A stretch of DNA of 64,000 bases from Anaeromusa acidaminophila DSM 3853 (GTDB taxonomy: Bacteria; Bacillota; Negativicutes; Anaeromusales; Anaeromusaceae): the NCBI RefSeq assembly GCF_000374545.1, contig NZ_KB894592.1, forward strand, positions 1-64,000. The letters run 5' to 3'. The translations under genes were made by a program, and so were the position numbers. Numbering within the stretch: the first letter of the stretch is position 1; the number at the start of each line of letters is the position of its first letter. A model generated the notes under the pieces. The model saw only the letters and a program-made list of their open reading frames with translations, searched no databases and was not told the DNA's origin. This document shows, piece after piece, positions 1 to 64,000 of the stretch.

Positions 1-20
1 GGTAGCCTATTGGGGGAGGG

Positions 21-89
21 TGGTCAATTTCTACCCGACCGATAGTGATCAATTATCGACCGGCGCTACTGGCTAATTATAGCCCGGCG
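21..89. repeat. Terminal repeat array resembling an IS21-family end
   Basis: Three related ~20-bp units begin at 21, 46 and 70, spaced 25 and 24 bp apart, each of the form TGGTCAATT-(A/T)-n-CCGGCG. Multiple tandem transposase-binding units with a CAATT...ACCGGCG core are a known feature of IS21-family ends. No istA or istB gene lies inside the window, so this is either the edge of an element extending leftwards or a leftover end. The repeats are seen directly; the IS21 assignment is from recollection of family ends. Confidence 0.5.
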
Positions 90-286
90 TCGACATTATA
101 TACAAGCTCATCACTGATATTGTCAAAATCAATGTTAATCACCTGATTGCCCCCCTTCATAAAAGTTACTAAAATTATAACAATACAAAATTTCTCATTC
201 CAAATTTCAAAAAGGTTTCTTTTAAGTACTATAAAATGATCCTTTTTCAGAACTCGAATAAGGTGGGATTTATTCTCCTTAAAGCA

Positions 287-329
287 AATAAACAATCCCC
301 ATGCCAAAATGACACGGGGATTGTTTATT
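287..329. terminator. Long perfect hairpin
   Basis: A perfect 14-bp inverted repeat (AATAAACAATCCCC at 287-300, complement at 316-329) with a 15-nt loop. It could terminate transcription from either side, but no long T run follows. No intact gene adjoins it. Otherwise 90-432 is AT-rich sequence in which I see no convincing gene. Confidence 0.4.
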
Positions 330-432
330 GTTATCTAACTTACAATATATCTTTGAAAATGTTGAAGATATGACTTGGATTTATTTTTCACTCAAATAAC
401 AAACCAGCCATTGCTGATACATTCTCCCCTGT

Positions 433-775
433 CTATTCTGCAGGTTCTTCGATATCAAACCCGCCTTTAAGAATATAATCCTGAAACAAATTATGGACTT
501 TTATATTGACCTTAAATGCTAGTATTTTCAATTTTTCTAGTGTAGGCATGGCTTCTTTTATCATGCGATAGTAACAAATCGCCTCGGGTATACTGCTGGT
601 AACAAAAATTGCATGAAATTTAATATTGTGGCTCAAGGTCATCCAGTTATCGATAATATACGTTACTACCATTCTTTTATGATCTTCAGTTTCATATTGA
701 GCTCTGGGCAAGTAGTCCTCGATACCTTTTACATAATTTCCGTCACTGCCGATATCGTCCGCCAACAGCCGCTCC
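433..775 (-). pseudogene. Fragment of type I restriction enzyme R subunit (HsdR motor domain)
   Basis: The translated stretch includes DDIGSDGNYVKGI and YIIDNWMTLSHNIKFHAIF followed by TSSIPEAICYYR. The second part matches the SWI2/SNF2-type motor region of HsdR restriction subunits, where H-x-x-F-H-A-I-(F/L)-A-T-S-S-I-P-E-A is conserved. HsdR proteins are about 1000 residues; only ~115 remain, with no N-terminal nuclease, no Walker A box and no hsdM/hsdS neighbours. The C-terminal ~30 residues do not look like the continuation of HsdR. The fragment abuts a Met-rich gene fragment on the other strand at about 770, a recombination junction. It is very unlikely to be functional. Confidence 0.6.
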
Positions 776-911
776 AACTGCAACAACTACTTCTCCTCCC
801 GTTAATTGTCCTATGATGACCGCAAAACAAAGGACTCACATGATGCAGGATATGATGGCATCACCAGAAATGAAGAGTATGATGATGAATATGATGAAAG
901 AAATGATGTAA
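768..911 (+). pseudogene. 3' remnant of a Met-rich secreted protein gene
   Basis: The frame ending at the TAA of 909-911 reads a Thr/Pro/Ala linker, then MMTAKQRTHMMQDMMASPEM, then a run of mostly Met residues. The composition resembles the C-terminal half of the Met-rich protein encoded at 16442-16849, though the sequence is not identical. No signal peptide or start region remains, because the upstream part is replaced by the HsdR fragment. Such Met-rich tails are typical of periplasmic copper/silver-binding proteins. I infer a relic of a second gene of that kind. Confidence 0.5.
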
Positions 912-1041
912 GAGATGATGACAAAACATGATCCCCAACTGCAAGAAGATCATTCTCAAGATCAATAATTTCATATCAAAAAAGGGGCTTTTAATACATC
1001 CACTTGTTATTTATTCACCAGACGACGCCCCAAAGGAAAGA

Positions 1042-1079
1042 GGGAAGTGGTTTTTCAAAGCCACTTCCCCTTCTTTTTT
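1042..1079 (+). terminator. Rho-independent terminator
   Basis: Perfect 9-bp stem GGGAAGTGG/CCACTTCCC with a 10-nt loop, followed on the plus strand by CTTCTTTTTT. It probably terminated the now truncated Met-rich gene ending at 911. Confidence 0.65.
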
Positions 1080-1085
1080 AGCACT

Positions 1086-1165
1086 AAATTGCAAAGCTCA
1101 AAAAACACGCTTAGCTCCATAATACCGTTGTACAAAATAATTGTCAGTCATATCTGCAACTGCAG
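1086..1165 (-). pseudogene. Diverged copy of the 3' end of the NlpC/P60 gene
   Basis: About 80 bp here align without gaps to 2996-3075, the 3' end of the NlpC/P60 gene, including the stop codon (TCA at 1098-1100, minus strand). The minus-strand reading ends ADMTDNYFVQRYYGAKRVF, against ADMNDNYFVQRYYGAKRVF in the intact gene. The few differences are mostly silent, so this is an older paralogous scrap and not a fresh duplication. Homology stops abruptly at about 1165, and the MCP gene follows. Confidence 0.8.
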
Positions 1166-1195
1166 ACTGCTAGTTTTAGCCACGCTCCTATATTG

Positions 1196-2920
1196 CTATA
1201 TCTGAAACTGTTTTACAGCATTTTCCAGTGATATTGCCATCTGTGCCAGACGTTGGCTTGAAGCAGCCATTTCCTCCATTGAGGCCGACTGTTCCTCGGT
1301 TGCCGCAGATATAGTCTGCGTTTCGGCTGCAGTATGTTTACTCACTTGATCAATTTCTCGCATTGCGGCCACTACATGACTACTGTTTCCGGCCATCTTT
1401 TCAATTGCGACTGCTATTTGTCCAACCTGCGTCGAGACCTTCTCAACCAACGCTGCAATTTGTGCAAAAGATTCGCCTGCATTATTAACTACGGCCGTCC
1501 CAGTTTTAACCTCCCGGGTGCCGTCTTCCATCGCCGCCACGGCCCGTACGGTGTCCTGCTGGATTTCGCCAATCATGGCAGCTATTTGCTTGGCCGCCAC
1601 TGCCGATTGTTCGGCAAGCTTGCGCACTTCTTCGGCGACCACCGCAAAACCGCGGCCCTGCTCACCGGCCCGGGCAGCTTCAATGGCGGCGTTAAGGGCT
1701 AATAGATTGGTCTGCCCGGCGATGCCGGTAATGGTATCAACGATTTGGCCGATTTCTTTCGACCGCTCGCCTAATTCAGTCACCACCTGCGCCGAGGTGG
1801 ACACCGTCTTTTCAATATTGGCCATCTGCACCACCGCAGCTTCGGCGGCTTTATGACCTTGCCGGGCCGTTCCGGCGCTTTCATTGGCTACACTGACGAC
1901 GGTATTGGCATTTACTGCCATGTGCTGCATATTGGCTGCCATGTGCTCAATGATTTGCGTCGTATCATCCACCGTTTTCGACTGCTGTACCGTACCTTCC
2001 GCGACCTCCATGATGGAGGTCGCGATTTGAGTCGTGGCCTGGGCCGATTGTTCCGCCCCTTCGGTTAACGCCTCTGATGCTGTCGCTACCTGCTGCGCCG
2101 ACTCAGATACCTGGCGGACTAACTGCCGCAGATTGGCTGCCATTTCATTAAAAGCCTTGGCCAGTTGCCCTACTTCATCATGCGTAATCGCAACTACGTC
2201 TTCTCCCGTTAAGTCACCTTTCGATATATTTTCCGCCCTCGCAACCATAGTCTGCAGCGGCCGCGCTATCATTCTGGCAATCCACAGCCCCAAGCCCAGC
2301 GACACCAGCATGGCGACCACGGTAATGCCCAGCGATAATGTAACAGCAGTCATTGCTTCCTTGGCGCTATGCTCGCTGCGTTCCTCTGCCTGCTTGGCTT
2401 CCGCATGGGCCAATTCTTCCATGACAGCATTAATATGCCCAATATGACCGGCAGCGTTCTTGATAAAAAAGGCATACCCTTCCTGCCTTTTGCCGCTAAG
2501 CACCAGATTCACCGCTTTTTGCCGTTCTGCATGATAGTCGTTCATCATCTTTTTTACTTCAGCTACTTGTTGACGAGCTTGCTGGGTAGTTACTTGTTTT
2601 TCATACTGGTCGATTAACTGATCGGCATCATCCATCCGGCTTTTGGCCTCAGCCAGCAGTTTTTCCTGCTGCGCTTTTGCTACGTCTGCCAACACCACCT
2701 GCAGCGTCAGCGCCTCCGCTGTCCGGGACTGAGCCCGCGCCATATTGAGCCACTCCACAGGCAACAGATTGGCTTGATACATATCCTCCAGCGACTTTTT
2801 CATGTGACTGACATAATAATAGCCGGTAAAACCAACCATTCCGGTAAATACCAGCATAACGACAACCAAACCCACTATTTTTTTTGCCATGCTCCAGTTT
2901 CGAAAAAAGCTCACACCCAT
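1196..2920 (-). CDS. Methyl-accepting chemotaxis protein
   Basis: 574-residue transmembrane chemoreceptor. TM1 lies at about residues 12-33, followed by a four-helix-bundle ligand domain (about 34-188) rich in Ala/Gln/Glu helices, TM2 at about 190-215, a HAMP domain, and a long cytoplasmic coiled coil. The CheA/CheW-contacting hairpin tip is clear ([20 protein letters not shown], then [23 protein letters not shown]). It should signal to a CheA/CheW complex not encoded here. It is first downstream of the metal efflux operon but has its own upstream gap of 87 bp. The ligand is unknown; a metal or redox cue is only a guess from context. The start is uncertain because GGGAGGG sits very close to the ATG. 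Confidence 0.93.
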
Positions 2921-3007
2921 CGCCCTCCCGCAAATAATCCATAACTAATCTTATTGTAAACTGTCCAGCTCACCATGAAAAGACATTTTTTGCGCAAATT
3001 GCAAAGC

Positions 3008-3565
3008 TCAAAAAACACGCTTAGCTCCATAATACCGTTGCACAAAATAGTTATCATTCATATCCGCAACCGCTACTACTCCTTGAGTATACGACGTGTG
3101 GATAAACTTATTGCCGCCGATATAAATGCCTACATGCGAAGCTCCCGGCTCATAGGTCGTAAAATATACCAGATCGCCCGGCTGTAACCTAGCAGGCGAG
3201 ACAGTTCTTCCTACCATGAACTGCAAGTCAGCTGTTCGCGGAAGTGAAATACCAGCCTGGCGAAATACATATTGGACTAAGCCAGAACAATCAAAGCCTT
3301 CCGAAGGATAAGCGCCTCCCCATACGACCGGAGAACCAAGCAGCGACTTAGCACCTAAAACAACTTGAGCAGCTTGTCCGGAAACGCCAGCCGTGTTATA
3401 GCCCGTCATAAGCACTTCTTCGGCAACAGGCAGTACAGCCTCTTTCTGAATGGCATCAAGATTTTTTAGCAATTGCCCATACCCGGTTTGGGGAGCGGCC
3501 TGTGTTTCTGATACTCCTAACAGCAAGACTACAGTTATAACGGCAAGACTTATCCACTTCTTCAC
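3008..3565 (-). CDS. Secreted NlpC/P60 peptidoglycan endopeptidase
   Basis: Predicted exported cysteine peptidase cleaving peptidoglycan stem peptides. An N-terminal signal peptide (WISLAVITVVLLLGVSETQA) is followed by a linker and an NlpC/P60 domain over the last ~120 residues. The nucleophile is the Cys in GFDCSGLVQYVF and the His is in GASHVGIYIGGNKFIHTS. I place the start at the GTG at 3565 (185 residues), because AGGGGAG lies 6 nt upstream; an ATG at 3583 lacks a ribosome site. It closes the efflux operon, directly after the Met/His-rich lipoprotein. Its role there may be local wall opening for the envelope-spanning pump, which is inference. A scrap of a paralogue lies at 1086-1165. Confidence 0.88.
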   Translation of the reverse strand: MKKWISLAVITVVLLLGVSETQAAPQTGYGQLLKNLDAIQKEAVLPVAEEVLMTGYNTAGVSGQAAQVVLGAKSLLGSPVVWGGAYPSEGFDCSGLVQYVFRQAGISLPRTADLQFMVGRTVSPARLQPGDLVYFTTYEPGASHVGIYIGGNKFIHTSYTQGVVAVADMNDNYFVQRYYGAKRVF

Positions 3566-3583
3566 ATTCCGCTCCCCTTTCAT

Positions 3584-4036
3584 TTAGTGACTCATGCTTT
3601 GTAAATGCGTCGTCGTCTTCTTCATAATTTCTTGCATTTTAGCCGCTTTTTCATCCATCGCTCCTGGATCCATTTTCCCAGAGTTTACGCTGTCTTTAAT
3701 CTCCATAGTCATGCTACGCAGATTGTCCTTCAGTCCTGCATCCATCATATGAGGCTGAACTTTTTCCATGGCATTAACCATTTGTGCAGCGCTCTTTTGC
3801 GCATCCATCGTTTGCCCAGCCCGAGTATATTTCATAACATCCTGCAAAGACTTTTCCATATCCTTCATCATGGGCATCGGATCTCCTTTAGGCATCGAAT
3901 GCCCCTCATGCCCCATGTTTTGCTGCTGCCCTTCCTGCGCTTTAGGTGCCGCCTTTTCACTCGAGCCGCAACCAGATACCAAAATCGCTAGAGCCAACAT
4001 ACCTGCCGCTCCCAAAACCAAAAGCTTCTTCTTCAT
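3584..4036 (-). CDS. Met/His-rich lipoprotein, probable metal-binding
   Basis: 150 residues with a lipoprotein signal: MKKKLLVLGAAGMLALA then a lipobox ending in SGCGSS, so the Cys is lipidated. The mature N-terminus is rich in Met and His (NMGHEGHSMPKGDPMPMM), the kind of sequence that binds Cu(I)/Ag(I). The rest is helical with periodic Met and Lys. It sits between the RND pump gene and the NlpC/P60 gene, with a strong site (AGGAGG) upstream. A periplasmic or outer-membrane metal chaperone for the pump is a reasonable inference. I do not recognise a named family. Confidence 0.8.
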   Translation of the reverse strand: MKKKLLVLGAAGMLALAILVSGCGSSEKAAPKAQEGQQQNMGHEGHSMPKGDPMPMMKDMEKSLQDVMKYTRAGQTMDAQKSAAQMVNAMEKVQPHMMDAGLKDNLRSMTMEIKDSVNSGKMDPGAMDEKAAKMQEIMKKTTTHLQSMSH

Positions 4037-4066
4037 TTGTATATACCTCCTATGTTGTAGTTTTAA

Positions 4067-7000
4067 TCATTTACCTTCTCTGCGCAACAACCATCGATTC
4101 CACACCAAGTATATGCACGGCAGAACCAGTAGTGTTAAGATCGTGGACGTAACCAAACCACCGACAACCACCGTTGCCATTGGTCGTTGTACTTCTGCAC
4201 CAGTTCCTGTTGCAAACAATAATGGAAATAGGCCGAGGCTGGCTACCAAGGCGGTAATCATAACCGGTCGAAGCCGCGTATACGCTCCTTCCAAAATCGC
4301 CTCTTCCAATGGCTTATGTTCCCGCAAATGCTTGATATAGGTGACCATGATAACCCCGTTTTGAACGGCAATGCCAAAGAGAGCGATAAAGCCCACTGCT
4401 GCAGCTACCGTTAGGTACGTGCCTGTCAGATACATAGCCACAATGCCGCCAACCAATGAAAATGGCACATTCATGAGAATCAATATAGCATCGCTGGCCG
4501 ACTTAAAGGCCATATACAATAGGAAAAAGGTTAGCGCAATGACTGCAGGCACCACCATCGCCAAACGAGTTTTAGCGCGCTGCTGGTTTTCATATTGGCC
4601 GCTCCATTTCATGGAGTAGCCTGCCGGCAGATTTACTTGATCCTTGATGACTTTATTGGCTTCATCAACAAAGCTAACCACATCCCTGCCTCTTGTATTC
4701 ATCTGGACAACCATGCGGTACACGCCATTTTCACTGCTGATCATCGACGGTCCATCCACTACTTGAAACTGCGCTACCTCGCCGAGAGGAACATACGCCC
4801 CGCTGGCCGCTTTAGCACTGCCGCCGCTACCGCCCATGCCTCCCATTCCGGAAGCTTGCGTCTTAGGCGCACTCCCGCCGCTGCTAACGGGGATCAGAAT
4901 GTTTTGCATAGCATTAATGCTTTCACGATTGTCGCGATTATACCGTACAAGTACGTCAAAGCGCTTTTTGCCTTCGATGGTCGTTGTGGCGGTTTTCCCG
5001 CCTACAGCCAATTCAATGGCATCTTCCACATCGGCCACATTCAGGCCATAACGAGCCACCTTATCCCTTTGCACCTGCACTTCTAGATATGGAGCTCCAA
5101 AAACACGCTCTGCCAGCAAATCACTCACCCCGGGCACGGTTCCCAAAGCTTTTTCAATTTCAAATGCTTTTTGCTGCAGGACGCTTAAATCATCACCATA
5201 CAACTTGATTCCCAGCTCTGTCCGCACCCCGGTAGTCAACATAGACAACCGTCCTGCAATTGGCTGGGTAAAGGCCATATTCAGGCCCGGCAGGTTGGCC
5301 AATTTAACCATCATTTCTTTTTCAATGCTTTCCTTCGTCACTCCAGGGCGCCACTGCTCCTTAGGCTTTAAGGTCACAATGGTCTCAATCATGTTGATCG
5401 GAGCCGGATCCATAGCGGAGTTAGCTCGTCCCACCTTCCCTACGGACATGTCGACTTCCGGAATTTCCATGATGATTTTATCCATAGCCTTGGCAGACTC
5501 CAGGGCTTCAGTCAAAGAAACGCTTGGCATCATCGTCGGCATGACTAGGAAGGTTCCTTCATCAAGAGCCGGCATAAAGGTGGTTCCCAAAAACGGTAAT
5601 AAGGAAAAGCCGCCAATCATCACAGCCAAGGCAATACCAATGGTTTTCTTATAGCCTTTCATAACGGCTTGCAACACCGGCAAATACGCCTGATGCATCT
5701 TTTCTACAATCCAGGTATCCTTCTCCTGGATTTTTCCTCTGAGCAGCAGCGTGCACAAGACCGGCACCAAGGTAAACGCAAGTAGCAAGGAACCGCTCAT
5801 AGCAAACGATTTAGCCCAAGCCATCGGCGTATATAGTTTCCCTTCTGTGCCTGTCATCGTGAAAACCGGTAGGAACGTTACAATAATAATGGTTATGGAA
5901 AAGAAAATTGGTGCAGCTACTTCTTTCGCCGCCTCCAGCGTTACCTCAATAATACTGCGTCGTTCTTGGTCTTCCGCCAAATGTCGAAAGACATTTTCCA
6001 CCATAACAATCGCCGCGTCGGTCATCACGCCAATGCCAATCGCAATACCGCCTAAGGACATTAAGTTGGCCGACAGATGAATCTGCTTCATAGCAATCAA
6101 GGCAATCAAAATGCCGATTGGAATCGCGCTTGTTACAATTAAGCTAGAGCGAATATTCCCCAAAAAGCACAATACGATGATCGAAACAAGAATGAATTCC
6201 TCAATCAAGGCCCGCGTCAGCGTATTGACCGCTTTTTTCACCAAATCCGTTTGATCGTAAAATGGCACTATACGCATGCCCTCCGGCAGCGTCGGCTGAA
6301 GCTCGGTAATCTTATCCTTTACTTGATCAATCACGTTCAGCGTATTTTCTCCCATACGCTGAATTACAATGCCCCCTGCCGTCTCATAGCCTGATTTGGT
6401 CAGCACACCGCGCCGAAAATCCGGGCCGAGCGTTACATTGGACACATCCTTGATGCGAATGGGAACATTGTTGTTTTGCGAGACGACAATATTTTTAATG
6501 TCTTCTACTGATTCAATAAGGCCCAAACCGCGAATGATATACTCTTGCCCGTTCTGTTCTACGACTTTTGCTCCAATGTTAGCATTATTGCTACTTAAAG
6601 CGCCGTAAACCTGATTAAAGGTGACCCGATAATTTTGCAATAAATGCGGGTCCAAATTGACTTGGTATTGCATCACATAGCCACCGATGCTGGCAACTTC
6701 CGCCACACCGGGAACCGCGCTGAGCTGCGGCTTAATCACAAAGTCTTCTACAGTACGCAAGTCGGCCAAATTGTGTCGGTCGCTTTCAATCGTGTACATG
6801 AAGACCTGTCCCATGGGCGTACTGACCGGACCAAGGGACGGCTGCACACCGCTGGGCAGACGCGGAATCGCTTGCTGTACTTTTTCATTAACGACCTGCC
6901 TTGCAAAATAAGGATCTACGCCGTCTTCAAAAATAACGGTAATCAATGACATGCCAAAGGAAGAAGACGAACGGACCTCTTTTACCTTCGGTAAACCACG

Positions 7001-7219
7001 CAAGGCGGTCTCCAGCGGATAGGTAACCTGATCCTGGATTTCCTGAGGTCCGCGTCCCATCCAGTCGGCGGAAACCAATACCTGGTTCTCGCTTAAGTCA
7101 GGAAAGGCATCAATCGGCGTTTCTTTTACGGAAAAAGCGCCCCAGACAATCAAAAATACCGTCAGAGCTAAAATGATAGCCCGATTGCGCAACGAGAATT
7201 CGATGAGTTTATTTAACAT
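4067..7219 (-). CDS. cusA: CusA-type heavy-metal RND efflux pump
   Basis: 1050-residue inner-membrane proton-driven pump, full length for the HME-RND family. The N-terminal TM helix (residues ~10-30) is followed by VKETPIDAFPDLSENQV, the porter domain, and TM4 with the proton-relay Asp in GIGVMTDAAIVMVENVFRH. The three Met residues that bind Cu(I)/Ag(I) in E. coli CusA all have counterparts here: FLVMPTMMP, INMIETIV and LSMLTTGV. This favours Cu/Ag over the Zn/Co/Ni of CzcA. An unusual Gly/Ser/Met-rich insertion (ASGMGGMGGSGGSAKAASGA) occurs at about residues 780-812. It lies 15 bp downstream of the cusB-like gene in one operon driven from the operator at 9924-9961. Confidence 0.95.
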   Translation of the reverse strand: MLNKLIEFSLRNRAIILALTVFLIVWGAFSVKETPIDAFPDLSENQVLVSADWMGRGPQEIQDQVTYPLETALRGLPKVKEVRSSSSFGMSLITVIFEDGVDPYFARQVVNEKVQQAIPRLPSGVQPSLGPVSTPMGQVFMYTIESDRHNLADLRTVEDFVIKPQLSAVPGVAEVASIGGYVMQYQVNLDPHLLQNYRVTFNQVYGALSSNNANIGAKVVEQNGQEYIIRGLGLIESVEDIKNIVVSQNNNVPIRIKDVSNVTLGPDFRRGVLTKSGYETAGGIVIQRMGENTLNVIDQVKDKITELQPTLPEGMRIVPFYDQTDLVKKAVNTLTRALIEEFILVSIIVLCFLGNIRSSLIVTSAIPIGILIALIAMKQIHLSANLMSLGGIAIGIGVMTDAAIVMVENVFRHLAEDQERRSIIEVTLEAAKEVAAPIFFSITIIIVTFLPVFTMTGTEGKLYTPMAWAKSFAMSGSLLLAFTLVPVLCTLLLRGKIQEKDTWIVEKMHQAYLPVLQAVMKGYKKTIGIALAVMIGGFSLLPFLGTTFMPALDEGTFLVMPTMMPSVSLTEALESAKAMDKIIMEIPEVDMSVGKVGRANSAMDPAPINMIETIVTLKPKEQWRPGVTKESIEKEMMVKLANLPGLNMAFTQPIAGRLSMLTTGVRTELGIKLYGDDLSVLQQKAFEIEKALGTVPGVSDLLAERVFGAPYLEVQVQRDKVARYGLNVADVEDAIELAVGGKTATTTIEGKKRFDVLVRYNRDNRESINAMQNILIPVSSGGSAPKTQASGMGGMGGSGGSAKAASGAYVPLGEVAQFQVVDGPSMISSENGVYRMVVQMNTRGRDVVSFVDEANKVIKDQVNLPAGYSMKWSGQYENQQRAKTRLAMVVPAVIALTFFLLYMAFKSASDAILILMNVPFSLVGGIVAMYLTGTYLTVAAAVGFIALFGIAVQNGVIMVTYIKHLREHKPLEEAILEGAYTRLRPVMITALVASLGLFPLLFATGTGAEVQRPMATVVVGGLVTSTILTLLVLPCIYLVWNRWLLRREGK

Positions 7220-7233
7220 ATCGCTCCTCCTCG

Positions 7234-8496
7234 CTATTGGCCGTGACCGCTATGACTCCCACCTGAAGCTGGAGCCGCTTGTTGGGTTGGAGGCGCTGCT
7301 GGCGCAGAAGATGAGCTTCCACCACCACCGCTGCCGCCGTGGCCTGCATGGCTGCCCACCGTCCCTAGCTTGGTCTGCGAGTCAATCAGGAAGGTAGCGG
7401 CCGTAACCACCGTCTCTCCTGGCTGCAAGCCGGAAAGAACTTGCACATAGCCGTCGGCCTGCTGGCCAATCACGATATCGCGCTTAACAAAGGTGTCTTC
7501 ACTTTGTGCTACAAACACCACTTTGCGGCTCCCTGTATCAAGGAGGCTCGACTCTGGAATAACCAATGTTTCCGCTAACGGAATGAGAACACTGGCATTT
7601 ACGAACATATTGGGTTTTAGGTGCCCGCCAAGATTAGCCAATTCGACGCGAACCTTTACGGTACGGGTTGCATCATCCATGATGGGAGTAATAAACGTTA
7701 CTTGCCCATTAAACGTTTCTCCCGGATACGCGCCGCTGGTAACGACAACAGGTTGCCCTGGGGCAATGCTGGCAATATCCTTCTCGTATACATCCATATA
7801 TAACCATACCGTCGATAAGTCCGAGAGACTGAATAGCTTATCTCCTGGCATAACATAAGCGCCAGGAAGAAGCTGCTTTTCTAATACAGTACCGCCAAAC
7901 TGGGCATATACCGTCATATGTTCATTCGGCTTTTTTGTATGTTCCAAGTGAGCGATTTCACCATCCGGCACATTCAGCAGCTGAAGTTTTCTTCTGGCTG
8001 CGTCCTTAAGCCGGCTGTTAATTTGAGCAATTTCCTTGCCCGCGCCTTGCAGCTTTTGCATATTGTCTAACGTCAATAAGTACTCTTCTTGCGCCGCAAT
8101 GTATGTGGGGCTGTATACGGAGGCGATTGCTTGTCCTGGTGCAATATATTCCCCTTCCGTACTGACATACAGCTCATCAATCCGCCCTTCAACCCGGGAA
8201 GTAATATACGTCCGCCCACTATCATTCAGTGCAATTTTCCCGGTGGTCTTTATGGCCTTGGTGAGCGCCTTGCTAGCAACCTGCGCTGTTTGCAAGCCAG
8301 AGAGCTGCCGTGCCTTGGCATCCAGTGTTACGACATCCCCCATAGCCATAACCGGTGTAGTTGTTTGATGTCCGGCATGCTCGGCACCACTACTTTGCTG
8401 CTGCGCATAATAATAGTAGCCTGCACCGCCTATAACAAGAACCCCTGCAGCCACACCTGCAATAAGCTTCTTTTTGGCCTGAAGTTTTTCGATCAT
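7234..8496 (-). CDS. cusB: CusB-type periplasmic adaptor of RND pump
   Basis: 420-residue membrane-fusion protein linking the CusA-like pump to the outer-membrane factor. An N-terminal signal anchor (residues ~11-30) is followed by AEHAGHQTTTPVMAMGD, a His/Met segment in the position where CusB binds metal. The lipoyl/beta-barrel regions follow (VEGRIDELYVSTEGEYIAPG; PGAYVMPGDKLFSLSDLSTVW). The C-terminus has an extra Gly/Ser/Pro linker carrying HAGHGG and GGSHSGHG motifs, likely a flexible metal-binding tail. It lies between tolC and cusA with short gaps (23 and 14 bp). The family assignment is firm; copper specificity is inferred from the whole operon. Confidence 0.93.
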   Translation of the reverse strand: MIEKLQAKKKLIAGVAAGVLVIGGAGYYYYAQQQSSGAEHAGHQTTTPVMAMGDVVTLDAKARQLSGLQTAQVASKALTKAIKTTGKIALNDSGRTYITSRVEGRIDELYVSTEGEYIAPGQAIASVYSPTYIAAQEEYLLTLDNMQKLQGAGKEIAQINSRLKDAARRKLQLLNVPDGEIAHLEHTKKPNEHMTVYAQFGGTVLEKQLLPGAYVMPGDKLFSLSDLSTVWLYMDVYEKDIASIAPGQPVVVTSGAYPGETFNGQVTFITPIMDDATRTVKVRVELANLGGHLKPNMFVNASVLIPLAETLVIPESSLLDTGSRKVVFVAQSEDTFVKRDIVIGQQADGYVQVLSGLQPGETVVTAATFLIDSQTKLGTVGSHAGHGGSGGGGSSSSAPAAPPTQQAAPASGGSHSGHGQ

Positions 8497-8519
8497 GCTG
8501 TCCGCTCCTTTTCCAATGA

Positions 8520-9863
8520 TTATGATAAGGGAGCCAAACTAGAAGCCAACGGCTTCCCTAGCGCTTTTTCAAGGCTGACCACCGCTTTTTCATAGTCCAC
8601 TTTAGCCTTGTAGTGCCCCAATTTGGCATTACGCAGAGTGTTTACGCCCTCGAGGACTGTCATTAAGTCGACTTTTCCATTGGTATAGCCAACGATCGCC
8701 GCCTGGTAGGTTTGTTCCGCCTGTGGGATGATCGTATTTTGATACAGTTCGATGAGCCTCCAATCCACCTGCACTTCCGTCAAGGCCATCTGCACATCCA
8801 GCTCCGTCATATTCTGCATATTCTGCAAGGCCGCCTGCGAGGCTTCATAGTTTGCTAACGCGCTACGTACTTCTGCTTTATTCTTCCCCTGCCAAATAGG
8901 CAGCATCACCATAAACTCGATTTTCCAAGTTGGTTTCCGCTCTCCCAGCATAAGCGTAGTGTTCATGGGATTCATCGGATCGGTTTGCGCTTCAACCATT
9001 GGCTCTTTATTGTTTTTATAGCCAAGAGACAATGAGAAATCAGGCAGTTGTTGTTTTTTAGCTACGTCGACACCGTTTTTGGCCATTTCGACTTGCGATT
9101 GCATTTCTAGAATAGCCGGCTTATTCGCACGCGCTTCTTTTACCAAAGCATCAATATCAAACTGAGGAGCTGGTGCTGCAAACTCTTCCTTGACCTCAAA
9201 ATCGATATTCGCATTACGCCCCATCAAGTTATTCAATTTAGCTTTTGTTACGGCTTCCATGGAGGCCATATTCAAAAGATCGCTTGTCATCTTTGAGAAC
9301 TCGGTTTGCGCTTTCAGGGCGTCTTGCAGAGGCACCATGCCGGTTGCATAGTTAACTTGAGCCAATTTAGCCAGTTGCCCCATAAGCAGTTGGCTTTCCT
9401 TGCCAATGCTTAGCGATTGTTTTGAGTAAAGATAATCATAATAGGCCTGTTTAGTTTGCGCATACACATCAATGCGTTTTCCGCTCCAAATCGCTTTATT
9501 CATGTCCGCTTCACTGCGCGCCATGTTTCCCATGGCCTTCAATTTGGCCGGATGCATGAACTCCTGGGTAATACTGAACTCGGTCATCATCGCCTGCCCA
9601 GGGTTGATCGTCGTCGTAGGAATGTCATCCTTCATAATGCTCAGTTTAGGATTAGGCTGCGCGGTTACAATATCAATGCGGTTTTTCTTTTCTTCCCAAC
9701 GTTTTTGCCCTTCTACCAGTGTCGGATTCTTGGCAAGCGCCTCGTCAAGAACTTGCTGGAGCGTCATGGTTTCCTGGGCTTCCGCTGCAAAGACAGGCAT
9801 CGCGGATCCAACAATCAAAAGTACGCTCAGGGCCAATGTCTTTGGAATCATTCGCCTTTTCAT
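8520..9863 (-). CDS. TolC-family outer-membrane efflux factor
   Basis: 447-residue outer-membrane channel of the OEP family (CusC/CzcC position). A cleavable signal peptide ends near VFAAEAQ. Two OEP repeats follow, with LQQVLDEALAKNPTLVEGQKRW marking the start and long helices with GYTNGKVDLMTVLEGVNTLR near the end. There is no lipobox, unlike E. coli CusC. First gene of the efflux operon. The predicted operator and -10 box lie at 9924-9961, about 60 bp upstream. AAAGGAGG lies 13 nt from the ATG, a long spacing, so the start may be slightly off. It is direct evidence for a diderm envelope. Confidence 0.92.
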   Translation of the reverse strand: MKRRMIPKTLALSVLLIVGSAMPVFAAEAQETMTLQQVLDEALAKNPTLVEGQKRWEEKKNRIDIVTAQPNPKLSIMKDDIPTTTINPGQAMMTEFSITQEFMHPAKLKAMGNMARSEADMNKAIWSGKRIDVYAQTKQAYYDYLYSKQSLSIGKESQLLMGQLAKLAQVNYATGMVPLQDALKAQTEFSKMTSDLLNMASMEAVTKAKLNNLMGRNANIDFEVKEEFAAPAPQFDIDALVKEARANKPAILEMQSQVEMAKNGVDVAKKQQLPDFSLSLGYKNNKEPMVEAQTDPMNPMNTTLMLGERKPTWKIEFMVMLPIWQGKNKAEVRSALANYEASQAALQNMQNMTELDVQMALTEVQVDWRLIELYQNTIIPQAEQTYQAAIVGYTNGKVDLMTVLEGVNTLRNAKLGHYKAKVDYEKAVVSLEKALGKPLASSLAPLS

Positions 9864-9923
9864 AATGCTTATGTAGCCTCCTTTTCAAAAATAATTTGTG
9901 AGCCTTCGGACCGCTTGTAAATG

Positions 9924-9961
9924 ACTGTAACATATGTTTGTGAATAAGTTATGAAGAGCGG
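9924..9961 (-). promoter_or_regulatory. Predicted promoter and response-regulator operator of efflux operon
   Basis: Plus-strand reading: 11-bp repeats GTGAATAAGTT (9940-9950) and ATGAAGAGCGG (9951-9961). Exactly 10 bp away lies the minus-strand -10 hexamer TACAGT (9924-9929). The arrangement is the same as at 11946, 12339, 15715 and 16915. Tandem 11-bp repeats overlapping the -35 region are typical of OmpR-family activators. Confidence 0.65.
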
Positions 9962-9981
9962 TAATTTGCTTATAGCGCAGT

Positions 9982-11124
9982 TTAAGCCGGTGCAAGCACA
10001 GGCAACCAAACCTGAAAGGTGCTTCCTACGTTTAACTGGCTCTCAATCAACACTTTCCCTCCATGGAGTTCCACCAATTGCTTTACGATGGCCAATCCAA
10101 TGCCAGAGCCACCGCTCTTGCGGTCTCTCGACTTTTCCCCTCGATAAAAATGATCAAATACATAAGGAATATCTTCTGCAGAGATGCCGCAGCCATTATC
10201 TTGAATAGAAATACAAATCCATTGCCGCCCCTCTTTCTGCTGTAGCGAAGTACTGGCGCGAACCCAGCCTTGCACTGACGAATATCGAATGGCATTGACA
10301 AACAAATTATTGAGCACCTGGCTAATGCGATCCGCATCCACCGTGATCTCCGGTAGTTTTTCATTGGTCTCATAGAAAATTTGAATTTGCTTGTTCTCTG
10401 CCATCGGGCGCAGTTTTTGCACTGTTGAAGACAATAAGTAGTTTATATCGGTAGGGTATTTCTCTAAGTTCAATTGCTGTGCTTCCGCCAAAGATAAGTC
10501 CCGTAGATCTTTAATAAGCCGATTCAGCCGCACTGCTTCTTCATGCAACGAAGCCAACTGCACTTTGTCTGTTTCAATTACCTCATCCATCATGCCTTCC
10601 AGATTCCCCTGGATAATGGCTAAGGGAGTTCGTAGTTCATGAGCGATATTGGCTAATAACTGCTGGCGCAACTTTTCATTTTGTTCTAGTCGCCGGGACA
10701 TACTGTTAAAAATCGCAGCTAACTGCCCAATTTCATCATCTTTTTCCACTTCAACCGTTTCCCCAAGATTTCCTTGTTCTAGCTGAGCCGCAACGCCTCC
10801 CAGCCGATGCAACGGTACAGTAATACTGCGGGCTACGCAATAGCTAGCAATCAAGCCGATGCCCAGAATTGCGCCCCCCACCCAAATCAAGGATTCATGC
10901 ACAGATTCAAGAAATTTCATCTCTTGCGGTCCAAAGGCAAGCATTCCGTTCATCAGATGCCCATTGGCCGCAGAATGCACTTCCATATGCTGCAATGACA
11001 AATACTCTTGAAACAGCTCATTCATTTGCACATTAGCCAAATAGACAAGAATGAACACTGTCGTAGCAATGGAAAGAAACATTAAGCCCGTAATCCGAAA
11101 GGTAATACTATGAAATCGCTTCAT
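9982..11124 (-). CDS. Sensor histidine kinase of metal-responsive two-component system
   Basis: 380-residue membrane kinase. TM1 at about residues 10-30; a short ~50-residue extracytoplasmic loop holding several His and Met (LSLQHMEVHSAANGHLMNGM); TM2 at about 80-102; HAMP; HisKA with NIAHELRTPLAIIQGNLEG; and an HATPase with NNLFVNAIRYS and GSGIGLAIVKQLVELHGG. The Met/His loop suggests direct sensing of periplasmic Cu(I)/Ag(I), as in CusS, although the loop is much shorter. The ATG at 11124 is preferred over the GTG at 11133 (AGGTGA is 5 nt away). It overlaps the response-regulator gene by 17 nt, so the two are translationally coupled. Confidence 0.93.
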   Translation of the reverse strand: MKRFHSITFRITGLMFLSIATTVFILVYLANVQMNELFQEYLSLQHMEVHSAANGHLMNGMLAFGPQEMKFLESVHESLIWVGGAILGIGLIASYCVARSITVPLHRLGGVAAQLEQGNLGETVEVEKDDEIGQLAAIFNSMSRRLEQNEKLRQQLLANIAHELRTPLAIIQGNLEGMMDEVIETDKVQLASLHEEAVRLNRLIKDLRDLSLAEAQQLNLEKYPTDINYLLSSTVQKLRPMAENKQIQIFYETNEKLPEITVDADRISQVLNNLFVNAIRYSSVQGWVRASTSLQQKEGRQWICISIQDNGCGISAEDIPYVFDHFYRGEKSRDRKSGGSGIGLAIVKQLVELHGGKVLIESQLNVGSTFQVWLPVLAPA

Positions 11125-11812
11125 TTGCGTCACCTATAAATTTATATCCAATACCGTACACCGTTACAATGTACTTGGGGTCTCGCGGATTTTCTTCCAG
11201 CTTTCGCCGTATGTTTTTAATATGTGCATCAATCGTCCGCTCATACCCTTCAAAGCTATATCCTTGTGTTTGCTCTACAATTTGCAGGCGACTAAAAACT
11301 CGATTCGCATTTTCCACCAATAGCAGCAATATATTAAACTCCGTAGGAGTAAACTCCAAAGGAAGTCCGTTTTTCTCTACTTGATGCTGATCCAAGTTAA
11401 TGGTAAGACTCTCTGTCTTAACAATCCGAGACGCCACCAGCATATTTTGTGTACGGCGCAGGATGGCCTTCGCTCTAGCCACAACTTCTCTAGGACTAAA
11501 TGGTTTAGTCACGTAGTCATCGGCGCCGATTTCCAGGCCAATTAAACGATCGCTTTCTTCATCACGAGCTGTCAGCATAAGAATCGGCAAATTACTGTCT
11601 TGCCTGATTTTTTTGCAGACATCCCATCCGGCCATTCCGGGGAGCATTAAATCCAACACCATAATATCCGGTTGTTTTTCCCGAGCTTCTCTGAGTGCAG
11701 CAAGACCGTCATTTGCTTCATATACAATAAAATTTTCTTTTTCAAAGTATGCTTTTAACAACTGCACCAATTTCAGATCATCATCCACAAGCAATACCGA
11801 ATTACGATTCAT
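11108..11812 (-). CDS. OmpR-family response regulator
   Basis: 234 residues. The receiver domain has acidic pair DDD near residue 10, phosphoacceptor Asp in MVLDLMLPGMAGWDV, and Lys in DDYVTKPFSPREV. The winged-helix DNA-binding domain has FTPTEFNILLLLVENANRVF and ERTIDAHIKNIRRKLEENPR. It is cotranscribed with the kinase gene and is the likely activator of the five matching promoters in this island, including its own (repeats at 11962-12005). That makes it a CusR-like regulator functionally; the orthology is not proven. Confidence 0.94.
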   Translation of the reverse strand: MNRNSVLLVDDDLKLVQLLKAYFEKENFIVYEANDGLAALREAREKQPDIMVLDLMLPGMAGWDVCKKIRQDSNLPILMLTARDEESDRLIGLEIGADDYVTKPFSPREVVARAKAILRRTQNMLVASRIVKTESLTINLDQHQVEKNGLPLEFTPTEFNILLLLVENANRVFSRLQIVEQTQGYSFEGYERTIDAHIKNIRRKLEENPRDPKYIVTVYGIGYKFIGDANEAIS

Positions 11813-11945
11813 CTCCGCTCACACTCCTCTTATCAACACTGAATATTTCTCGATTCAATGTTGCAAAACCTTTTTTTCAAAAAAGTCTGTCTAATCATCT
11901 TTACAACAACTACTTCAGTTTTTCGTCGGCTGTCATCTTTTCTGT

Positions 11946-12005
11946 AGTATACGCAATTAGTGTGAATAACTTATGAAGGCTCTATGAAAAAGTCATGTAA
12001 GCGCA
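11946..12005 (-). promoter_or_regulatory. Predicted autoregulatory promoter/operator of the two-component operon
   Basis: Four consecutive 11-bp units on the plus strand: GTGAATAACTT (11962), ATGAAGGCTCT (11973), ATGAAAAAGTC (11984), ATGTAAGCGCA (11995). A 10-bp spacer separates them from the minus-strand -10 hexamer TATACT (11946-11951). Same geometry as the efflux operon promoter. Confidence 0.65.
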
Positions 12006-12020
12006 TAATCCCAGGAAGAC

Positions 12021-12067
12021 AAAAGCCGGGCAGCAACTACAGTTTCACTGTTTGCTCAGCCCGGCTT
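12021..12067 (-). terminator. Terminator of the His-tailed peptide gene
   Basis: Stem AAGCCGGGC (12023-12031) with GCCCGGCTT (12059-12067), extended by an inner imperfect stem. On the minus strand it is followed by a short T run. It lies 20 bp beyond the stop of the 60-residue gene. Confidence 0.8.
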
Positions 12068-12087
12068 ATAAAAGCACCTGTTAACGC

Positions 12088-12270
12088 TTATCCGTGATGA
12101 CCGGCATGCTCATTGCCGCCTCCCTGTGGAGCATCATTGGACGGTGGTTGTTGCTGCTCTCCGGTTTGTTCAGCCGCAAATACAACCGAACTTACTGGAT
12201 TCAACAAAGCACCAGTCGCCACCATCGCTGCCAAAGCAAACATCACGATCTTCTTGTTCCATTGTTTCAT
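12088..12270 (-). CDS. Small secreted peptide with His-rich tail
   Basis: 60 residues: a signal peptide (FALAAMVATGALLNPVSSVV, cleavage probably after VFAA), then a 25-residue mature part rich in Gln/Pro/Gly ending NEHAGHHG. No known family recognised. The terminal HAGHHG resembles the HAGH motifs in the CusB-like protein of this island, which suggests metal binding. It is a one-gene unit with its own operator (12339-12398), a good ribosome site (AGGAGAG) and its own terminator. All of this supports a real small gene. Confidence 0.75.
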   Translation of the reverse strand: MKQWNKKIVMFALAAMVATGALLNPVSSVVFAAEQTGEQQQPPSNDAPQGGGNEHAGHHG

Positions 12271-12338
12271 AGTAATCTCTCCTTCAAATCAACGTCATGT
12301 TGTAAAAACTCATAATGTGTCTTTCCCTACTAATATGA

Positions 12339-12398
12339 ATTGTAACAAAAGAATGTGAAGAACTTTTGAAGGCATTTCTAATATCTTGTGAAGATTTC
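12339..12398 (-). promoter_or_regulatory. Predicted promoter/operator of the His-tailed peptide gene
   Basis: Units GTGAAGAACTT (12355), TTGAAGGCATT (12366), a degenerate TCTAATATCTT (12377) and GTGAAGATTTC (12388) are in 11-bp register. The minus-strand -10 hexamer TACAAT (12339-12344) lies 10 bp from the first unit. The array reaches the last codon of the upstream HD-GYP gene. Confidence 0.62.
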
Positions 12399-13758
12399 AA
12401 GAATCTTTTCTTTCTAGATGGAGACTTAAAAACACGTCAACCAATTTAGGATCAAATTGACTGCCTGCGTTTCGCTTCAATTCCGCCAATGCAGCCTGAT
12501 GAGCCAAGCCTTTTCGATATGGCCGGTCCGACGTCATTGCCTGATAGGTATCCGCCACAGCAATAATACGAGAAGCCAAAGGAATATTTTTCCCGGCGAT
12601 CGCCGCAGGATAGCCTTGCCCATCCCAGCGTTCATGATGATGACGTACAACATTTGCTACCGTATGCAATGCTGGAATGCCGGTCAAAATCTTAGCTCCG
12701 ATACTAGGGTGTTGCTCGATTACGCTGCGCTCTTCTTGGGTCAGGCGTCCTGCTTTGTGCAAGACTTGATCCGGTATGCCTATTTTCCCAATATCATGAA
12801 GTAAGGCAGCTACTCGTACGCCAAACAATTCTTCTTCGTTAAACTCCATTTTTTGAGCCATCGCAGAGGCCATCGTACTGACATGAGAAGAATGCCCATA
12901 CGTATAGGTATCTTTGGCTTCTAGCGCAGTTACCAGCGATTCAATGGCTGAAAGCAAGAGTTCTTCCCGTTCATGGCTAAGCTTCATTGCCAAATGATTA
13001 AGGCTTTGAGTCAAAAGAGCCAATTCATCTCGGCCTGATTCAGCTAAGGTTATATCTAAATTTCCTTCGGTCATTTGTTTCATCGCAGACTGTAATAAAA
13101 GCAGCCGCTTCGAAAAGTTTTTCGCCAACCACCAACTGATACTGCCCACAAGAATTAATGCCAAGAAATAGCCTTGCCCTACTTGGTACGTAAAATGTTG
13201 TATATCTGCCGCAGCCTCTTTATTGCTTACAATTAGTACAATTGTTGCAACAGCTGAATTAGGGGCTTCTTTCACCGGCACATAGATAAAAGAAGTAAAA
13301 TCGTCGCTTATTTCCGTTGTTGCGGATCCCCCCCGCGCATCTGCAGCTTCGGGTTCCCCAGCAAGCTCTTGCATTCTGTCAAAAGCATCTTTATCCAAGA
13401 ATGGCTCTTGCAGCGAAGAATACATCCATCCCTTTTTTTGCCTTTGGTTCCACACATATATTGCGGCAAGGTCTACATCTTTTTCTCTGAGGCGCGTTTG
13501 GAAAGAATGCATTGCTGTTTCAACAGCCTCGCCATACGGTACGTCGCGTTTGAGCAGAGCTGCAAGATTCCTTCCGTCATCTTGCTCCATTGCCAGTTCC
13601 GCAATAATGCTCCAATCATGCTTTAAGGTATTGAGATGATTCGTTTGCATATGCATAAGTAACTGGTAAGATACTGCCAGCGTAATTATTGCAGACAACA
13701 AGAAAAAGGCCAGAAAAAGCTTGGTCCGCAAGGAAGAAAAAGGCATCTGCATGTTCAA
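12397..13758 (-). CDS. Membrane HD-GYP phosphodiesterase with HAMP domain
   Basis: 453 residues. TM1 at ~12-32, an extracytoplasmic sensor of ~140 residues, TM2 at ~180-203, HAMP, then an HD-GYP domain. The domain keeps the HD pair in LLHDIGKIGIPDQVL and the signature HHERWDGQGYP, so it should hydrolyse cyclic di-GMP or a related cyclic dinucleotide. The start is a TTG at 13758 chosen for AAAGGAG 9 nt upstream. No island-type operator was found at its promoter. Its place among copper genes hints at metal-linked control of c-di-GMP, which is inference. Confidence 0.9.
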   Translation of the reverse strand: MNMQMPFSSLRTKLFLAFFLLSAIITLAVSYQLLMHMQTNHLNTLKHDWSIIAELAMEQDDGRNLAALLKRDVPYGEAVETAMHSFQTRLREKDVDLAAIYVWNQRQKKGWMYSSLQEPFLDKDAFDRMQELAGEPEAADARGGSATTEISDDFTSFIYVPVKEAPNSAVATIVLIVSNKEAAADIQHFTYQVGQGYFLALILVGSISWWLAKNFSKRLLLLQSAMKQMTEGNLDITLAESGRDELALLTQSLNHLAMKLSHEREELLLSAIESLVTALEAKDTYTYGHSSHVSTMASAMAQKMEFNEEELFGVRVAALLHDIGKIGIPDQVLHKAGRLTQEERSVIEQHPSIGAKILTGIPALHTVANVVRHHHERWDGQGYPAAIAGKNIPLASRIIAVADTYQAMTSDRPYRKGLAHQAALAELKRNAGSQFDPKLVDVFLSLHLERKDS

Positions 13759-13850
13759 ACGTTCCCACTCCTTTAAGCTGGCTTCAGCGTTTGCTTGCTT
13801 CTATTGTACCTCTTTTCCTCTTTAGACACTATTATCCAGAACGAATATCA

Positions 13851-14492
13851 CTAAGACTTTCTAAAAAACCGAGGCACAAAACCAGGTGTTTTCTTCATGT
13901 ACTCTGCATAGTCGTTTCCAAAATGAGCCAGCGATTCACGCTCTTCCATACGTGCTAATCGGATATACATCACTACTAAAACAGGATACATCGCTATGGT
14001 TAAGATAGTTGGCCATTGCAATAAAAATCCGGTCATGACGGAAATGAAAGCAATATATTGAGGATGCCGTACCAAGGCATACGGGCCGGTTTGAGCCACT
14101 GCATTTTCTCGTTGCGCTTTGTACAAAAATCTCCAAGTGAAGGCTAAAAAAAGCATGCCTCCAACGATAAGCAAATTGCTCAGCTCATGAACGAAACTTT
14201 GATGCGGATCGCCAGTCATGCCAAGTAATGTATACCAAATATGTCCTGCATCATGACTAAACAGTGTTATATCCGGATACTGATTCCCTAACCATCCTGA
14301 TAGCAAGTATATGGTTAAGGGAAACCCATACATTTCGGTAAACAGAGCTACAATAAAAGCCGAAAAGCCGCCGAACATTCTCCAATCCCTAAGATTTCCA
14401 GGCCGTGTAAAGCTGAATGCGAAGATAATAAACATAAGCGAGTTAATTGCTACAATCGGCCACAATCCATAACCCCACATCGCGTGTTCCAT
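13851..14492 (-). CDS. ICMT-like membrane methyltransferase family protein
   Basis: About 214 residues with five or six hydrophobic segments. The C-terminal part has the isoprenylcysteine carboxyl methyltransferase/phospholipid methyltransferase pattern: GPYALVRHPQYIAFISVMTG for cofactor binding and a terminal R-M-E-E-R-E-S-L acidic/basic stretch. The bacterial substrate is unknown. The start is taken at the second ATG (14492), 7 nt after AAAGGAG. It lies 23 bp after lgt and is presumably cotranscribed. Members of this family occur in metal-resistance islands of other bacteria, from general knowledge, without a settled role. Confidence 0.75.
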   Translation of the reverse strand: MEHAMWGYGLWPIVAINSLMFIIFAFSFTRPGNLRDWRMFGGFSAFIVALFTEMYGFPLTIYLLSGWLGNQYPDITLFSHDAGHIWYTLLGMTGDPHQSFVHELSNLLIVGGMLFLAFTWRFLYKAQRENAVAQTGPYALVRHPQYIAFISVMTGFLLQWPTILTIAMYPVLVVMYIRLARMEERESLAHFGNDYAEYMKKTPGFVPRFFRKS

Positions 14493-14515
14493 ATTCATTC
14501 TCCTTTATCTTTAAA

Positions 14516-15277
14516 TTAAACCTGTTTAGCCTTCCTTCTGATCCCCCACAAGATCACGGCCGCTATGACCGTAAGCATTGTACTTATTTGAGCTGCTTTA
14601 ACTCCATAGAACATCAAGCTGTCGGCTCTGAGAAATTCTAATCCAAAACGCACCAGCGAATATAGAATGAAATAGGTTAATACAACTTGCCCGTCAAATT
14701 TCCTTCGAGGATATAAGCGCAGCAAGCAATAGACTATCGCAAAATCGAGCCCGGCTTCCATCAATTCCGCCGGAACAAGCGGCATGGTCCCCCATGCATG
14801 AAAAGCAGGAGTGCCCGGTTGGTATATTACTCCATACCACGAATCCGTAGGAATTCCGTATGCATCTCCATTAAAAAAACATCCAATGCGGCCAATTGCC
14901 TGTCCCAACATTAAACCAGGAGCTGCAATATCGGCAAAACGGCTAAATGATAGCTTTTCTTTTTTGAAATACCACCAACCAAAAAAGCTACCCGCCACTA
15001 CGGCTCCTTGAATCGATAAGCCTCCTTGCCAAAATAACAACGCTCGTATTGGCTCCGCACTGTACTCGCTCCAAGAAAAAGCGACTTCCCATGCTCGCGC
15101 TCCTAAAAAGCCAAAGAAAACGCCATAAAAGACAAATTCTTGGATCTTAGAAGACGAAAATTCACTTCCTTGGGCTAAACGTATTGTTAGCCACATTCCG
15201 CTGAGAATTCCCAGCATCACAAGAATTCCCCAAGAATGAATCTCAAAATTTCCTATAGTTAACAAGATAGGATACAA
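14516..15277 (-). CDS. lgt: Prolipoprotein diacylglyceryl transferase
   Basis: 253-residue polytopic enzyme transferring diacylglycerol from phosphatidylglycerol to the lipobox Cys of prolipoproteins. The Lgt signature is present: GRIGCFFNGDAYG, preceded by AAPGLMLGQAIG; the family's His/Tyr/Arg elements are suggested by WYGVIYQP and the C-terminal FGLEFLRAD. The start is a TTG at 15277 with GAAGGTG upstream. Within a metal island it may be a second lgt copy serving lipoproteins such as the one at 3584; whether the chromosome has another lgt cannot be seen here. Confidence 0.92.
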   Translation of the reverse strand: MYPILLTIGNFEIHSWGILVMLGILSGMWLTIRLAQGSEFSSSKIQEFVFYGVFFGFLGARAWEVAFSWSEYSAEPIRALLFWQGGLSIQGAVVAGSFFGWWYFKKEKLSFSRFADIAAPGLMLGQAIGRIGCFFNGDAYGIPTDSWYGVIYQPGTPAFHAWGTMPLVPAELMEAGLDFAIVYCLLRLYPRRKFDGQVVLTYFILYSLVRFGLEFLRADSLMFYGVKAAQISTMLTVIAAVILWGIRRKAKQV

Positions 15278-15314
15278 ACGTGCACCTTCTTCCCAGTTGC
15301 AAGATAATATGAAG

Positions 15315-15341
15315 GTTGCCTAGCATAAAATGCCAGGCAAC
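15315..15341 (-). terminator. Hairpin downstream of the DUF2933 gene
   Basis: GTTGCCT-A-GCA/TGC-C-AGGCAAC stem with a TAAAA loop, 60 bp beyond the stop at 15401. The minus-strand T tract is weak, so termination may be partial and allow reading into lgt. Confidence 0.5.
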
Positions 15342-15400
15342 TTTATATCAACCTGAACGTTCACTATATGCCAACGTCCAGGATTATTTCAGCAAATAGA

Positions 15401-15652
15401 CTACTTGCCAATATCACCGCCGCTAGCGGCTTCTCCTTTTCCCGGCTTCATTGCTTTCATCATCAGCAAATGGGTCAACGGACAAAGCAAAAATACCAAG
15501 TAGCTGCCGACTCCTTCATAGTTAATAGCGTTCAACAAGAATACCACTCCGAGGGGAAGCAAGCAGCACCCAAGCATCATGGCAAAATGCTTCCATTTGT
15601 TATCACGAGGCTCTTTTTCTCCTGCCGGCTGAGATTGTTTGCAACATTCCAT
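15401..15652 (-). CDS. Small DUF2933-like membrane protein
   Basis: 83 residues with two hydrophobic helices. The pattern HFAMMLGCCLLP in helix 1 and FLLCPLTHLLMMKAM in helix 2 matches the DUF2933 group of small proteins often found beside copper-resistance genes. Paired Cys, His and Met residues within the helices could bind a soft metal in the membrane; this is inference. The gene has AAAGGAGG and its own promoter with three perfect operator units (15715-15763), so it belongs to the same predicted regulon as the efflux pump. Confidence 0.72.
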   Translation of the reverse strand: MECCKQSQPAGEKEPRDNKWKHFAMMLGCCLLPLGVVFLLNAINYEGVGSYLVFLLCPLTHLLMMKAMKPGKGEAASGGDIGK

Positions 15653-15714
15653 CTTGACTGCCTCCTTTTATGTAGTACTGCCGCAATATTTGCGGCACTG
15701 TTTGAATTGCTCTA

Positions 15715-15763
15715 ATCATAACAATCAATTATGAAGAAGCAATGAAGAACTCTTGAAGATCTT
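15715..15763 (-). promoter_or_regulatory. Predicted promoter/operator of the DUF2933 gene
   Basis: Three clean 11-bp units: ATGAAGAAGCA (15731), ATGAAGAACTC (15742), TTGAAGATCTT (15753). A 10-bp spacer leads to the minus-strand -10 hexamer TATGAT (15715-15720). One of the two best examples of the shared site. A TGCCGCAA/TTGCGGCA dyad at 15679-15697 lies between promoter and gene. Confidence 0.7.
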
Positions 15764-15769
15764 TTGCTT

Positions 15770-16042
15770 CTTTTTCAAAGTCTCAGCTACTACGCACGAG
15801 CATTTCCCAACTGCTCATCCTTTTCATACACACTAGCCATCCCTTATTTTAACTGCCTGTTACAATAATGAAAGCGGACAGAATCCAGCTATCTGCTGAA
15901 CGCTGTCCGCTATGTTCACAATCGCTTAATATTGCTTAGCCTTCAATCTCTCCTCTTTCATTGGTAAATCTTCCTATAAAACAATCCAGTTTCCTATTGC
16001 CATAGTTACCTATGCCTCCTCTCTCTCTCCGCAAAAAAAGAA
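15770..16042. other. Gene-free stretch
   Basis: No gene seen. The only structure is a perfect 9-bp stem AGCGGACAG/CTGTCCGCT at 15872-15912, possibly a weak terminator. The stretch separates the DUF2933 promoter from the MCP remnant. Confidence 0.4.
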
Positions 16043-16081
16043 AAGGCTAAAGAAAGCGCTACACGCGCATTCTTTAGCCTT
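16043..16081 (-). terminator. Terminator of the MCP remnant
   Basis: Perfect 12-bp stem AAGGCTAAAGAA/TTCTTTAGCCTT with a T-rich tail (TTTTCTTTTTTT) on the minus strand. It lies 90 bp after the stop of the truncated chemoreceptor, so it is probably that gene's original terminator. Confidence 0.75.
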
Positions 16082-16169
16082 CAGTTTACTGATCAGCTCA
16101 TATTTATTTTTTGACTTTACCACAAAGAAAGCATAAATTCAACTGGTTTTGTCGAGTTTAATAGTGTTA

Positions 16170-16375
16170 TTAGACATTGGATTTCCTAAGTGCATCTTCC
16201 AAAGCTTGCGCCATTTGCGCTAATTGTTGACTTGAAGCAGCGATTTCTTGCATGGAAGTGGCTTGTTCCTCCGTTGCTGCTGATACGCTTTGGTTTCGGT
16301 AAATGTCTTTCGTTCAATTGCTCCGACTTCATGGATAGCATTAACAATTTGCTCACTACTGCTCAGTATAATCTT
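16170..16375 (-). pseudogene. Truncated, frameshifted chemoreceptor (MCP) 3' end
   Basis: The minus-strand reading gives SSEQIVNAIHEVGAIERKTF, then after a one-base frameshift near 16295 QSVSAATEEQATSMQEIAAS, then SQQLAQMAQALEDALRKSNV and a stop at 16170-16172. This is the C-terminal end of an MCP signalling domain, similar to the end of the intact receptor at 1196-2920 ([20 protein letters not shown]). Everything upstream is missing. It is clearly non-functional and shows that the island has lost a receptor by deletion. Confidence 0.82.
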
Positions 16376-16384
16376 AGTTAAAAA

Positions 16385-16440
16385 GGCTGAAACACTCGCT
16401 TTTCCAACGGAAGTGCGAAGGTTTCCAGCCTTTATTCTAC
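16385..16440 (-). terminator. Terminator of the Met-rich protein gene
   Basis: Minus strand: GGCTGGAAAC...GTTTCAGCC imperfect long stem followed by TTTTTAAC, directly after the stop at 16442. Confidence 0.75.
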
Positions 16441-16441
16441 T

Positions 16442-16849
16442 TTACCGGTTCCATCTAACATCTCGTGTCGGTCGTGATGTTTTTTCCGCCGTCGCTGCTT
16501 CTGCTTTCGAAGAGGCAACAAGGTCTGTCATCATCTTCTTAAACTCAGGATCTTCTGCCATCATTTTCTTCATCATCGCTTGCATTTCTGGCTGTTTCAT
16601 TTTTTCTTTCATCATCGCTTGCATATCGGCATTTTTCATCATTTCCGTGCACTGCTTTTGCATCTCGCCACTCTTCATCATGTCGGCTGGCATAGCGCTA
16701 CTAGCCGCCATAGGCATATTCCCCGAAGTCATTGCCGCATCTGTTTGTGCAGCTGCATTACTGATTGGCGCTCCCAATAACGATACTCCCATTATAGTTG
16801 CGGCCGCCAATCCTCCAGAAATCATCTTTGAAAATTTGTTTTTCATCAT
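16442..16849 (-). CDS. Secreted Met-rich protein, probable periplasmic metal binder
   Basis: 135 residues from the ATG at 16849; an upstream ATG at 16897 is rejected because GAAGGAG sits 8 nt before 16849. A signal peptide (ISGGLAAATIMGVSLLGAPI, cleavage after SNAAA) is followed by a mature part with about 20 Met residues, in repeats of the type M-x-A-M-M-K-(E/K)-K/M. Such Met arrays bind Cu(I)/Ag(I). No named family recognised. It has its own operator (16915-16963) and terminator. A related 3' scrap is at 768-911. Confidence 0.82.
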   Translation of the reverse strand: MMKNKFSKMISGGLAAATIMGVSLLGAPISNAAAQTDAAMTSGNMPMAASSAMPADMMKSGEMQKQCTEMMKNADMQAMMKEKMKQPEMQAMMKKMMAEDPEFKKMMTDLVASSKAEAATAEKTSRPTRDVRWNR

Positions 16850-16914
16850 GTTCCTCACTCCTTCATATTTGCTAAAGCTCTGCTTTAAGGTATGCAATTT
16901 CTTTATCTGTCTGT

Positions 16915-16963
16915 ATCATACCAATGCATTGTGAAAAAGCTATGAAAAACTCTTGAAGAACTT
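16915..16963 (-). promoter_or_regulatory. Predicted promoter/operator of the Met-rich protein gene
   Basis: Three units GTGAAAAAGCT (16931), ATGAAAAACTC (16942), TTGAAGAACTT (16953), a 10-bp spacer and the minus-strand -10 TATGAT (16915-16920). Identical geometry to the DUF2933 promoter. Confidence 0.7.
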
Positions 16964-17080
16964 CTGTCTTTCCAAAAAATTTTCAATTTGATTTTTAAAT
17001 ACATTGCCCCCGTTAGTATACTAGACCTTAAATAACAATTCATTATATTTTTATTCATTCACGGCACACTAACCACCAGT

Positions 17081-18547
17081 TTACATCAGATGTAGAATCT
17101 GTTCAGCTAGCTCACTCTCCGCATACTCTGAAATATATGGCAGACTAGCTTCAAAATCTCTGCGGTGTAGATTCGTTAGATCCCGTACTTTGCGCCATGT
17201 CAAAGTGACACCTCTGGCTTTTACTTGACGCGCAGCCCAGACTACTTCTCTAGCCCAATATTGTTCCTGTAATTCCCTATGCCGCTGTATCTCAGCAAGG
17301 CATTTAGGCAAATACAACGATATTTGCTTACTGGGAAGATGCAAAAGGTTCTCCACAGCATAAATCGTAACCTTTTTAGGCCGGGTTGTTCCATCACCCT
17401 GCAGCTGATGGATAGCATTCTTTACAAGCGGTAGTGTGTCTTCATCAATCTGTTGCCAGTTTCTTGGCTTTACCCCGCTTTTTAGCGAGGTTTTTGGTGT
17501 CTTATGATGCGTTTTTCCATACCTGCCTTCACCGATAGCCTTAACCGTCTCATAGGGAGCGCCGAGAGCTTTTGCAATAGCCGGATACTTCAATCCTTGT
17601 TCATGCAGTCTGAACACTGCTTCATCAAACAGCTGTTGTTGGGTTTTCTCCGGCAGATTCATTTGTACCAGTTCATCAGCGGTAATACCAAGAAACATAG
17701 CTATGAGACAAATTTCATAGAAGTTCACTCTATTATTCGTCAACACCTTCTGTATCTGCCATAACTCCATAAACCAGTTTCGTGGCAAATTCTTATAATA
17801 CTCTCTAACGTCTGCATAAAATAGCGCAATATTACGCTGTTCGCCACGTACAGACCGATATGGGGTATTAGCCATTCTAGAATGAAGAAAATCGCCAACC
17901 ACAACACATGAATCCATATCAACCTCAGCTTGAAAAACCTCTGCCATATAAACAGTTGCGCGTATTTCGATTTCATTATCCTCAAATACGCATATTTCCG
18001 ATTGTGGAATTATTTCTTCGGCTGTTTTTAAAGAGGGCGTAGCTTTACCACTGCTAACCACGCCGCTGTCTATCAAACAACATTTATGAACCGGACAAAC
18101 ACGAATCCATAGCAGCTGATGAATCCGATGCCAATAGGCTTCTCCATACCGTTCTCTATCATTAGCTGCACAAGCCGGACAGTAGCGCAAACAGCGAACA
18201 TTCCCATTCTTGCTTTGGGGGATTGGTAAAATATTATGGTAGTTCCCCGTCATAGCTACCAATGCAGAAAATGCTTTTTGTCTGCGTTCTTTCGGCAAAA
18301 ACCGCCCATAGCAAGGAAACATCGTATGCTTTTCAACGACGTGTTCCATAGATATATTCCTTGTTATGGCCTGTACTGCAGCAGGCGTGTAACTATTGAT
18401 AAAATCCACATCTGGGCGTACCGTCTTTGCTGCAAACAGTTCTTCCGCCGCGAAGGTGTATGCCATATATCCTGATTTCGTGTAATATCGTGCCAACTGG
18501 CTATAAAGAAGCTCATCGGGATATGCGGTTGGAAAATAAGCTATCAT
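17081..18547 (-). CDS. TniQ/TnsD-family target-selection protein
   Basis: 488 residues, the size of Tn7 TnsD. N-terminal TniQ domain: FPTAYPDELLYSQLARYY, then a zinc-binding CCCH set, C-x2-C in RYCPACAAND and C-x2-H in IRVCPVHKCC. The C-terminal ~300 residues are basic with helix-turn-helix-like repeats (KYPAIAKALGAPYETVKAIG), expected to recognise the attachment sequence. TnsD-type proteins bind the 3' end of a conserved gene and recruit TnsC; guaA is the obvious candidate here (inference from position). Last gene of the operon; its ATG overlaps the tnsC stop. Confidence 0.88.
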   Translation of the reverse strand: MIAYFPTAYPDELLYSQLARYYTKSGYMAYTFAAEELFAAKTVRPDVDFINSYTPAAVQAITRNISMEHVVEKHTMFPCYGRFLPKERRQKAFSALVAMTGNYHNILPIPQSKNGNVRCLRYCPACAANDRERYGEAYWHRIHQLLWIRVCPVHKCCLIDSGVVSSGKATPSLKTAEEIIPQSEICVFEDNEIEIRATVYMAEVFQAEVDMDSCVVVGDFLHSRMANTPYRSVRGEQRNIALFYADVREYYKNLPRNWFMELWQIQKVLTNNRVNFYEICLIAMFLGITADELVQMNLPEKTQQQLFDEAVFRLHEQGLKYPAIAKALGAPYETVKAIGEGRYGKTHHKTPKTSLKSGVKPRNWQQIDEDTLPLVKNAIHQLQGDGTTRPKKVTIYAVENLLHLPSKQISLYLPKCLAEIQRHRELQEQYWAREVVWAARQVKARGVTLTWRKVRDLTNLHRRDFEASLPYISEYAESELAEQILHLM

Positions 18548-19791
18548 ATAGCCACCTCTACAACAGACATATTGGACTTTAAAAGCTTCACAATATCAAT
18601 GCGTTCATTTTTGGCTTTGGCAACCAACTCAGCAATACTACTACCATCGGAAGTTTCCCTCTCAGTCACCATCGCAGTAGGAACAGGTGCTTTTTTCTTG
18701 ACTTTAGAGGTATGCTTACCTACTGAAATCGATGGCTGAATATATCCATGAAGCAGAGATAACCGTTGTTGATAAGCTTCGTTTAACGATTCCAGATTGA
18801 GCGTTTCTTTGCTATTCAAAATTGCAATTTCCTGTGCATCATGAATCAGAGCGACAACAACCGAGGTGATTCCTGCGCTATGCTCATACAGCCATGCAAT
18901 GATTCCATCCGTAATTTCCGTTCTTTTTTGAACATATTGGTACCGAAACATGACCTTGCAGAATTCTTGAAAATATTGGTCATAACTCATGGTCGTATAC
19001 TGCAATCCTACTGAACGTCGTGCAAGCTGAATGGCCGATTCAAAAAACCGACTGCTTTCAGGAGTGCCAACCATACAGATGCTGATTCCGCTGTTATTGA
19101 TCAGCTGTGTCAAAGCCCCTATCAAGCTTTTTCCATTCTTACTGTTGGCTACGTTTTGAATTTCATCCACTACCAGCATCCCGATATGATTAAGAGCCAC
19201 CTGACTGACAGAGCCAATAAGCATATCTGTTGTAGCTCTAGCCCTTAAAGCATTCTGATAGTATTTACTATCCAGAACTTCATCAACCTTACGCAAAATT
19301 TCTAGCAACAAACCTTTTACTGACGAATCAAAGGGGCACTGCACAATCACACATGGTACGACATGGGTATAGGGACTCTCCGCTTCAATCACCCGAGTCT
19401 CCGTGATTAAGTTAATTGCTCTGCTAACGGCGGAACTCTTACCTATTCCAGACGTTCCAATAATGGTAAAGCTATCCGATCCACCCATGATGCCGCTGTA
19501 TTCCTGTTGCATGATCATCCTATAATTCTGATTCTGCTGCTGTACTGCCAGCTTCGTTCCCTTCTTCTGCATGGAGCGTAAGAGAGCCAAATATAATTTG
19601 CTGTAGATTTCCAGCGACATTTGCGAGGGAATATAAACCTTGTACAAGTCCGATAAAGCCATAAGCCTTACGGATGCATCACCAATACAAATCTCTGGAT
19701 GGTACTCCGGCAATACTTCCAATGCATTTATTAACGCATCCCCTGATTTCATGTGAGGCAGGATACTAATGATGTCTGAAAGCGTTGTCAT
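18544..19791 (-). CDS. tnsC: TnsC/TniB-like AAA+ transposition regulator
   Basis: 415-residue ATPase linking target selector to transposase. Walker A is GTSGIGKSSAVSRA, Walker B is HIGMLVVDEIQNV, and a sensor-type stretch ISICMVGTPESSRFF follows, with an R-R-S-V arginine pair. The C-terminal ~80 residues are a charged extension that probably contacts TnsA/TnsB. Start and stop overlap neighbouring genes by ATGA, so the genes are translationally coupled. Length and motifs fit the Tn7/Tn5053 TnsC-TniB superfamily; the tnsA neighbour favours Tn7-like. Confidence 0.9.
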   Translation of the reverse strand: MTTLSDIISILPHMKSGDALINALEVLPEYHPEICIGDASVRLMALSDLYKVYIPSQMSLEIYSKLYLALLRSMQKKGTKLAVQQQNQNYRMIMQQEYSGIMGGSDSFTIIGTSGIGKSSAVSRAINLITETRVIEAESPYTHVVPCVIVQCPFDSSVKGLLLEILRKVDEVLDSKYYQNALRARATTDMLIGSVSQVALNHIGMLVVDEIQNVANSKNGKSLIGALTQLINNSGISICMVGTPESSRFFESAIQLARRSVGLQYTTMSYDQYFQEFCKVMFRYQYVQKRTEITDGIIAWLYEHSAGITSVVVALIHDAQEIAILNSKETLNLESLNEAYQQRLSLLHGYIQPSISVGKHTSKVKKKAPVPTAMVTERETSDGSSIAELVAKAKNERIDIVKLLKSNMSVVEVAI

Positions 19792-21617
19792 GACTCTGCT
19801 CCTTTCATATAATTTTTATGGTGTTTACGTTGTTCGCGCTTGCGATTATCTTGGATATTCTTAATACTTATATCCGCACTGCTCCTGACGCTGCCAGAGA
19901 TTGCTTCAATATGTCGCGCAAGATTAATCTGAGCCTGTAGATTATCCTGATTGGCTCCTTTTGCAATGTCTCTTTGGGCAGTCTGCAAGCTCTGTACAGC
20001 CGCCAAATCTTTACCCTCAAACCTGGATTCAACAATAGTAAATTTGGTATATATCCCATTTTCCATTAGCCATACACAAGTAACATTTTCTGGATCATAA
20101 GCAACTGTAACCGCACCGCCTTTAAGATACTGCTCTGTATACCCATCACAGTGATAACGCATTTTATTGACTTTCAGGCCGAACCTACTAAACTTACCCG
20201 TAGTTCTCGGCAGAAGGGTAAGAATAAGCTCTATAGGGTCTACTTCAATTAAATTGGCTCCCTTTTGAGACTTACCCCAATTCCAGATACAGCTCGCATA
20301 TGGCTTCACATTCTCGGCAATCATGGCTTCGGTATAGGGGAAATTTTCAACGATTCGTTGAGAATTATAATAAACAATGCAATGAATGATAATTTTTTCA
20401 AAGTCTGTCATGGTCAGGCAGGCATCTTTCCTGTAATCATGTGCTCCCCGTTCTTGATAATCAGGCTCAATCACCCCTTTGCCTTTCAGGTGTTTTTTAT
20501 ATGTGGCCTGAATCACATCAAAGAATTTTTCCACCATTCCTTTCAACTCAGGTCTATATGAGGGAAGATTGATTACTTTAACGCCCAACTCTGCAATTTG
20601 CTCAAAGGTTTCCGATTTGTATTCACTTCCCATATCCGTGACCATCGTGCCAGGGAGTTTATCACAAGACCAGTCTTCTGCCTTTATAGGAATACCATAC
20701 TGCTTACTCCAAGCAGCCTTGTCCGCTATAACGTTCAAAACAAGCCCTCTAAGACTATATACACCGCCTGCCCATGATAAGATATACCCGCAGCAAAATC
20801 CGCTGTAGGCGTCAATACAAGCCGTTAAAATGGGTCTACCTACAAGATCTCCATAATCATTGATGAGATAAATATCGCATACAGTAGAATCTAGCATACC
20901 TACTCCAATAGCAGGAGCAAACGATTGTATACCATCGCCAATAAGAGGTCTGTTATTTCTCTGGTAATTCTTCAATCCATCTCTGGAAATATAAAAGTTC
21001 TGCATCTTTTTTGTTTTACGATAGAAATAGCGAAATTGGTAAAATGACGGATAGTGATTTACAAGAACACCCAGACGATCACAATACTTCTCTTTCAGCA
21101 TCATGGTATAGGCAGTCTTAAGAGATTGCTTTTGGGTAGTGTAAAAGAATTTGTTCAAAGCCCACCGTATTTTTTTCTCGTCCTGGGTTAGTTCTGCATG
21201 ATCATCTATCCGCTTCCGTGGAGCTAGTACGGCTATATTCATATAGGCCAGATAAAGGCATAAATAGTTTCTGATGGTTTGCTTGGATATGTCGTGTTCT
21301 GTTGCTGTAGCACCAATAATTTCAGAACGCATTCTTTCATCCGCTATAAAAGGCAGAATTGGTGCAATCAATGTATAGCGGTTATACATACTTTTTTTCT
21401 GGTCAGTATCCAAAGCATCAACGGCTGGGACTGTAAAATTCGCAGCCTCGTTCAACACTTCATCATTGCAGCTAGAGAAGGAATCCAAAGTCAACGAGTC
21501 TACCCATACGGGCATAGTCTTTTTGATACAGTCGATAACAAGTATCTTGTCAGGCTTTATCTCTAACACCCTGATAATGCGGTTACCGTCCTTCAGCAAA
21601 TCATGCTTCTTCATCAA
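19788..21617 (-). CDS. tnsB: TnsB-like DDE transposase
   Basis: 609 residues, close to Tn7 TnsB (702) but shorter. The retroviral-integrase fold carries the catalytic triad: Asp in GVGMLDSTVCDIYL, Asp in MVTDMGSEYKSE, and Glu in LKGMVEKFFDVIQ. A Mu-transposase-type C-terminal beta-barrel region follows (GGAVTVAYDPENVTCVWL). It performs 3' strand cleavage and joining and should bind repeated sites at the transposon ends; candidates lie at 21991-22160. The second ATG is equally possible as start. It overlaps tnsA by 17 nt. Confidence 0.92.
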   Translation of the reverse strand: MMKKHDLLKDGNRIIRVLEIKPDKILVIDCIKKTMPVWVDSLTLDSFSSCNDEVLNEAANFTVPAVDALDTDQKKSMYNRYTLIAPILPFIADERMRSEIIGATATEHDISKQTIRNYLCLYLAYMNIAVLAPRKRIDDHAELTQDEKKIRWALNKFFYTTQKQSLKTAYTMMLKEKYCDRLGVLVNHYPSFYQFRYFYRKTKKMQNFYISRDGLKNYQRNNRPLIGDGIQSFAPAIGVGMLDSTVCDIYLINDYGDLVGRPILTACIDAYSGFCCGYILSWAGGVYSLRGLVLNVIADKAAWSKQYGIPIKAEDWSCDKLPGTMVTDMGSEYKSETFEQIAELGVKVINLPSYRPELKGMVEKFFDVIQATYKKHLKGKGVIEPDYQERGAHDYRKDACLTMTDFEKIIIHCIVYYNSQRIVENFPYTEAMIAENVKPYASCIWNWGKSQKGANLIEVDPIELILTLLPRTTGKFSRFGLKVNKMRYHCDGYTEQYLKGGAVTVAYDPENVTCVWLMENGIYTKFTIVESRFEGKDLAAVQSLQTAQRDIAKGANQDNLQAQINLARHIEAISGSVRSSADISIKNIQDNRKREQRKHHKNYMKGAES

Positions 21618-21948
21618 TGACTAACCCCCAATCGGTAACACCTTGCCTTAACCAGTATTCTCTTGATGCATCCAGCAGCTTGACCGTAAGCGGCTTCATC
21701 AGTAACTTACGAAATACACATTCACGGACCATCAAATCATTATCAGATTTGACGCAGACAAAATCCGAAGTATATTGGCCAATGTCCCGCCCAGCCAGCG
21801 GGACATTGCACCTGATTTCTTTCACTTCATCACTCACTTCTAGAATATCTGCATAAGCATACTGAATGGCATCGTATGTCCTGCATACCTCATTGCACTT
21901 GGCAATGACACGTTTCTCGCAACGGCCTTTAAACTTTTTCTTCCTCAC
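21601..21948 (-). CDS. tnsA: Minimal TnsA-like endonuclease
   Basis: 115 residues against 273 in Tn7 TnsA: only the catalytic core remains, without the C-terminal winged-helix domain that in Tn7 contacts TnsC. The nuclease motif is partly visible as YTSDFVCVKSDNDLMVRECV, with the acidic residues of a PD-(D/E)xK fold; the usual ExK is replaced by E-C-V-F-R-K. The N-terminus is very basic (RKKKFKGRCEKR). It supplies 5' strand cleavage for cut-and-paste transposition. AAGGAGG precedes the ATG, so the short length is not a start error. First gene of the module. Confidence 0.8.
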   Translation of the reverse strand: MRKKKFKGRCEKRVIAKCNEVCRTYDAIQYAYADILEVSDEVKEIRCNVPLAGRDIGQYTSDFVCVKSDNDLMVRECVFRKLLMKPLTVKLLDASREYWLRQGVTDWGLVIDEEA

Positions 21949-21990
21949 CTTGCAAAACCTCCTTGTATGGAACGCTCTGCTGCTTGACCC

Positions 21991-22160
21991 ATTTTCCCAA
22001 AAACGCTTCCCAAAAATGAAAAAAGACAGCTTTTGGGGAATGGAAGCTTATACTTTTGGGAAAACAGAAAATCATAAATAGGCTCTCTTACCCTCATTCC
22101 ATGGGCATTTCAAGCCAATGTTCATGAAAATCAAACCGCCATGCTTTTTCCCAAAAAGCA
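21991..22160. repeat. Candidate TnsB-binding repeats, TTTTCCCAAAA type
   Basis: Five copies of a CCCAAAA core lie between tnsA and guaA: ATTTTCCCAAAAACG (21991), CTTCCCAAAAATG (22006), the inverse CTTTTGGGGAATG (22030), the inverse CTTTTGGGAAAAC (22053) and TTTTTCCCAAAAAGCA (22144). The cores at 22012, 22035 and 22057 are about 22 bp apart, the size of a Tn7 TnsB site. Orientation is mixed, unlike the direct array of Tn7R. The fifth is a 9-bp palindrome around CCC. Binding is inference. Confidence 0.45.
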
Positions 22161-22178
22161 TAAAAGAAATTATCACCA

Positions 22179-22428
22179 TGTCGTGGGGCACAGTCGTTTT
22201 TTCTGTAAGAGGCATTTTTATTTATTCTCCCTGGCTTTGCCAGGTATGCCCGCCACTCCATGGTGACTGTCTTTTTGAAAAGCCGAACGTTCCAGTATTT
22301 ACGCAGGTTGAGGATAAAAAAAGACCCTGCAAGGAAGCTCCGAAAAGCTTCTGCAAGGTCTTTTTGTCTATGTCGGGCAGGCTAAGTCACTTTGGCCTCT
22401 CGAGAAAAAACGACTGTGCCCCACGACA
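22179..22428. repeat. 250-bp segment with perfect 26-bp terminal inverted repeats
   Basis: The left end begins TGTCGTGGGGCACAGTCG (22179) and the right end is its exact complement ending at 22428; 26 bp match perfectly, and AGAGGC is shared further in. The ends are TGT...ACA as in Tn7-family elements. No gene lies inside; it holds the guaA terminator (22319-22364). The 5-bp flanks CACCA and ACTTA are not a target duplication. It may be a miniature or decayed element, or part of the larger transposon's right end. Confidence 0.65.
22319..22364 (-). terminator. Probable guaA terminator
   Basis: Imperfect long stem on the minus strand (AGACCTTGCAGAAGC pairing with GCTTCCTTGCAGGGTCT) followed by TTTTTTTATCC. 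It lies 70-115 bp beyond the guaA stop and inside the 250-bp inverted-repeat segment. Confidence 0.7.
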
Positions 22429-22434
22429 ACTTAC

Positions 22435-23988
22435 TTATTCAAATTCAATTGTTGCTGGCGGTTTCCCTGTGCAATCATAAAGCACACGGTTAACGCCTTT
22501 TACTTCATTTACAATACGACTGGTAACAATCGCGAGTACTTCCCACGGAAGCTGCGCGCTTTCAGCGGTCATAAAATCAGATGTCATAACGGCACGAAGA
22601 GCAATCGCATAATCATACGTACGGCCATCGCCCATAACACCAACCGAACGCATATTGGTGAGCGCTGCAAAATACTGTCCCAGATCTTTCGCTACTCCGG
22701 CTTTTGCTACTTCTTCACGGTAAATAGCATCCGCCTCCTGAACGATCTGTACTTTTTCTTCTGTCACTTCACCGATGATACGAATACCAAGTCCCGGACC
22801 CGGGAACGGCTGGCGGCTAACAAGATATTCCGGAATTTGTAATTCCCTGCCAGCTTTTCTTACTTCATCTTTAAATAACAAGCGCAGCGGTTCTACGATT
22901 TCTTTGAAATCAACATAATCCGGCAGACCGCCTACATTATGATGGGATTTGATAACCGCCGATTTACCCAGGCCGCTTTCGATAACGTCCGGATAGATGG
23001 TTCCCTGTACGAGGAAATCCACCTTGCCAATTTTTTTAGCTTCATCTTCGAATACGCGAATGAATTCTTCGCCAATAATTTTACGCTTTTCTTCCGGATC
23101 CGTAACACCCTTGAGTTTTGCATAGAAACGCTCTTTAGCATTTACGCGAATGAAGTTCAGATCATAATGACCATCAGGGCCAAATACAGCTTCTACTTCA
23201 TCGCCTTCATTTTTTCTCAGTAAGCCATGATCAACAAATACACAGGTCAGTTGTTTGCCGACAGCTTTTGACAGCAATACAGCAGCAACAGAGGAGTCAA
23301 CTCCGCCCGACAAGGCGCAGAGAACTTTTCCGTCGCCAATCTTCTGGCGAAGAGTCTGAATTGTCACTTCTACGAAGGAATCCATTTTCCAGTCGCCACT
23401 GCATTCACATACATTGAAAATAAAGTTACGAAGCATTTTCATGCCTTCAACGGTATGCATAACTTCCGGATGGAACTGTACAGCATAGAGTTTTTCGGCT
23501 TCATTTTCCATTGCTGCCACAGGACATACAGGCGTAGAGGCTGTAACCGTAAAGGATGCCGGAGCCTCTGCAATATAATCCGTATGACTCATCCAGCAAA
23601 TCGTTTCCTTGGAAACCCCTGCAAAGATTTTAGAGTTTTCGTCTTTAATGCTAACTTCCGTTTTGCCATATTCGCTGACCGGAGCTGTTGCAACCTTGCC
23701 GCCCAGTAAATGCGCCATAAGCTGTGAGCCGTAGCAAATTCCCAAAACCGGAATTCCCAGCTTTAAAATTTCTGCACTGCATACGGCAGAGTCCTTTTCA
23801 TACACGCTATTCGGGCCGCCGGTAAAAATAATCCCCTTCGGCTGCATTTTTTTTATCTCTTCAATGCTCATCGTATACGGAAAAACTTCGCAATATACGT
23901 TGCACTCTCTGACGCGTCTGGCAATTAGCTGGTTGTACTGCCCGCCAAAGTCCATAACCAAAACCAATTCATTTTGTTTGGTATTCAT
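22435..23988 (-). CDS. guaA: GMP synthase (glutamine-hydrolysing)
   Basis: 517 residues. The N-terminal class I glutamine amidotransferase has nucleophile Cys in [17 protein letters not shown] and the His/Glu pair in VQFHPEV. The ATP pyrophosphatase domain has the P-loop [15 protein letters not shown], and the C-terminal dimerisation domain ends in the conserved [10 protein letters not shown]. It converts XMP to GMP. Start at ATG 23988, 9 nt after AGGGGGT; a TTG two codons upstream is less likely. It lies 50 bp after the MTAP-like gene, possibly in the same transcript. Its 3' end appears to be the attachment site of the Tn7-like element, which leaves the coding sequence intact. Confidence 0.97.
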
Positions 23989-24037
23989 GAACAAGAACCC
24001 CCTTTTCTATATGAAGAAAATTAAACCACACCCGAGG

Positions 24038-24862
24038 CTACTTGTAAATACCCTTTAAGAGCGTTTCTTTACGCAAACTAGCGCATTCGCACTCTCCTAC
24101 AGCCCGTAAATGACGGATAGTGTCAAGAAGAATGCGGCTGAGCATGGGGGCGTCGTCATAAAAAATATCTTGTAAATCTTTGTGCGACCAGTTTTTCACA
24201 ACCCCTTCGCCGTAGTTAACGACAAAGTACAGCCCTGCAAAACAGGCGCCAATTTCCCTCGCCAGATATACTTCGGGACAAATACTCTGGCCGACGATAT
24301 CGGCATGTCCCTTGAGCATAGCGATTTCCGCCGGACTTTCAAAATGCCGTCCGTCTGTAACCGCATATATTCCCCTGCTGAAGATACGGCCTAAATAGTG
24401 TTCTTTAGCAGTTTCCACCAACACTTCCCGCATTTCCGGGCAGATAGCGTCGCGCATTACCAGCAGGTAATGCCCCTCAAGGCCAACATCCTTGCGCATG
24501 GACTGATCCAAATAATCATGAGGAATGACAATATCCCGGGGATCCAGCAGATGATTGACCGTGCCGACACCGCCCTCCCCGAGAATACGGCGTACGCCAG
24601 CTTCGCGAAGCACCCAAAAAATCTGCCTCGACGCGTCAGCGCGGCTGACTTGGCGTCCCCAGCCATGCATTTTACAGGTTAAAACCGGCTTTTCATCCAC
24701 CGTAAACAGCCGAAACGGCGGGCTTTCTCCATAAGGAGTTTCAAAGACCAACTGGTCTTCCAACAGAACTACGCCGGGATCCTCCGCCCCAAAGGGAAAA
24801 TCACTGGACAATGTGCCCGAGCCGCCAATGACGGCAAAATCAGCTTGAACCGTTACTTTCAT
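24038..24862 (-). CDS. MTAP/PNP-family nucleoside phosphorylase, likely futalosine pathway
   Basis: 274 residues of the purine nucleoside/methylthioadenosine phosphorylase family: FAVIGGSGTLSSDFPF at the phosphate-binding start, TCKMHGWGRQVSRADASRQ, and GEGGVGTVNHLLDPRDIVIPHDYLD in the core. It overlaps mqnC by 4 nt and ends a run of mqnE, mqnA and mqnC. A base-releasing step on (aminodeoxy)futalosine is needed between MqnE and MqnC and no mqnB is present, so this enzyme may do it. Ordinary methylthioadenosine salvage is the alternative. Confidence 0.75.
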   Translation of the reverse strand: MKVTVQADFAVIGGSGTLSSDFPFGAEDPGVVLLEDQLVFETPYGESPPFRLFTVDEKPVLTCKMHGWGRQVSRADASRQIFWVLREAGVRRILGEGGVGTVNHLLDPRDIVIPHDYLDQSMRKDVGLEGHYLLVMRDAICPEMREVLVETAKEHYLGRIFSRGIYAVTDGRHFESPAEIAMLKGHADIVGQSICPEVYLAREIGACFAGLYFVVNYGEGVVKNWSHKDLQDIFYDDAPMLSRILLDTIRHLRAVGECECASLRKETLLKGIYK

Positions 24863-25896
24863 GCTTCCACCTCATTGTCAAAACGTTTAATAATTTCATA
24901 TACCGTATTACGCTGCGCCGGTCTTCTGCCAGCTTGTCGAATGAGACGAACCATAGCCTCAACATTCATGGCATGGGACGTCCCCGCCGCCTTCACAACA
25001 TTTTCTTCCAACATAACGCTTCCCAAATCATTCGCGCCGAAAGCGAGCGTCAGCTGCCCAATTTCCTTGCCCTGGGTCACCCAGGAGCCTTGCACAGTAT
25101 GGATGTTATCCAAATACAGCCGCGCCACGGCCAGTGTACGCAAGTATTCCCAAGAGGAAATCTTTTCGCCCCCCAGCTCATTATTCCCCGGTTGGTACGT
25201 CCAGAGGATGAATGCCCGAAAACCGCCGGTTTCCTCTTGCAAGCGTTTGATTTTCTCCAAATGCTCCAGCCGCTGCGCCCGGCTTTCCCCCATGCCGATG
25301 ACCATGGTAGCTGTCGTGCCAAAGCCTAAAAGCTGCGCCTGGCGCATCACGTCCAGCCATTCGCCGCTGGAAATCTTTTTGGGACTAACGCGCTGGCGAA
25401 TCTCATCCACCAGGATTTCCGCGCCGCCCCCGGGCAGCGAATCAAGGCCCGCCTCCCGCAACTTTCGCAGCACTTCCGGTATGGAAAGGCCGCTCTGCCT
25501 GGAAAAATAGAGAATTTCCGTCGGCGAAAACGAATGAATTACAATATCATACCGCGCTTTAATCGCCTTTACTAAATCCAAATACCAGGAAAAAGGCAAA
25601 TCCGGATGCAGTCCGCCTTGCATGAGAATTTGCGTGCCGCCAGCCGCCACCGTCTCGCCGACTTTTTCCAACACCTCTTCATGCGTCAGCACATACCCTT
25701 CCGGATGCCCAGGACGCCGAAAAAAAGCGCAAAAGCGGCACTCGCTGGTACAAATATTCGTATAATTAATGTTGCGGTCCACAATAAAGGTTACCGTATC
25801 ATCCGGAAACCGCTGGCGCCGGCAAGCGTCCGCCGCCAAACCCAGCGTTAAAATATCTTCTTGCTCCAGAAGAGCCAAAGCCTCTTCTTTTTTCAT
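24859..25896 (-). CDS. mqnC: Cyclic dehypoxanthinyl futalosine synthase
   Basis: 345-residue radical SAM enzyme. The cluster motif is CTSECRFCAF (C-x3-C-x2-C) in RNINYTNICTSECRFCAFF, followed by GGTQILMQGGLHPDLPFSWY and IHSFSPTEILYFSRQ, both typical of MqnC. It cyclises dehypoxanthine futalosine in the alternative menaquinone route. It overlaps both neighbours by 4 nt. It is separated from the related MqnE by its VDRNINYTN and QGGLHPDL sequences. Confidence 0.93.
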   Translation of the reverse strand: MKKEEALALLEQEDILTLGLAADACRRQRFPDDTVTFIVDRNINYTNICTSECRFCAFFRRPGHPEGYVLTHEEVLEKVGETVAAGGTQILMQGGLHPDLPFSWYLDLVKAIKARYDIVIHSFSPTEILYFSRQSGLSIPEVLRKLREAGLDSLPGGGAEILVDEIRQRVSPKKISSGEWLDVMRQAQLLGFGTTATMVIGMGESRAQRLEHLEKIKRLQEETGGFRAFILWTYQPGNNELGGEKISSWEYLRTLAVARLYLDNIHTVQGSWVTQGKEIGQLTLAFGANDLGSVMLEENVVKAAGTSHAMNVEAMVRLIRQAGRRPAQRNTVYEIIKRFDNEVEA

Positions 25897-26741
25897 GCCT
25901 GCGCCTCCCCGGTAAAGAGCAACTGCGGCACCCTTTCAATCAATCCCAATGCATGCGCCCGCTGATAAAATCCCAACAACGCCTGCTGATGGGTTGGGGT
26001 CATCTCATAGTTCAAAAGACCGATATAATGGACGATTTCTCCCGGCGTAAAGCCGTCCCGACGAATCCAAGCCGCCGCTTCCTCCAAATGCTCTAAGCCG
26101 TACGTAAAGGCCTTGCGCAAACGCTGCTGCACTTTCCTAACCACCTGCGGCTGCGCAGCGGCAAATTCGCGCCGAGCCACCCAAACCGCGTAAACCATGC
26201 CGCCGCCGGTCAATTCCCGCCATTGGCCGCCCATATCATAGTAATAATAGCCTTCTTGCTGATGCAAGTAGGCCCCAAGAGCGTCGTCACCGATAAATAG
26301 CACTGCGTCAGCTTCATCCAAAACCCCTGCCGTCCACAAAGACGTCGTAGTTTCATAACGAACTTGGCGCAAGCCGTAATGCTGGGCCAACACTATTTTC
26401 AGCTGCCGATGAGAGGTAGCTGATTTGCTTGTCAATAAGACCTTACCGCCTTCCAGCTCTTCTACCGGTTTTTTAGAAACAAGCAAGATGCTTTCCAAGG
26501 CCTTGTCGGCGCTGATGGATAGCTCCGGCAAAAGCAGCAGCTTATCCGCATGCTGTGCATAAATAATGGATGAAACCGGACTGACATCCAGTTCACCAGC
26601 CAATAATTTTCCGTTTAGCACTGCCGGCACGTCACAAACCACATCAAGCCCTTCGGCAAAGCCGCCTTCCATAAGAGCATAATCTAAAGGCAAGCAGTTC
26701 AAAAACTGAATATGCCCGACTCTAGGACGCAATTCACTCAT
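25893..26741 (-). CDS. mqnA: Chorismate dehydratase
   Basis: About 282 residues from the ATG at 26741, which has GGAGG 7 nt upstream and overlaps the mqnE stop by 8 nt; the open frame extends further upstream inside mqnE, but that part is not coding. VGHIQFLNCLPLDYALMEGG and VSPVSSIIYAQHADKLLLLP are characteristic of MqnA's periplasmic-binding-protein-like fold. It dehydrates chorismate to 3-enolpyruvylbenzoate, the first step of the futalosine route. Confidence 0.9.
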   Translation of the reverse strand: MSELRPRVGHIQFLNCLPLDYALMEGGFAEGLDVVCDVPAVLNGKLLAGELDVSPVSSIIYAQHADKLLLLPELSISADKALESILLVSKKPVEELEGGKVLLTSKSATSHRQLKIVLAQHYGLRQVRYETTTSLWTAGVLDEADAVLFIGDDALGAYLHQQEGYYYYDMGGQWRELTGGGMVYAVWVARREFAAAQPQVVRKVQQRLRKAFTYGLEHLEEAAAWIRRDGFTPGEIVHYIGLLNYEMTPTHQQALLGFYQRAHALGLIERVPQLLFTGEAQA

Positions 26742-27831
26742 ATTCATTCCTCCCGTTCCGGCAGGGGCGATAAAAAGTATCTCGTTCCACCGGGATATAG
26801 CCGGTTTCCCGGATAATGCCGCACAGTTCTTCTTTGGTGATACCTTTGCGCGTCGTACTCCCTGCAGCGTGAATAATCTTTTCTTCCATGACGGTTCCGT
26901 CCATATCATCTACGCCAAAAGCCAGCGACAGCTGGGCCACAGGCATTGTGAGCATCATCCAGAACGATTTGATGTGTTCCACATTATCCAACACTAAACG
27001 CGCTAAGGCAATCATCTTCAAGTCTTCCCAAGCAGTGGCTCGCTGCAACTGAGCAAAGCCCGTATTAGCCGGATGAAACGGAAAAGATACAAAGGCTTGA
27101 AAACCACCTGTCTCATCTTGAATATCCCGTAGCGTCAGTAAATGCCGCAGGCGTTGCTCTGGAGTTTCCACATGCCCGTAAAGCATGGTGGCATTCGTAG
27201 GAATGTGCAATTGATGCGCCGTTCGGATAATTTCAATCCATTCTGCGCTGTTCGCCTTATCCGGGCAAATGCGCCGCCGTACGGAGTCATCCAGAATTTC
27301 AGCGCCGCCGCCCGGCAAAGAATCCAAGCCGGCTTCCTGCAACTGCTGCAATACGTCCTTAAAAGATAAACCAGTTAGCCTAGCAAAATGCCAAATTTCC
27401 ACAGGCGTAAACGCTTTAATATGCAATTGCGGCCACTTAGTTTTGACCGCCCTTACGATCTCCAAATAGTACGAAAAAGGCTGATCCGGGTGTAGCGAAC
27501 TCACCATATGCACTTCCGAAAGATCCGGCGCTTCTTCTACCGCCCGCTCCACTAAATTCAACACATCTTCCTGTGTGAGCAAAAAACCCCGCTTATCGCC
27601 GCTTTTACAAGAAAAAGCGCACAAAGGACACCCGGCAGTACAAATGTTGCTCAAATTCACATGACGGTTCACATTATAGTAGACTTCCTTGCCGCTGCTG
27701 CGCTCCTTGGCCGCCCGGGCCCAGGCCCCCAAATCTAGGATATTAGCCTGTTCATACAACGCCAACGCATCTTCTAAATTCAGTCGCTCCCCTGCTTGCG
27801 CTTTGGAAGCAGCAATATCCAACGCCTTCAT
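26734..27831 (-). CDS. mqnE: Aminodeoxyfutalosine synthase
   Basis: 365-residue radical SAM enzyme with NRHVNLSNICTAGCPLCAFS (C-x3-C-x2-C), HMVSSLHPDQPFSYYLEIV and IKAFTPVEIWHFARLTGLS, the MqnE version of the fold. It joins 3-enolpyruvylbenzoate to an adenosyl group from SAM. It is the first gene of mqnE-mqnA-mqnC-phosphorylase, transcribed toward guaA, with a gap of 90 bp to the preceding gene. Confidence 0.93.
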   Translation of the reverse strand: MKALDIAASKAQAGERLNLEDALALYEQANILDLGAWARAAKERSSGKEVYYNVNRHVNLSNICTAGCPLCAFSCKSGDKRGFLLTQEDVLNLVERAVEEAPDLSEVHMVSSLHPDQPFSYYLEIVRAVKTKWPQLHIKAFTPVEIWHFARLTGLSFKDVLQQLQEAGLDSLPGGGAEILDDSVRRRICPDKANSAEWIEIIRTAHQLHIPTNATMLYGHVETPEQRLRHLLTLRDIQDETGGFQAFVSFPFHPANTGFAQLQRATAWEDLKMIALARLVLDNVEHIKSFWMMLTMPVAQLSLAFGVDDMDGTVMEEKIIHAAGSTTRKGITKEELCGIIRETGYIPVERDTFYRPCRNGRNEYE

Positions 27832-27875
27832 GTATACGCCACCTTGTCAATTGTTTTAAATCCACGCAACACAAA

Positions 27876-27910
27876 GCAGGCTTGCAGCGCTTAACGCGCT
27901 GCAAGCCTGC
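27876..27910 (-). terminator. Strong hairpin after the two-TM protein gene
   Basis: Perfect 14-bp GC-rich stem GCAGGCTTGCAGCG with its complement and a 7-nt loop. The T tract on the minus strand is short (CTTTGTGTT). It separates the gene ending at 27922 from mqnE. Confidence 0.6.
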
Positions 27911-27921
27911 CGAAGCAGTTT

Positions 27922-28587
27922 TTATCCCTGCCATTCCCAAAAAGGAAACCGGCGCAAAATAATCCTGATAAAATAATCGGAAAAAGAATAGGCTACCCGC
28001 AGCGTCAGCAACAAAGAAATAGCTGTCAGCCACCATAAAAACTCGCCGGAGCGATATTCGTAAGGAATTAACAAAACCGATAGCCCCGTAACTACAACAA
28101 ACGCCAGCGCTAACGGCACTACGGAATGAATTACGCTAAAAACCAGCTTAGAATAAAGAATTCCACGCCCTGACAAGCTGATAGAGTTAAAAAAAGACAG
28201 CAATTCTTCATGCATCGGCTCCGCCCATTCCCGATAAAGACCTTGAACTACTAGCGATCCTGCCGCAGGATAACAGTTTTTTAGCACAAAGGACAAGGCC
28301 CCTCGGTTCACGACTTCTACCGTCAGACTAATCCGATCCGGCTGTCCCCATTCCTCCAGTAAGGCAAAAAGCTCTTCGCGGCTGCTTACCTTCACTTCTT
28401 CCTCTTGTTCCGTTTTCTTTTTGCGTCCCAATGGATCGCAGCCTCGAGCCAGCACGGCTTGCCAGATAATTTCTCCTTCTCGCTCCAACCGCGACAATAA
28501 ACTGTCTAACTCCTGCGCATCCAAATGACAAGCAGGTAAATTACTCTTAAATTCGTTGCTGTTTTCTTCCTGTTCCTGCATGCTCAC
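27922..28587 (-). CDS. Uncharacterised protein with two C-terminal membrane helices
   Basis: 221 residues, not recognised. The first ~140 are soluble and acidic (QEQEENSNEF; DAQELDSLLSRLEREG), including a segment resembling an effector or regulatory fold. Two hydrophobic helices follow (about 148-170 and 185-203), with a basic C-terminus RIILRRFPFWEWQG. The start is a GTG at 28587 with GGAGG 7 nt upstream. It is a single-gene unit between groEL and the mqn genes, with a GTAGTTT-A-AAACTAC dyad at 28610-28624 near its promoter. Confidence 0.7.
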   Translation of the reverse strand: MSMQEQEENSNEFKSNLPACHLDAQELDSLLSRLEREGEIIWQAVLARGCDPLGRKKKTEQEEEVKVSSREELFALLEEWGQPDRISLTVEVVNRGALSFVLKNCYPAAGSLVVQGLYREWAEPMHEELLSFFNSISLSGRGILYSKLVFSVIHSVVPLALAFVVVTGLSVLLIPYEYRSGEFLWWLTAISLLLTLRVAYSFSDYFIRIILRRFPFWEWQG

Positions 28588-28726
28588 GCCTTGCCCTCCA
28601 TTTTACACTGTAGTTTAAAACTACAAAAATAAAAAAATATTTTAAATTATACCGATTAGTAAAATGATAGCAAATCCGATAGGTCCGCGCAAGGAAAAAA
28701 TAGGGTAATGTCACCTTTGAAAAAAA

Positions 28727-28764
28727 GAGGTTGCTCACAAGTTGAAACAACTCATGAGCAACCT
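28727..28764 (-). terminator. groESL terminator
   Basis: Perfect 11-bp stem GAGGTTGCTCA/TGAGCAACCTC with an inner AGTTG/CAACT stem, then eight T on the minus strand. 40 bp after the groEL stop. Confidence 0.88.
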
Positions 28765-28801
28765 CTAATTTTTAGAAAATCCCGGGAACAAAGGGGCCTG
28801 A

Positions 28802-30463
<1,662 letters not shown>

Positions 30464-30492
30464 TTATATGTTTACTTCGAGGCTTGCGCCTA

Positions 30493-30777
<285 letters not shown>

Positions 30778-30811
30778 CTAGATACCCTCCCTTGAAGATG
30801 TCTTATTTTTG

Positions 30812-30838
30812 TTAGCACTCACCTTGATAGAGTGCTAA
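30812..30838 (-). promoter_or_regulatory. CIRCE operator (HrcA-binding site)
   Basis: Perfect consensus inverted repeat TTAGCACTC-N9-GAGTGCTAA in the groES leader. HrcA represses groESL through this element in Firmicutes and many other bacteria; hrcA itself is not in the window. Confidence 0.97.
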
Positions 30839-30891
30839 TCACATTTCTTATGATATAGAAAACGCTCCAAAAAATCAAGAGCTCTCTTAAA

Positions 30892-30919
30892 AAAAAACGG
30901 CTGTTTTCAGCCGTTTTTC
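30892..30919 (-). terminator. Terminator between the ANTAR gene and groES
   Basis: AAAACGGCTG/CAGCCGTTTT hairpin with A tract before and T tract after, so it can act on both strands. It probably ends the kinase/ANTAR operon. Confidence 0.85.
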
Positions 30920-30985
30920 TTATTTATTCTCAAAAGCTACCTTATTTCCTTTTTCAAGCTCGTTTTTACACCTACAGACGTCTAT

Positions 30986-31561
30986 TTATTTAGTAGCCGC
31001 GTGGATGATCGCTTCCGCCACTTCCCGAATGGAAATGCGTTTCGCCATGCTATATTGCTGGATACGCCGAAACGCCTCGCTTTCATTCAAATGATGGGCG
31101 TCCATTAAAATCCCTTTCGCCCGATCAAGAATTTTACGCGTTTCCAAGGAGTGTTTCAGATCTTCCAGCTCTTTTTCCAACTCTTTCATCTCTCCAAAAC
31201 GGGACAAAGCAATCTCAATCGCCGGAAATAGATTTGCCTCTTTTACCGGTTTCACCAAGTAAGCTAAAACGCCGGACTCTTTAGCCTTTTCCACAATTTC
31301 TTTTTGACTAAATGCTGTCAGAAGGAGTACAGGGGCCAGCTTTTCCGTAGAAATAAGTTTTGCCGCCGTAATTCCGTCCATATTAGGCATTTTTACATCC
31401 ATAATGACCAAGTCCGGCCGATATTTCTTGGCCAATTCCACGGCTTTTTGACCGTTGACAGCTTCACCAACCACAGTGTGTCCGGCTTCTTCCAGCATTT
31501 CCTTTAAATCCATGCGAATAATTGATTCGTTGTCGGCAATAACAATGCGTAACGGTCTCAT
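30986..31561 (-). CDS. ANTAR-domain response regulator
   Basis: 191 residues. The N-terminal receiver has the phosphoacceptor Asp in LVIMDVKMPNMDGITA and Lys in AYLVKPVKEANL. A coiled linker leads to a C-terminal ANTAR RNA-binding domain (LDRAKGILMDAHHLNESEAF, then RRIQQYSMAKRISIREVAEAI). ANTAR proteins prevent transcription termination by binding paired hairpins in nascent RNA. Its kinase partner starts 2 nt upstream. Targets are not visible here. PdtaR/EutV are the closest known types. Confidence 0.94.
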   Translation of the reverse strand: MRPLRIVIADNESIIRMDLKEMLEEAGHTVVGEAVNGQKAVELAKKYRPDLVIMDVKMPNMDGITAAKLISTEKLAPVLLLTAFSQKEIVEKAKESGVLAYLVKPVKEANLFPAIEIALSRFGEMKELEKELEDLKHSLETRKILDRAKGILMDAHHLNESEAFRRIQQYSMAKRISIREVAEAIIHAATK

Positions 31562-31563
31562 AG

Positions 31564-32985
31564 CTAGCGTCCTCCTTCAATCGATTTGGGAATGGTAATG
31601 CGCGCCCTGGTTCCTTGGCAGCCTTCCAACGAAAAGCGGCCTCCTAGATCCGATTCCACAAGGGTTCTTGAAATTTGCAGACCCAGGCTTTGCAAGTCCT
31701 GTATGGCAAAGGTTTCGGGCAAGCCGACACCGTCATCGTAAATCACCACTTCATACATGTCCTCTGTGCTGCTGATGGAAATGCCGATGGTGCCTTTTTT
31801 TCTACCTACAAACGCATGCTCCAAGGAATTTTGAATGAGTTCGTTAATCACCAAAGCCAAACTGCTGGCCTGCTCAGACGGTAAAATGACCGTATTGCCA
31901 TCCAGCTCCGTATTCAAATCAAATTCAGGCTCCAGCATATTTTGGCTGACTGTCTCCAATATATTTCGGGCCACTTCTGCGACATCAATGATTTCCGCGT
32001 CTTGCTGGGATAAAAATTCGTGCACAACGGAAATACTGAGGATGCGGTTCACGCTTTCCCGCAGCGCCGCCTGCACCTCCGGCGAGGTGCTGCGCCGCGC
32101 CTGCAGCCTCAAGAGACTGGCGATCGTCTGCAGATTGTTCTTCACACGGTGATGAATTTCCTGAATGACCGCCGACTTAATGAGCAGCTCTTTTTCTTTT
32201 TTGCGTAACTCCGTCACATCCGACACCAACACGACTAAACGCTGCACCTTGCCCTTGTGCAAAATAGGCAAGGCCCGCATGACCAGCACCATGCCGCCTG
32301 CTTCACACTCGGCTTCTGCTGGTTGCTGCGCCGCATGGGCCTTTTCTACAAACTGCAGCTCTAAGCCCCGTTCGTAAATATGCCGTCCAGGCAGTTGCGC
32401 CGCCCCCAACACACGATACATGTGGGCGGCTGCCGCGTTAGCAAACAAGATTTGCCCTTTAGGATCCACAAGAATAATGCCGTCGCTGGCCGTGAGGGTC
32501 TTAAAACAAGCTGCCGGCACCGCAGGAACCGCCGCCAAAAGCAGCCACTGCGCCGTTTCCAAAAGCAGCTCATGCCCTGCCGCGCCTGCTTCTTCCATGC
32601 TGGACTCACAGCTTAAAACAGCAATAACCTCGCCTTGGGCATTGCAAACAGGCAGCGTCTGCATCTGCCCCAGCATGCCCAGAGCCCATTCCCGCTGTCC
32701 TAAGATACTTTGCCCATACTTTAAAGAATACTCAACAAGCGGCTCCTCCAGACAAGGAACTACAGTTCCCAGCAAATGCGGCTTATACCGCACAAAGGTA
32801 GTATGGGGCCTGGCCTGGGCCACAACCACCACAACCTGGCGTTCTGCCGCGCGCACATAAAGCGTCAGCTGTGCATGAGCCAAGTCTGCCGCTACCGGCA
32901 GCAACGCGCCCATGCGCTCCAGGTACGCAATGTCTTCTATTGCCAATTCAGTCAGCTTTTTGCATAAATCGCCAACCATTCCCAT
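31564..32985 (-). CDS. Soluble HisKA_2 sensor kinase (PdtaS-like)
   Basis: 473 residues without membrane segments. The N-terminal ~150 residues look like a GAF-type sensor, then a PAS domain (GIILVDPKGQILFANAAAAH), then the HisKA_2 phosphoacceptor VIQEIHHRVKNNLQTIASLL and an HATPase with ALVINELIQNSLEHAF and YDDGVGLPETF. Partner of the ANTAR regulator in the next gene. GGAGG lies 8 nt before the ATG. The ligand is unknown. Confidence 0.93.
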   Translation of the reverse strand: MGMVGDLCKKLTELAIEDIAYLERMGALLPVAADLAHAQLTLYVRAAERQVVVVVAQARPHTTFVRYKPHLLGTVVPCLEEPLVEYSLKYGQSILGQREWALGMLGQMQTLPVCNAQGEVIAVLSCESSMEEAGAAGHELLLETAQWLLLAAVPAVPAACFKTLTASDGIILVDPKGQILFANAAAAHMYRVLGAAQLPGRHIYERGLELQFVEKAHAAQQPAEAECEAGGMVLVMRALPILHKGKVQRLVVLVSDVTELRKKEKELLIKSAVIQEIHHRVKNNLQTIASLLRLQARRSTSPEVQAALRESVNRILSISVVHEFLSQQDAEIIDVAEVARNILETVSQNMLEPEFDLNTELDGNTVILPSEQASSLALVINELIQNSLEHAFVGRKKGTIGISISSTEDMYEVVIYDDGVGLPETFAIQDLQSLGLQISRTLVESDLGGRFSLEGCQGTRARITIPKSIEGGR

Positions 32986-33014
32986 TTCAAGCCCCTCCTT
33001 TCAGCAAGCGTTTT

Positions 33015-34049
33015 TTATTCTTTCGTTCCCAGCGGCAACGAGGGCACCGCATTAAGGTGCAAATCAGCCAGCGGCCCGCCGCCGGCATACTGATAATGAG
33101 CTCTACAGGCGATCATTGCCGCGTTATCGGTACAAAGCACCGGCGGCGGATACAACAGTTCCCAGCCATGCTGTTGACACAAGTTCTGCAAATGCTCTCG
33201 CAGGCCTGAATTAGCCGCTACCCCGCCCGCCAAAACGAGTTTGTCCAGGTTCAAGTTCTGCATAGCCAATAAGGTTTTTTCACCCAGAATATCCACTACC
33301 GCCTGCTGAAAGCTGGCGGCCACATCGGCTGGCACGTAGGATTCTCCTTTTTGTTTCACACTGTTCAAATAGTTAAGCACCGCCGACTTCAAACCGCTGA
33401 AACTAAATTCCAACTGCTGATTGCCAGACAGCGCCCTGGGAAAGGCAATCGCGTCCGCTCGTCCTTTGCGGGCCAGTTCATCAATATGCGGGCCGCCCGG
33501 ATACGGCAGCCCCATCACCCGGGCCACCTTGTCAAAGGCCTCGCCAGCTGCGTCATCGCGGGTTTGCCCCAACAAAATAAGCTCGCTGTAGCTGCGCACA
33601 TGAATCAGTGACGTATGACCGCCCGATACCACCAGCGCCGCAAAGGGAGGCTCTAATTTCGGATGAGCCAAAAAGTTAGCAAAAATATGTCCTTCCAAAT
33701 GATGCACACCTACTAGGGGTTTGTCCATGGCAAAAGACAACGCTTTAGCCGTGGCCACACCGACCAGCAAGGCACCGACCAACCCCGGTCCATAGGTCAC
33801 GCCCAAAACATCTATATCCTGCAATGTTACGCCAGCTTCCTTGAGCGCTTCATCCACCACCGGCAGAACATGCTCAATATGTTTACGTGAAGCAATCTCC
33901 GGCACAACACCGCCATATTTTCGATGCAAAAGTATCTGGCTGGAAATTACATTCGACAAAATTTCCCGACCGCCACGAATAACGGCGGCGGAGGTTTCAT
34001 CACAGCTGGTTTCTAACGCCAGCGTCAGCCTTTCATGTTGTTCCTTCAT
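33015..34049 (-). CDS. tsaD: tRNA threonylcarbamoyladenosine transferase TsaD
   Basis: 344 residues from the ATG at 34049; the open frame runs further upstream into rimI, but family length and [15 protein letters not shown] fix the start. ASKD/kinase-like fold with metal-binding [12 protein letters not shown] and the [14 protein letters not shown] loop. It transfers the threonylcarbamoyl group to A37 of ANN-decoding tRNAs together with TsaB and TsaE, whose genes are in the same operon. It overlaps rimI by 17 nt. Confidence 0.96.
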
Positions 34050-34500
34050 CTTCTCTTCCCCGTTCCAGCTCATTCCAAAGAATAAGCGCATCTTCTCCAT
34101 TATCGCTATAATAGCCCTTGCGCACGCCGTCCTGATAAAACCCCTGCGTCTCATAAACCCGCAACGCAGCCACATTACTGCGGCGCACTTCCAGCGTCAT
34201 GCGCCTGGCGCCTCGCTCGTAGCAGCATTTTTTCAAGGCCGCTACCAATTGAGCTCCATAACCGCGACGACGAAACTCAGGTGCTACGGCCACATTTGTT
34301 ACATGAGCTTCGTCCAAAATCACCCAGGCGCCGGCATACGCAATAACAACGCCATCTAGCTCCATGGCCAAATAACAAGTTACCGGATTGTTGAGTTCCA
34401 TGATCATAGTTCCCTTGCCCCAAGGAGCGGAAAAAGAAGCCTGATTAATCACATCCACAACATCCAGATCGCTGTGCTGCAATTTGCGAAAAACGATCAT
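34033..34500 (-). CDS. rimI: Ribosomal protein S18 alanine N-acetyltransferase
   Basis: About 155 residues from the ATG at 34500, which overlaps the tsaB stop as ATGA. GNAT fold with the acetyl-CoA loop [18 protein letters not shown], and [19 protein letters not shown] typical of RimI. It acetylates the N-terminus of ribosomal protein S18 in characterised cases. Embedded between tsaB and tsaD, the usual Firmicute arrangement. Confidence 0.93.
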
Positions 34501-35216
34501 ACGCCGCCAGCCTCCCGGCCATGTCGTTTTTCCCAAAGCACCTCGGCTTCGGAGCGACGAATATACATGGGTTCCAAGGTCATCGCTTCATCACTGTCTC
34601 CTTGCTGCAAACGCTGCCAAGCCAAAGCGGCTACACTGGCGGCGCGCGGCATGGCTACCGACAAGGGCGTAGGCGCAAGAAACTCTTGCCAGCCTTTATA
34701 TTCCTCCTGCTGCAGCCAGGCTGCTCCTTCTCCCAAGGCCATAGCCGGTTCACCAGCAGCAGCCAATTCTTCCAGGGCTGTCCGGAAGGCTACCACCCGC
34801 GGCGGCTGCGCTTCCACAACCATCCCATTTTCTATGCGATAACGCCCTTGGTACACATTGCCTTTCTGCGCATCCAAAAATGGGGATAACAACAGTCCTG
34901 GCACGGGACAGTTATAGGCCAGCGCTTCCAAGGTCGGTACGCCGATCAGGGGGATGCGCAGAGCGTACGCCAACGCTTTCGCCGTTGCTAATCCAATGCG
35001 CAGTCCTGTAAACGACCCGGGCCCAAGACTGACTGCCACCGCTTGCAGCTGTTGTTTTTCTACTTGCGCCGCCTGCAGCAGCATTTCAATATGCGGCAGC
35101 AGCAGCTCCGAATGTGTTTTTGCCGTTTCCAGCTTCCACTCCGCCAAAAGAGCCGACTCAGTCGCTAAAGCTACGCCGGAAACCAAAGTAGCCGTCTCAA
35201 GAGCCAATACCGGCAT
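34497..35216 (-). CDS. tsaB: TsaB, t6A-modification scaffold protein
   Basis: 239 residues. ALETATLVSGVALA and VSLGPGSFTGLRIGLATAKA are the TsaB signatures (ASKHA fold, inactive paralogue of TsaD). It dimerises with TsaD. It overlaps tsaE by 20 nt and rimI by 4 nt, so the operon is tightly coupled. Confidence 0.95.
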   Translation of the reverse strand: MPVLALETATLVSGVALATESALLAEWKLETAKTHSELLLPHIEMLLQAAQVEKQQLQAVAVSLGPGSFTGLRIGLATAKALAYALRIPLIGVPTLEALAYNCPVPGLLLSPFLDAQKGNVYQGRYRIENGMVVEAQPPRVVAFRTALEELAAAGEPAMALGEGAAWLQQEEYKGWQEFLAPTPLSVAMPRAASVAALAWQRLQQGDSDEAMTLEPMYIRRSEAEVLWEKRHGREAGGV

Positions 35217-35679
35217 TTGCTTTCAACTCCTCACACAATCTTTGATATGCCTCGCCATGGGGCTCCAATTCAATCTCCCGTTCGTCCTGCGCGATTCCAT
35301 AACGCAAATAAATGCGCAAATGTTCCGCAGGCATTTCCTCCCAAAAAGCATCGGGCCACTCAATCAGCGCGATGCCGCGCCCTTCTACATAGCTGTAAAA
35401 ATCAATGTCCCAAAGCTGTGAAGCCTCTTCTAAGCGATACAAATCAAAATGATACATTTCACCTTTGCTGCTTTGGTATACATTCATCAGTGTAAACGTC
35501 GGGCTTGTTACATCCTCAGACACGCCCAAGCCATGAGTCAAGCCTTGCGAAAAAAGTGTTTTCCCCGCCCCCAAATCGCCGGAAAGGCAGAGCACTTCAT
35601 GCCCCTGCAATAAGCTTCCCAACCGCTGCGCCAGCTTCCAAGTTTCCTCCGGCGACACCGTCTTCCATTTCCACGACAT
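35197..35679 (-). CDS. tsaE: TsaE, t6A-complex ATPase
   Basis: 160 residues. P-loop in CLSGDLGAGKTLFSQGL, followed by DVTSPTFTLMNVYQ and YHFDLYRLEEASQLWDI, the standard TsaE sequence. The ATPase drives turnover of the TsaBD complex. Its start overlaps the thiL stop by 1 nt. Confidence 0.95.
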   Translation of the reverse strand: MSWKWKTVSPEETWKLAQRLGSLLQGHEVLCLSGDLGAGKTLFSQGLTHGLGVSEDVTSPTFTLMNVYQSSKGEMYHFDLYRLEEASQLWDIDFYSYVEGRGIALIEWPDAFWEEMPAEHLRIYLRYGIAQDEREIELEPHGEAYQRLCEELKANAGIGS

Positions 35680-36677
35680 TACATGTCCTCCTGTCGGAAA
35701 TGATTATAGCCACGTGGCTGCAGCAGCGTCCTCTGCCCGTCGTTCTGACGCAGATAAACCCCTTGCCCCCGGTTGACTGTGCCAATCACCGCCAACGGCA
35801 GCTCAGGCGCCTCACGCTGCAACTGCGCCAGCGTATCCGGCGACATCGTGCCAAGAAGCTGATAATCTTCGCCGCCGTAAAGAGCCCACTCCAAGGGATT
35901 GATCCGGGCTTGAAGCGCAGCATGCAGCACCTCTGTTGACAGCGGCACATCAGCCGCCCTTAGCTCTATCGAAACTCCGCTGGCCTCGGCGATTTCATTA
36001 GCCTCACTGGCCAAGCCGTCGCTAATGTCATTGAGACTGTTTACACCGGCTTCCCCCAGCATTTTCCCCCAGGCAACCTGGGGTCTGGGGCGCAAATGCC
36101 TCTCATGCAAAGTTTTTACCCAAGGCTCTTCTGGGGCTTCCTGTTGGCCCAGCAGGCACAAACCAGCGGCCGAATCTCCCACCGTGCCGGTCAGGACCAC
36201 TACGTCGCCGCACTGAGCGCCGCTGCGGTAACAGACCTTCTGAGGCAGCGCCTCGCCGGTAACAACCACATTCAAGACCAAGCCTTGCAAAGAGGAAACC
36301 GTATCCCCGCCAATAATGCCCACGTTATATTCTTTAGCCAGCGCCCTCATGCCTTGGTAAAGCTGTTGTACAAATTCCACCTGGCAATCCTGCGGCAGCG
36401 CCAAAGAAATCAACGCATGACGCGGACTACCTCCCATTGCGGCAATATCGCTAAGATTGGCCGCCATCGCCTTCCAGCCAAGACTCCAGGCATCGGTGGT
36501 AGTCAAAATAAAATGCACGCCTTCCACCAGCATATCCGTGGTCAGCAGCGTCACATGATCTGGAGTCGGTTGTACTACAGCGGCGTCATCGCCAATACCG
36601 ACAATTACTCCAGGCGTCTGCTCGGCCTCCTGGAGTAAACGAATCAGGCCAAATTCGCCTACTTCGCATATTTTCAT
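35679..36677 (-). CDS. thiL: Thiamine-monophosphate kinase
   Basis: 332 residues. GEFGLIRLLQEA start, GIGDDAAVVQ metal/ATP site, MAANLSDIAAMGGSPRHAL and GGDTVSSLQGL, all ThiL landmarks of the AIR-synthase superfamily. It phosphorylates thiamine monophosphate to the diphosphate. First gene of the thiL-tsaE-tsaB-rimI-tsaD operon. thiC lies upstream, but a terminator separates them. Confidence 0.95.
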   Translation of the reverse strand: MKICEVGEFGLIRLLQEAEQTPGVIVGIGDDAAVVQPTPDHVTLLTTDMLVEGVHFILTTTDAWSLGWKAMAANLSDIAAMGGSPRHALISLALPQDCQVEFVQQLYQGMRALAKEYNVGIIGGDTVSSLQGLVLNVVVTGEALPQKVCYRSGAQCGDVVVLTGTVGDSAAGLCLLGQQEAPEEPWVKTLHERHLRPRPQVAWGKMLGEAGVNSLNDISDGLASEANEIAEASGVSIELRAADVPLSTEVLHAALQARINPLEWALYGGEDYQLLGTMSPDTLAQLQREAPELPLAVIGTVNRGQGVYLRQNDGQRTLLQPRGYNHFRQEDM

Positions 36678-36763
36678 ATTCCCATAGCTCCCATCCTAAA
36701 AAGATAGCATCTGTTTTGTTTATTCTTGACCAACAAGCAATTCCCTGCTGAAAAAAGAAAGAC

Positions 36764-36793
36764 GAGGGCCCCTTTCTACAGAAAGAGTCCCCC
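36764..36793 (-). terminator. thiC terminator
   Basis: Minus strand: a GGGGGACTCTTTC/GAAAGGGGCCCTC hairpin with a 3-nt loop (one internal imperfection), then CGTCTTTCTTTTTTC. 60 bp after the thiC stop. Confidence 0.82.
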
Positions 36794-36852
36794 GCTTCAT
36801 TGCGGTATTTCTATAAACAAATGCCAGGATAAGGAGAACGAACAGCCTTCTT

Positions 36853-38154
36853 TTAGCAGGAACCGCCCGGTTTTCCCAAATGCTCGCTGACAATCTTCAT
36901 GGCGCAATAATCGCCGCACATCGAGCAGGCTTCCGCGTTGCCGGCGTTTCTCTCCTGCCGGTAGCGGCGCGCCTTTTCCGGATCCAAAGCCAACGAAATC
37001 TGGCCTTCCCAATCCAGCGCCTTACGGGCTTTCGCCATCGATAGATCCCACTCTTTCGCGCCAGGCACGCCCTTCACAATATCTGCAGCATGCGCCGCAA
37101 TGCGCGAGGCCATTACGCCTTCACGTACATCGTCAATAGTCGGCAGAGCTAAATGTTCAGCAGGCGTCACGTAGCATAAGAAGTCGGCGCCAGCGGCCGC
37201 CGCCAGCGTACCGCCAATAGCAGCTGTGATATGATCATAGCCCGGGGCCACATCCGTAACCAACGGTCCTAGAACATAGAAGGGGGCTCCTTTACAAAGA
37301 CGCTTCTGCAACTTCACATTGGCCTCAATCTGGTCATACGGCACATGGCCAGGTCCTTCCACCAGCACTTGCACGCCCTTGCCCCAGGCACGATCAACTA
37401 GCTCGCCCAAAATCAGCAATTCCTGCAATTGTCCGCGGTCGGTGGCATCTGCTAAACAGCCGGGGCGCAAGCCATCGCCTAAGCTGATGGTCGCATCATG
37501 ACGCAAACAGATATCCAGCAAATCATCATACCGCTCATACAAGGGATTTTCCTTATTATTATGCAGCATCCAGCCGGTTAAGAAGGAACCGCCGCGGCTG
37601 ACAATGTCCATCACGCGACCTTCCCGGCGCAGCCTGCCGATGCTTTCCATCGTAATACCGCAGTGAAGCGTCATGAAGTCCGCACCGTCTGCCGCTTGCT
37701 TTTCAATCACATGCAGCATGTCGTCTGCGGTCATCTCCATAATGGAACCTTTGCTTTTAATGGCTTCCACCGTGGCCTGATAGATGGGTACGGTACCGAC
37801 GGCAATGGTCGAGCGTTCAATAATCGCTCGCCGGGATGCGTCAATGTTATCGCCAGTGGACAAATCCATTACCGCATGAGCCCCTGCAGCAATAGCTGCA
37901 TCCAGCTTAGCTAATTCCGGTTCCAAATCAGGAAACGCACTGGATGTACCGATATTGGCGTTTACCTTGGTCGAAAGACCCTCGCCAAACCCAAACGGAC
38001 GCAAAGACGTATGATTGACATTGGCGCATATCGCCACCGTACCAGCGGCTACTTTTTCCCGCAACGTCTCTGGCGCCATGCCCTCCGCTTTAGCCACTCC
38101 AGCCAGAACCTCGGTGATTTTGCCTTGTCTTGCCAACTGCATTTGTGTTGCCAT
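36853..38154 (-). CDS. thiC: Phosphomethylpyrimidine synthase ThiC
   Basis: 433 residues from the ATG at 38154 (AAGGAGG upstream). Radical SAM enzyme of the ThiC class converting AIR to HMP phosphate. The C-terminal cluster motif is CSMCGDYCAMK (C-x2-C-x4-C), with DGLRPGCLADATDRGQLQEL and EGPGHVPYDQIEANV in the barrel. The open frame continues upstream through the riboswitch but is not coding there. Controlled by the TPP riboswitch in its leader. Confidence 0.97.
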   Translation of the reverse strand: MATQMQLARQGKITEVLAGVAKAEGMAPETLREKVAAGTVAICANVNHTSLRPFGFGEGLSTKVNANIGTSSAFPDLEPELAKLDAAIAAGAHAVMDLSTGDNIDASRRAIIERSTIAVGTVPIYQATVEAIKSKGSIMEMTADDMLHVIEKQAADGADFMTLHCGITMESIGRLRREGRVMDIVSRGGSFLTGWMLHNNKENPLYERYDDLLDICLRHDATISLGDGLRPGCLADATDRGQLQELLILGELVDRAWGKGVQVLVEGPGHVPYDQIEANVKLQKRLCKGAPFYVLGPLVTDVAPGYDHITAAIGGTLAAAAGADFLCYVTPAEHLALPTIDDVREGVMASRIAAHAADIVKGVPGAKEWDLSMAKARKALDWEGQISLALDPEKARRYRQERNAGNAEACSMCGDYCAMKIVSEHLGKPGGSC

Positions 38155-38233
38155 GTTTATTTGCCTCCTTCTCGTTCCAGCCTTAAGCCGGACGGCATGC
38201 AGCCGCTGAGAGGAAGCCAGCGATACTAACAAG

Positions 38234-38258
38234 GGACCCTCTCGTAAAGAGAGGGTAT
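38234..38258 (-). promoter_or_regulatory. Expression-platform hairpin of the thiC leader
   Basis: ACCCTCT/AGAGGGT hairpin directly after the TPP aptamer on the minus strand. No convincing T run follows, so control may be by translation or by a longer alternative pairing. Confidence 0.5.
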
Positions 38259-38263
38259 GCAAA

Positions 38264-38365
38264 ATCATAATGATCTTGTCCCACTTCCCTACGCTGGCAT
38301 TACCCAGAATCAGGTTCCAAGGGTCAACCGCCGCAGCAGTTTCTCAGCTTTCGCTCCCCTAGTGG
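38264..38365 (-). ncRNA. TPP riboswitch (Thi-box)
   Basis: Minus strand: AGGGGAGC...GCTGAGA, then GACCCTTGGAACCTGATTCT, then GGTAATGCCAGCGTAGGGAA. These are the conserved P2-P5 elements of the thiamine pyrophosphate aptamer in the right order. It lies 110 bp upstream of thiC. High TPP should lower thiC expression. Confidence 0.95.
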
Positions 38366-38404
38366 CTACTATGCAATTATTTATTAGTTATTGTAGCATA
38401 ACAA

Positions 38405-38427
38405 AGCCGCCGAAGCAATCGGCGGCT
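38405..38427 (-). terminator. Hairpin after the GerMN gene
   Basis: Perfect AGCCGCCGA/TCGGCGGCT stem with a 5-nt loop just beyond the stop at 38440; the minus-strand tail TTTGTTATG is only modestly T-rich. Confidence 0.65.
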
Positions 38428-38439
38428 CAAAAGGACCAT

Positions 38440-39021
38440 TTAGTGTTTAATTATTTTTTCCGAGCGGCTCAGGGGCTCGCTGATGTCTACATGCCCCTGC
38501 AGAGTAGTGCGGCGCTTGCCTTCTACTAAAATTTGCACGCTCTGCACTTCTGGAAATTCAGTTAACGTATTTACAATGGCCGCCACTAACAGACGCTCGC
38601 TCGTAGACCCGGCGTTTTGAGTAATCGCCTCGCTAAAATCCACATAAGCAATTTCGTCTTTAACCCATAAGCCTTTAATTTTTACTTCTTTCGGCAGCAA
38701 CCCCACCATACCGCTTCCATGGGGCGGAGCCGCCAGCAGTTCCATTGCCGTTTGAGCCGGATGATCATTTTTTTTCACCTGGAAAACTTCCGGTAACAAC
38801 CATCTGGCATCGTTAGAACCTCTATATACCTTGATTCGCATAGTCCCTGGCTCTGGTTGCGACATATCCCCTGATGGCACCAGAACTGCAGTCGCTGGCG
38901 TCGCCGCTGTTGCAGGCGCTGTTGCCGACGTTTGCGCCGAAGACGGTTTCATGTCGTTTGCGCAACCGCCTAAAAAGAGCGCCGTCATCAATAAGCACGC
39001 TATCGTAATATACCGCATCAT
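38440..39021 (-). CDS. GerMN-domain lipoprotein
   Basis: 193 residues. Lipoprotein signal MMRYITIACLLMTALFLGGC with the lipobox Cys at about residue 20, a Ser/Thr/Ala/Pro linker, then a GerMN domain (FQVKKNDHPAQTAMELLAAP; YVDFSEAITQNAGSTSERLL). The domain occurs in spore germination protein GerM and in cell-envelope proteins. It overlaps the amidase gene by 4 nt, so the pair probably acts together on peptidoglycan; the exact role is unknown. Confidence 0.88.
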   Translation of the reverse strand: MMRYITIACLLMTALFLGGCANDMKPSSAQTSATAPATAATPATAVLVPSGDMSQPEPGTMRIKVYRGSNDARWLLPEVFQVKKNDHPAQTAMELLAAPPHGSGMVGLLPKEVKIKGLWVKDEIAYVDFSEAITQNAGSTSERLLVAAIVNTLTEFPEVQSVQILVEGKRRTTLQGHVDISEPLSRSEKIIKH

Positions 39022-40097
39022 TGGCTCCCCCCTGACGCTGCAGCCTTGCGGAAAAAGCTATCCAATCCCATAACAATGGCGTTAGCCATTTTTTGTTGAA
39101 ACGTCGGCGAAGCCAATAAACGTTCTTCTTCTGGATTGGAGATGAAAGCTAATTCTACTAAAGTCGCCGGCATAACCGTTCTTTTGATCACATAGAAATT
39201 GGCTGTATTGGATCCACGGTCATTCCGTCCGCCTGCATTAAGCAGCTGCTCCTGCAAGCAATCGGAAAGCAGACCGTCGTATTTCGTCTTTTCATAGTAA
39301 AAGCTGCTGGTCCCGCTAGCCGTGGGGCTGCTGAAGGAGTCGTTATGAATGCTGACAAACGCATCGGCTCTAGCGTTATTGGCCACGGCCGTCCTCGCGC
39401 TCAGTTCCTCAACATTGCTCGCATTGGGACCAAAAACATCCTTGTCAGTTACACGAGTCATCACAACTTTAGCGCCTGACTTTTCCAAAAGCGCTTTTGT
39501 TCGCATAGCTATCGCCAAAGTAACATCTTTTTCTTTCAGACCGCTCGGTCCAAGCGCGCCTGAATCGCTGCCGCCATGGCCCGGATCAAGAGTAATCACT
39601 TTCCCTTTGAGGCCAGCTGAAAATTTCAACTTAGTCAAAGGAGCGGAAGACGATTGTATGTCTAATACTATTCGAAAAGGCCGTCCCGCCTTATCGTCCG
39701 CCGGTAACGTAAACACCTTATAATCTCCGGCTTGCACCACGCCAGGCAAATTCACTGTTAAAGCAAGATCCGATCCGCTGCGCTTAAAAACCGCCGTATT
39801 GGCAATTTTTCCGTCCAACTGATAGGAAGCTTTGACCCCTTTCCCCAGCTTCACTCCTGGCAAGGCCAACGTCAAATTAGGCAATGGCGTCGCCGATACC
39901 GCCGCTTCCGGTACGGTTAGAGGGCCGTTCAAATCCAAAACAAGGCGCAACTTCGCAGCTCCTGTCGCCGCATCTATATGCACATGAGATTTCACATTCT
40001 GCACCTGCGTCGCTTGCGTGGCCGCTTCAGTCACCGAAATAGGGCTAAAGCATAGCAGCAGCAAAAATAAGCATAAAAAACAAACTATGCGTCGCAA
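39018..40097 (-). CDS. N-acetylmuramoyl-L-alanine amidase (AMIN + Amidase_3)
   Basis: About 360 residues from a TTG at 40097, chosen because AAAGGAGGG lies 7 nt upstream and a signal peptide follows at once (RRIVCFLCLFLLLLCF). An N-terminal AMIN domain (residues ~35-150) for envelope targeting is followed by a zinc amidase domain: VITLDPGHGGSDSGALG, the Glu in LSARTAVANNARADAF, SIHNDSF, and a C-terminal VELAFISNPEEERLL. It cleaves the bond between muramic acid and the stem peptide. Coupled to the GerMN gene. Confidence 0.93.
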   Translation of the reverse strand: MRRIVCFLCLFLLLLCFSPISVTEAATQATQVQNVKSHVHIDAATGAAKLRLVLDLNGPLTVPEAAVSATPLPNLTLALPGVKLGKGVKASYQLDGKIANTAVFKRSGSDLALTVNLPGVVQAGDYKVFTLPADDKAGRPFRIVLDIQSSSAPLTKLKFSAGLKGKVITLDPGHGGSDSGALGPSGLKEKDVTLAIAMRTKALLEKSGAKVVMTRVTDKDVFGPNASNVEELSARTAVANNARADAFVSIHNDSFSSPTASGTSSFYYEKTKYDGLLSDCLQEQLLNAGGRNDRGSNTANFYVIKRTVMPATLVELAFISNPEEERLLASPTFQQKMANAIVMGLDSFFRKAAASGGSQ

Positions 40098-40143
40098 AAA
40101 ATACCCTCCTTTAAACCTTAAGAAGCTATGCTTCCTAAAAACG

Positions 40144-40173
40144 AAAGGCGGCACGCCGCAGCATGCCGCCTTT
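40144..40173 (-). terminator. mazF terminator
   Basis: Perfect AAAGGCGGCA/TGCCGCCTTT stem, then CGTTTTT on the minus strand, 8 bp after the mazF stop. Confidence 0.85.
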
Positions 40174-40180
40174 ATGTACG

Positions 40181-40531
40181 TCAGACGGGTATCAGCCCCA
40201 GACTGATCTTGAGTGCTTCATCTACCTTGCGCATCATATCGGCATCCAGGTGCGTTACTTTTTCCTGCAGCCTTCGCTTATCAATGGTCCGAATTTGTTC
40301 CAACAAAATAACAGAGTCTTTTTCGAGTTGAAAGCGTTGTGCCGCCACTTCTACATGAGTAGGCAGCTTAGCTTTAGAAATTTGTGAAGTAATCGCCGCA
40401 ATGATCACAGTAGGGCTGTAGCGATTGCCGACATCATTTTGCACAACCAACACTGGTCGGTGTCCACCTTGCTCGGAGCCGACAACAGGGCTCAGGTTTG
40501 CATAGAAAACATCCCCTCGCCGTATCGCCAT
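40181..40531 (-). CDS. mazF: MazF/PemK-family endoribonuclease toxin
   Basis: 116 residues with [20 protein letters not shown] and [20 protein letters not shown], the Firmicute EndoA/MazF sequence including the active-site Arg and Thr region ([20 protein letters not shown]). It cuts single-stranded mRNA and is neutralised by the product of the gene immediately upstream, which it overlaps by 1 nt. Confidence 0.95.
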
Positions 40532-40794
40532 CAGCTTTTACCTTCCATCCACATCATGGACAAGGAAAAGCATTCCACATCAATTACAGGGGCCTCTTCC
40601 GCAAGTCCCAGATTAATGGCAGCCATTTCCTCATAGCCTCGCCGCATCTGTTCCCGTTTACGAGCCTGCAAATAGATTTCTACAGCATCCTCAAAGCACT
40701 GGCTTACCGAGCACTGTTTTTCCTTTGCCACGCCGCCCACCTCTTGCACTAAGGAGCTGGGAAGGGTGACAACGATTTGGCGCAAATCAGACAT
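40531..40794 (-). CDS. mazE: MazE-type antitoxin (ribbon-helix-helix)
   Basis: 87 residues. The N-terminal RHH DNA-binding fold ([20 protein letters not shown]) resembles Bacillus EndoAI; the C-terminal acidic/hydrophobic tail ([17 protein letters not shown]) probably occupies the toxin's RNA-binding groove. It should autorepress the mazEF promoter. Confidence 0.87.
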
Positions 40795-40888
40795 CCAAGC
40801 TACCTCCGCTCTTTAGGCCCCCGCCTGTATCTCAATACCCATAGTCAAAGCAATCATATACCTATTATAAAAGGCATACCCGCCAGTG

Positions 40889-42445
40889 TCAAACCGTTTT
40901 CTCAGTTAAAGCATGTCTGGCAGTCGCCAAAGCGGCGACCACATCGCCTGCAGCCATGCCAATCCGGCCGGTTTCCGCCACAATATCGCCGGCCAGACCA
41001 TGCAAATAAACCCCTGCCACCGCAGCAGAAACCGGCTTCATGCCTTGACCCAAGAGCGCCGCAATTACGCCTGTAAGCACATCGCCGCACCCCCCTGTCG
41101 CCATACCCGCGTTGCCTGTGGGATTAATCCAAGCTTCTCCGTTTGGAGCGGCAATGACAGTTCCTGCGCCTTTCAGAACTACCACTGATTGACAGGATTC
41201 CGCCGCTAATTTGGCAATCCCCAAACGATCCCCATTAACCTCTGCAATACTGCAATCCAATAAAGCAGCCAGTTCTCCAGGATGCGGCGTCAAAACAGCC
41301 GGTTCTTTTCGCTCTGTCAACGCCTCCGCCTGACCGCAAAAAGCATATAGCGCATCAGCGTCTAAGACCAGCGGCGTTTCCACCGTCCGCGCCACTTGCC
41401 GCACGCAAGCCAAGGTGCTTTCTTGTCTTCCGATGCCAGGTCCTATGGCCAGAGCATTCATTTTGTCAGCCCACTCCACTAGCCGCTCTGCCGCTTCGTT
41501 ATGCCAGCCGCCATCCGCCGCTTCCGGCAACGGCCTTGTCATCACTTCCGTCAGTTTCAGAGCCGCCGTAGGTTGTAATGACGCAGGCGTCGCCAACGTA
41601 ACCAGACCAGCTCCACCACGTACAGCCCCTTCCGCCGCCAGACAGGCGGCGCCGCAAAAAGACAAGCTCCCTGCCGCCAACAGCACTCTGCCGCTTATCC
41701 CCTTATGCGCATCCTCCGGCCTCGTCGGCAATAATTGGCGTACATAAGCAGCCGTAGTCAACTGCTGTTGAATCCCGACTCCGTCCAGCACCTCCGGCGG
41801 CATGCCAATATCCGCCGTTACCCAGCCTCCTGCATAAGCAGCGCCGGGATAAAATAGCAAACCCGGTTTAGGCAAAGCAAAAGTAACGGTATGAGCCGCC
41901 TGTACTGCATCTAAAGAAGCTTGTCCTGTATCCGCCTCTACGCCGCTAGGCAAATCCACCGCCCAAACCGGTAACCCGCTCTGATTCATCAACCGAGCCG
42001 CGCGAGCCAATTCGCCTCCTAACGCACCATGAAATCCAGTACCTACAAGCGCATCTACAAGCGCATCCGCAAAGAGAATGCTCAACCGAGCTTTTTCCCA
42101 GTCCCGTTCCTCGCGCAACGCAATAACTTCACCTCCATACCGGCGCAAAAGCTCTAAGTGAAACCGAGCATCTCCATTGACCTCCTCTTCAGAAGCCACC
42201 AGAAAAACCTTCACCTTCGCATTCTGACACAAGGCATGGCGCGCCGCCACAAAGCCGTCGCCGCCATTATTTCCTTTGCCGCAAAAAAAGCTCACTTTTT
42301 TGCCTGCCAGTCCTCTAAGAATCTGCGCCATGTGGCGTGTTACCGCCACGCCGGCATGCTCCATCAGCATTTGACCAGGGAATTTATATTTTTCAATGGT
42401 GATTTGATCGCAGGCCCGCATCTGCGCTGCTGTCGCAACTTGCAT
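40889..42445 (-). CDS. nnr: Bifunctional NAD(P)H-hydrate repair enzyme
   Basis: About 518 residues from the ATG at 42445 (GGAGGGGG upstream). The N-terminal epimerase (NnrE/YjeF_N) has FFCGKGNNGGDGFVAARHAL; the C-terminal ADP-dependent dehydratase (NnrD/YjeF_C) has AVRGGAGLVTLATPASLQP, LTPHPGELAALL and NAGMATGGCGDVLTGVIAAL. Both activities repair NADH/NADPH hydrates. The start overlaps the end of acpS by about 50 nt, the usual acpS-nnr neighbour pair. Confidence 0.94.
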   Translation of the reverse strand: MQVATAAQMRACDQITIEKYKFPGQMLMEHAGVAVTRHMAQILRGLAGKKVSFFCGKGNNGGDGFVAARHALCQNAKVKVFLVASEEEVNGDARFHLELLRRYGGEVIALREERDWEKARLSILFADALVDALVGTGFHGALGGELARAARLMNQSGLPVWAVDLPSGVEADTGQASLDAVQAAHTVTFALPKPGLLFYPGAAYAGGWVTADIGMPPEVLDGVGIQQQLTTAAYVRQLLPTRPEDAHKGISGRVLLAAGSLSFCGAACLAAEGAVRGGAGLVTLATPASLQPTAALKLTEVMTRPLPEAADGGWHNEAAERLVEWADKMNALAIGPGIGRQESTLACVRQVARTVETPLVLDADALYAFCGQAEALTERKEPAVLTPHPGELAALLDCSIAEVNGDRLGIAKLAAESCQSVVVLKGAGTVIAAPNGEAWINPTGNAGMATGGCGDVLTGVIAALLGQGMKPVSAAVAGVYLHGLAGDIVAETGRIGMAAGDVVAALATARHALTEKTV

Positions 42446-42833
42446 GCTCTTCCCCCTCCGTTCCCCATAAAAGACATTGCGCAGCCGCATACATCTTTGT
42501 ATGCGTCAAAGACAAATGAATATCAACAACGCCATGTTTGCTTGCCAATTCTCTAAAAAAGCCGTGTACTATCAGCTTAGGCTTGCCTAATATGTCATTT
42601 AATACTTCTACATCCTGCAGGGTGCCGCCGCGCAAGCCTGTTCCCAACGCCTTGAGAAAGGCTTCCTTGGCGGCAAAACGAGCTGCATAGGACGCCGCCC
42701 TTCCAGCACCGCGCCCCTCACAGGCGGCAATTTCACCTGGCGTGTATACCCGTTCCACAAAACGAGGCCGCTCAATGGCCTTTGCAATTCGGTCCACTTC
42801 CACTAAATCCAAACCAATGCCAATAACGCGCAT
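42393..42833 (-). CDS. acpS: Holo-acyl-carrier-protein synthase
   Basis: About 146 residues from the ATG at 42833. GIGLDLVEVDRIAKAIERP (metal-binding Asp) and ASYAARFAAKEAFLKALGTG (catalytic Glu) are the AcpS signatures, with HLSLTHTKMYAAAQCLL at the end. It attaches 4'-phosphopantetheine to ACP. The last ~20 residues (GTEGEEHASCDSSADAGLRS) are an extension beyond the usual ~125, encoded where the gene overlaps nnr. Confidence 0.93.
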   Translation of the reverse strand: MRVIGIGLDLVEVDRIAKAIERPRFVERVYTPGEIAACEGRGAGRAASYAARFAAKEAFLKALGTGLRGGTLQDVEVLNDILGKPKLIVHGFFRELASKHGVVDIHLSLTHTKMYAAAQCLLWGTEGEEHASCDSSADAGLRSNHH

Positions 42834-42863
42834 ACAGGTTTGCACCTCTTTCATTTTAAAAAA

Positions 42864-42899
42864 GAACCCCTTGCCGTACATTGTGTACGCAAGAGGTTC
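42864..42899 (-). terminator. motAB terminator
   Basis: GAACC(C)CTTGC-CGTACA/TGTACG-CAAGAGGTTC hairpin, then TTTTTTAAAA on the minus strand, just after the motB stop at 42910. Confidence 0.82.
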
Positions 42900-42909
42900 T
42901 TTCCATTTC

Positions 42910-43674
42910 CTACAGCCGCGTCGAGCGCATAATCAGCACTTCCACACGCCGATTTTTCGAACGTCCCTCCGGCGTTTCATTCGTCATAATCGGTCGGTAC
43001 TCTCCATAGCCGATCGCACTGAAACGCTCTGGTTTTAACGAGCCATCAGCGATCAAATAGCGCATAAAATTCACAGCCCGTTGGGAACTCAACTCCCAGT
43101 TGGATGGAAAATCGCGAGTATTAATCGGCACATTATCCGTATGACCGGATACGCTGATACGTTGATTCAGCACAGCCAGCATCTTGCCAATTTCAGTTGC
43201 GAAACGCTGGGACTGAGGCAATAAGGTCGCACTTCCCGAAGGAAAAAGCGCGCTGTCCCGAATGCGGATCATCAAGCCGTCTTCGGTCATCACGGTCTGC
43301 AAATCCCCGGCAAGATTGTTGTTCTTAATGTACTGCTCCAGCTTCTTTTGGGTTTCCATCAAATCCATAGATTCTTTTAAAAAAGCCTGTTCTTTAGCTT
43401 CATTCATCCCGGAAGCATTCATGCCTTGAGGCGTTGGCGGCTGCCCTTGCGTTACAGAAGGCTGCCCTGGCGCACTATCCAGCATGGCTTGACCGCTAAA
43501 GGCTACATTAAGAGAAGCGGCAATTTGTTCAAACTTCTTTTGATCTACCTGCGCAGCCGCAAATAGTACAATGAACAAAGCCAAAAGCAACGTCAATATA
43601 TCTGCATACGGAACGAGCCAGGTTTCGTCAATATGTTCTTCATGATGCGCTTCGTGGTGTTTTTTTCTGGACAT
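42910..43674 (-). CDS. motB: Flagellar stator protein MotB
   Basis: 254 residues. A short cytoplasmic N-terminus rich in His (KKHHEAHHEEHIDETW), a single TM carrying the proton-accepting Asp in VPYADILTLLLALFIVLFAA, and a C-terminal OmpA-like peptidoglycan-binding domain with SVSGHTDNVPINTRDFPSNW and NWELSSQRAVNFMRYL. Forms the proton-driven stator with MotA, whose gene is 6 bp upstream. Confidence 0.94.
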   Translation of the reverse strand: MSRKKHHEAHHEEHIDETWLVPYADILTLLLALFIVLFAAAQVDQKKFEQIAASLNVAFSGQAMLDSAPGQPSVTQGQPPTPQGMNASGMNEAKEQAFLKESMDLMETQKKLEQYIKNNNLAGDLQTVMTEDGLMIRIRDSALFPSGSATLLPQSQRFATEIGKMLAVLNQRISVSGHTDNVPINTRDFPSNWELSSQRAVNFMRYLIADGSLKPERFSAIGYGEYRPIMTNETPEGRSKNRRVEVLIMRSTRL

Positions 43675-43680
43675 CAGAGA

Positions 43681-44463
43681 CTACTCCTCTTTCTTCGGCT
43701 TCAAACCAGCCCGCTCGTTCGCCGGAATGAAGACCATCAGTTTTGCCTCAATCGCCGTAGGCGAATCGCCAGCCTGCAAAGACAGGATGCCTTCCACCAT
43801 CATTTTGCGTATTTCCGACTCCCGTCCGGACATGATTTTCAGCTTGTTCGCAAATGGATGCCACAACACATAACCAGTAAAAATACCCAAAAGAGTCGCC
43901 ACAAAGGCAGCGGCAATAGCAGGACCCAGCTTATCAATATCCGACAAGTTGCCCAGGGCGGCAATCAAGCCAACTACCGCTCCCAATACGCCCAGCGTCG
44001 GGGCGTATGTTCCCGCTTGGCTGAACATCTGCGCTCCATTACGATGACGTTCTTCCATGCTGCGAATTTCCGCATCCAATACGTCTGCTACGAAGTCTGG
44101 ATCCAGGCCGTCAATGACCATGCTCAAACCACTCTTTAAAAACTGATCTGAGATTTCATCCACACGGCTCTCCAGCGCCAAAATCCCTTCACGCCGCGCA
44201 GTCTGAGACAACTCCACAAACAAAGGTACCAATTCCTGTTTGGTCATCATCTCCGGCAAGCGAACCAATTGTTTAAACAGCGTCGGCATCTGCTTGACCT
44301 GCTGCATAGGAAACGCATTAAAGATACAAGCAATCGTCCCCAAAATGATAATCATAAATGCCGCTGGATTTGCCAGTGAAGTCAAACTGGCTCCTTTTAT
44401 AACCATACCGCCGAGTACGGCCACCAGACCTAATACAACTCCAATAATTGTTGACTGCTCCAA
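43681..44463 (-). CDS. motA: Flagellar stator protein MotA
   Basis: 260 residues, four TM helices. VLGLVAVLGGMVIKGASL starts TM1; the cytoplasmic loop carries RREGILALESRVDEISDQFL, with charged residues for rotor contact; AGTYAPTLGVLGAVVGLIAAL and GPAIAAAFVATLLGIFTGYV are TM3 and TM4 with the conserved Pro/Thr. First gene of motAB. Confidence 0.95.
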   Translation of the reverse strand: MEQSTIIGVVLGLVAVLGGMVIKGASLTSLANPAAFMIIILGTIACIFNAFPMQQVKQMPTLFKQLVRLPEMMTKQELVPLFVELSQTARREGILALESRVDEISDQFLKSGLSMVIDGLDPDFVADVLDAEIRSMEERHRNGAQMFSQAGTYAPTLGVLGAVVGLIAALGNLSDIDKLGPAIAAAFVATLLGIFTGYVLWHPFANKLKIMSGRESEIRKMMVEGILSLQAGDSPTAIEAKLMVFIPANERAGLKPKKEE

Positions 44464-44652
44464 AACCAGAACCTCCTGCTCGTCATCTTCGTATTCCTTA
44501 CTTGCATGATATCGGTTTCAATACGGTCTTAGTATAGTCTTTTTTCATAAAACAGCCTATACATTCCATAAAACAACGCATTAAATACATCTTTATTTAT
44601 TCAACACCTATAAGCAGATTCCTTTTTTCCATGGCAGCGCAAAAAAAAAAGA

Positions 44653-44683
44653 AGCATAAGTAGGAAATCTATCCCACCTATGC
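44653..44683 (-). terminator. Terminator of the CoA-disulfide reductase-like gene
   Basis: GCATAGGTGGGA/TCCTACTTATGC hairpin, then a long T run (CTTTTTTTTTT) on the minus strand, 22 bp beyond the stop at 44706. Confidence 0.85.
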
Positions 44684-44705
44684 CCTAATTAGAGCCTTCT
44701 TAACG

Positions 44706-46082
44706 TTAGCTGCGTCCCAACTTAGCCGCCAATTTATTGGCAGCAACCGCTAAAACATCAATCGGACTGTTGAACGGCGGTGAATAGGCGAGATCGGCGT
44801 CAAACAGCTTTTCTACAGTCGCTCCCAAGCTAAGAGCCATGGCCGCCACATCTACCCGCTTCACAACATCCCCTTCGCCCCAAGCCTGCATCCCCAGTAG
44901 TTTCCGAGTCGTCGTATCCGCTGTAAGCTTCAAAGTCAATTTTCGCGACGTTTTCATATAATGTGGCCGGTCATAACCGGAAACGGTTACACTAGCGCAA
45001 TCGAAGCCAGCAGCCGCTGCTTGGCGCTCATTCAGCCCCGTTCTCCCTACCTGCAGATCAAAGAGCTTCACTACCGCCGTCCCCAGAACCCCGCCAAATT
45101 TCACGCCGGCGCCGCAAATATTTTCACCAATAACCCGCCCCTGCTTATTAGCCGTCGACCCCATGGGCAAAAACACTTTCTCTCCGCTAACCTTATGCGT
45201 ATTTTCCGCACAATCGCCTCCTGCAAAAACAGCTTCATCCGAGGTCTGCAAATACTCATTTACGGCGATAGCGCCGCTTACGCCCAAGGTCAGTCCCGCT
45301 TGACTCGCCAGCTCTACATTGGGCCTTGCGCCTAATGCTAAAATCACCAAATCCGCAGCAATACTCCGTTTGTCTGTTTTCACTTCACGCACCTGCGCCT
45401 CGCCGCCAAAGGCTTCCACCTTTTCCTCCTTTAAAAACCGCAGACCTTTAGTTTCCAAACGCAGTTCCAACTCTTGCGCCATATCTGCGTCCAAAAGAGC
45501 CGGAAAAAGCTGATTTTTCATTTCCACTACTGTTACATCGACATCCCACATTCGTAATGCTTCCGCTATCTCCAAACCGATCAACCCTGCACCAATTACT
45601 ACCGCTTTTTCATATTTTTGCTCTTCCAGGCCCCGCCTAATAGCAGTAGCGTCTTGGGGTCTCCATACATGAAAAATATTCTCTTTTTCTACCCCCGGCC
45701 AGGCTGGTTTTATCGGGGAAGAGCCTGTAGCCAAAACTAATTTATCGTAAGCGAATTGGCGCTTTACGCCAGTTTTCAAATCCAAAGCATGCACGATCTT
45801 TGCCTCACGTTCGATCGCCACAGCTTCCATCCGCGTCAAAACATCCAGGTTTTTCGCTTTTTTAAAAAATTCCGGCGTCCGCAGCGCCCCTGCTGGCGAG
45901 CTCATCAGTTGGCGAATCTGTTCTACCTCGCCGCCGATAAAATACGGCAAGCCGCACGCGCCATAGGAAACAAGCTCGCCTCTCTCTAATACGGTAATTT
46001 GAGCCTCAGCATCCAAGCGGCGCACTTTTGCGGCGGCTTTCAGCCCAGCGGCCACACCGCCTATCACTACAATTCGCTGCAT
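44706..46082 (-). CDS. CoA-disulfide reductase/NADH oxidase-like flavoprotein
   Basis: 458 residues from the ATG at 46082 (GAGAGGGG upstream). FAD site VVIGGVAAGLKAAAKVRR, redox Cys in SYGACGLPYFIGG, NAD site AVVIGAGLIGLEIAEAL, FAD ribityl motif VFAGGDCAE, and a dimerisation domain ending DLAYSPPFNSPIDVLAVAAN. The single active Cys places it among CoA-disulfide reductases, NADH oxidases and polysulfide reductases; the precise substrate cannot be told from sequence. Likely used in redox defence of an anaerobe. Confidence 0.9.
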   Translation of the reverse strand: MQRIVVIGGVAAGLKAAAKVRRLDAEAQITVLERGELVSYGACGLPYFIGGEVEQIRQLMSSPAGALRTPEFFKKAKNLDVLTRMEAVAIEREAKIVHALDLKTGVKRQFAYDKLVLATGSSPIKPAWPGVEKENIFHVWRPQDATAIRRGLEEQKYEKAVVIGAGLIGLEIAEALRMWDVDVTVVEMKNQLFPALLDADMAQELELRLETKGLRFLKEEKVEAFGGEAQVREVKTDKRSIAADLVILALGARPNVELASQAGLTLGVSGAIAVNEYLQTSDEAVFAGGDCAENTHKVSGEKVFLPMGSTANKQGRVIGENICGAGVKFGGVLGTAVVKLFDLQVGRTGLNERQAAAAGFDCASVTVSGYDRPHYMKTSRKLTLKLTADTTTRKLLGMQAWGEGDVVKRVDVAAMALSLGATVEKLFDADLAYSPPFNSPIDVLAVAANKLAAKLGRS

Positions 46083-46109
46083 GTTTTTCGCCCCTCTCCT
46101 CGTCTTCAC

Positions 46110-46615
46110 GACAACTAGTTATTGCTTTAGTTCTCCTTTTCCCAGCACTTTCCTGCCAATATATAACGAGTGAGCAGGAGCACCAGAGTCACGAGAGGGT
46201 TCGACTGAGGGTTGCGAAGTTTAACAGGAGTACGACGCCGCCGGATGCGGTTAGGGTCGGTTGCGCCATGGAAGGCATAGCAACCGACGTCTGCTGGCAT
46301 TTAATAGTGAAGGAACGGCCATGACTAAGGCGGCCGTGACTGTATTTGAGACTTTTGGGGAGCAAAACGGTCCGCAGGACGCAAAACCAGGAGGCGACGG
46401 GGAAAAGTTCCGTATGTCTGAGCGCCAGCGAGTTCGCGGAACTGCCGCCGACTCCTGGTTTTGCGAGTCGCGCGGAAATCTTGTCTCAAATGCAGTTGTG
46501 CTGCCGTTTATACTCTTAAAAACCCTTTTCGCGTTTTTCGCGATTTTCGCGGTTCTTCAGCCATACCCCCGCCATTTTTTCTGTCTCAGTCTTTCAAAAC
46601 TACAAACTATGGCAT
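46110..46615. other. Gene-free stretch with nested stems: candidate structured RNA or dispersed repeat
   Basis: No gene fits this 500-bp gap. Stems seen: GTCGGTTGC/GCAACCGAC (46256-46288); ACGGCC/GGCCGT (46315-46337); CTGTATTTGAGAC with GTCTCAAATGCAG (46340-46352/46483-46495); nested inside it a perfect 14-bp CGCAAAACCAGGAG/CTCCTGGTTTTGCG (46380-46393/46452-46465); and inside that AGTTCCG/CGGAACT (46406-46412/46437-46443). CGCG-T(3-5) repeats follow at 46529-46551. One mismatch in the outer stem would be a G-U pair in plus-strand RNA. No known family recognised. Confidence 0.5.
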
Positions 46616-46622
46616 AGTAAAA

Positions 46623-46648
46623 AAGCCGCCTCCTGCCGGAGACGGCTT
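46623..46648 (-). terminator. Ferritin gene terminator
   Basis: Imperfect AAGCCGTCTCC/GGAGGCGGCTT hairpin followed by TTTTTTA on the minus strand, 12 bp after the stop at 46660. Confidence 0.85.
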
Positions 46649-46659
46649 CGTTTTTCAGT

Positions 46660-47157
46660 TTATCCGCGAGCGCGCTTACCCATTTCTTTATCCACATAGA
46701 AGATGGCGCCGACACTCTTGTCGCCAATCAGGCGAAGCTTGTCTACTACCGCCGTAGCGCTGGCTTCTTCTTCGACTTGCTCCGTGATGTACCATTGCAG
46801 GAAGATCTGCGCCGCTACGTCTTTTTCTTTAACTGCCAGCTCATATAAGCCGTTAATGCATTTAGTTACATACTGCTCATGTTTGAGCACTTCTTCAAAC
46901 ATCTGCAACGGAGTTCCAAAAGCAGCTGCCGGCGCATCAACTTGGGAAAGCTCCGGCGTACCGCCTCTCTCTAAAAGATAGCTCATAAATTTAAAAGCAT
47001 GTTCCATTTCTTCTTGATATTGAATACGCAGCCAGGATGCAAAACCGCCTAAGCTTTGCGTTTCGCTATATAACGACATCGCCAGATAAATATTAGCGGA
47101 ATTCATTTCCACCTGAATCTGCTTATTAATCGCATTTTGTAATTTTGCCGAAATCAT
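46660..47157 (-). CDS. ftnA: Bacterial non-haem ferritin
   Basis: 165 residues. Four-helix bundle with ferroxidase ligands in QVEMNSANIYLAMSLYSETQ and YQEEMEHAFKFMSYLLERGG, plus a later Glu/Gln pair in QWYITEQVEEEASATAVVDK. It oxidises and stores iron and protects against Fenton chemistry. Single-gene unit with its own terminator. Its promoter region (47200-47250) is AT-rich and has a partial Fur-like dyad, GATAATTATTG on the minus strand, too weak to call. Confidence 0.95.
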   Translation of the reverse strand: MISAKLQNAINKQIQVEMNSANIYLAMSLYSETQSLGGFASWLRIQYQEEMEHAFKFMSYLLERGGTPELSQVDAPAAAFGTPLQMFEEVLKHEQYVTKCINGLYELAVKEKDVAAQIFLQWYITEQVEEEASATAVVDKLRLIGDKSVGAIFYVDKEMGKRARG

Positions 47158-47312
47158 AATCTAATTCCTCCTTTAGAACTTTGATGGTTTTATTTTAACA
47201 TAAGTCTCTAATGAAAACAATAATTATCGACGGTAAATTGTAATCATTATTCTTTGCTATTTATTTCTCTCTTTATTTTCCTTCCCCCCTACCGTTTCCG
47301 AGGCATCCATTG

Positions 47313-47318
47313 TATAAT
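47313..47318 (+). promoter_or_regulatory. Probable -10 box of dapL
   Basis: A perfect TATAAT hexamer 36 bp upstream of the dapL start; no good -35 hexamer is visible 17 bp further up. Confidence 0.5.
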
Positions 47319-47354
47319 TAAGAGTAAACGTTCAACGCTCGAAAGGAGATTTTT

Positions 47355-48590
47355 ATGGCTTTTTTAAACGAAAACTACTTAAAATTACCAGGAAGCTATT
47401 TATTTGCGGAGATCGCCCGTCGCGTGAATCACTTCAAAGAAGAAAACCCCGAAGCGGATATTATCCGTTTAGGCATAGGAGACGTAACTCGTCCTTTGCC
47501 GCAAGCTTCTATTGAGGCTATGCACAAAGCGGTTGACGAAATGGCCTCAAGCGATACCTTCCGCGGTTATGGCCCGGAACAAGGCTATGCTTTCTTAGTG
47601 GAAAAAATTATCGCTCATGACTACGCTAGCCGCGGCATTCAGCTCGGAACGGATGAGGTCTTCGTCAGTGACGGTTCCAAGAGCGACGTCGCCAACATTC
47701 AAGAAATCTTTTCCAACGACTGCACGGTAGCCATTACGGATCCAGTTTATCCGGTGTACCTAGACACTAATGTCATGGCGGGCCGCACAGGAACCCTGCA
47801 GGAAGACGGTCGCTTTGCCAATGTCACCTACTTGCCTTGCAATGCAGAGAATAATTTCATTCCTTCTTTCCCAAAAGAGCGAGTAGACATGATTTATCTT
47901 TGCTGCCCCAATAATCCTACAGGCACCACCCTCTCCAAAAGCGAACTGAAAAAATGGGTGGATTACGCCAAAGCCAACAAATCCATTATCCTCTTTGATT
48001 CCGCCTATGAATCTTACATTCGCGAGGCGGATATTCCCCATAGCATCTATGAAATTGAGGGCGCCAAAGAAGTGGCTATTGAATTCCGCTCCTTCTCAAA
48101 AACAGCTGGCTTTACCGGCACTCGCTGCGCCTACACGGTTGTGCCTAAAGAATTGATGGCTTATACCAAAAGCGGTGAAGCCCATTCTCTGAATCCGCTC
48201 TGGAACCGTCGTCACACTACGAAATTCAACGGCGTTCCTTATATTATTCAACGCGGCGCAGAAGCCATCTTCTCCGAAGCAGGCCAAGCTCAAGTGCAAG
48301 AAACCATTGACTACTACATGGAAAACGCCCGTATTATCCGTGAAGGCCTGCAAAAAATAGGGCTCTCCGTCTTCGGCGGCGTCAACGCTCCTTATATTTG
48401 GCTAAAAACGCCGGCTGGCATTGATTCTTGGGGCTTTTTCGATAAGCTTCTGAACGAAGCCAATATCGTCGGCACTCCTGGCGCAGGCTTCGGCCCCTCC
48501 GGCGAAGGGTATTTCCGGTTGACTTCCTTCGGCACGAGAGAAAACACCATTCGCGCCATTGAACGCATCCAAACTCGCTTAAAAGTCTAA
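47355..48590 (+). CDS. dapL: LL-diaminopimelate aminotransferase
   Basis: 411 residues, plus strand. PLP-dependent class I/II fold with the Schiff-base Lys in [16 protein letters not shown], substrate/cofactor residues in [17 protein letters not shown] and [20 protein letters not shown], and the N-terminal [17 protein letters not shown] typical of DapL. It converts tetrahydrodipicolinate directly to LL-diaminopimelate for lysine and peptidoglycan. AAAGGAG is 6 nt from the ATG. Confidence 0.97.
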
Positions 48591-48651
48591 TGTTCCACCG
48601 ATTTATTTAGCTCTCACGGTAAAGTAGATTTTCAATCATCATTCTTTTTTA

Positions 48652-48690
48652 AAAATCCTCGTTAGAGCGGTGCTCTGACGAGGATTTTTT
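48652..48690 (+). terminator. dapL terminator (bidirectional)
   Basis: AAAATCCTCGT/ACGAGGATTTT stem with an inner AGAGC/GCTCT stem, T run on the plus strand and A run before it, so it may also serve the GGDEF gene ending at 48753. Confidence 0.88.
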
Positions 48691-48752
48691 CTCATTTAGC
48701 AACACAATTTCTTTTTTGGCACAGAGTTTCATTAAATCACCTGCGTTCATTT

Positions 48753-49955
48753 TCAAGTTTCTTTGTTAGTTTCAGATCCTTTTAAAAAACCAACTGTTTC
48801 AGCTACTTTTACCTGGTTTCTTCCGCTATTCTTGGCTTGGTATAAAGCTTCGTCAGCAGCAGCCAAAAGATTCTCTTTCCATCCGTCATGACAAATATTC
48901 GAACTAGCAACGCCTATGCTGACTGTTACCCAAGAACTAGTTGAAGATGCAGCATGTTCAATGCGTAATTTTTCAACTTCTTCTCTAATTTTTTCCGCTA
49001 TCCTAATTGCACCGTTTTTATCGGTTTTGGGCAACACAACAACAAATTCTTCTCCCCCATAGCGAGCAACCAAATCTGTCGATCTTTTCACCGTCTTTTG
49101 AAGAGTAGTAGCTATTTTTTTAAGACAATCATCTCCTCCTTGATGTCCGTAAGTATCATTAAATAATTTAAAGTGATCTATGTCGATAATAATAGCCGAC
49201 ATTCCCGTACATTCTCGTATGCCGCGCAACCACTCATGATTCAAGAAGTTATCAAAATATCGTCTATTCGCTAATCCTGTAAGCCCATCCAAAGAAGATA
49301 GTTTTGCTAATGTTTGATTTAATTCCACCAGTTGGTCTGTTTCCGAGCGAATAGTTTTTATCATAGGACGAAAAAGGAAGATTGCTTCTATCAGCAATAC
49401 AAAAAAGATAACACTCATACTTATGCCTTGCAAATACAACATTTTTGCAATGCGAGCTTCACTTTCTTTTTGTTGCTGATTAACTGTATTATCAATACTC
49501 AAAAGTACTTCGTTGGATTTTTCTATCATCTCGCGAACCTTCTTTTTCATCTCGTCAGAAAAAGCTGGCTCGCTTAAAGCTACTACCTCATTGCCATTCT
49601 TAATATACGTATCAATTTTCTCTTTGTCTTCCAAAGAGGCTTGAACAAACCCGCTAAACTCTTCTCCGTTTAAACGCGTTTGCGCATTTTCCATTGATTT
49701 CGTTGCATCTGAAAGCTGCTTGCGCAACCATATGCGCTTGTTCCCGTCTGTTTCTTGAATCAATTCCAAACTATATAATGCCATTTTTTGAGACAACATG
49801 CGCTGTCGGCCATTAAGGTTTATTAATTCTGCCGCTTTTTGTTCATTATAGATTAATTGGTTCATATTTAAAAAAGAAATAACTGAAAGAAATCCAATTA
49901 GCGCCAACGCAGATATGTATTTCAGAGTTAATGATGAAAAAGATAAGTTATGCAT
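48753..49955 (-). CDS. Membrane diguanylate cyclase with PilJ_N-type sensor
   Basis: About 400 residues from the ATG at 49955 (AGAGGTG 7 nt upstream). TM1 at ~10-30; a periplasmic helical sensor starting INLNGRQRMLSQKMALYSLE, the PilJ/NarX-type N-terminal signature; TM2 at ~175-197; a GGDEF domain with active motif RYGGEEFVVVLP and metal-binding FKLFNDTYGHQGGDDCLKK. The RxxD inhibitory site is not evident. It makes cyclic di-GMP in response to an unknown external signal. Confidence 0.92.
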   Translation of the reverse strand: MHNLSFSSLTLKYISALALIGFLSVISFLNMNQLIYNEQKAAELINLNGRQRMLSQKMALYSLELIQETDGNKRIWLRKQLSDATKSMENAQTRLNGEEFSGFVQASLEDKEKIDTYIKNGNEVVALSEPAFSDEMKKKVREMIEKSNEVLLSIDNTVNQQQKESEARIAKMLYLQGISMSVIFFVLLIEAIFLFRPMIKTIRSETDQLVELNQTLAKLSSLDGLTGLANRRYFDNFLNHEWLRGIRECTGMSAIIIDIDHFKLFNDTYGHQGGDDCLKKIATTLQKTVKRSTDLVARYGGEEFVVVLPKTDKNGAIRIAEKIREEVEKLRIEHAASSTSSWVTVSIGVASSNICHDGWKENLLAAADEALYQAKNSGRNQVKVAETVGFLKGSETNKET

Positions 49956-50024
49956 GTATATCACCTCTTTGTAACTCATTGCAATCCTTGTTCAATTCTT
50001 TTTTCCCGCATACTCTTTCTACAG

Positions 50025-50735
50025 TCAGCGCAGCAAGTCCTGCAACAAGGTTGGCAACTGCTGCAGCGTCACCTTGTGGTCCGCTTTCTCCGGCAAGCCT
50101 TTGGCATTGATCAGGCAATCCGTTACCAAAACCGTCTGCACTCCAATCGTGCCGGCAACCAAATCCTCTTCCACGTCATTTCCCACCATCAGGCACTCTT
50201 CAGGCAAGACATTCTGTCGAGCCAGCACATCTTGATAGTACCGTATATCGGGTTTGCAATAATATTCGCTTTCGTAGGTAGTGATGTGTGCAAACTCCTC
50301 AAGAGCCACGCCAGCCCAGGCCAAGCGCTTTTCCACTGCTAAGCGGGGAAAAAGCGGGTTGGTCGCCAGAACCGCTGTCCTCCCGGCTTTTTTTACGGTT
50401 TTAACGGCTTCTGCCGCCGCCGCAGCAGCGCAGGTCACTTTTTGCAAGGAGTCAAACTCCTGCCGATAAAATTCGTTCACTAAAGGTTCCAGCTTGCCTG
50501 GCGGCAATGGCAAACGCCGATAAAAGTGCTCCCAAAAGCGCTCTTCGTTTTTTCTCCCTGCCTCCGGCTGCATCACGATAGCTTCGGTCGCCTCTAAAAG
50601 AGCCTTAATAAAGGGCTGCGCCGGCGTAACCGAAGCCACCTTCGCAGCTAAGGCTTCTATATACCCTTTAATAAAACGTCCCTGATCCATAGGCAGCAAC
50701 GTTCCGTCCAAATCAAAACAAACAACCTTTATCAA
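50025..50735 (-). CDS. HAD-superfamily phosphatase
   Basis: 236 residues. Motif I CFDLDGTLLPMD with the nucleophile Asp, motif II ATNPLFP, Lys in the TYESEYYCKPDIRYYQDVLA stretch, motif IV MVGNDVEEDLVAG. The cap is helical (subfamily I). It resembles YjjG/phosphoglycolate-type phosphatases; the substrate is not predictable. It lies between the GGDEF gene and the pyruvate:ferredoxin oxidoreductase terminator. Confidence 0.87.
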   Translation of the reverse strand: MIKVVCFDLDGTLLPMDQGRFIKGYIEALAAKVASVTPAQPFIKALLEATEAIVMQPEAGRKNEERFWEHFYRRLPLPPGKLEPLVNEFYRQEFDSLQKVTCAAAAAAEAVKTVKKAGRTAVLATNPLFPRLAVEKRLAWAGVALEEFAHITTYESEYYCKPDIRYYQDVLARQNVLPEECLMVGNDVEEDLVAGTIGVQTVLVTDCLINAKGLPEKADHKVTLQQLPTLLQDLLR

Positions 50736-50805
50736 TAAGCTCTCCCCTTCCTGATACTTTCCCTATCTATTCTCCATAGGCAGCGCTTTTTCCTTGAACA
50801 AAAAC

Positions 50806-50830
50806 AGCCGGCCCCAAAAGGGACCGGCTT
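50806..50830 (-). terminator. Pyruvate:ferredoxin oxidoreductase terminator
   Basis: AGCCGGTCCC/GGGGCCGGCT stem with a 4-5-nt loop, GTTTTTG on the minus strand; 16 bp beyond the stop. Confidence 0.87.
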
Positions 50831-50845
50831 GTTTTTACGAATGCC

Positions 50846-53800
50846 TTATGCGTCAGCAAGGCGCTTATAGGTAGCGCGACGATCAGCGGCATCTTTTTCT
50901 GTTTTGGCAAACAATGCTTGCGCATTTTCCGGGTTCTGCTTCTGAAGAGAAGCATAACGCACTTCGCCTTTAAGGAAGGCTTGGAAGTCGCCTGTAGGCT
51001 CTTTGGAATCCAAGGTGAAAGGATTCTTGCCCTGCTCGGCCAGTTCCGGATTGAAGCGATACAAGGACCAATAGCCGCATTCCACAGCTTTTTTGGTTTC
51101 TTCTTGGCTGCAACCCATGCCTTGTTTCAGACCGTGGTTAATGCACGGAGCATAAGCGATAATCAGGGACGGACCCGGATATGCTTCCGCTTCGGCAATA
51201 GCTTTGAGGGTTTGGTTTTTGTCCGCGCCCATGCCGATCTGCGCCACATATACATAGCCATAGGACATAGCCATCATGCCGAGGTCTTTTTTCTTGGTTT
51301 TCTTACCGCTAGCGGCAAACTGAGCGATCGCAGCAGCAGGAGTCGACTTGGAGGACTGACCGCCGGTGTTGGAGTACACTTCGGTATCCAGAACCAAGAC
51401 GTTGATGTTTTCGCCGGAAGCCAACACATGGTCCAGACCGCCGTAACCGATATCATAAGCCCAACCGTCGCCGCCGAATACCCACTGCGAACGTTTGGTG
51501 AAGAAGTCGCTGTTTTTAGCGATTTCAGCCAGTACAGGAGCTTGACCTTCTTTGCCTTTCAGAGCGGTAGCCAAACGAGCGGCGCGGTCACGCGTTCCTT
51601 CGCTGCTATCAACCTTCTCCAGCCAATCAGTCATAGCTGCTTTCAATTCTGCGTCAAGATCCAATTTGAGAGCTTCTGCTACATCAGCAGCCAGCTTAGC
51701 ACGTACTGCATTGGTACCAAAAAGCATACCCAAACCAAATTCAGCATTGTCTTCGAAGAGGGAGTTAGCCCAAGCCGGACCATGACCATCGCGGTTGGTG
51801 CAATACGGCATGGAAGGAGCGCTGGCACCCCAGATGGACGTACAACCGGTAGCATTAGCAACCATCATACGATCACCAAAGAGCTGCGTTACCAACTTGA
51901 CGTAAGGAGTTTCGCCGCAACCTGCGCAGGCGCCGGAGAACTCGAGCAGCGGCTGTTCGAACTGGCTGCCTTTAACCGTCAGCTTGTTCACCGGATTGGC
52001 TTTCACAGAGACTTCTTTCGTTGCATAGTTCCAACGTTCGTTGCAATTGGAAAGTTGGCTTTCCAGAGGTTTCATAATCAACGCTTTTTCCTTAGCGGGG
52101 CACACCTGAGCGCAGTTGCCGCAACCGGTGCAATCCAGCGGGGAAATAGCCAGATGGAAATGAAGCTCTTTAGCGCCTGCTGCCGGTTTGGTTTGAATAC
52201 CTTCCGGAGCGTTTTTAACTTCTTCGTCGTTCAGCAGCACCGGACGGATAACTGCATGAGGACAAACATAAGCGCACTGGTTACATTGGATACACTTATC
52301 AACCTGCCACTCCGGCACATTCACGGCAATGCCGCGTTTTTCATAAGCAGAAGTTCCTACCGGGAAAGTACCGTCTTCCACGCCTACGAAGGTGCTTACA
52401 GGGAGGCTGTCGCCTTCCAGACGATTCATGGGGTCAACAACTTTTTCAACAAATTCCGGTTTAGCGCCTTCGGCGCAAGCCAGATCGTCCGCTGCATTGG
52501 CCCAGGCAGCAGGCACATTGATTTTAACAATGGCGTTAACGCCCTGATCGATGGCCGCATTGTTCATATCGACAACGTTCTGGCCTTTTTTGCCATAGGA
52601 TTTTTCCACAGCATCTTTCAGATACTTCACAGCGTCTTCGACCGGAATGATATTGGCAATCTTAAAGAATGCAGACTGCATGATCATGTTGATGCGGCTG
52701 CCCAAACCAATTTCATTACCGATCTTCACAGCGTCCAACGTGTAGAAGGAAATGTTGTTTTTAGCAATGAAGCGTTTCATCGACGCCGGCAGATGCGTTT
52801 CCAGCTCTGCTTCGTTCCAGATGCAGTTCAAGAGGAAGCTGCCGCCTGGCTTCAAGCCGTCTAGTACATTGTATTTGTAGACATACGCCTGATTGTGGCA
52901 AGCGATAAAGTCAGCTTTGTTGATGAGATAAGGCGATTTAATGGCAGATTTGCCAAAACGCAAATGGCTCATGGTTACGCCGCCGGACTTCTTGGAGTCA
53001 TAAGCAAAGTAGCCTTGCGCATACATGTCCGTATGGTCGCCGATAATTTTAATGGCGCTCTTATTGGCGCCGACGGTGCCGTCGGAACCCAAGCCCCAGA
53101 ACTTACAGGCTTTCGTACCAGCAGGAGTGGTATCGAGATCCTCTGTCGGCAACGGCAGGCTCAAATTGGTCACGTCGTCGACAATACCGACAGTGAAGCC
53201 GTCTTTGGGCTGCGCAGCTTTGAGGTTATCGAATACCGAAACCACATGAGCCGGCGTGAATTCTTTGGAACCCAATCCATAACGGCCGCCAACGATAACA
53301 GGCTGCCAGTCTTTAACATTGTAGAACGCCGTTTTAACGTCCTGGAATAAAGGTTCAGCTTGGGAACCAGGTTCTTTGGTACGATCCAATACGGCAATTT
53401 TCTTAACCGTCTTAGGAATATATTTGAAGAAGTGAGAAATGGAGAACGGACGATACAGATGAACCGACAACAGACCCACTTTTTCACCCTTGCTGCGCAA
53501 GAAATCGATGGTTTCTTCAATGGCTTCACAGCCGGAACCCATAGCAATAATCAAACGATCTGCTTCAGGATCGCCGTAGTAATCAAACAAATGATACTCA
53601 CGACCGGTGATTTTATATACTTCCTGCATGTAAGCTTCTACCAATTCTGGAATCGCTTCATAGAAGCTGTTGGAAACTTCACGCTCCTGGAAATAGATGT
53701 CCGGGTTCTGAGCAGTACCGCGAATGACCGGATGATCCGGGTTCAGCGCATTGCGACGGAACGCTTCAACAGCTTCAAAGTCGGTTACCTTCGCCATATC

Positions 53801-54364
53801 TTCGTAATCGATAAGCTCGATTTTCTGAATCTCATGGGAAGTACGGAAACCGTCAAAGAAATGAACGAAAGGAATGCGACCTTTCAGAGCGGTCAAATGA
53901 GCCACCAAGCCCAGATCCATGGCTTGCTGCACGCTGTTGGAAGCCAGCATAGCAAAGCCGGTCTGACGAGCAGCCATTACGTCTTGATGATCGCCGAAAA
54001 TATTCAGCGAGTTAGCTGCCAGCGCACGCGCGCTAACATGGAAAACGGTCGGCAACAATTCGCCGGCAATTTTATACATATTAGGGATCATCAGGAGCAG
54101 ACCCTGCGACGCCGTATAAGTGGTCGTCAAAGCGCCAGCTTGCAAAGAACCATGCACCGCACCAGCGGCGCCAGCTTCAGACTGCATTTCTACCACGCGA
54201 ACAGGCTGACCGAAAAGATTTTTCTTTCCTTGAGCAGCCCACTCATCCACATGCTCCGCCATCGGCGAAGAAGGAGTGATTGGGAAAATCGCAGCTACTT
54301 CGGTAAAAGCATACGATACGTACGCCGCTGCAGTGTTGCCATCCATTGTCTTCATTTTCTTCAT
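50846..54364 (-). CDS. nifJ: Pyruvate:ferredoxin (flavodoxin) oxidoreductase
   Basis: 1172-residue single-chain enzyme. The N-terminal pyrimidine-binding domain starts KTMDGNTAAAYVSYAFTEVA; the ferredoxin domain has two 4Fe-4S motifs, CIQCNQCAYVCPH and CTGCGNCAQVCP; the C-terminal TPP domain has GACAGCGETPYVKLVTQLFG with the third cluster ligands, ANATGCTSIWG and GGDGWAYDIGYGGLDHVLAS. It oxidises pyruvate to acetyl-CoA and CO2, reducing ferredoxin or flavodoxin, central to anaerobic metabolism. A 540-bp AT-rich upstream region carries its promoter. Confidence 0.98.
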   Translation of the reverse strand: MKKMKTMDGNTAAAYVSYAFTEVAAIFPITPSSPMAEHVDEWAAQGKKNLFGQPVRVVEMQSEAGAAGAVHGSLQAGALTTTYTASQGLLLMIPNMYKIAGELLPTVFHVSARALAANSLNIFGDHQDVMAARQTGFAMLASNSVQQAMDLGLVAHLTALKGRIPFVHFFDGFRTSHEIQKIELIDYEDMAKVTDFEAVEAFRRNALNPDHPVIRGTAQNPDIYFQEREVSNSFYEAIPELVEAYMQEVYKITGREYHLFDYYGDPEADRLIIAMGSGCEAIEETIDFLRSKGEKVGLLSVHLYRPFSISHFFKYIPKTVKKIAVLDRTKEPGSQAEPLFQDVKTAFYNVKDWQPVIVGGRYGLGSKEFTPAHVVSVFDNLKAAQPKDGFTVGIVDDVTNLSLPLPTEDLDTTPAGTKACKFWGLGSDGTVGANKSAIKIIGDHTDMYAQGYFAYDSKKSGGVTMSHLRFGKSAIKSPYLINKADFIACHNQAYVYKYNVLDGLKPGGSFLLNCIWNEAELETHLPASMKRFIAKNNISFYTLDAVKIGNEIGLGSRINMIMQSAFFKIANIIPVEDAVKYLKDAVEKSYGKKGQNVVDMNNAAIDQGVNAIVKINVPAAWANAADDLACAEGAKPEFVEKVVDPMNRLEGDSLPVSTFVGVEDGTFPVGTSAYEKRGIAVNVPEWQVDKCIQCNQCAYVCPHAVIRPVLLNDEEVKNAPEGIQTKPAAGAKELHFHLAISPLDCTGCGNCAQVCPAKEKALIMKPLESQLSNCNERWNYATKEVSVKANPVNKLTVKGSQFEQPLLEFSGACAGCGETPYVKLVTQLFGDRMMVANATGCTSIWGASAPSMPYCTNRDGHGPAWANSLFEDNAEFGLGMLFGTNAVRAKLAADVAEALKLDLDAELKAAMTDWLEKVDSSEGTRDRAARLATALKGKEGQAPVLAEIAKNSDFFTKRSQWVFGGDGWAYDIGYGGLDHVLASGENINVLVLDTEVYSNTGGQSSKSTPAAAIAQFAASGKKTKKKDLGMMAMSYGYVYVAQIGMGADKNQTLKAIAEAEAYPGPSLIIAYAPCINHGLKQGMGCSQEETKKAVECGYWSLYRFNPELAEQGKNPFTLDSKEPTGDFQAFLKGEVRYASLQKQNPENAQALFAKTEKDAADRRATYKRLADA

Positions 54365-54908
54365 TGACTAAATTCCCCTCTCTTTTCTCTAAGTGTATTT
54401 TTATGAATATTACTAAAAAAAATAGTGGAAAGAATATATATCAATTATTTTTAATATACATCTTTCCTGTAACATTGTAAAGGCTTTGCACCGTCTCTGA
54501 AACAAATTAAAGTTTTCACGTGTATTCAGTGTACGTGCATTTTTATTGTACCACGCAAAACTGAAAGATGCTAGTCAACTTTTTTATAGTTATTTTTTTG
54601 TGAATTATTGCATAATTGTTATGGAAAATTCACATTTGCTACCAGTTTTTTGTGAAAATTTTAAAAATACCCACTTTACTAAAAATAATCGCAAGAAGAT
54701 TTCTTTCCTTTTATAAAATCGTTCTCCGCTCTAGTGGAATAACTAGTACCGCTTTCCCCTTTTCGCATCTCGTTTTGCTTCGTTTTTCACTCGAAGCTAC
54801 TAACTGAAATAAAATACAATAATCTGCATATTTTTTCATCTTGTTCGTCTGTTTTTTCTGATTCTATTTTCTGTTTCCTACATTATATACGTCTACATGA
54901 GTTCGATT
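54365..54908. other. Long AT-rich intergenic region upstream of the pyruvate:ferredoxin oxidoreductase gene
   Basis: 540 bp with no convincing gene. It contains the oxidoreductase leader and probable promoter, a CACGT...ACGTG dyad near 54518-54538, and TTGTGAA half-sites near 54599 and 54650 that recall, but do not complete, the Rex operator. The 3' end of mutY adjoins it; no clear mutY terminator was seen. Confidence 0.5.
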
Positions 54909-55970
54909 TCAAAACTCTCTTTTCATACTCTCTTTATTTTTTTCCAACCATTCAAAAATTTTTTGATGAGGCCCCGCCCATAACACCGAGGAAAAAGCTT
55001 CTTCTTGTACCAGCAACCAGTTCGGTTGAGGCGGTTTGGGAATCAACTCACATTCATAAATGGCCAGTTCCCAGCGACGATGGCTAAATATGTGAGAGAT
55101 CCTCCATAACGGAAAAGCAGGCTGCCGCAACTGCAATCCTCGCTCAGCCAACAGCTTCGCAGCTTCTGTCTCAGAACCCCCTTCTGCAGAAATAAACTGC
55201 CACATACCCGCCAAAAGCCCGCGAGCTGGCCGTTTTTCCAGAAAGTAGCCATCCGTCCCTTTAGCCAGCCCCACTGCCACATGTACGCATTGAGGCGGCT
55301 TTTTTTGCTTTCTAACCGGTAAAATTCGTTCTTGCCCCTGCAAACGAGCCAAACAGTACGCCGTCACCGGGCAACCTTCGCAGCGCGGTGTTTCTGGAAT
55401 ACAAATAGCTGCGCCAAAATCCATCAACGCTTGATTAAAGTCGCCAGGACGGTTCACCGGCAGTACGTCAGAAACCAATTTAGCTATCCTCTTTTTGGCT
55501 GCCGTAGTCTGCACATCTTCTTGCAATCCGTATAAACGGCTAAAAACGCGCAGCACATTACCGTCAACAGCCGGTACAGCCTGTTGATAGGCAATGCTCA
55601 AAATAGCGCCTGCCGTATATTCGCCAACCCCCGGCAGCGCGCGCAAAGACTTTTCATCTTTAGGAACTTCTCCGCCATATTGGGCTACCGTTTCCTTGGC
55701 GCCTTGCCACAAATTTCTTGCACGCGAATAATAACCAAGCCCCTGCCACTGCTGCAGCACTTCTTCTTCCGTAGCCGCCGCTAAATCCTCAATAGCAGGA
55801 AAGCGTTCTAAAAACCGCCGGTAATACTCTTTCACCGCTTCCACTCTCGTTTGTTGCAGCATTACTTCTGAAACCCAAGTTCGATATGCGTTCTTCTGTT
55901 CCCTCCAGGGAAGCTGGCGTTTATGCTCATCGTACCAGTTCAAAAGAAGCAACGGCCATTCTTTTTGCAT
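54909..55970 (-). CDS. mutY: A/G-specific adenine glycosylase
   Basis: About 354 residues from the ATG at 55970 (AGGAGG upstream). Catalytic Glu in VMLQQTRVEAVKEYYRRF, helix-hairpin-helix LRALPGVGEYTAGAILSIAY with the Asp in VDGNVLRVFSRL, a 4Fe-4S loop of four Cys in CIPETPRCEGCPVTAYC, and a C-terminal NUDIX-like 8-oxoG recognition domain. It removes A mispaired with 8-oxoguanine. Confidence 0.95.
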   Translation of the reverse strand: MQKEWPLLLLNWYDEHKRQLPWREQKNAYRTWVSEVMLQQTRVEAVKEYYRRFLERFPAIEDLAAATEEEVLQQWQGLGYYSRARNLWQGAKETVAQYGGEVPKDEKSLRALPGVGEYTAGAILSIAYQQAVPAVDGNVLRVFSRLYGLQEDVQTTAAKKRIAKLVSDVLPVNRPGDFNQALMDFGAAICIPETPRCEGCPVTAYCLARLQGQERILPVRKQKKPPQCVHVAVGLAKGTDGYFLEKRPARGLLAGMWQFISAEGGSETEAAKLLAERGLQLRQPAFPLWRISHIFSHRRWELAIYECELIPKPPQPNWLLVQEEAFSSVLWAGPHQKIFEWLEKNKESMKREF

Positions 55971-56206
55971 AGCCCCTCCTACTTCATTCTTTTCTCGCAA
56001 GAAATACCATTCATAAGCCAACAGAGCCCAAACCAGTCTATTAGTCCCAAAAAATAACCCATAATTAACAATAACGCCGGCTGTCTTTGTCTATAATAAA
56101 AACAACGCATTTCTTCTATTGTAGCTTATTGATAAAAGGCATGCCACTTCATCCAAAAAAATCTGCATTATCAACGTGTTTAATGAAACAAGGAGCTGAG
56201 TAACCT

Positions 56207-58147
56207 ATGAACCGCAAAGTCCGCAAACTACTCCTCCACTTAGGCCGCTCCGTCAAGCGCTCGCGCTGGCAAGGCGTTCCCTCAACCTTGGTTTCGGCCT
56301 TGCCCTTTTCGCGCCAGTTACAGCCGTTAACAAACAAGCCAGCTTTCAAAGCAGCGTCTTCTCACCCCTCTAATCTGGAAATAATACTAGAAACCCAAGC
56401 CATCACTACCCATTTTCAGCCCATTGTTGAATTGCGTACCGGCAGCATTATCGGCTACGAAGCGCTCAGCCGAGGTCCTCTTGACAGCCCCTTACATTCG
56501 CCAGTATCGCTATTCCAAGCAGCTGATACGGAGGAGCTGCTAACTAAATTAGAAGATTTATGCCTCGACCAGGCTTTGAAAAATGCCGCCGCACATCAGC
56601 TAGACGGTCTGCTCTTTCTAAACGTCAACCCCGTTACCCTTGGAAAACACGCCCGGAATTTTTCCGCTTTTTCACATCGTTTGCGCCAGCAGCATCTCGG
56701 CCCGGCGCACATTGTCTTTGAATTGACGGAGCGCACTGCCATTCGTGATTTCGATCTTTTTCGCGCTTCCATCTCCCGCTGCCGACATCATCAATTTACT
56801 ATTGCCATTGACGACGCCGGCGCCGGCTATTCCAGCCTGCAAGCCATTGCTGAATTGCAGCCGGAATATATAAAAATTGATCGTTCACTCATTCAAAACA
56901 TCCAAGAAAGCAATTTAAAAAAAGCGCTTTTATCAGCGCTTGTCGATTGCGGCCATGCCATCCATGCAAAATTGATCGCCGAAGGCATCGAAACCTCTGC
57001 CGAGTTAGCAGAGATCATTCGCCTAGGAGTAGATTACGGACAAGGCTTTCTATTAGCCCGACCGGCAACTCCGCCGCCTCCGTTAGCGCCAGATTGCCGC
57101 CAAGCCATCCAGACACTCCAAGCTCAACGACATCAGGAGCAAACCCTATCAAAAACCTTCGGACTTACCATTGGCGATATTGCGCAATATTGCCCTAGCG
57201 TCAGCGCAAATACCCTGGTTTGCGACCTAGAAGACTACCTTCACGACGAAACCATCCCCGGTATCGTTATCACCGAAAACGATACGCCTCAAGGTTTATT
57301 AATGAAAAATCGTTTGTATTCGCAACTCGGCACGCAGTTCGGCATTTCCCTTTACTACCAACGCCCGGTGGAACGCATTATGGATCGTCAGCCTCTCGTG
57401 GTCAGCGCCGACCTGCCCTTGGAAGCCGTTTCCCAAATTGCCATGAGCCGCCACGCCGACCATCTTTACGACCTGATTATTGTTGTCAAAGACGGCGCGT
57501 TGCACGGTGTAGTATCTATTATTCACTTGCTGAAAAACGTCACTAATTTGCAAATCCGCCGCGCTTTCAACGCTAATCCGCTCACAGGACTGCCAGGAAA
57601 TCTAATCATTGAAGAACGGTTAAAAAACCTGATGGCGGAAAAGAACGCCTTTGCCGTACTCTACATTGATTTAGATAATTTCAAAGCCTTTAATGACAAA
57701 TACGGCTTTGAAAGAGGCGACCAGGCTCTTTTACACACAGCCCGCCTACTCAGCTCGTGCTTAGCCGAGAATTGCGCTTCTTCAACCCGAGACTTTCTAG
57801 GCCACATCGGCGGCGACGATTTTGTCATCATTACGACCCAGGAAAACGCCTTGGCCCTCTGCCAAACCATCTGCCGCCAATTCGATCAGGATATCCATTC
57901 CCTCTACCCGCCGGAAGACCTGCAGCAACAACACATCCGGGTCCTCAACCGCAAAGGAGAAGAAGAAGTATTTCCCCTCATGAGCCTATCGATCGCGGTA
58001 GTTCACAACCAACAAGAAACCTTCGGCAACTATCTGGAAATTTCCGAGCTTGCGGCTAGTTTAAAAAAGAAAGCCAAAAAGATACCCGGCTCCGCTTGGT
58101 GTGCGGATCGTCGTTCCGCTGCACCGCCGCAAGCCGCTACTTCCTGA
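56207..58147 (+). CDS. EAL-CBS-GGDEF cyclic di-GMP protein
   Basis: 646 residues, plus strand, no TM helix. A basic N-terminus (~50 residues) is followed by an EAL domain (GYEALSRGP, FELTERTAI, IAIDDAGAGYSSLQAIAELQ, IKIDRSLI, IAEGIET and DYGQGFLLARP, catalytic residues largely kept), then two CBS-like repeats (VCDLEDYLHDETIPGIVI; VERIMDRQPLVVSADLPLEA), then a GGDEF domain with GHIGGDDFVII. The GGDDF variant is usually active. Order and content resemble YhcK/EAL-CBS-GGDEF proteins of Firmicutes. Both making and breaking cyclic di-GMP are possible; which dominates is unknown. Confidence 0.92.
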   Translation: MNRKVRKLLLHLGRSVKRSRWQGVPSTLVSALPFSRQLQPLTNKPAFKAASSHPSNLEIILETQAITTHFQPIVELRTGSIIGYEALSRGPLDSPLHSPVSLFQAADTEELLTKLEDLCLDQALKNAAAHQLDGLLFLNVNPVTLGKHARNFSAFSHRLRQQHLGPAHIVFELTERTAIRDFDLFRASISRCRHHQFTIAIDDAGAGYSSLQAIAELQPEYIKIDRSLIQNIQESNLKKALLSALVDCGHAIHAKLIAEGIETSAELAEIIRLGVDYGQGFLLARPATPPPPLAPDCRQAIQTLQAQRHQEQTLSKTFGLTIGDIAQYCPSVSANTLVCDLEDYLHDETIPGIVITENDTPQGLLMKNRLYSQLGTQFGISLYYQRPVERIMDRQPLVVSADLPLEAVSQIAMSRHADHLYDLIIVVKDGALHGVVSIIHLLKNVTNLQIRRAFNANPLTGLPGNLIIEERLKNLMAEKNAFAVLYIDLDNFKAFNDKYGFERGDQALLHTARLLSSCLAENCASSTRDFLGHIGGDDFVIITTQENALALCQTICRQFDQDIHSLYPPEDLQQQHIRVLNRKGEEEVFPLMSLSIAVVHNQQETFGNYLEISELAASLKKKAKKIPGSAWCADRRSAAPPQAATS

Positions 58148-58168
58148 CTTTCTATCACTCATTTTTCT

Positions 58169-58813
58169 TTATTGGTTCTTGTGACCTTGTTCCCAGATCT
58201 GCCGCAATCGGCGGGCCGCGCCGCCTATATCCTCAGCGCCCAAAATAGCGGATACTACAGCAGCTCCTTCTAAGCCGCTTTGACGAACCTCCTGCAAATT
58301 GGCGGCATCAATGCCGCCAATACCAACGGCGGGGATATGAAGCACTTCTCGCATCGCCTGAACATCCGCCCAAGATAATTGCTGCACATCTTTTTTAGTA
58401 GCTGTAGGAAATAAACTCCCAATACCTACATAGTCTGCTCCGCCTTTTTGCGCGGCAACCGCTTCCTCCACCGAGTGCACTGATACGCCAATCAGCGCCT
58501 CTTGTCCCAGCTGACTCCGGGCAATAGTTAACGGCAAATCTTCCTGGCCCACATGTAAGCCATCTGCATCAACCGCCAAGGCGATGTCTAGACGGTCATT
58601 AATAATCAAAGGAACTCCCAGCTTCCTGGTTACTTCCCGCACCGCCAAGGCTTCTTCGTAGAAAAAACGGCTTGAAGCATCTTTTTCCCTCAGTTGTACC
58701 AAGGATGCGCCATTTCGGCAAGCCTCCTCCACGCAAGCAGCTAACGTTCTCCCTTGCAAAAAGCTGCGATCCGTCACCAGATATAATGTATAGTCAACAT
58801 GGGTCTTTTTCAT
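58169..58813 (-). CDS. thiE: Thiamine-phosphate synthase
   Basis: 214 residues. LYLVTDRSFLQGRTLAACVE start, GASLVQLREKDASSRFF and LIINDRLDIALAVDADGLHV binding the pyrophosphate, HVGQEDLPLTIARSQLG, DYVGIGSLFPTATKKDVQ and PAVGIGGIDAANLQEV, all of the ThiE TIM barrel. It joins HMP-PP and thiazole phosphate. Its ATG lies 1 nt after the YaaW-family stop, so the two are one transcript. No TPP riboswitch was seen upstream. Confidence 0.96.
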   Translation of the reverse strand: MKKTHVDYTLYLVTDRSFLQGRTLAACVEEACRNGASLVQLREKDASSRFFYEEALAVREVTRKLGVPLIINDRLDIALAVDADGLHVGQEDLPLTIARSQLGQEALIGVSVHSVEEAVAAQKGGADYVGIGSLFPTATKKDVQQLSWADVQAMREVLHIPAVGIGGIDAANLQEVRQSGLEGAAVVSAILGAEDIGGAARRLRQIWEQGHKNQ

Positions 58814-58814
58814 G

Positions 58815-59504
58815 CTATTTTACACGCTCTCCTTTTCCAGCTTCTTTCTTGCGTCGCGCTTTTTCACGCAAATAGGCAATTTGTACTACTGTCGGTATGG
58901 TTTTACGGTAAGCCGGCCCTGCCAAATCCCAGCCTACTACCAAGGCGCCCAGCGCCAAGCCCAAAGGACCAAGCCAAGCTGCCGCCACCCCCTCGCCTAA
59001 CAGTCCGGCGCCAGCCTCGCGAGCAAAAGCAGTCGCCACTAAGCGCGCTATATTCCAGCTTACAAGATATCCCACCGCCGGCAAGAAATGTCGCAAAGTC
59101 CCTTCTAAAAACAGCCGTTCCACATCCTCCGCCTCAGCGCCTTCTCGCGCCAGCATCTGCCGCAATGGCTCCTTTTCATCCAGAGACAAGTGTTCTATCG
59201 CCTGATGAAATACCTGCAGATAAATGCGTTGTTCCAGTTCCGCCTCTGTTTCTTCTTCTGTCCAGGAAATTTGCAGCGTCTTAGCTACATCCCGAACCAA
59301 ATGCAAATACGAGGGCATGCCTGAAAAATGCCGCTTCACATCATGACTGCCATGCTGCAAAATAGCCGCCAACAATTCTTCCGGCGAAGCCTCCGGCGTT
59401 TCGGGCAGATTGTATTCCCGCAAGACGTCCAGATCAGCCGTCTCTGTTTCTTGCAATAACGCCATAAGTCTGGCATTGGATAATTCCATTACATCCCGTT
59501 TCAT
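58815..59504 (-). CDS. YaaW-family (UPF0174) protein
   Basis: About 229 residues from the ATG at 59504 (GGAGGG upstream). The N-terminal half is soluble and acidic (LLQETETADLDVLREYNLPE), the C-terminal half has Gly/Ala-rich hydrophobic stretches (EAGAGLLGEGVAAAWLGPLG, LALGALVVGWDLAGPAYRKT) and a basic tail. The layout and C-terminal pattern match the E. coli YaaW family, whose function is unknown. Cotranscribed with thiE without an obvious reason. Confidence 0.72.
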   Translation of the reverse strand: MKRDVMELSNARLMALLQETETADLDVLREYNLPETPEASPEELLAAILQHGSHDVKRHFSGMPSYLHLVRDVAKTLQISWTEEETEAELEQRIYLQVFHQAIEHLSLDEKEPLRQMLAREGAEAEDVERLFLEGTLRHFLPAVGYLVSWNIARLVATAFAREAGAGLLGEGVAAAWLGPLGLALGALVVGWDLAGPAYRKTIPTVVQIAYLREKARRKKEAGKGERVK

Positions 59505-59615
59505 ACGCATCCCTCCTTTGCAGTATCATTCGCGCTTTCCGGCAAACTTTCCTGCCCTCTTATACACCGACAAACGCCCTGATCCTCTTTTGCTAGCTAC
59601 TTCTAAAGTCACAAA

Positions 59616-59652
59616 AGGCGGCGGAACCTTGTATCCAAGGAATCCGCCGCCT
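59616..59652 (-). terminator. larA terminator
   Basis: AGGCGGCGGA/TCCGCCGCCT perfect stem with inner CCTTG/CAAGG, then TTTTGTGAC on the minus strand, 25 bp after the larA stop. Confidence 0.85.
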
Positions 59653-59677
59653 CGTTTCATATCCCTCTCGAGACTGT

Positions 59678-60976
59678 TTATTTCTTTAGAACCGGCACCG
59701 TATTAGCGCCGTGTTCCATCACAGTAACCGTAAAGTCGTCACGGCCGATTTTTTCCTTGGCAATGGCCATAGCCTCTGCCGCGCTTGTCGCCGGAATAAT
59801 GCCGCCGGCATTATTCATGAAATCTACATTGTTAGGATGCGTCACGATAATCAAGGAAACCTGTTTGGCAATATTAGCCAGTTTAAACGCTACATAACCA
59901 GGAATGGTAAAACGTTCCCGCAATGCCAGTTCAAATTCATGAATATCTTTGTGTTTGAACCAGCCGCTGAATTCCGGCGGTTCCGTAATATCGCGGCATT
60001 CTAAGAAGCAAATGATAACGCCCCCTGGTTTTACCGCCATGAATGCATTATCGATCGTTTTAGATCCTTGGTAGAGGTTGATATCTTTCGGATACCCACC
60101 GGCGGAAGCCAATACCAAGTCCGCTTTAGCCTCGATCGGAATCCCAAAAATTTCTTCCACCGTCTTGGTTCCTTCGCGCCAAGCAGTACGCCAGTTACCA
60201 GCCACAAAGCGGGCAAACTTCCCTTCCGGCGTGAACACGGCATTAAGCAAAAAGGCTGGTTTCAACAGTTCCGCATGTTCTTCCATATCCAGATGCATAG
60301 GGTTTCCGTCCAGCTTACCGGACACGCAGTCCGGGCTAATCCCCTTGCCCACAACTTCGTTCAAAGCGATGCAGTGGTTGCTTTGAATGGCTTCCCAGCT
60401 GCTGACGCCAGGCATAACTGACTTGCGTCCGCCGCCAAAACCGGCCATTAAATGGTATACAATGCCGCCGGTCAAAATCACTTTGTCCGCAGCTGCAACC
60501 AGCTTATTCATATACGCTTTAACGCCCCGGCTTGTTGTCCCCATATAAGTAAGCTTTTCCGGATCGCTTGCTTCATGCTGATGAATGCGAACACGCCGGC
60601 AAACTTCCTCGCCGCAAACGCTGCGGTCTTCTTCCGGCGTATGCGGACGATGGCTGCCTAGAGCAACCACAATATCAATATCCGAGTCCGGCACGCCAGC
60701 CTCGTTCAGCTCATTCAACAGGGTCGGTAAAAATTGATCAAACTTCGTCCAAGCGCGCGTAACGTCGCTAACGATAACAGCTACTTTTTCACCCGCTTTG
60801 ACCACTTCTTTAAGCGGCGGCGAGTCAATCGGATTGCGCAACGCTTCCTGTACCGCCGCATTGACATCGGTAATCGCCGGAGCGGCCTTGCCTTCAATCA
60901 CATGCAAGACCTGCTGCGCCGGCACCTGGACCTGCACTTGTTGATCGCCCAGTCCAAAGGTAAATGTTTTTTCCAT
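59678..60976 (-). CDS. larA: LarA-family (nickel-pincer) hydroxyacid racemase
   Basis: 432 residues, the usual LarA length. The DUF2088 N-terminal domain has ALGSHRPHTPEEDRSVCGEE with metal-ligand His residues and the core has HLMAGFGGGRKSVMPGVSS, containing the Lys that anchors the nickel pincer nucleotide in lactate racemase. It should racemise lactate or another 2-hydroxy acid. larB/larC/larE cofactor genes are not in the window. A predicted sugar-acid transporter gene lies upstream on the same strand, which points to uptake and use of a hydroxyacid. Confidence 0.88.
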   Translation of the reverse strand: MEKTFTFGLGDQQVQVQVPAQQVLHVIEGKAAPAITDVNAAVQEALRNPIDSPPLKEVVKAGEKVAVIVSDVTRAWTKFDQFLPTLLNELNEAGVPDSDIDIVVALGSHRPHTPEEDRSVCGEEVCRRVRIHQHEASDPEKLTYMGTTSRGVKAYMNKLVAAADKVILTGGIVYHLMAGFGGGRKSVMPGVSSWEAIQSNHCIALNEVVGKGISPDCVSGKLDGNPMHLDMEEHAELLKPAFLLNAVFTPEGKFARFVAGNWRTAWREGTKTVEEIFGIPIEAKADLVLASAGGYPKDINLYQGSKTIDNAFMAVKPGGVIICFLECRDITEPPEFSGWFKHKDIHEFELALRERFTIPGYVAFKLANIAKQVSLIIVTHPNNVDFMNNAGGIIPATSAAEAMAIAKEKIGRDDFTVTVMEHGANTVPVLKK

Positions 60977-61165
60977 AATACTAAGAGCCTCCTTTAGTTT
61001 CCCAGCCGCACCAAGCAGGTTCCCCCGCCGGATAAGCGCCGGAAAGCCGGAAGCATATCGCTCCGGCTCTTCCCGCCCACTTTTATTCCTATCGTATGAA
61101 TGCAGCGGTTTTGGTTTTATTGTCTTTCGTATTCGCCGCTATTCCGGACATTTCCTGCAAAAAAT

Positions 61166-62425
61166 TTATACTGCCTGCTTTTCTGCAATACTTTGGATAC
61201 TTTGATCCGGTTTTACCAAAATCCAAGCGCCAACGCCGATCAAAGCCGACAAGGATGTGAAGATAATAGCCGCTTGCCAGCCGTAGGTTGTCGCAATCCA
61301 GGCCGTCACAATCGGCGCCAAAACGCCGCCGACATTGCCCCAGAAGTTCATCCATCCAGCAACCGAGCCGGCGTAAGCGCCGCCAATATCATGACAAGCC
61401 GCCCAAGAAGCGTTAAAGGTAAAGCCCAACGACCCCAAAGATACAGTAAGCCAAAGCACGTTCATCCAAGGATCGCCTGCCGTAGCCGCTAAATATAACG
61501 TGACACAGCAAACAAGCAAACCAGCAATCCCGAAAATAGTCCGCGCTTTATTTTTTGAAACCCCCGAAGCAACCATGCGGTCACTGATATAGCCTGCTAA
61601 AAAGGTAATACCGCAAAGCATCGCCCAGGGTAAAGCGGCCGCCCAACCCATTTTTTGCAGTGAAAATTTCTGCGCCTCCATCAAATACAGAGGCAGCCAC
61701 GCTAAGAATACAAACATAATGTAGTCCGTAATAAAATATTGGATCCCAATGGCCCAAAACTGACGCGAACGCATAAAAGCGCTCCAAGGAGCCATTTTCT
61801 TGCCGCCCGCCACAGCGCCTGCTTCGATATATTCCTTCTCCGCTGCGTTAACCAACGGACTTTGCCCAGGAGTCTCTTTCACATAACGATACCAGAGAAG
61901 CGATACAATAACACCCACAACGCCGAAAATAACAAAAACGGAACGCCAGCCTAAAGCCAGCATCAAGGCTACCGTAATGGCCGGTCCGAACACAGGGCCA
62001 ATAAAAGAACCGCTCAAAAGAAACGAAGAAGCACGAGCTTTCTCCCCCGAAGGAAACCAACGACCGATAAAGTTGTTAAACGCCGGATATACCGGGCCTT
62101 CGCCCATGCCAAAGAGGCAGCGAACGGTTGCTAACCCAGGGAAAGAAGACGGAACCGCCGTCAGCACGGTAAAAACTGACCACCAAAGCACCGAGCCGGA
62201 CACGACGCGACGGTGTCCAAAATATTCCGCCAGCATGCCCCCCGGTATCTGCATCAGCGCATACCCGGCAAAAAAAGCGGTCTGCAGCCAACCAATTTCC
62301 ATCTTTCCATAACCAAACTCCTTCATGATTTCCGGAGTGGCTACCGAAAAGTTAACTCGGTCCATATAGGACACAAAGCTTACAGCAAACATCAGCCATG
62401 CAAACCACCAGCGAGTTTTTGTCAT
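61166..62425 (-). CDS. MFS transporter, anion:cation symporter (sugar-acid) family
   Basis: About 419 residues from the ATG at 62425 (AGGAAGTG upstream), twelve TM helices. The N-terminal SFVSYMDRVNFSVATPEIMKEF, GWLQTAFFAGYALMQIPGGM and LAEYFGHRRVVSGSVLWWSV are typical of the ACS family (GudP/DgoT/ExuT-like) that imports hexuronates, galactonate and similar acids with protons. It lies 190 bp upstream of larA on the same strand; a GCCGGA/TCCGGC hairpin at 61052-61073 lies between them, so cotranscription is uncertain. Confidence 0.9.
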   Translation of the reverse strand: MTKTRWWFAWLMFAVSFVSYMDRVNFSVATPEIMKEFGYGKMEIGWLQTAFFAGYALMQIPGGMLAEYFGHRRVVSGSVLWWSVFTVLTAVPSSFPGLATVRCLFGMGEGPVYPAFNNFIGRWFPSGEKARASSFLLSGSFIGPVFGPAITVALMLALGWRSVFVIFGVVGVIVSLLWYRYVKETPGQSPLVNAAEKEYIEAGAVAGGKKMAPWSAFMRSRQFWAIGIQYFITDYIMFVFLAWLPLYLMEAQKFSLQKMGWAAALPWAMLCGITFLAGYISDRMVASGVSKNKARTIFGIAGLLVCCVTLYLAATAGDPWMNVLWLTVSLGSLGFTFNASWAACHDIGGAYAGSVAGWMNFWGNVGGVLAPIVTAWIATTYGWQAAIIFTSLSALIGVGAWILVKPDQSIQSIAEKQAV

Positions 62426-62557
62426 TGTCCCACTTCCTTTTCCTTGCTTTTTGTATACAATAATTATTGCAATTTTATTCCACTCGTTCCGTTTTGTCAA
62501 TTCATTTTTACAACTTTACACTAATTTACAATACTTGGTTTTCCAAAAAAGACAAAT

Positions 62558-62600
62558 GAAAACAGCAGCCTCAGCTTTATCTGCTGAAACTGCTGTTTTC
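62558..62600 (-). terminator. clpB terminator
   Basis: GAAAACAGCAG/CTGCTGTTTTC perfect 11-bp outer stem, inner TCAGC/GCTGA, with a T-rich minus-strand tail (ATTTGTCTTTTTT). 20 bp after the clpB stop. Confidence 0.85.
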
Positions 62601-62619
62601 GTTGAATGAGCCCTTGTAA

Positions 62620-64000
62620 TCAAGCCAACTTAGTAAACATAATTTGATTTCCTGTGCGGCTCATGCGCAAATGATCGCCCTCGGCAATATCTCCTGCTAC
62701 AATGCGCCGGCTCAAAGCCGTTTCCACACTGCGGCTGATTTGCCGTTTCAAGGGTCTAGCGCCAAACTGAGGATCAAATCCTTCTTCCGCCAGCCAGGCC
62801 AGAACGTCTTCATCCCATTCTAAACGGAGCTGCAGCTGGCTCTCCAATCTAGCAGCCAGACGTTGCAGCAAAATAGCGGCAATTTGCCGTACCTGCTCCG
62901 CCTCCAGCGCATGGAAGACCACTACATCATCAATACGATTGAGGAACTCTGGTCTAAAATAGCTTTTTAACAGCTGCAACACTTCATCGCGCGCTTTTTC
63001 GCCGTGCTGTAAAATATCCGCCGAACCAAGATTGGACGTCATAATAATAATCGTATTTTTAAAGTCCACAGTCCGGCCTTTACTATCAGTAAGACGGCCA
63101 TCGTCCAAAATCTGCAGCAGCACATTGAACACGTCGGGATGCGCTTTTTCTACTTCATCCAACAAGAGCACGCTATACGGCTTACGGCGGACCGCTTCGG
63201 TCAGTTGACCGCCTTCTTCATGCCCCACATAGCCAGGAGGAGCTCCTATGAGCCGCGCTACGGAGTGCTTTTCCATATACTCAGACATGTCTAGGCGAAT
63301 CATGCTGCGCTCATCATCAAAGAGCACTTCTGCCAGCGTTCTCGCCAGCTCGGTTTTGCCCACCCCAGTCGGCCCCAAAAAGAGGAACGATCCCACAGGA
63401 CGGTTCGGGTCCTTAATCCCTGCACGAGCGCGCAGAATCGCTTCGCTTACCGCATCGACCGCCTCATTTTGCCCCACAACGCGTTGGTGCAGAATTTCTT
63501 CTAAATGGGCCAGTTTTTCCCGTTCTCCCGCCAGCATGCGATTCACAGGAATTCCCGTCCAACGGCTGACCACTTTGGCAATATCTTCTTCGCCAACCTC
63601 TTCCTTCAAAAGGCGTCCTTCCGCCGCGCCCCCTCGCTCTTTGGCCGCCATTTGCTTTTCCAGCTCCGGCAGCCGCCCATACTTGAGCTCGGCTAAACGG
63701 TTTAAATCATAAGCGCGCTCAGCCTCTTCCATCTGCGCCCGCAACGATTCCATTTCCTTCTTCAAATTACGCTGGGCAAAAATTTCTTGTTTCTCTGCAT
63801 CCCAACGCTGCCGCAAGGCCGTTTCCTGTTCGCGCAGCCTAGCTACTTCCATCCGCAGTTGCTGTAGTTTTTCAGCAACCGCAGCGCCTTCTTCTTTAGC
63901 CAGCGCTTTTTCTTCTATTTCCAATTGCATCAGCCGACGCATAATTTCGTCCAGCTCGCTAGGCATGGAATCAATCTCTGTGCGCAGCTTAGCAGCCGCT
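62620..64000 (-). CDS. clpB: ATP-dependent disaggregase ClpB, 3' part
   Basis: Runs off the right edge; ~460 C-terminal residues are visible and the frame stays open ([20 protein letters not shown]). Parts of the coiled-coil M domain ([20 protein letters not shown]) are followed by [12 protein letters not shown], the second AAA+ module with Walker [19 protein letters not shown], Walker [21 protein letters not shown], and [15 protein letters not shown] for the pore loop. It dissolves protein aggregates with DnaK. The M domain separates it from ClpC/ClpA. Confidence 0.96.

Follow-up and report, generated by a model that had tools for sequence, protein, structure and literature searches.

The DNA analyzed here is a 64,000-nucleotide stretch of Anaeromusa acidaminophila DSM 3853 (the window), in which a structured, gene-free gap separates two minus-strand genes, named from their translations as a CoA-disulfide-reductase-like gene (44706-46109) and a ferritin-like gene (46660-47157). 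Of the 13 gaps in the window that span at least 180 bp, this gap ranks first in GC content (0.515) and, on either strand, lowest in folding energy per base, which bears out the earlier remark that it exceeds all others in GC content and structure. Its plus strand folds at -160.9 kcal/mol compared to a shuffled mean of -136.4 kcal/mol (z -5.15, 0 of 100 shuffles), and its minus strand also departs from shuffled sequence (z -4.59). The first-pass annotation had described nested stems at 46256-46551, and we recovered all of them where it had placed them, far beyond chance expectation. Rfam matches the window once, at a TPP riboswitch (38269-38370, minus strand).

The element reaches slightly past that annotated span and is a composite of a separate upstream module and a core, both given on the plus strand. 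The upstream module (46158-46292) comprises a purine-rich stretch (46168-46232) and a hairpin (46256-46288), whose arms at 46256-46264 and 46280-46288 (GTCGGTTGC/GCAACCGAC) enclose the loop GCCATGGAAGGC and confirm the pairing previously noted upstream. The core (about 46324-46507, about 184 nt) is a long rod-shaped hairpin with a conserved tip. Its outer stem, P1, pairs 46339-46352 with 46483-46496, and the one mismatch within it is a U:G pair on the plus strand, as had been claimed. The motif GGTCCGCAGGAC (46369-46380) is conserved in the genus family, and its AGGAC lies within the pattern used for our cross-phylum search. The middle stem, P2 (46380-46400 with 46445-46465), includes the perfect 14 bp reported earlier and is set off by an asymmetric purine-rich internal loop from the inner stem, P3 (46406-46412 with 46437-46443), which is the 7-bp stem of the same report. 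The conserved tip, TGTCTGAGCGCCAGCGAGTT, lies at 46415-46434 and is the hallmark of the element across phyla. Beyond the core, the CGCG-T repeats already listed by the first-pass annotation, TTTTCGCG, occupy 46526-46554 as a third dispersed piece. The convergent ferritin-like gene has its own terminator-like hairpin (46619-46653, minus strand), which abuts the 3' side of the element as context and is not part of it.

A similarity search with the structured region found 43 diverged matches in its own genome, and three congeners had about 20 apiece, while DNA similarity revealed almost no matches in other families of the class. Exact-tip copies number 11 to 43 per genome in the genus, with 37 in the congener G001. 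The core is missing from the orthologous gap in all three congeners: the whole insert is missing in G002, while G001 and G003 keep the upstream module and a shorter version of the TTTTCGCG repeats. The upstream module also has core-free matches elsewhere in its own genome. The region is therefore a mosaic built from three or more dispersed pieces, the core being the structured one among them. A comparison of G001 with A. acidaminophila loci (L329/L027) yielded a nearly clean empty site for the core, where the junction repeats no more than 3 bp (GGC). At L350/L054, a partial deletion has left the 3' arm behind, and L327/L043 looks like a case of site reuse. The 43 aligned genus copies form at least three subfamilies.

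Two other dispersed features accompany the element in the genus. The hairpin at 46256-46288 belongs to a second dispersed hairpin family with the loop GCCATGGANGGC (also at L077, L329, and L027), whose stems differ between copies (GGTTGC/GCAACC and GGATGC/GCATCC) and which also occurs without the core. A tail motif, CTTATAAATTCTGGTATA, resembling an extended -10 sequence, is dispersed at own-genome loci L041-L070 and often lies just ahead of a terminator, with or without the core. This promoter-like motif is dispersed on its own and was set aside as uninformative about the element.

The consensus rod of the genus runs in order from the outer stem through GGTCCGCAGGAC, the middle stem, the asymmetric purine-rich internal loop, and the inner stem to the tip, which has the consensus TGTYTGAGCG(N1-2)AGCGAGTT. 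Across the 43 copies, 95.8% of cells in the consensus structure are paired and 17 of the 45 pairs show double changes. None of 500 shuffles reached any of the five measures, and the signal was lost when the pairing partner was slid, although the tested structure came from the same alignment and was thus somewhat favored. Orthologous copies in the genomes G013 and G307 keep the tip and alter the stems in a compensated way. Over seven such pairs, including L220/L286 with a match on a single flank, 61 base pairs are double-compensated, 25 are single-retained, 32 are broken, and 404 are unchanged. Gene conversion or template-directed repair between the palindrome arms could mimic part of this compensation. 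Within the tip, RNAalifold predicts the mini-hairpin GC-GN(N)A-GC, with a closing C-G or U:G pair lying outside it. Mini-hairpins of the form d(GCGNAGC) are unusually stable in DNA, which fits a single-stranded DNA (ssDNA) form of the tip and is no proof of it. The d(GCGAAGC) form is used in published work.

A search with the AGGAC and tip pattern recovered at least 120 stretches, and the matches listed include Negativicutes, Clostridia, Bacteroidota, beta-, gamma-, and deltaproteobacteria, Acidobacteriota, Nitrospirota, and one CPR genome. The tip is present in 15 of 299 sampled Bacillota genomes, whereas a reversed control pattern had zero matches in the same genomes. Arm complementarity exceeds the 99th percentile of random sites at 42 of 51 tip sites, with stems that are unrelated to one another; the median score is 88.5 at tip sites versus 20 at random sites, one of which outscored every tip site. 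A constant tip caps rods of about 150-270 nt in other taxa, and the stems vary. A further hairpin, GGTTACTTTTC...GAAAAGTAAC, lies 3' of the rod or tip at L035, L086, L161, and other loci in several phyla. Near-identical copies occur at contig ends in G242 (L214-L216) and in a set of three on one G281 contig (C28, L206), which suggests recent spread. The unique flanks outside the L206 element look complementary to each other, suggesting that it may have inserted into the apex of an already existing palindrome. Clustered copies, such as those in G065 and G281, flank ordinary chromosomal genes, and we therefore rejected the idea of gene cassettes flanked by elements. Viral cargo was likewise rejected: only 14 of 2.9 million viral contigs match, a blastn search of the window element against phage gave no match, and neither did one of its G013 relative against plasmids.

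Mismatches in the arms indicate which strand folds. On the tip strand, G:U (or G:T) mismatches outnumber A:C mismatches by 92:44, 158:88, and 68:40 in three groups (P = 5e-5, 1e-5, and 0.009), and by 83 to 48 in a set with one copy per genus (P = 0.003), counted on arms aligned with Watson-Crick scoring only. These P values are optimistic because the copies have common ancestry. The excess of about 2:1 suggests that the tip strand is probably the one that acts single-stranded and folds, as RNA or as ssDNA, in which G:T is also better tolerated than A:C. Conserved pairing together with a G:U excess on one strand makes it very likely that a single-stranded form, whether RNA or ssDNA, matters to the element.

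Every orientable copy in the genus lies on the lagging-strand side. The element strand in G002 flips at the two changes of GC skew, the origin near 0.645 Mb and the terminus near 2.3 Mb, and all listed copies there are in the lagging-strand sense relative to the skew. Local skew gives the lagging orientation for 13 of 13 own copies and 7 of 7 congener copies. The 37 copies of G001 form uniform strand blocks, which would correspond to two replichores if contig C1 has the opposite orientation to C2. Most genes of G002 are coded on the leading strand, and much of the lagging bias would therefore arise from antisense placement by itself; three own copies between lagging-strand genes (L011, L015, and L017) still obey the replication rule. 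The genus copies also share a gene context, in that 20 of 23 have a convergent gene on their 3' side and 24 of 56 have a terminator-like hairpin there, whereas such a hairpin lies upstream in 3 of 56 and occurs in 6% of random windows. Among Bacillota copies outside the genus, the 3' neighbor is an antisense gene in 36 of 51, and the median distance from its stop codon to the tip is 116 nt. The named cross-phylum set shows neither a lagging-strand bias (73:71) nor a 3' antisense-gene bias, and no protein family recurs beside the copies.

Of the two readings offered by the first-pass annotation, the dispersed palindromic repeat is supported, given the 43 own-genome matches, the presence and absence between congeners, and the relatives in other phyla, and the large structured RNA is not established. 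In a functional structured RNA family, each copy would yield a tip-strand transcript on which selection acts, with a partner bound by the tip and asymmetric internal loop, and spread would occur by duplication or transposition. The covariation in the genus, the compensated stems at orthologous loci of G013 and G307, the G:U excess on the tip strand, and the conservation of the tip and internal loops all agree with such a family. We still regard it as rather unlikely: a check against known RNA families, which the annotation had proposed, found none at or above the gathering score for the element in Rfam 15, copies at different loci have no common, promoter-like upstream context (by eye), and the patchy distribution coincides with many copies where the element is present. 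The replication-strand bias in the genus also argues against selection as RNA, and the mismatch asymmetry is expected from ssDNA folding too. The annotation had further held that many identical copies with insertion-like flanks would mark a mobile repeat and not an RNA gene; the number of copies and their flanks largely agree with this, but the copies are diverged and not identical. Alternatively, the position just after genes raises the idea of a 3'-end structure on the neighboring mRNA, kept as a terminator, roadblock, or stability hairpin. The convergent genes in the genus and the antisense genes close to the tip in other Bacillota are what this predicts, yet the genus gene often has its own terminator-like hairpin between itself and the element, the G:U asymmetry favors the strand that is not mRNA-sense, and the positional bias is missing from the named cross-phylum set. 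We accordingly judge this explanation improbable.

The remaining alternatives concern how such an element might move. An insertion sequence-derived MITE would carry two terminal inverted repeats recognized by a DDE transposase, with the rod as a by-product; long inverted repeats, multiple copies, and presence or absence between congeners are as expected of one. Conservation of the tip combined with outer stems that vary from one subfamily and taxon to another is the reverse of what end recognition predicts, and with no transposase family recurring near copies and a single nearly clean empty site repeating at most the 3 bp GGC, this origin seems very improbable. Even less credible is a REP-type sequence moved by a RAYT (TnpAREP). 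One genome, G065, does encode a RAYT (NF047646, 81.7 bits) about 0.5 kb from one copy, but that gene (L205, 4096-4578, minus strand) is surrounded by its own GTAGGGGC...GCCC REP hairpins, which are distinct from the element. RAYTs occur in 2 of 15 tip-bearing genomes versus 18 of 284 others, and G001 has no Y1_Tnp match despite its 37 exact-tip copies. RAYT presence does not track the tip, and a RAYT/REP origin is largely refuted. A retron msr-msd was also rejected, as the core neither contains nor adjoins a reverse transcriptase. The own genome has only two RVT_1 genes, both away from core copies: a group II-type gene beside enolase and a DGR-type gene, the latter (L040; G000:C20, about 36704-40294) adjoining open reading frames that resemble formylglycine-generating-enzyme repeats.

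Comparison with known systems places the element among dispersed palindromes. REP sequences measure 21-65 nt, carry the tetranucleotide GT[AG]G at their 5' foot, and have a cognate tnpAREP in the genome (PMC6006769). Like REP, BIME, and REPIN sequences associated with TnpAREP, the element is intergenic, multicopy, palindromic, probably nonautonomous, and patchy across phyla. It differs from REPs as so defined in its size, with a core of about 184 nt here and rods of about 150-270 nt elsewhere, in that 57 genus cores lack a constant GT[AG]G foot (by eye), in the absence of RAYT co-occurrence, and in its constant tip with free stems. IS200/IS605 elements such as IS608 and ISDra2 combine hairpin recognition with targeting of the lagging-strand template (PMC6006769). 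The strand bias of the element resembles this targeting in this genus only, and neither a tnpA in the element nor a Y1_Tnp match in G001 was found that would make it a member. Three further systems bear comparison. ERIC is an intergenic palindrome of 100 bp or more, present in many copies and with most of its sequence conserved in enterobacteria and relatives; the element is likewise a long intergenic multicopy palindrome, but it conserves only the tip, across phyla. Integron attC sites are more conserved in structure than in sequence and recombine as a folded single strand. The element likewise conserves structure over sequence, but its copies form no cassette arrays. Group IIC introns prefer terminator regions, and the element likewise lies near terminators, but its core has no reverse transcriptase or Rfam intron match.

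From the observed dispersal, gain and loss, structural constraint, and strand and site preferences, we favor, with somewhat better than even confidence, a nonautonomous dispersed hairpin element that inserts as lagging-strand ssDNA with the help of a putative enzyme acting in trans. The tip strand would fold while single-stranded on the lagging-strand template, and the putative enzyme would insert the element beside terminators after recognizing its tip and asymmetric internal loop. The element would often be deleted later, as palindromes are, and its stem sequence would drift freely provided that pairing holds. Several observations weigh against this mobile hairpin. No protein family recurs beside copies, the target-site repeat is at most 3 bp in one case, and the lagging bias partly follows gene orientation in the genus and is missing across phyla. 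In addition, internal loops are conserved and stem changes compensated at old loci, which could reflect a function that is maintained and not selfish mobility. Overall, the element looks like a tiny mobile element more than an RNA gene. It is a dispersed palindrome, a known kind, in an unfamiliar form that combines a universal tip, free stems, and a cross-phylum range. More tentatively, and at less than even confidence, the relatives may constitute one superfamily of mobile ssDNA hairpins across bacterial phyla, with recognition of the tip only, stems constrained only to pair, and a putative recombinase acting on folded lagging-strand DNA; the tip in this superfamily would be a GNA/GNNA mini-hairpin above the inner stem and asymmetric purine-rich internal loop. 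A literature search of partial coverage found neither the tip printed as a repeat nor the concept described, and a prior description is possible.

The nearly free stems and the same tip in unrelated phyla suggest that a widespread protein recognizes a folded single-stranded nucleic acid. Such elements would also account for spurious short open reading frames whose translation across the tip is LSERSEF or LFERSEF, and for contig ends located inside the elements. Finding the protein that recognizes the tip would reveal a form of DNA mobility based on structure and not on end sequence.
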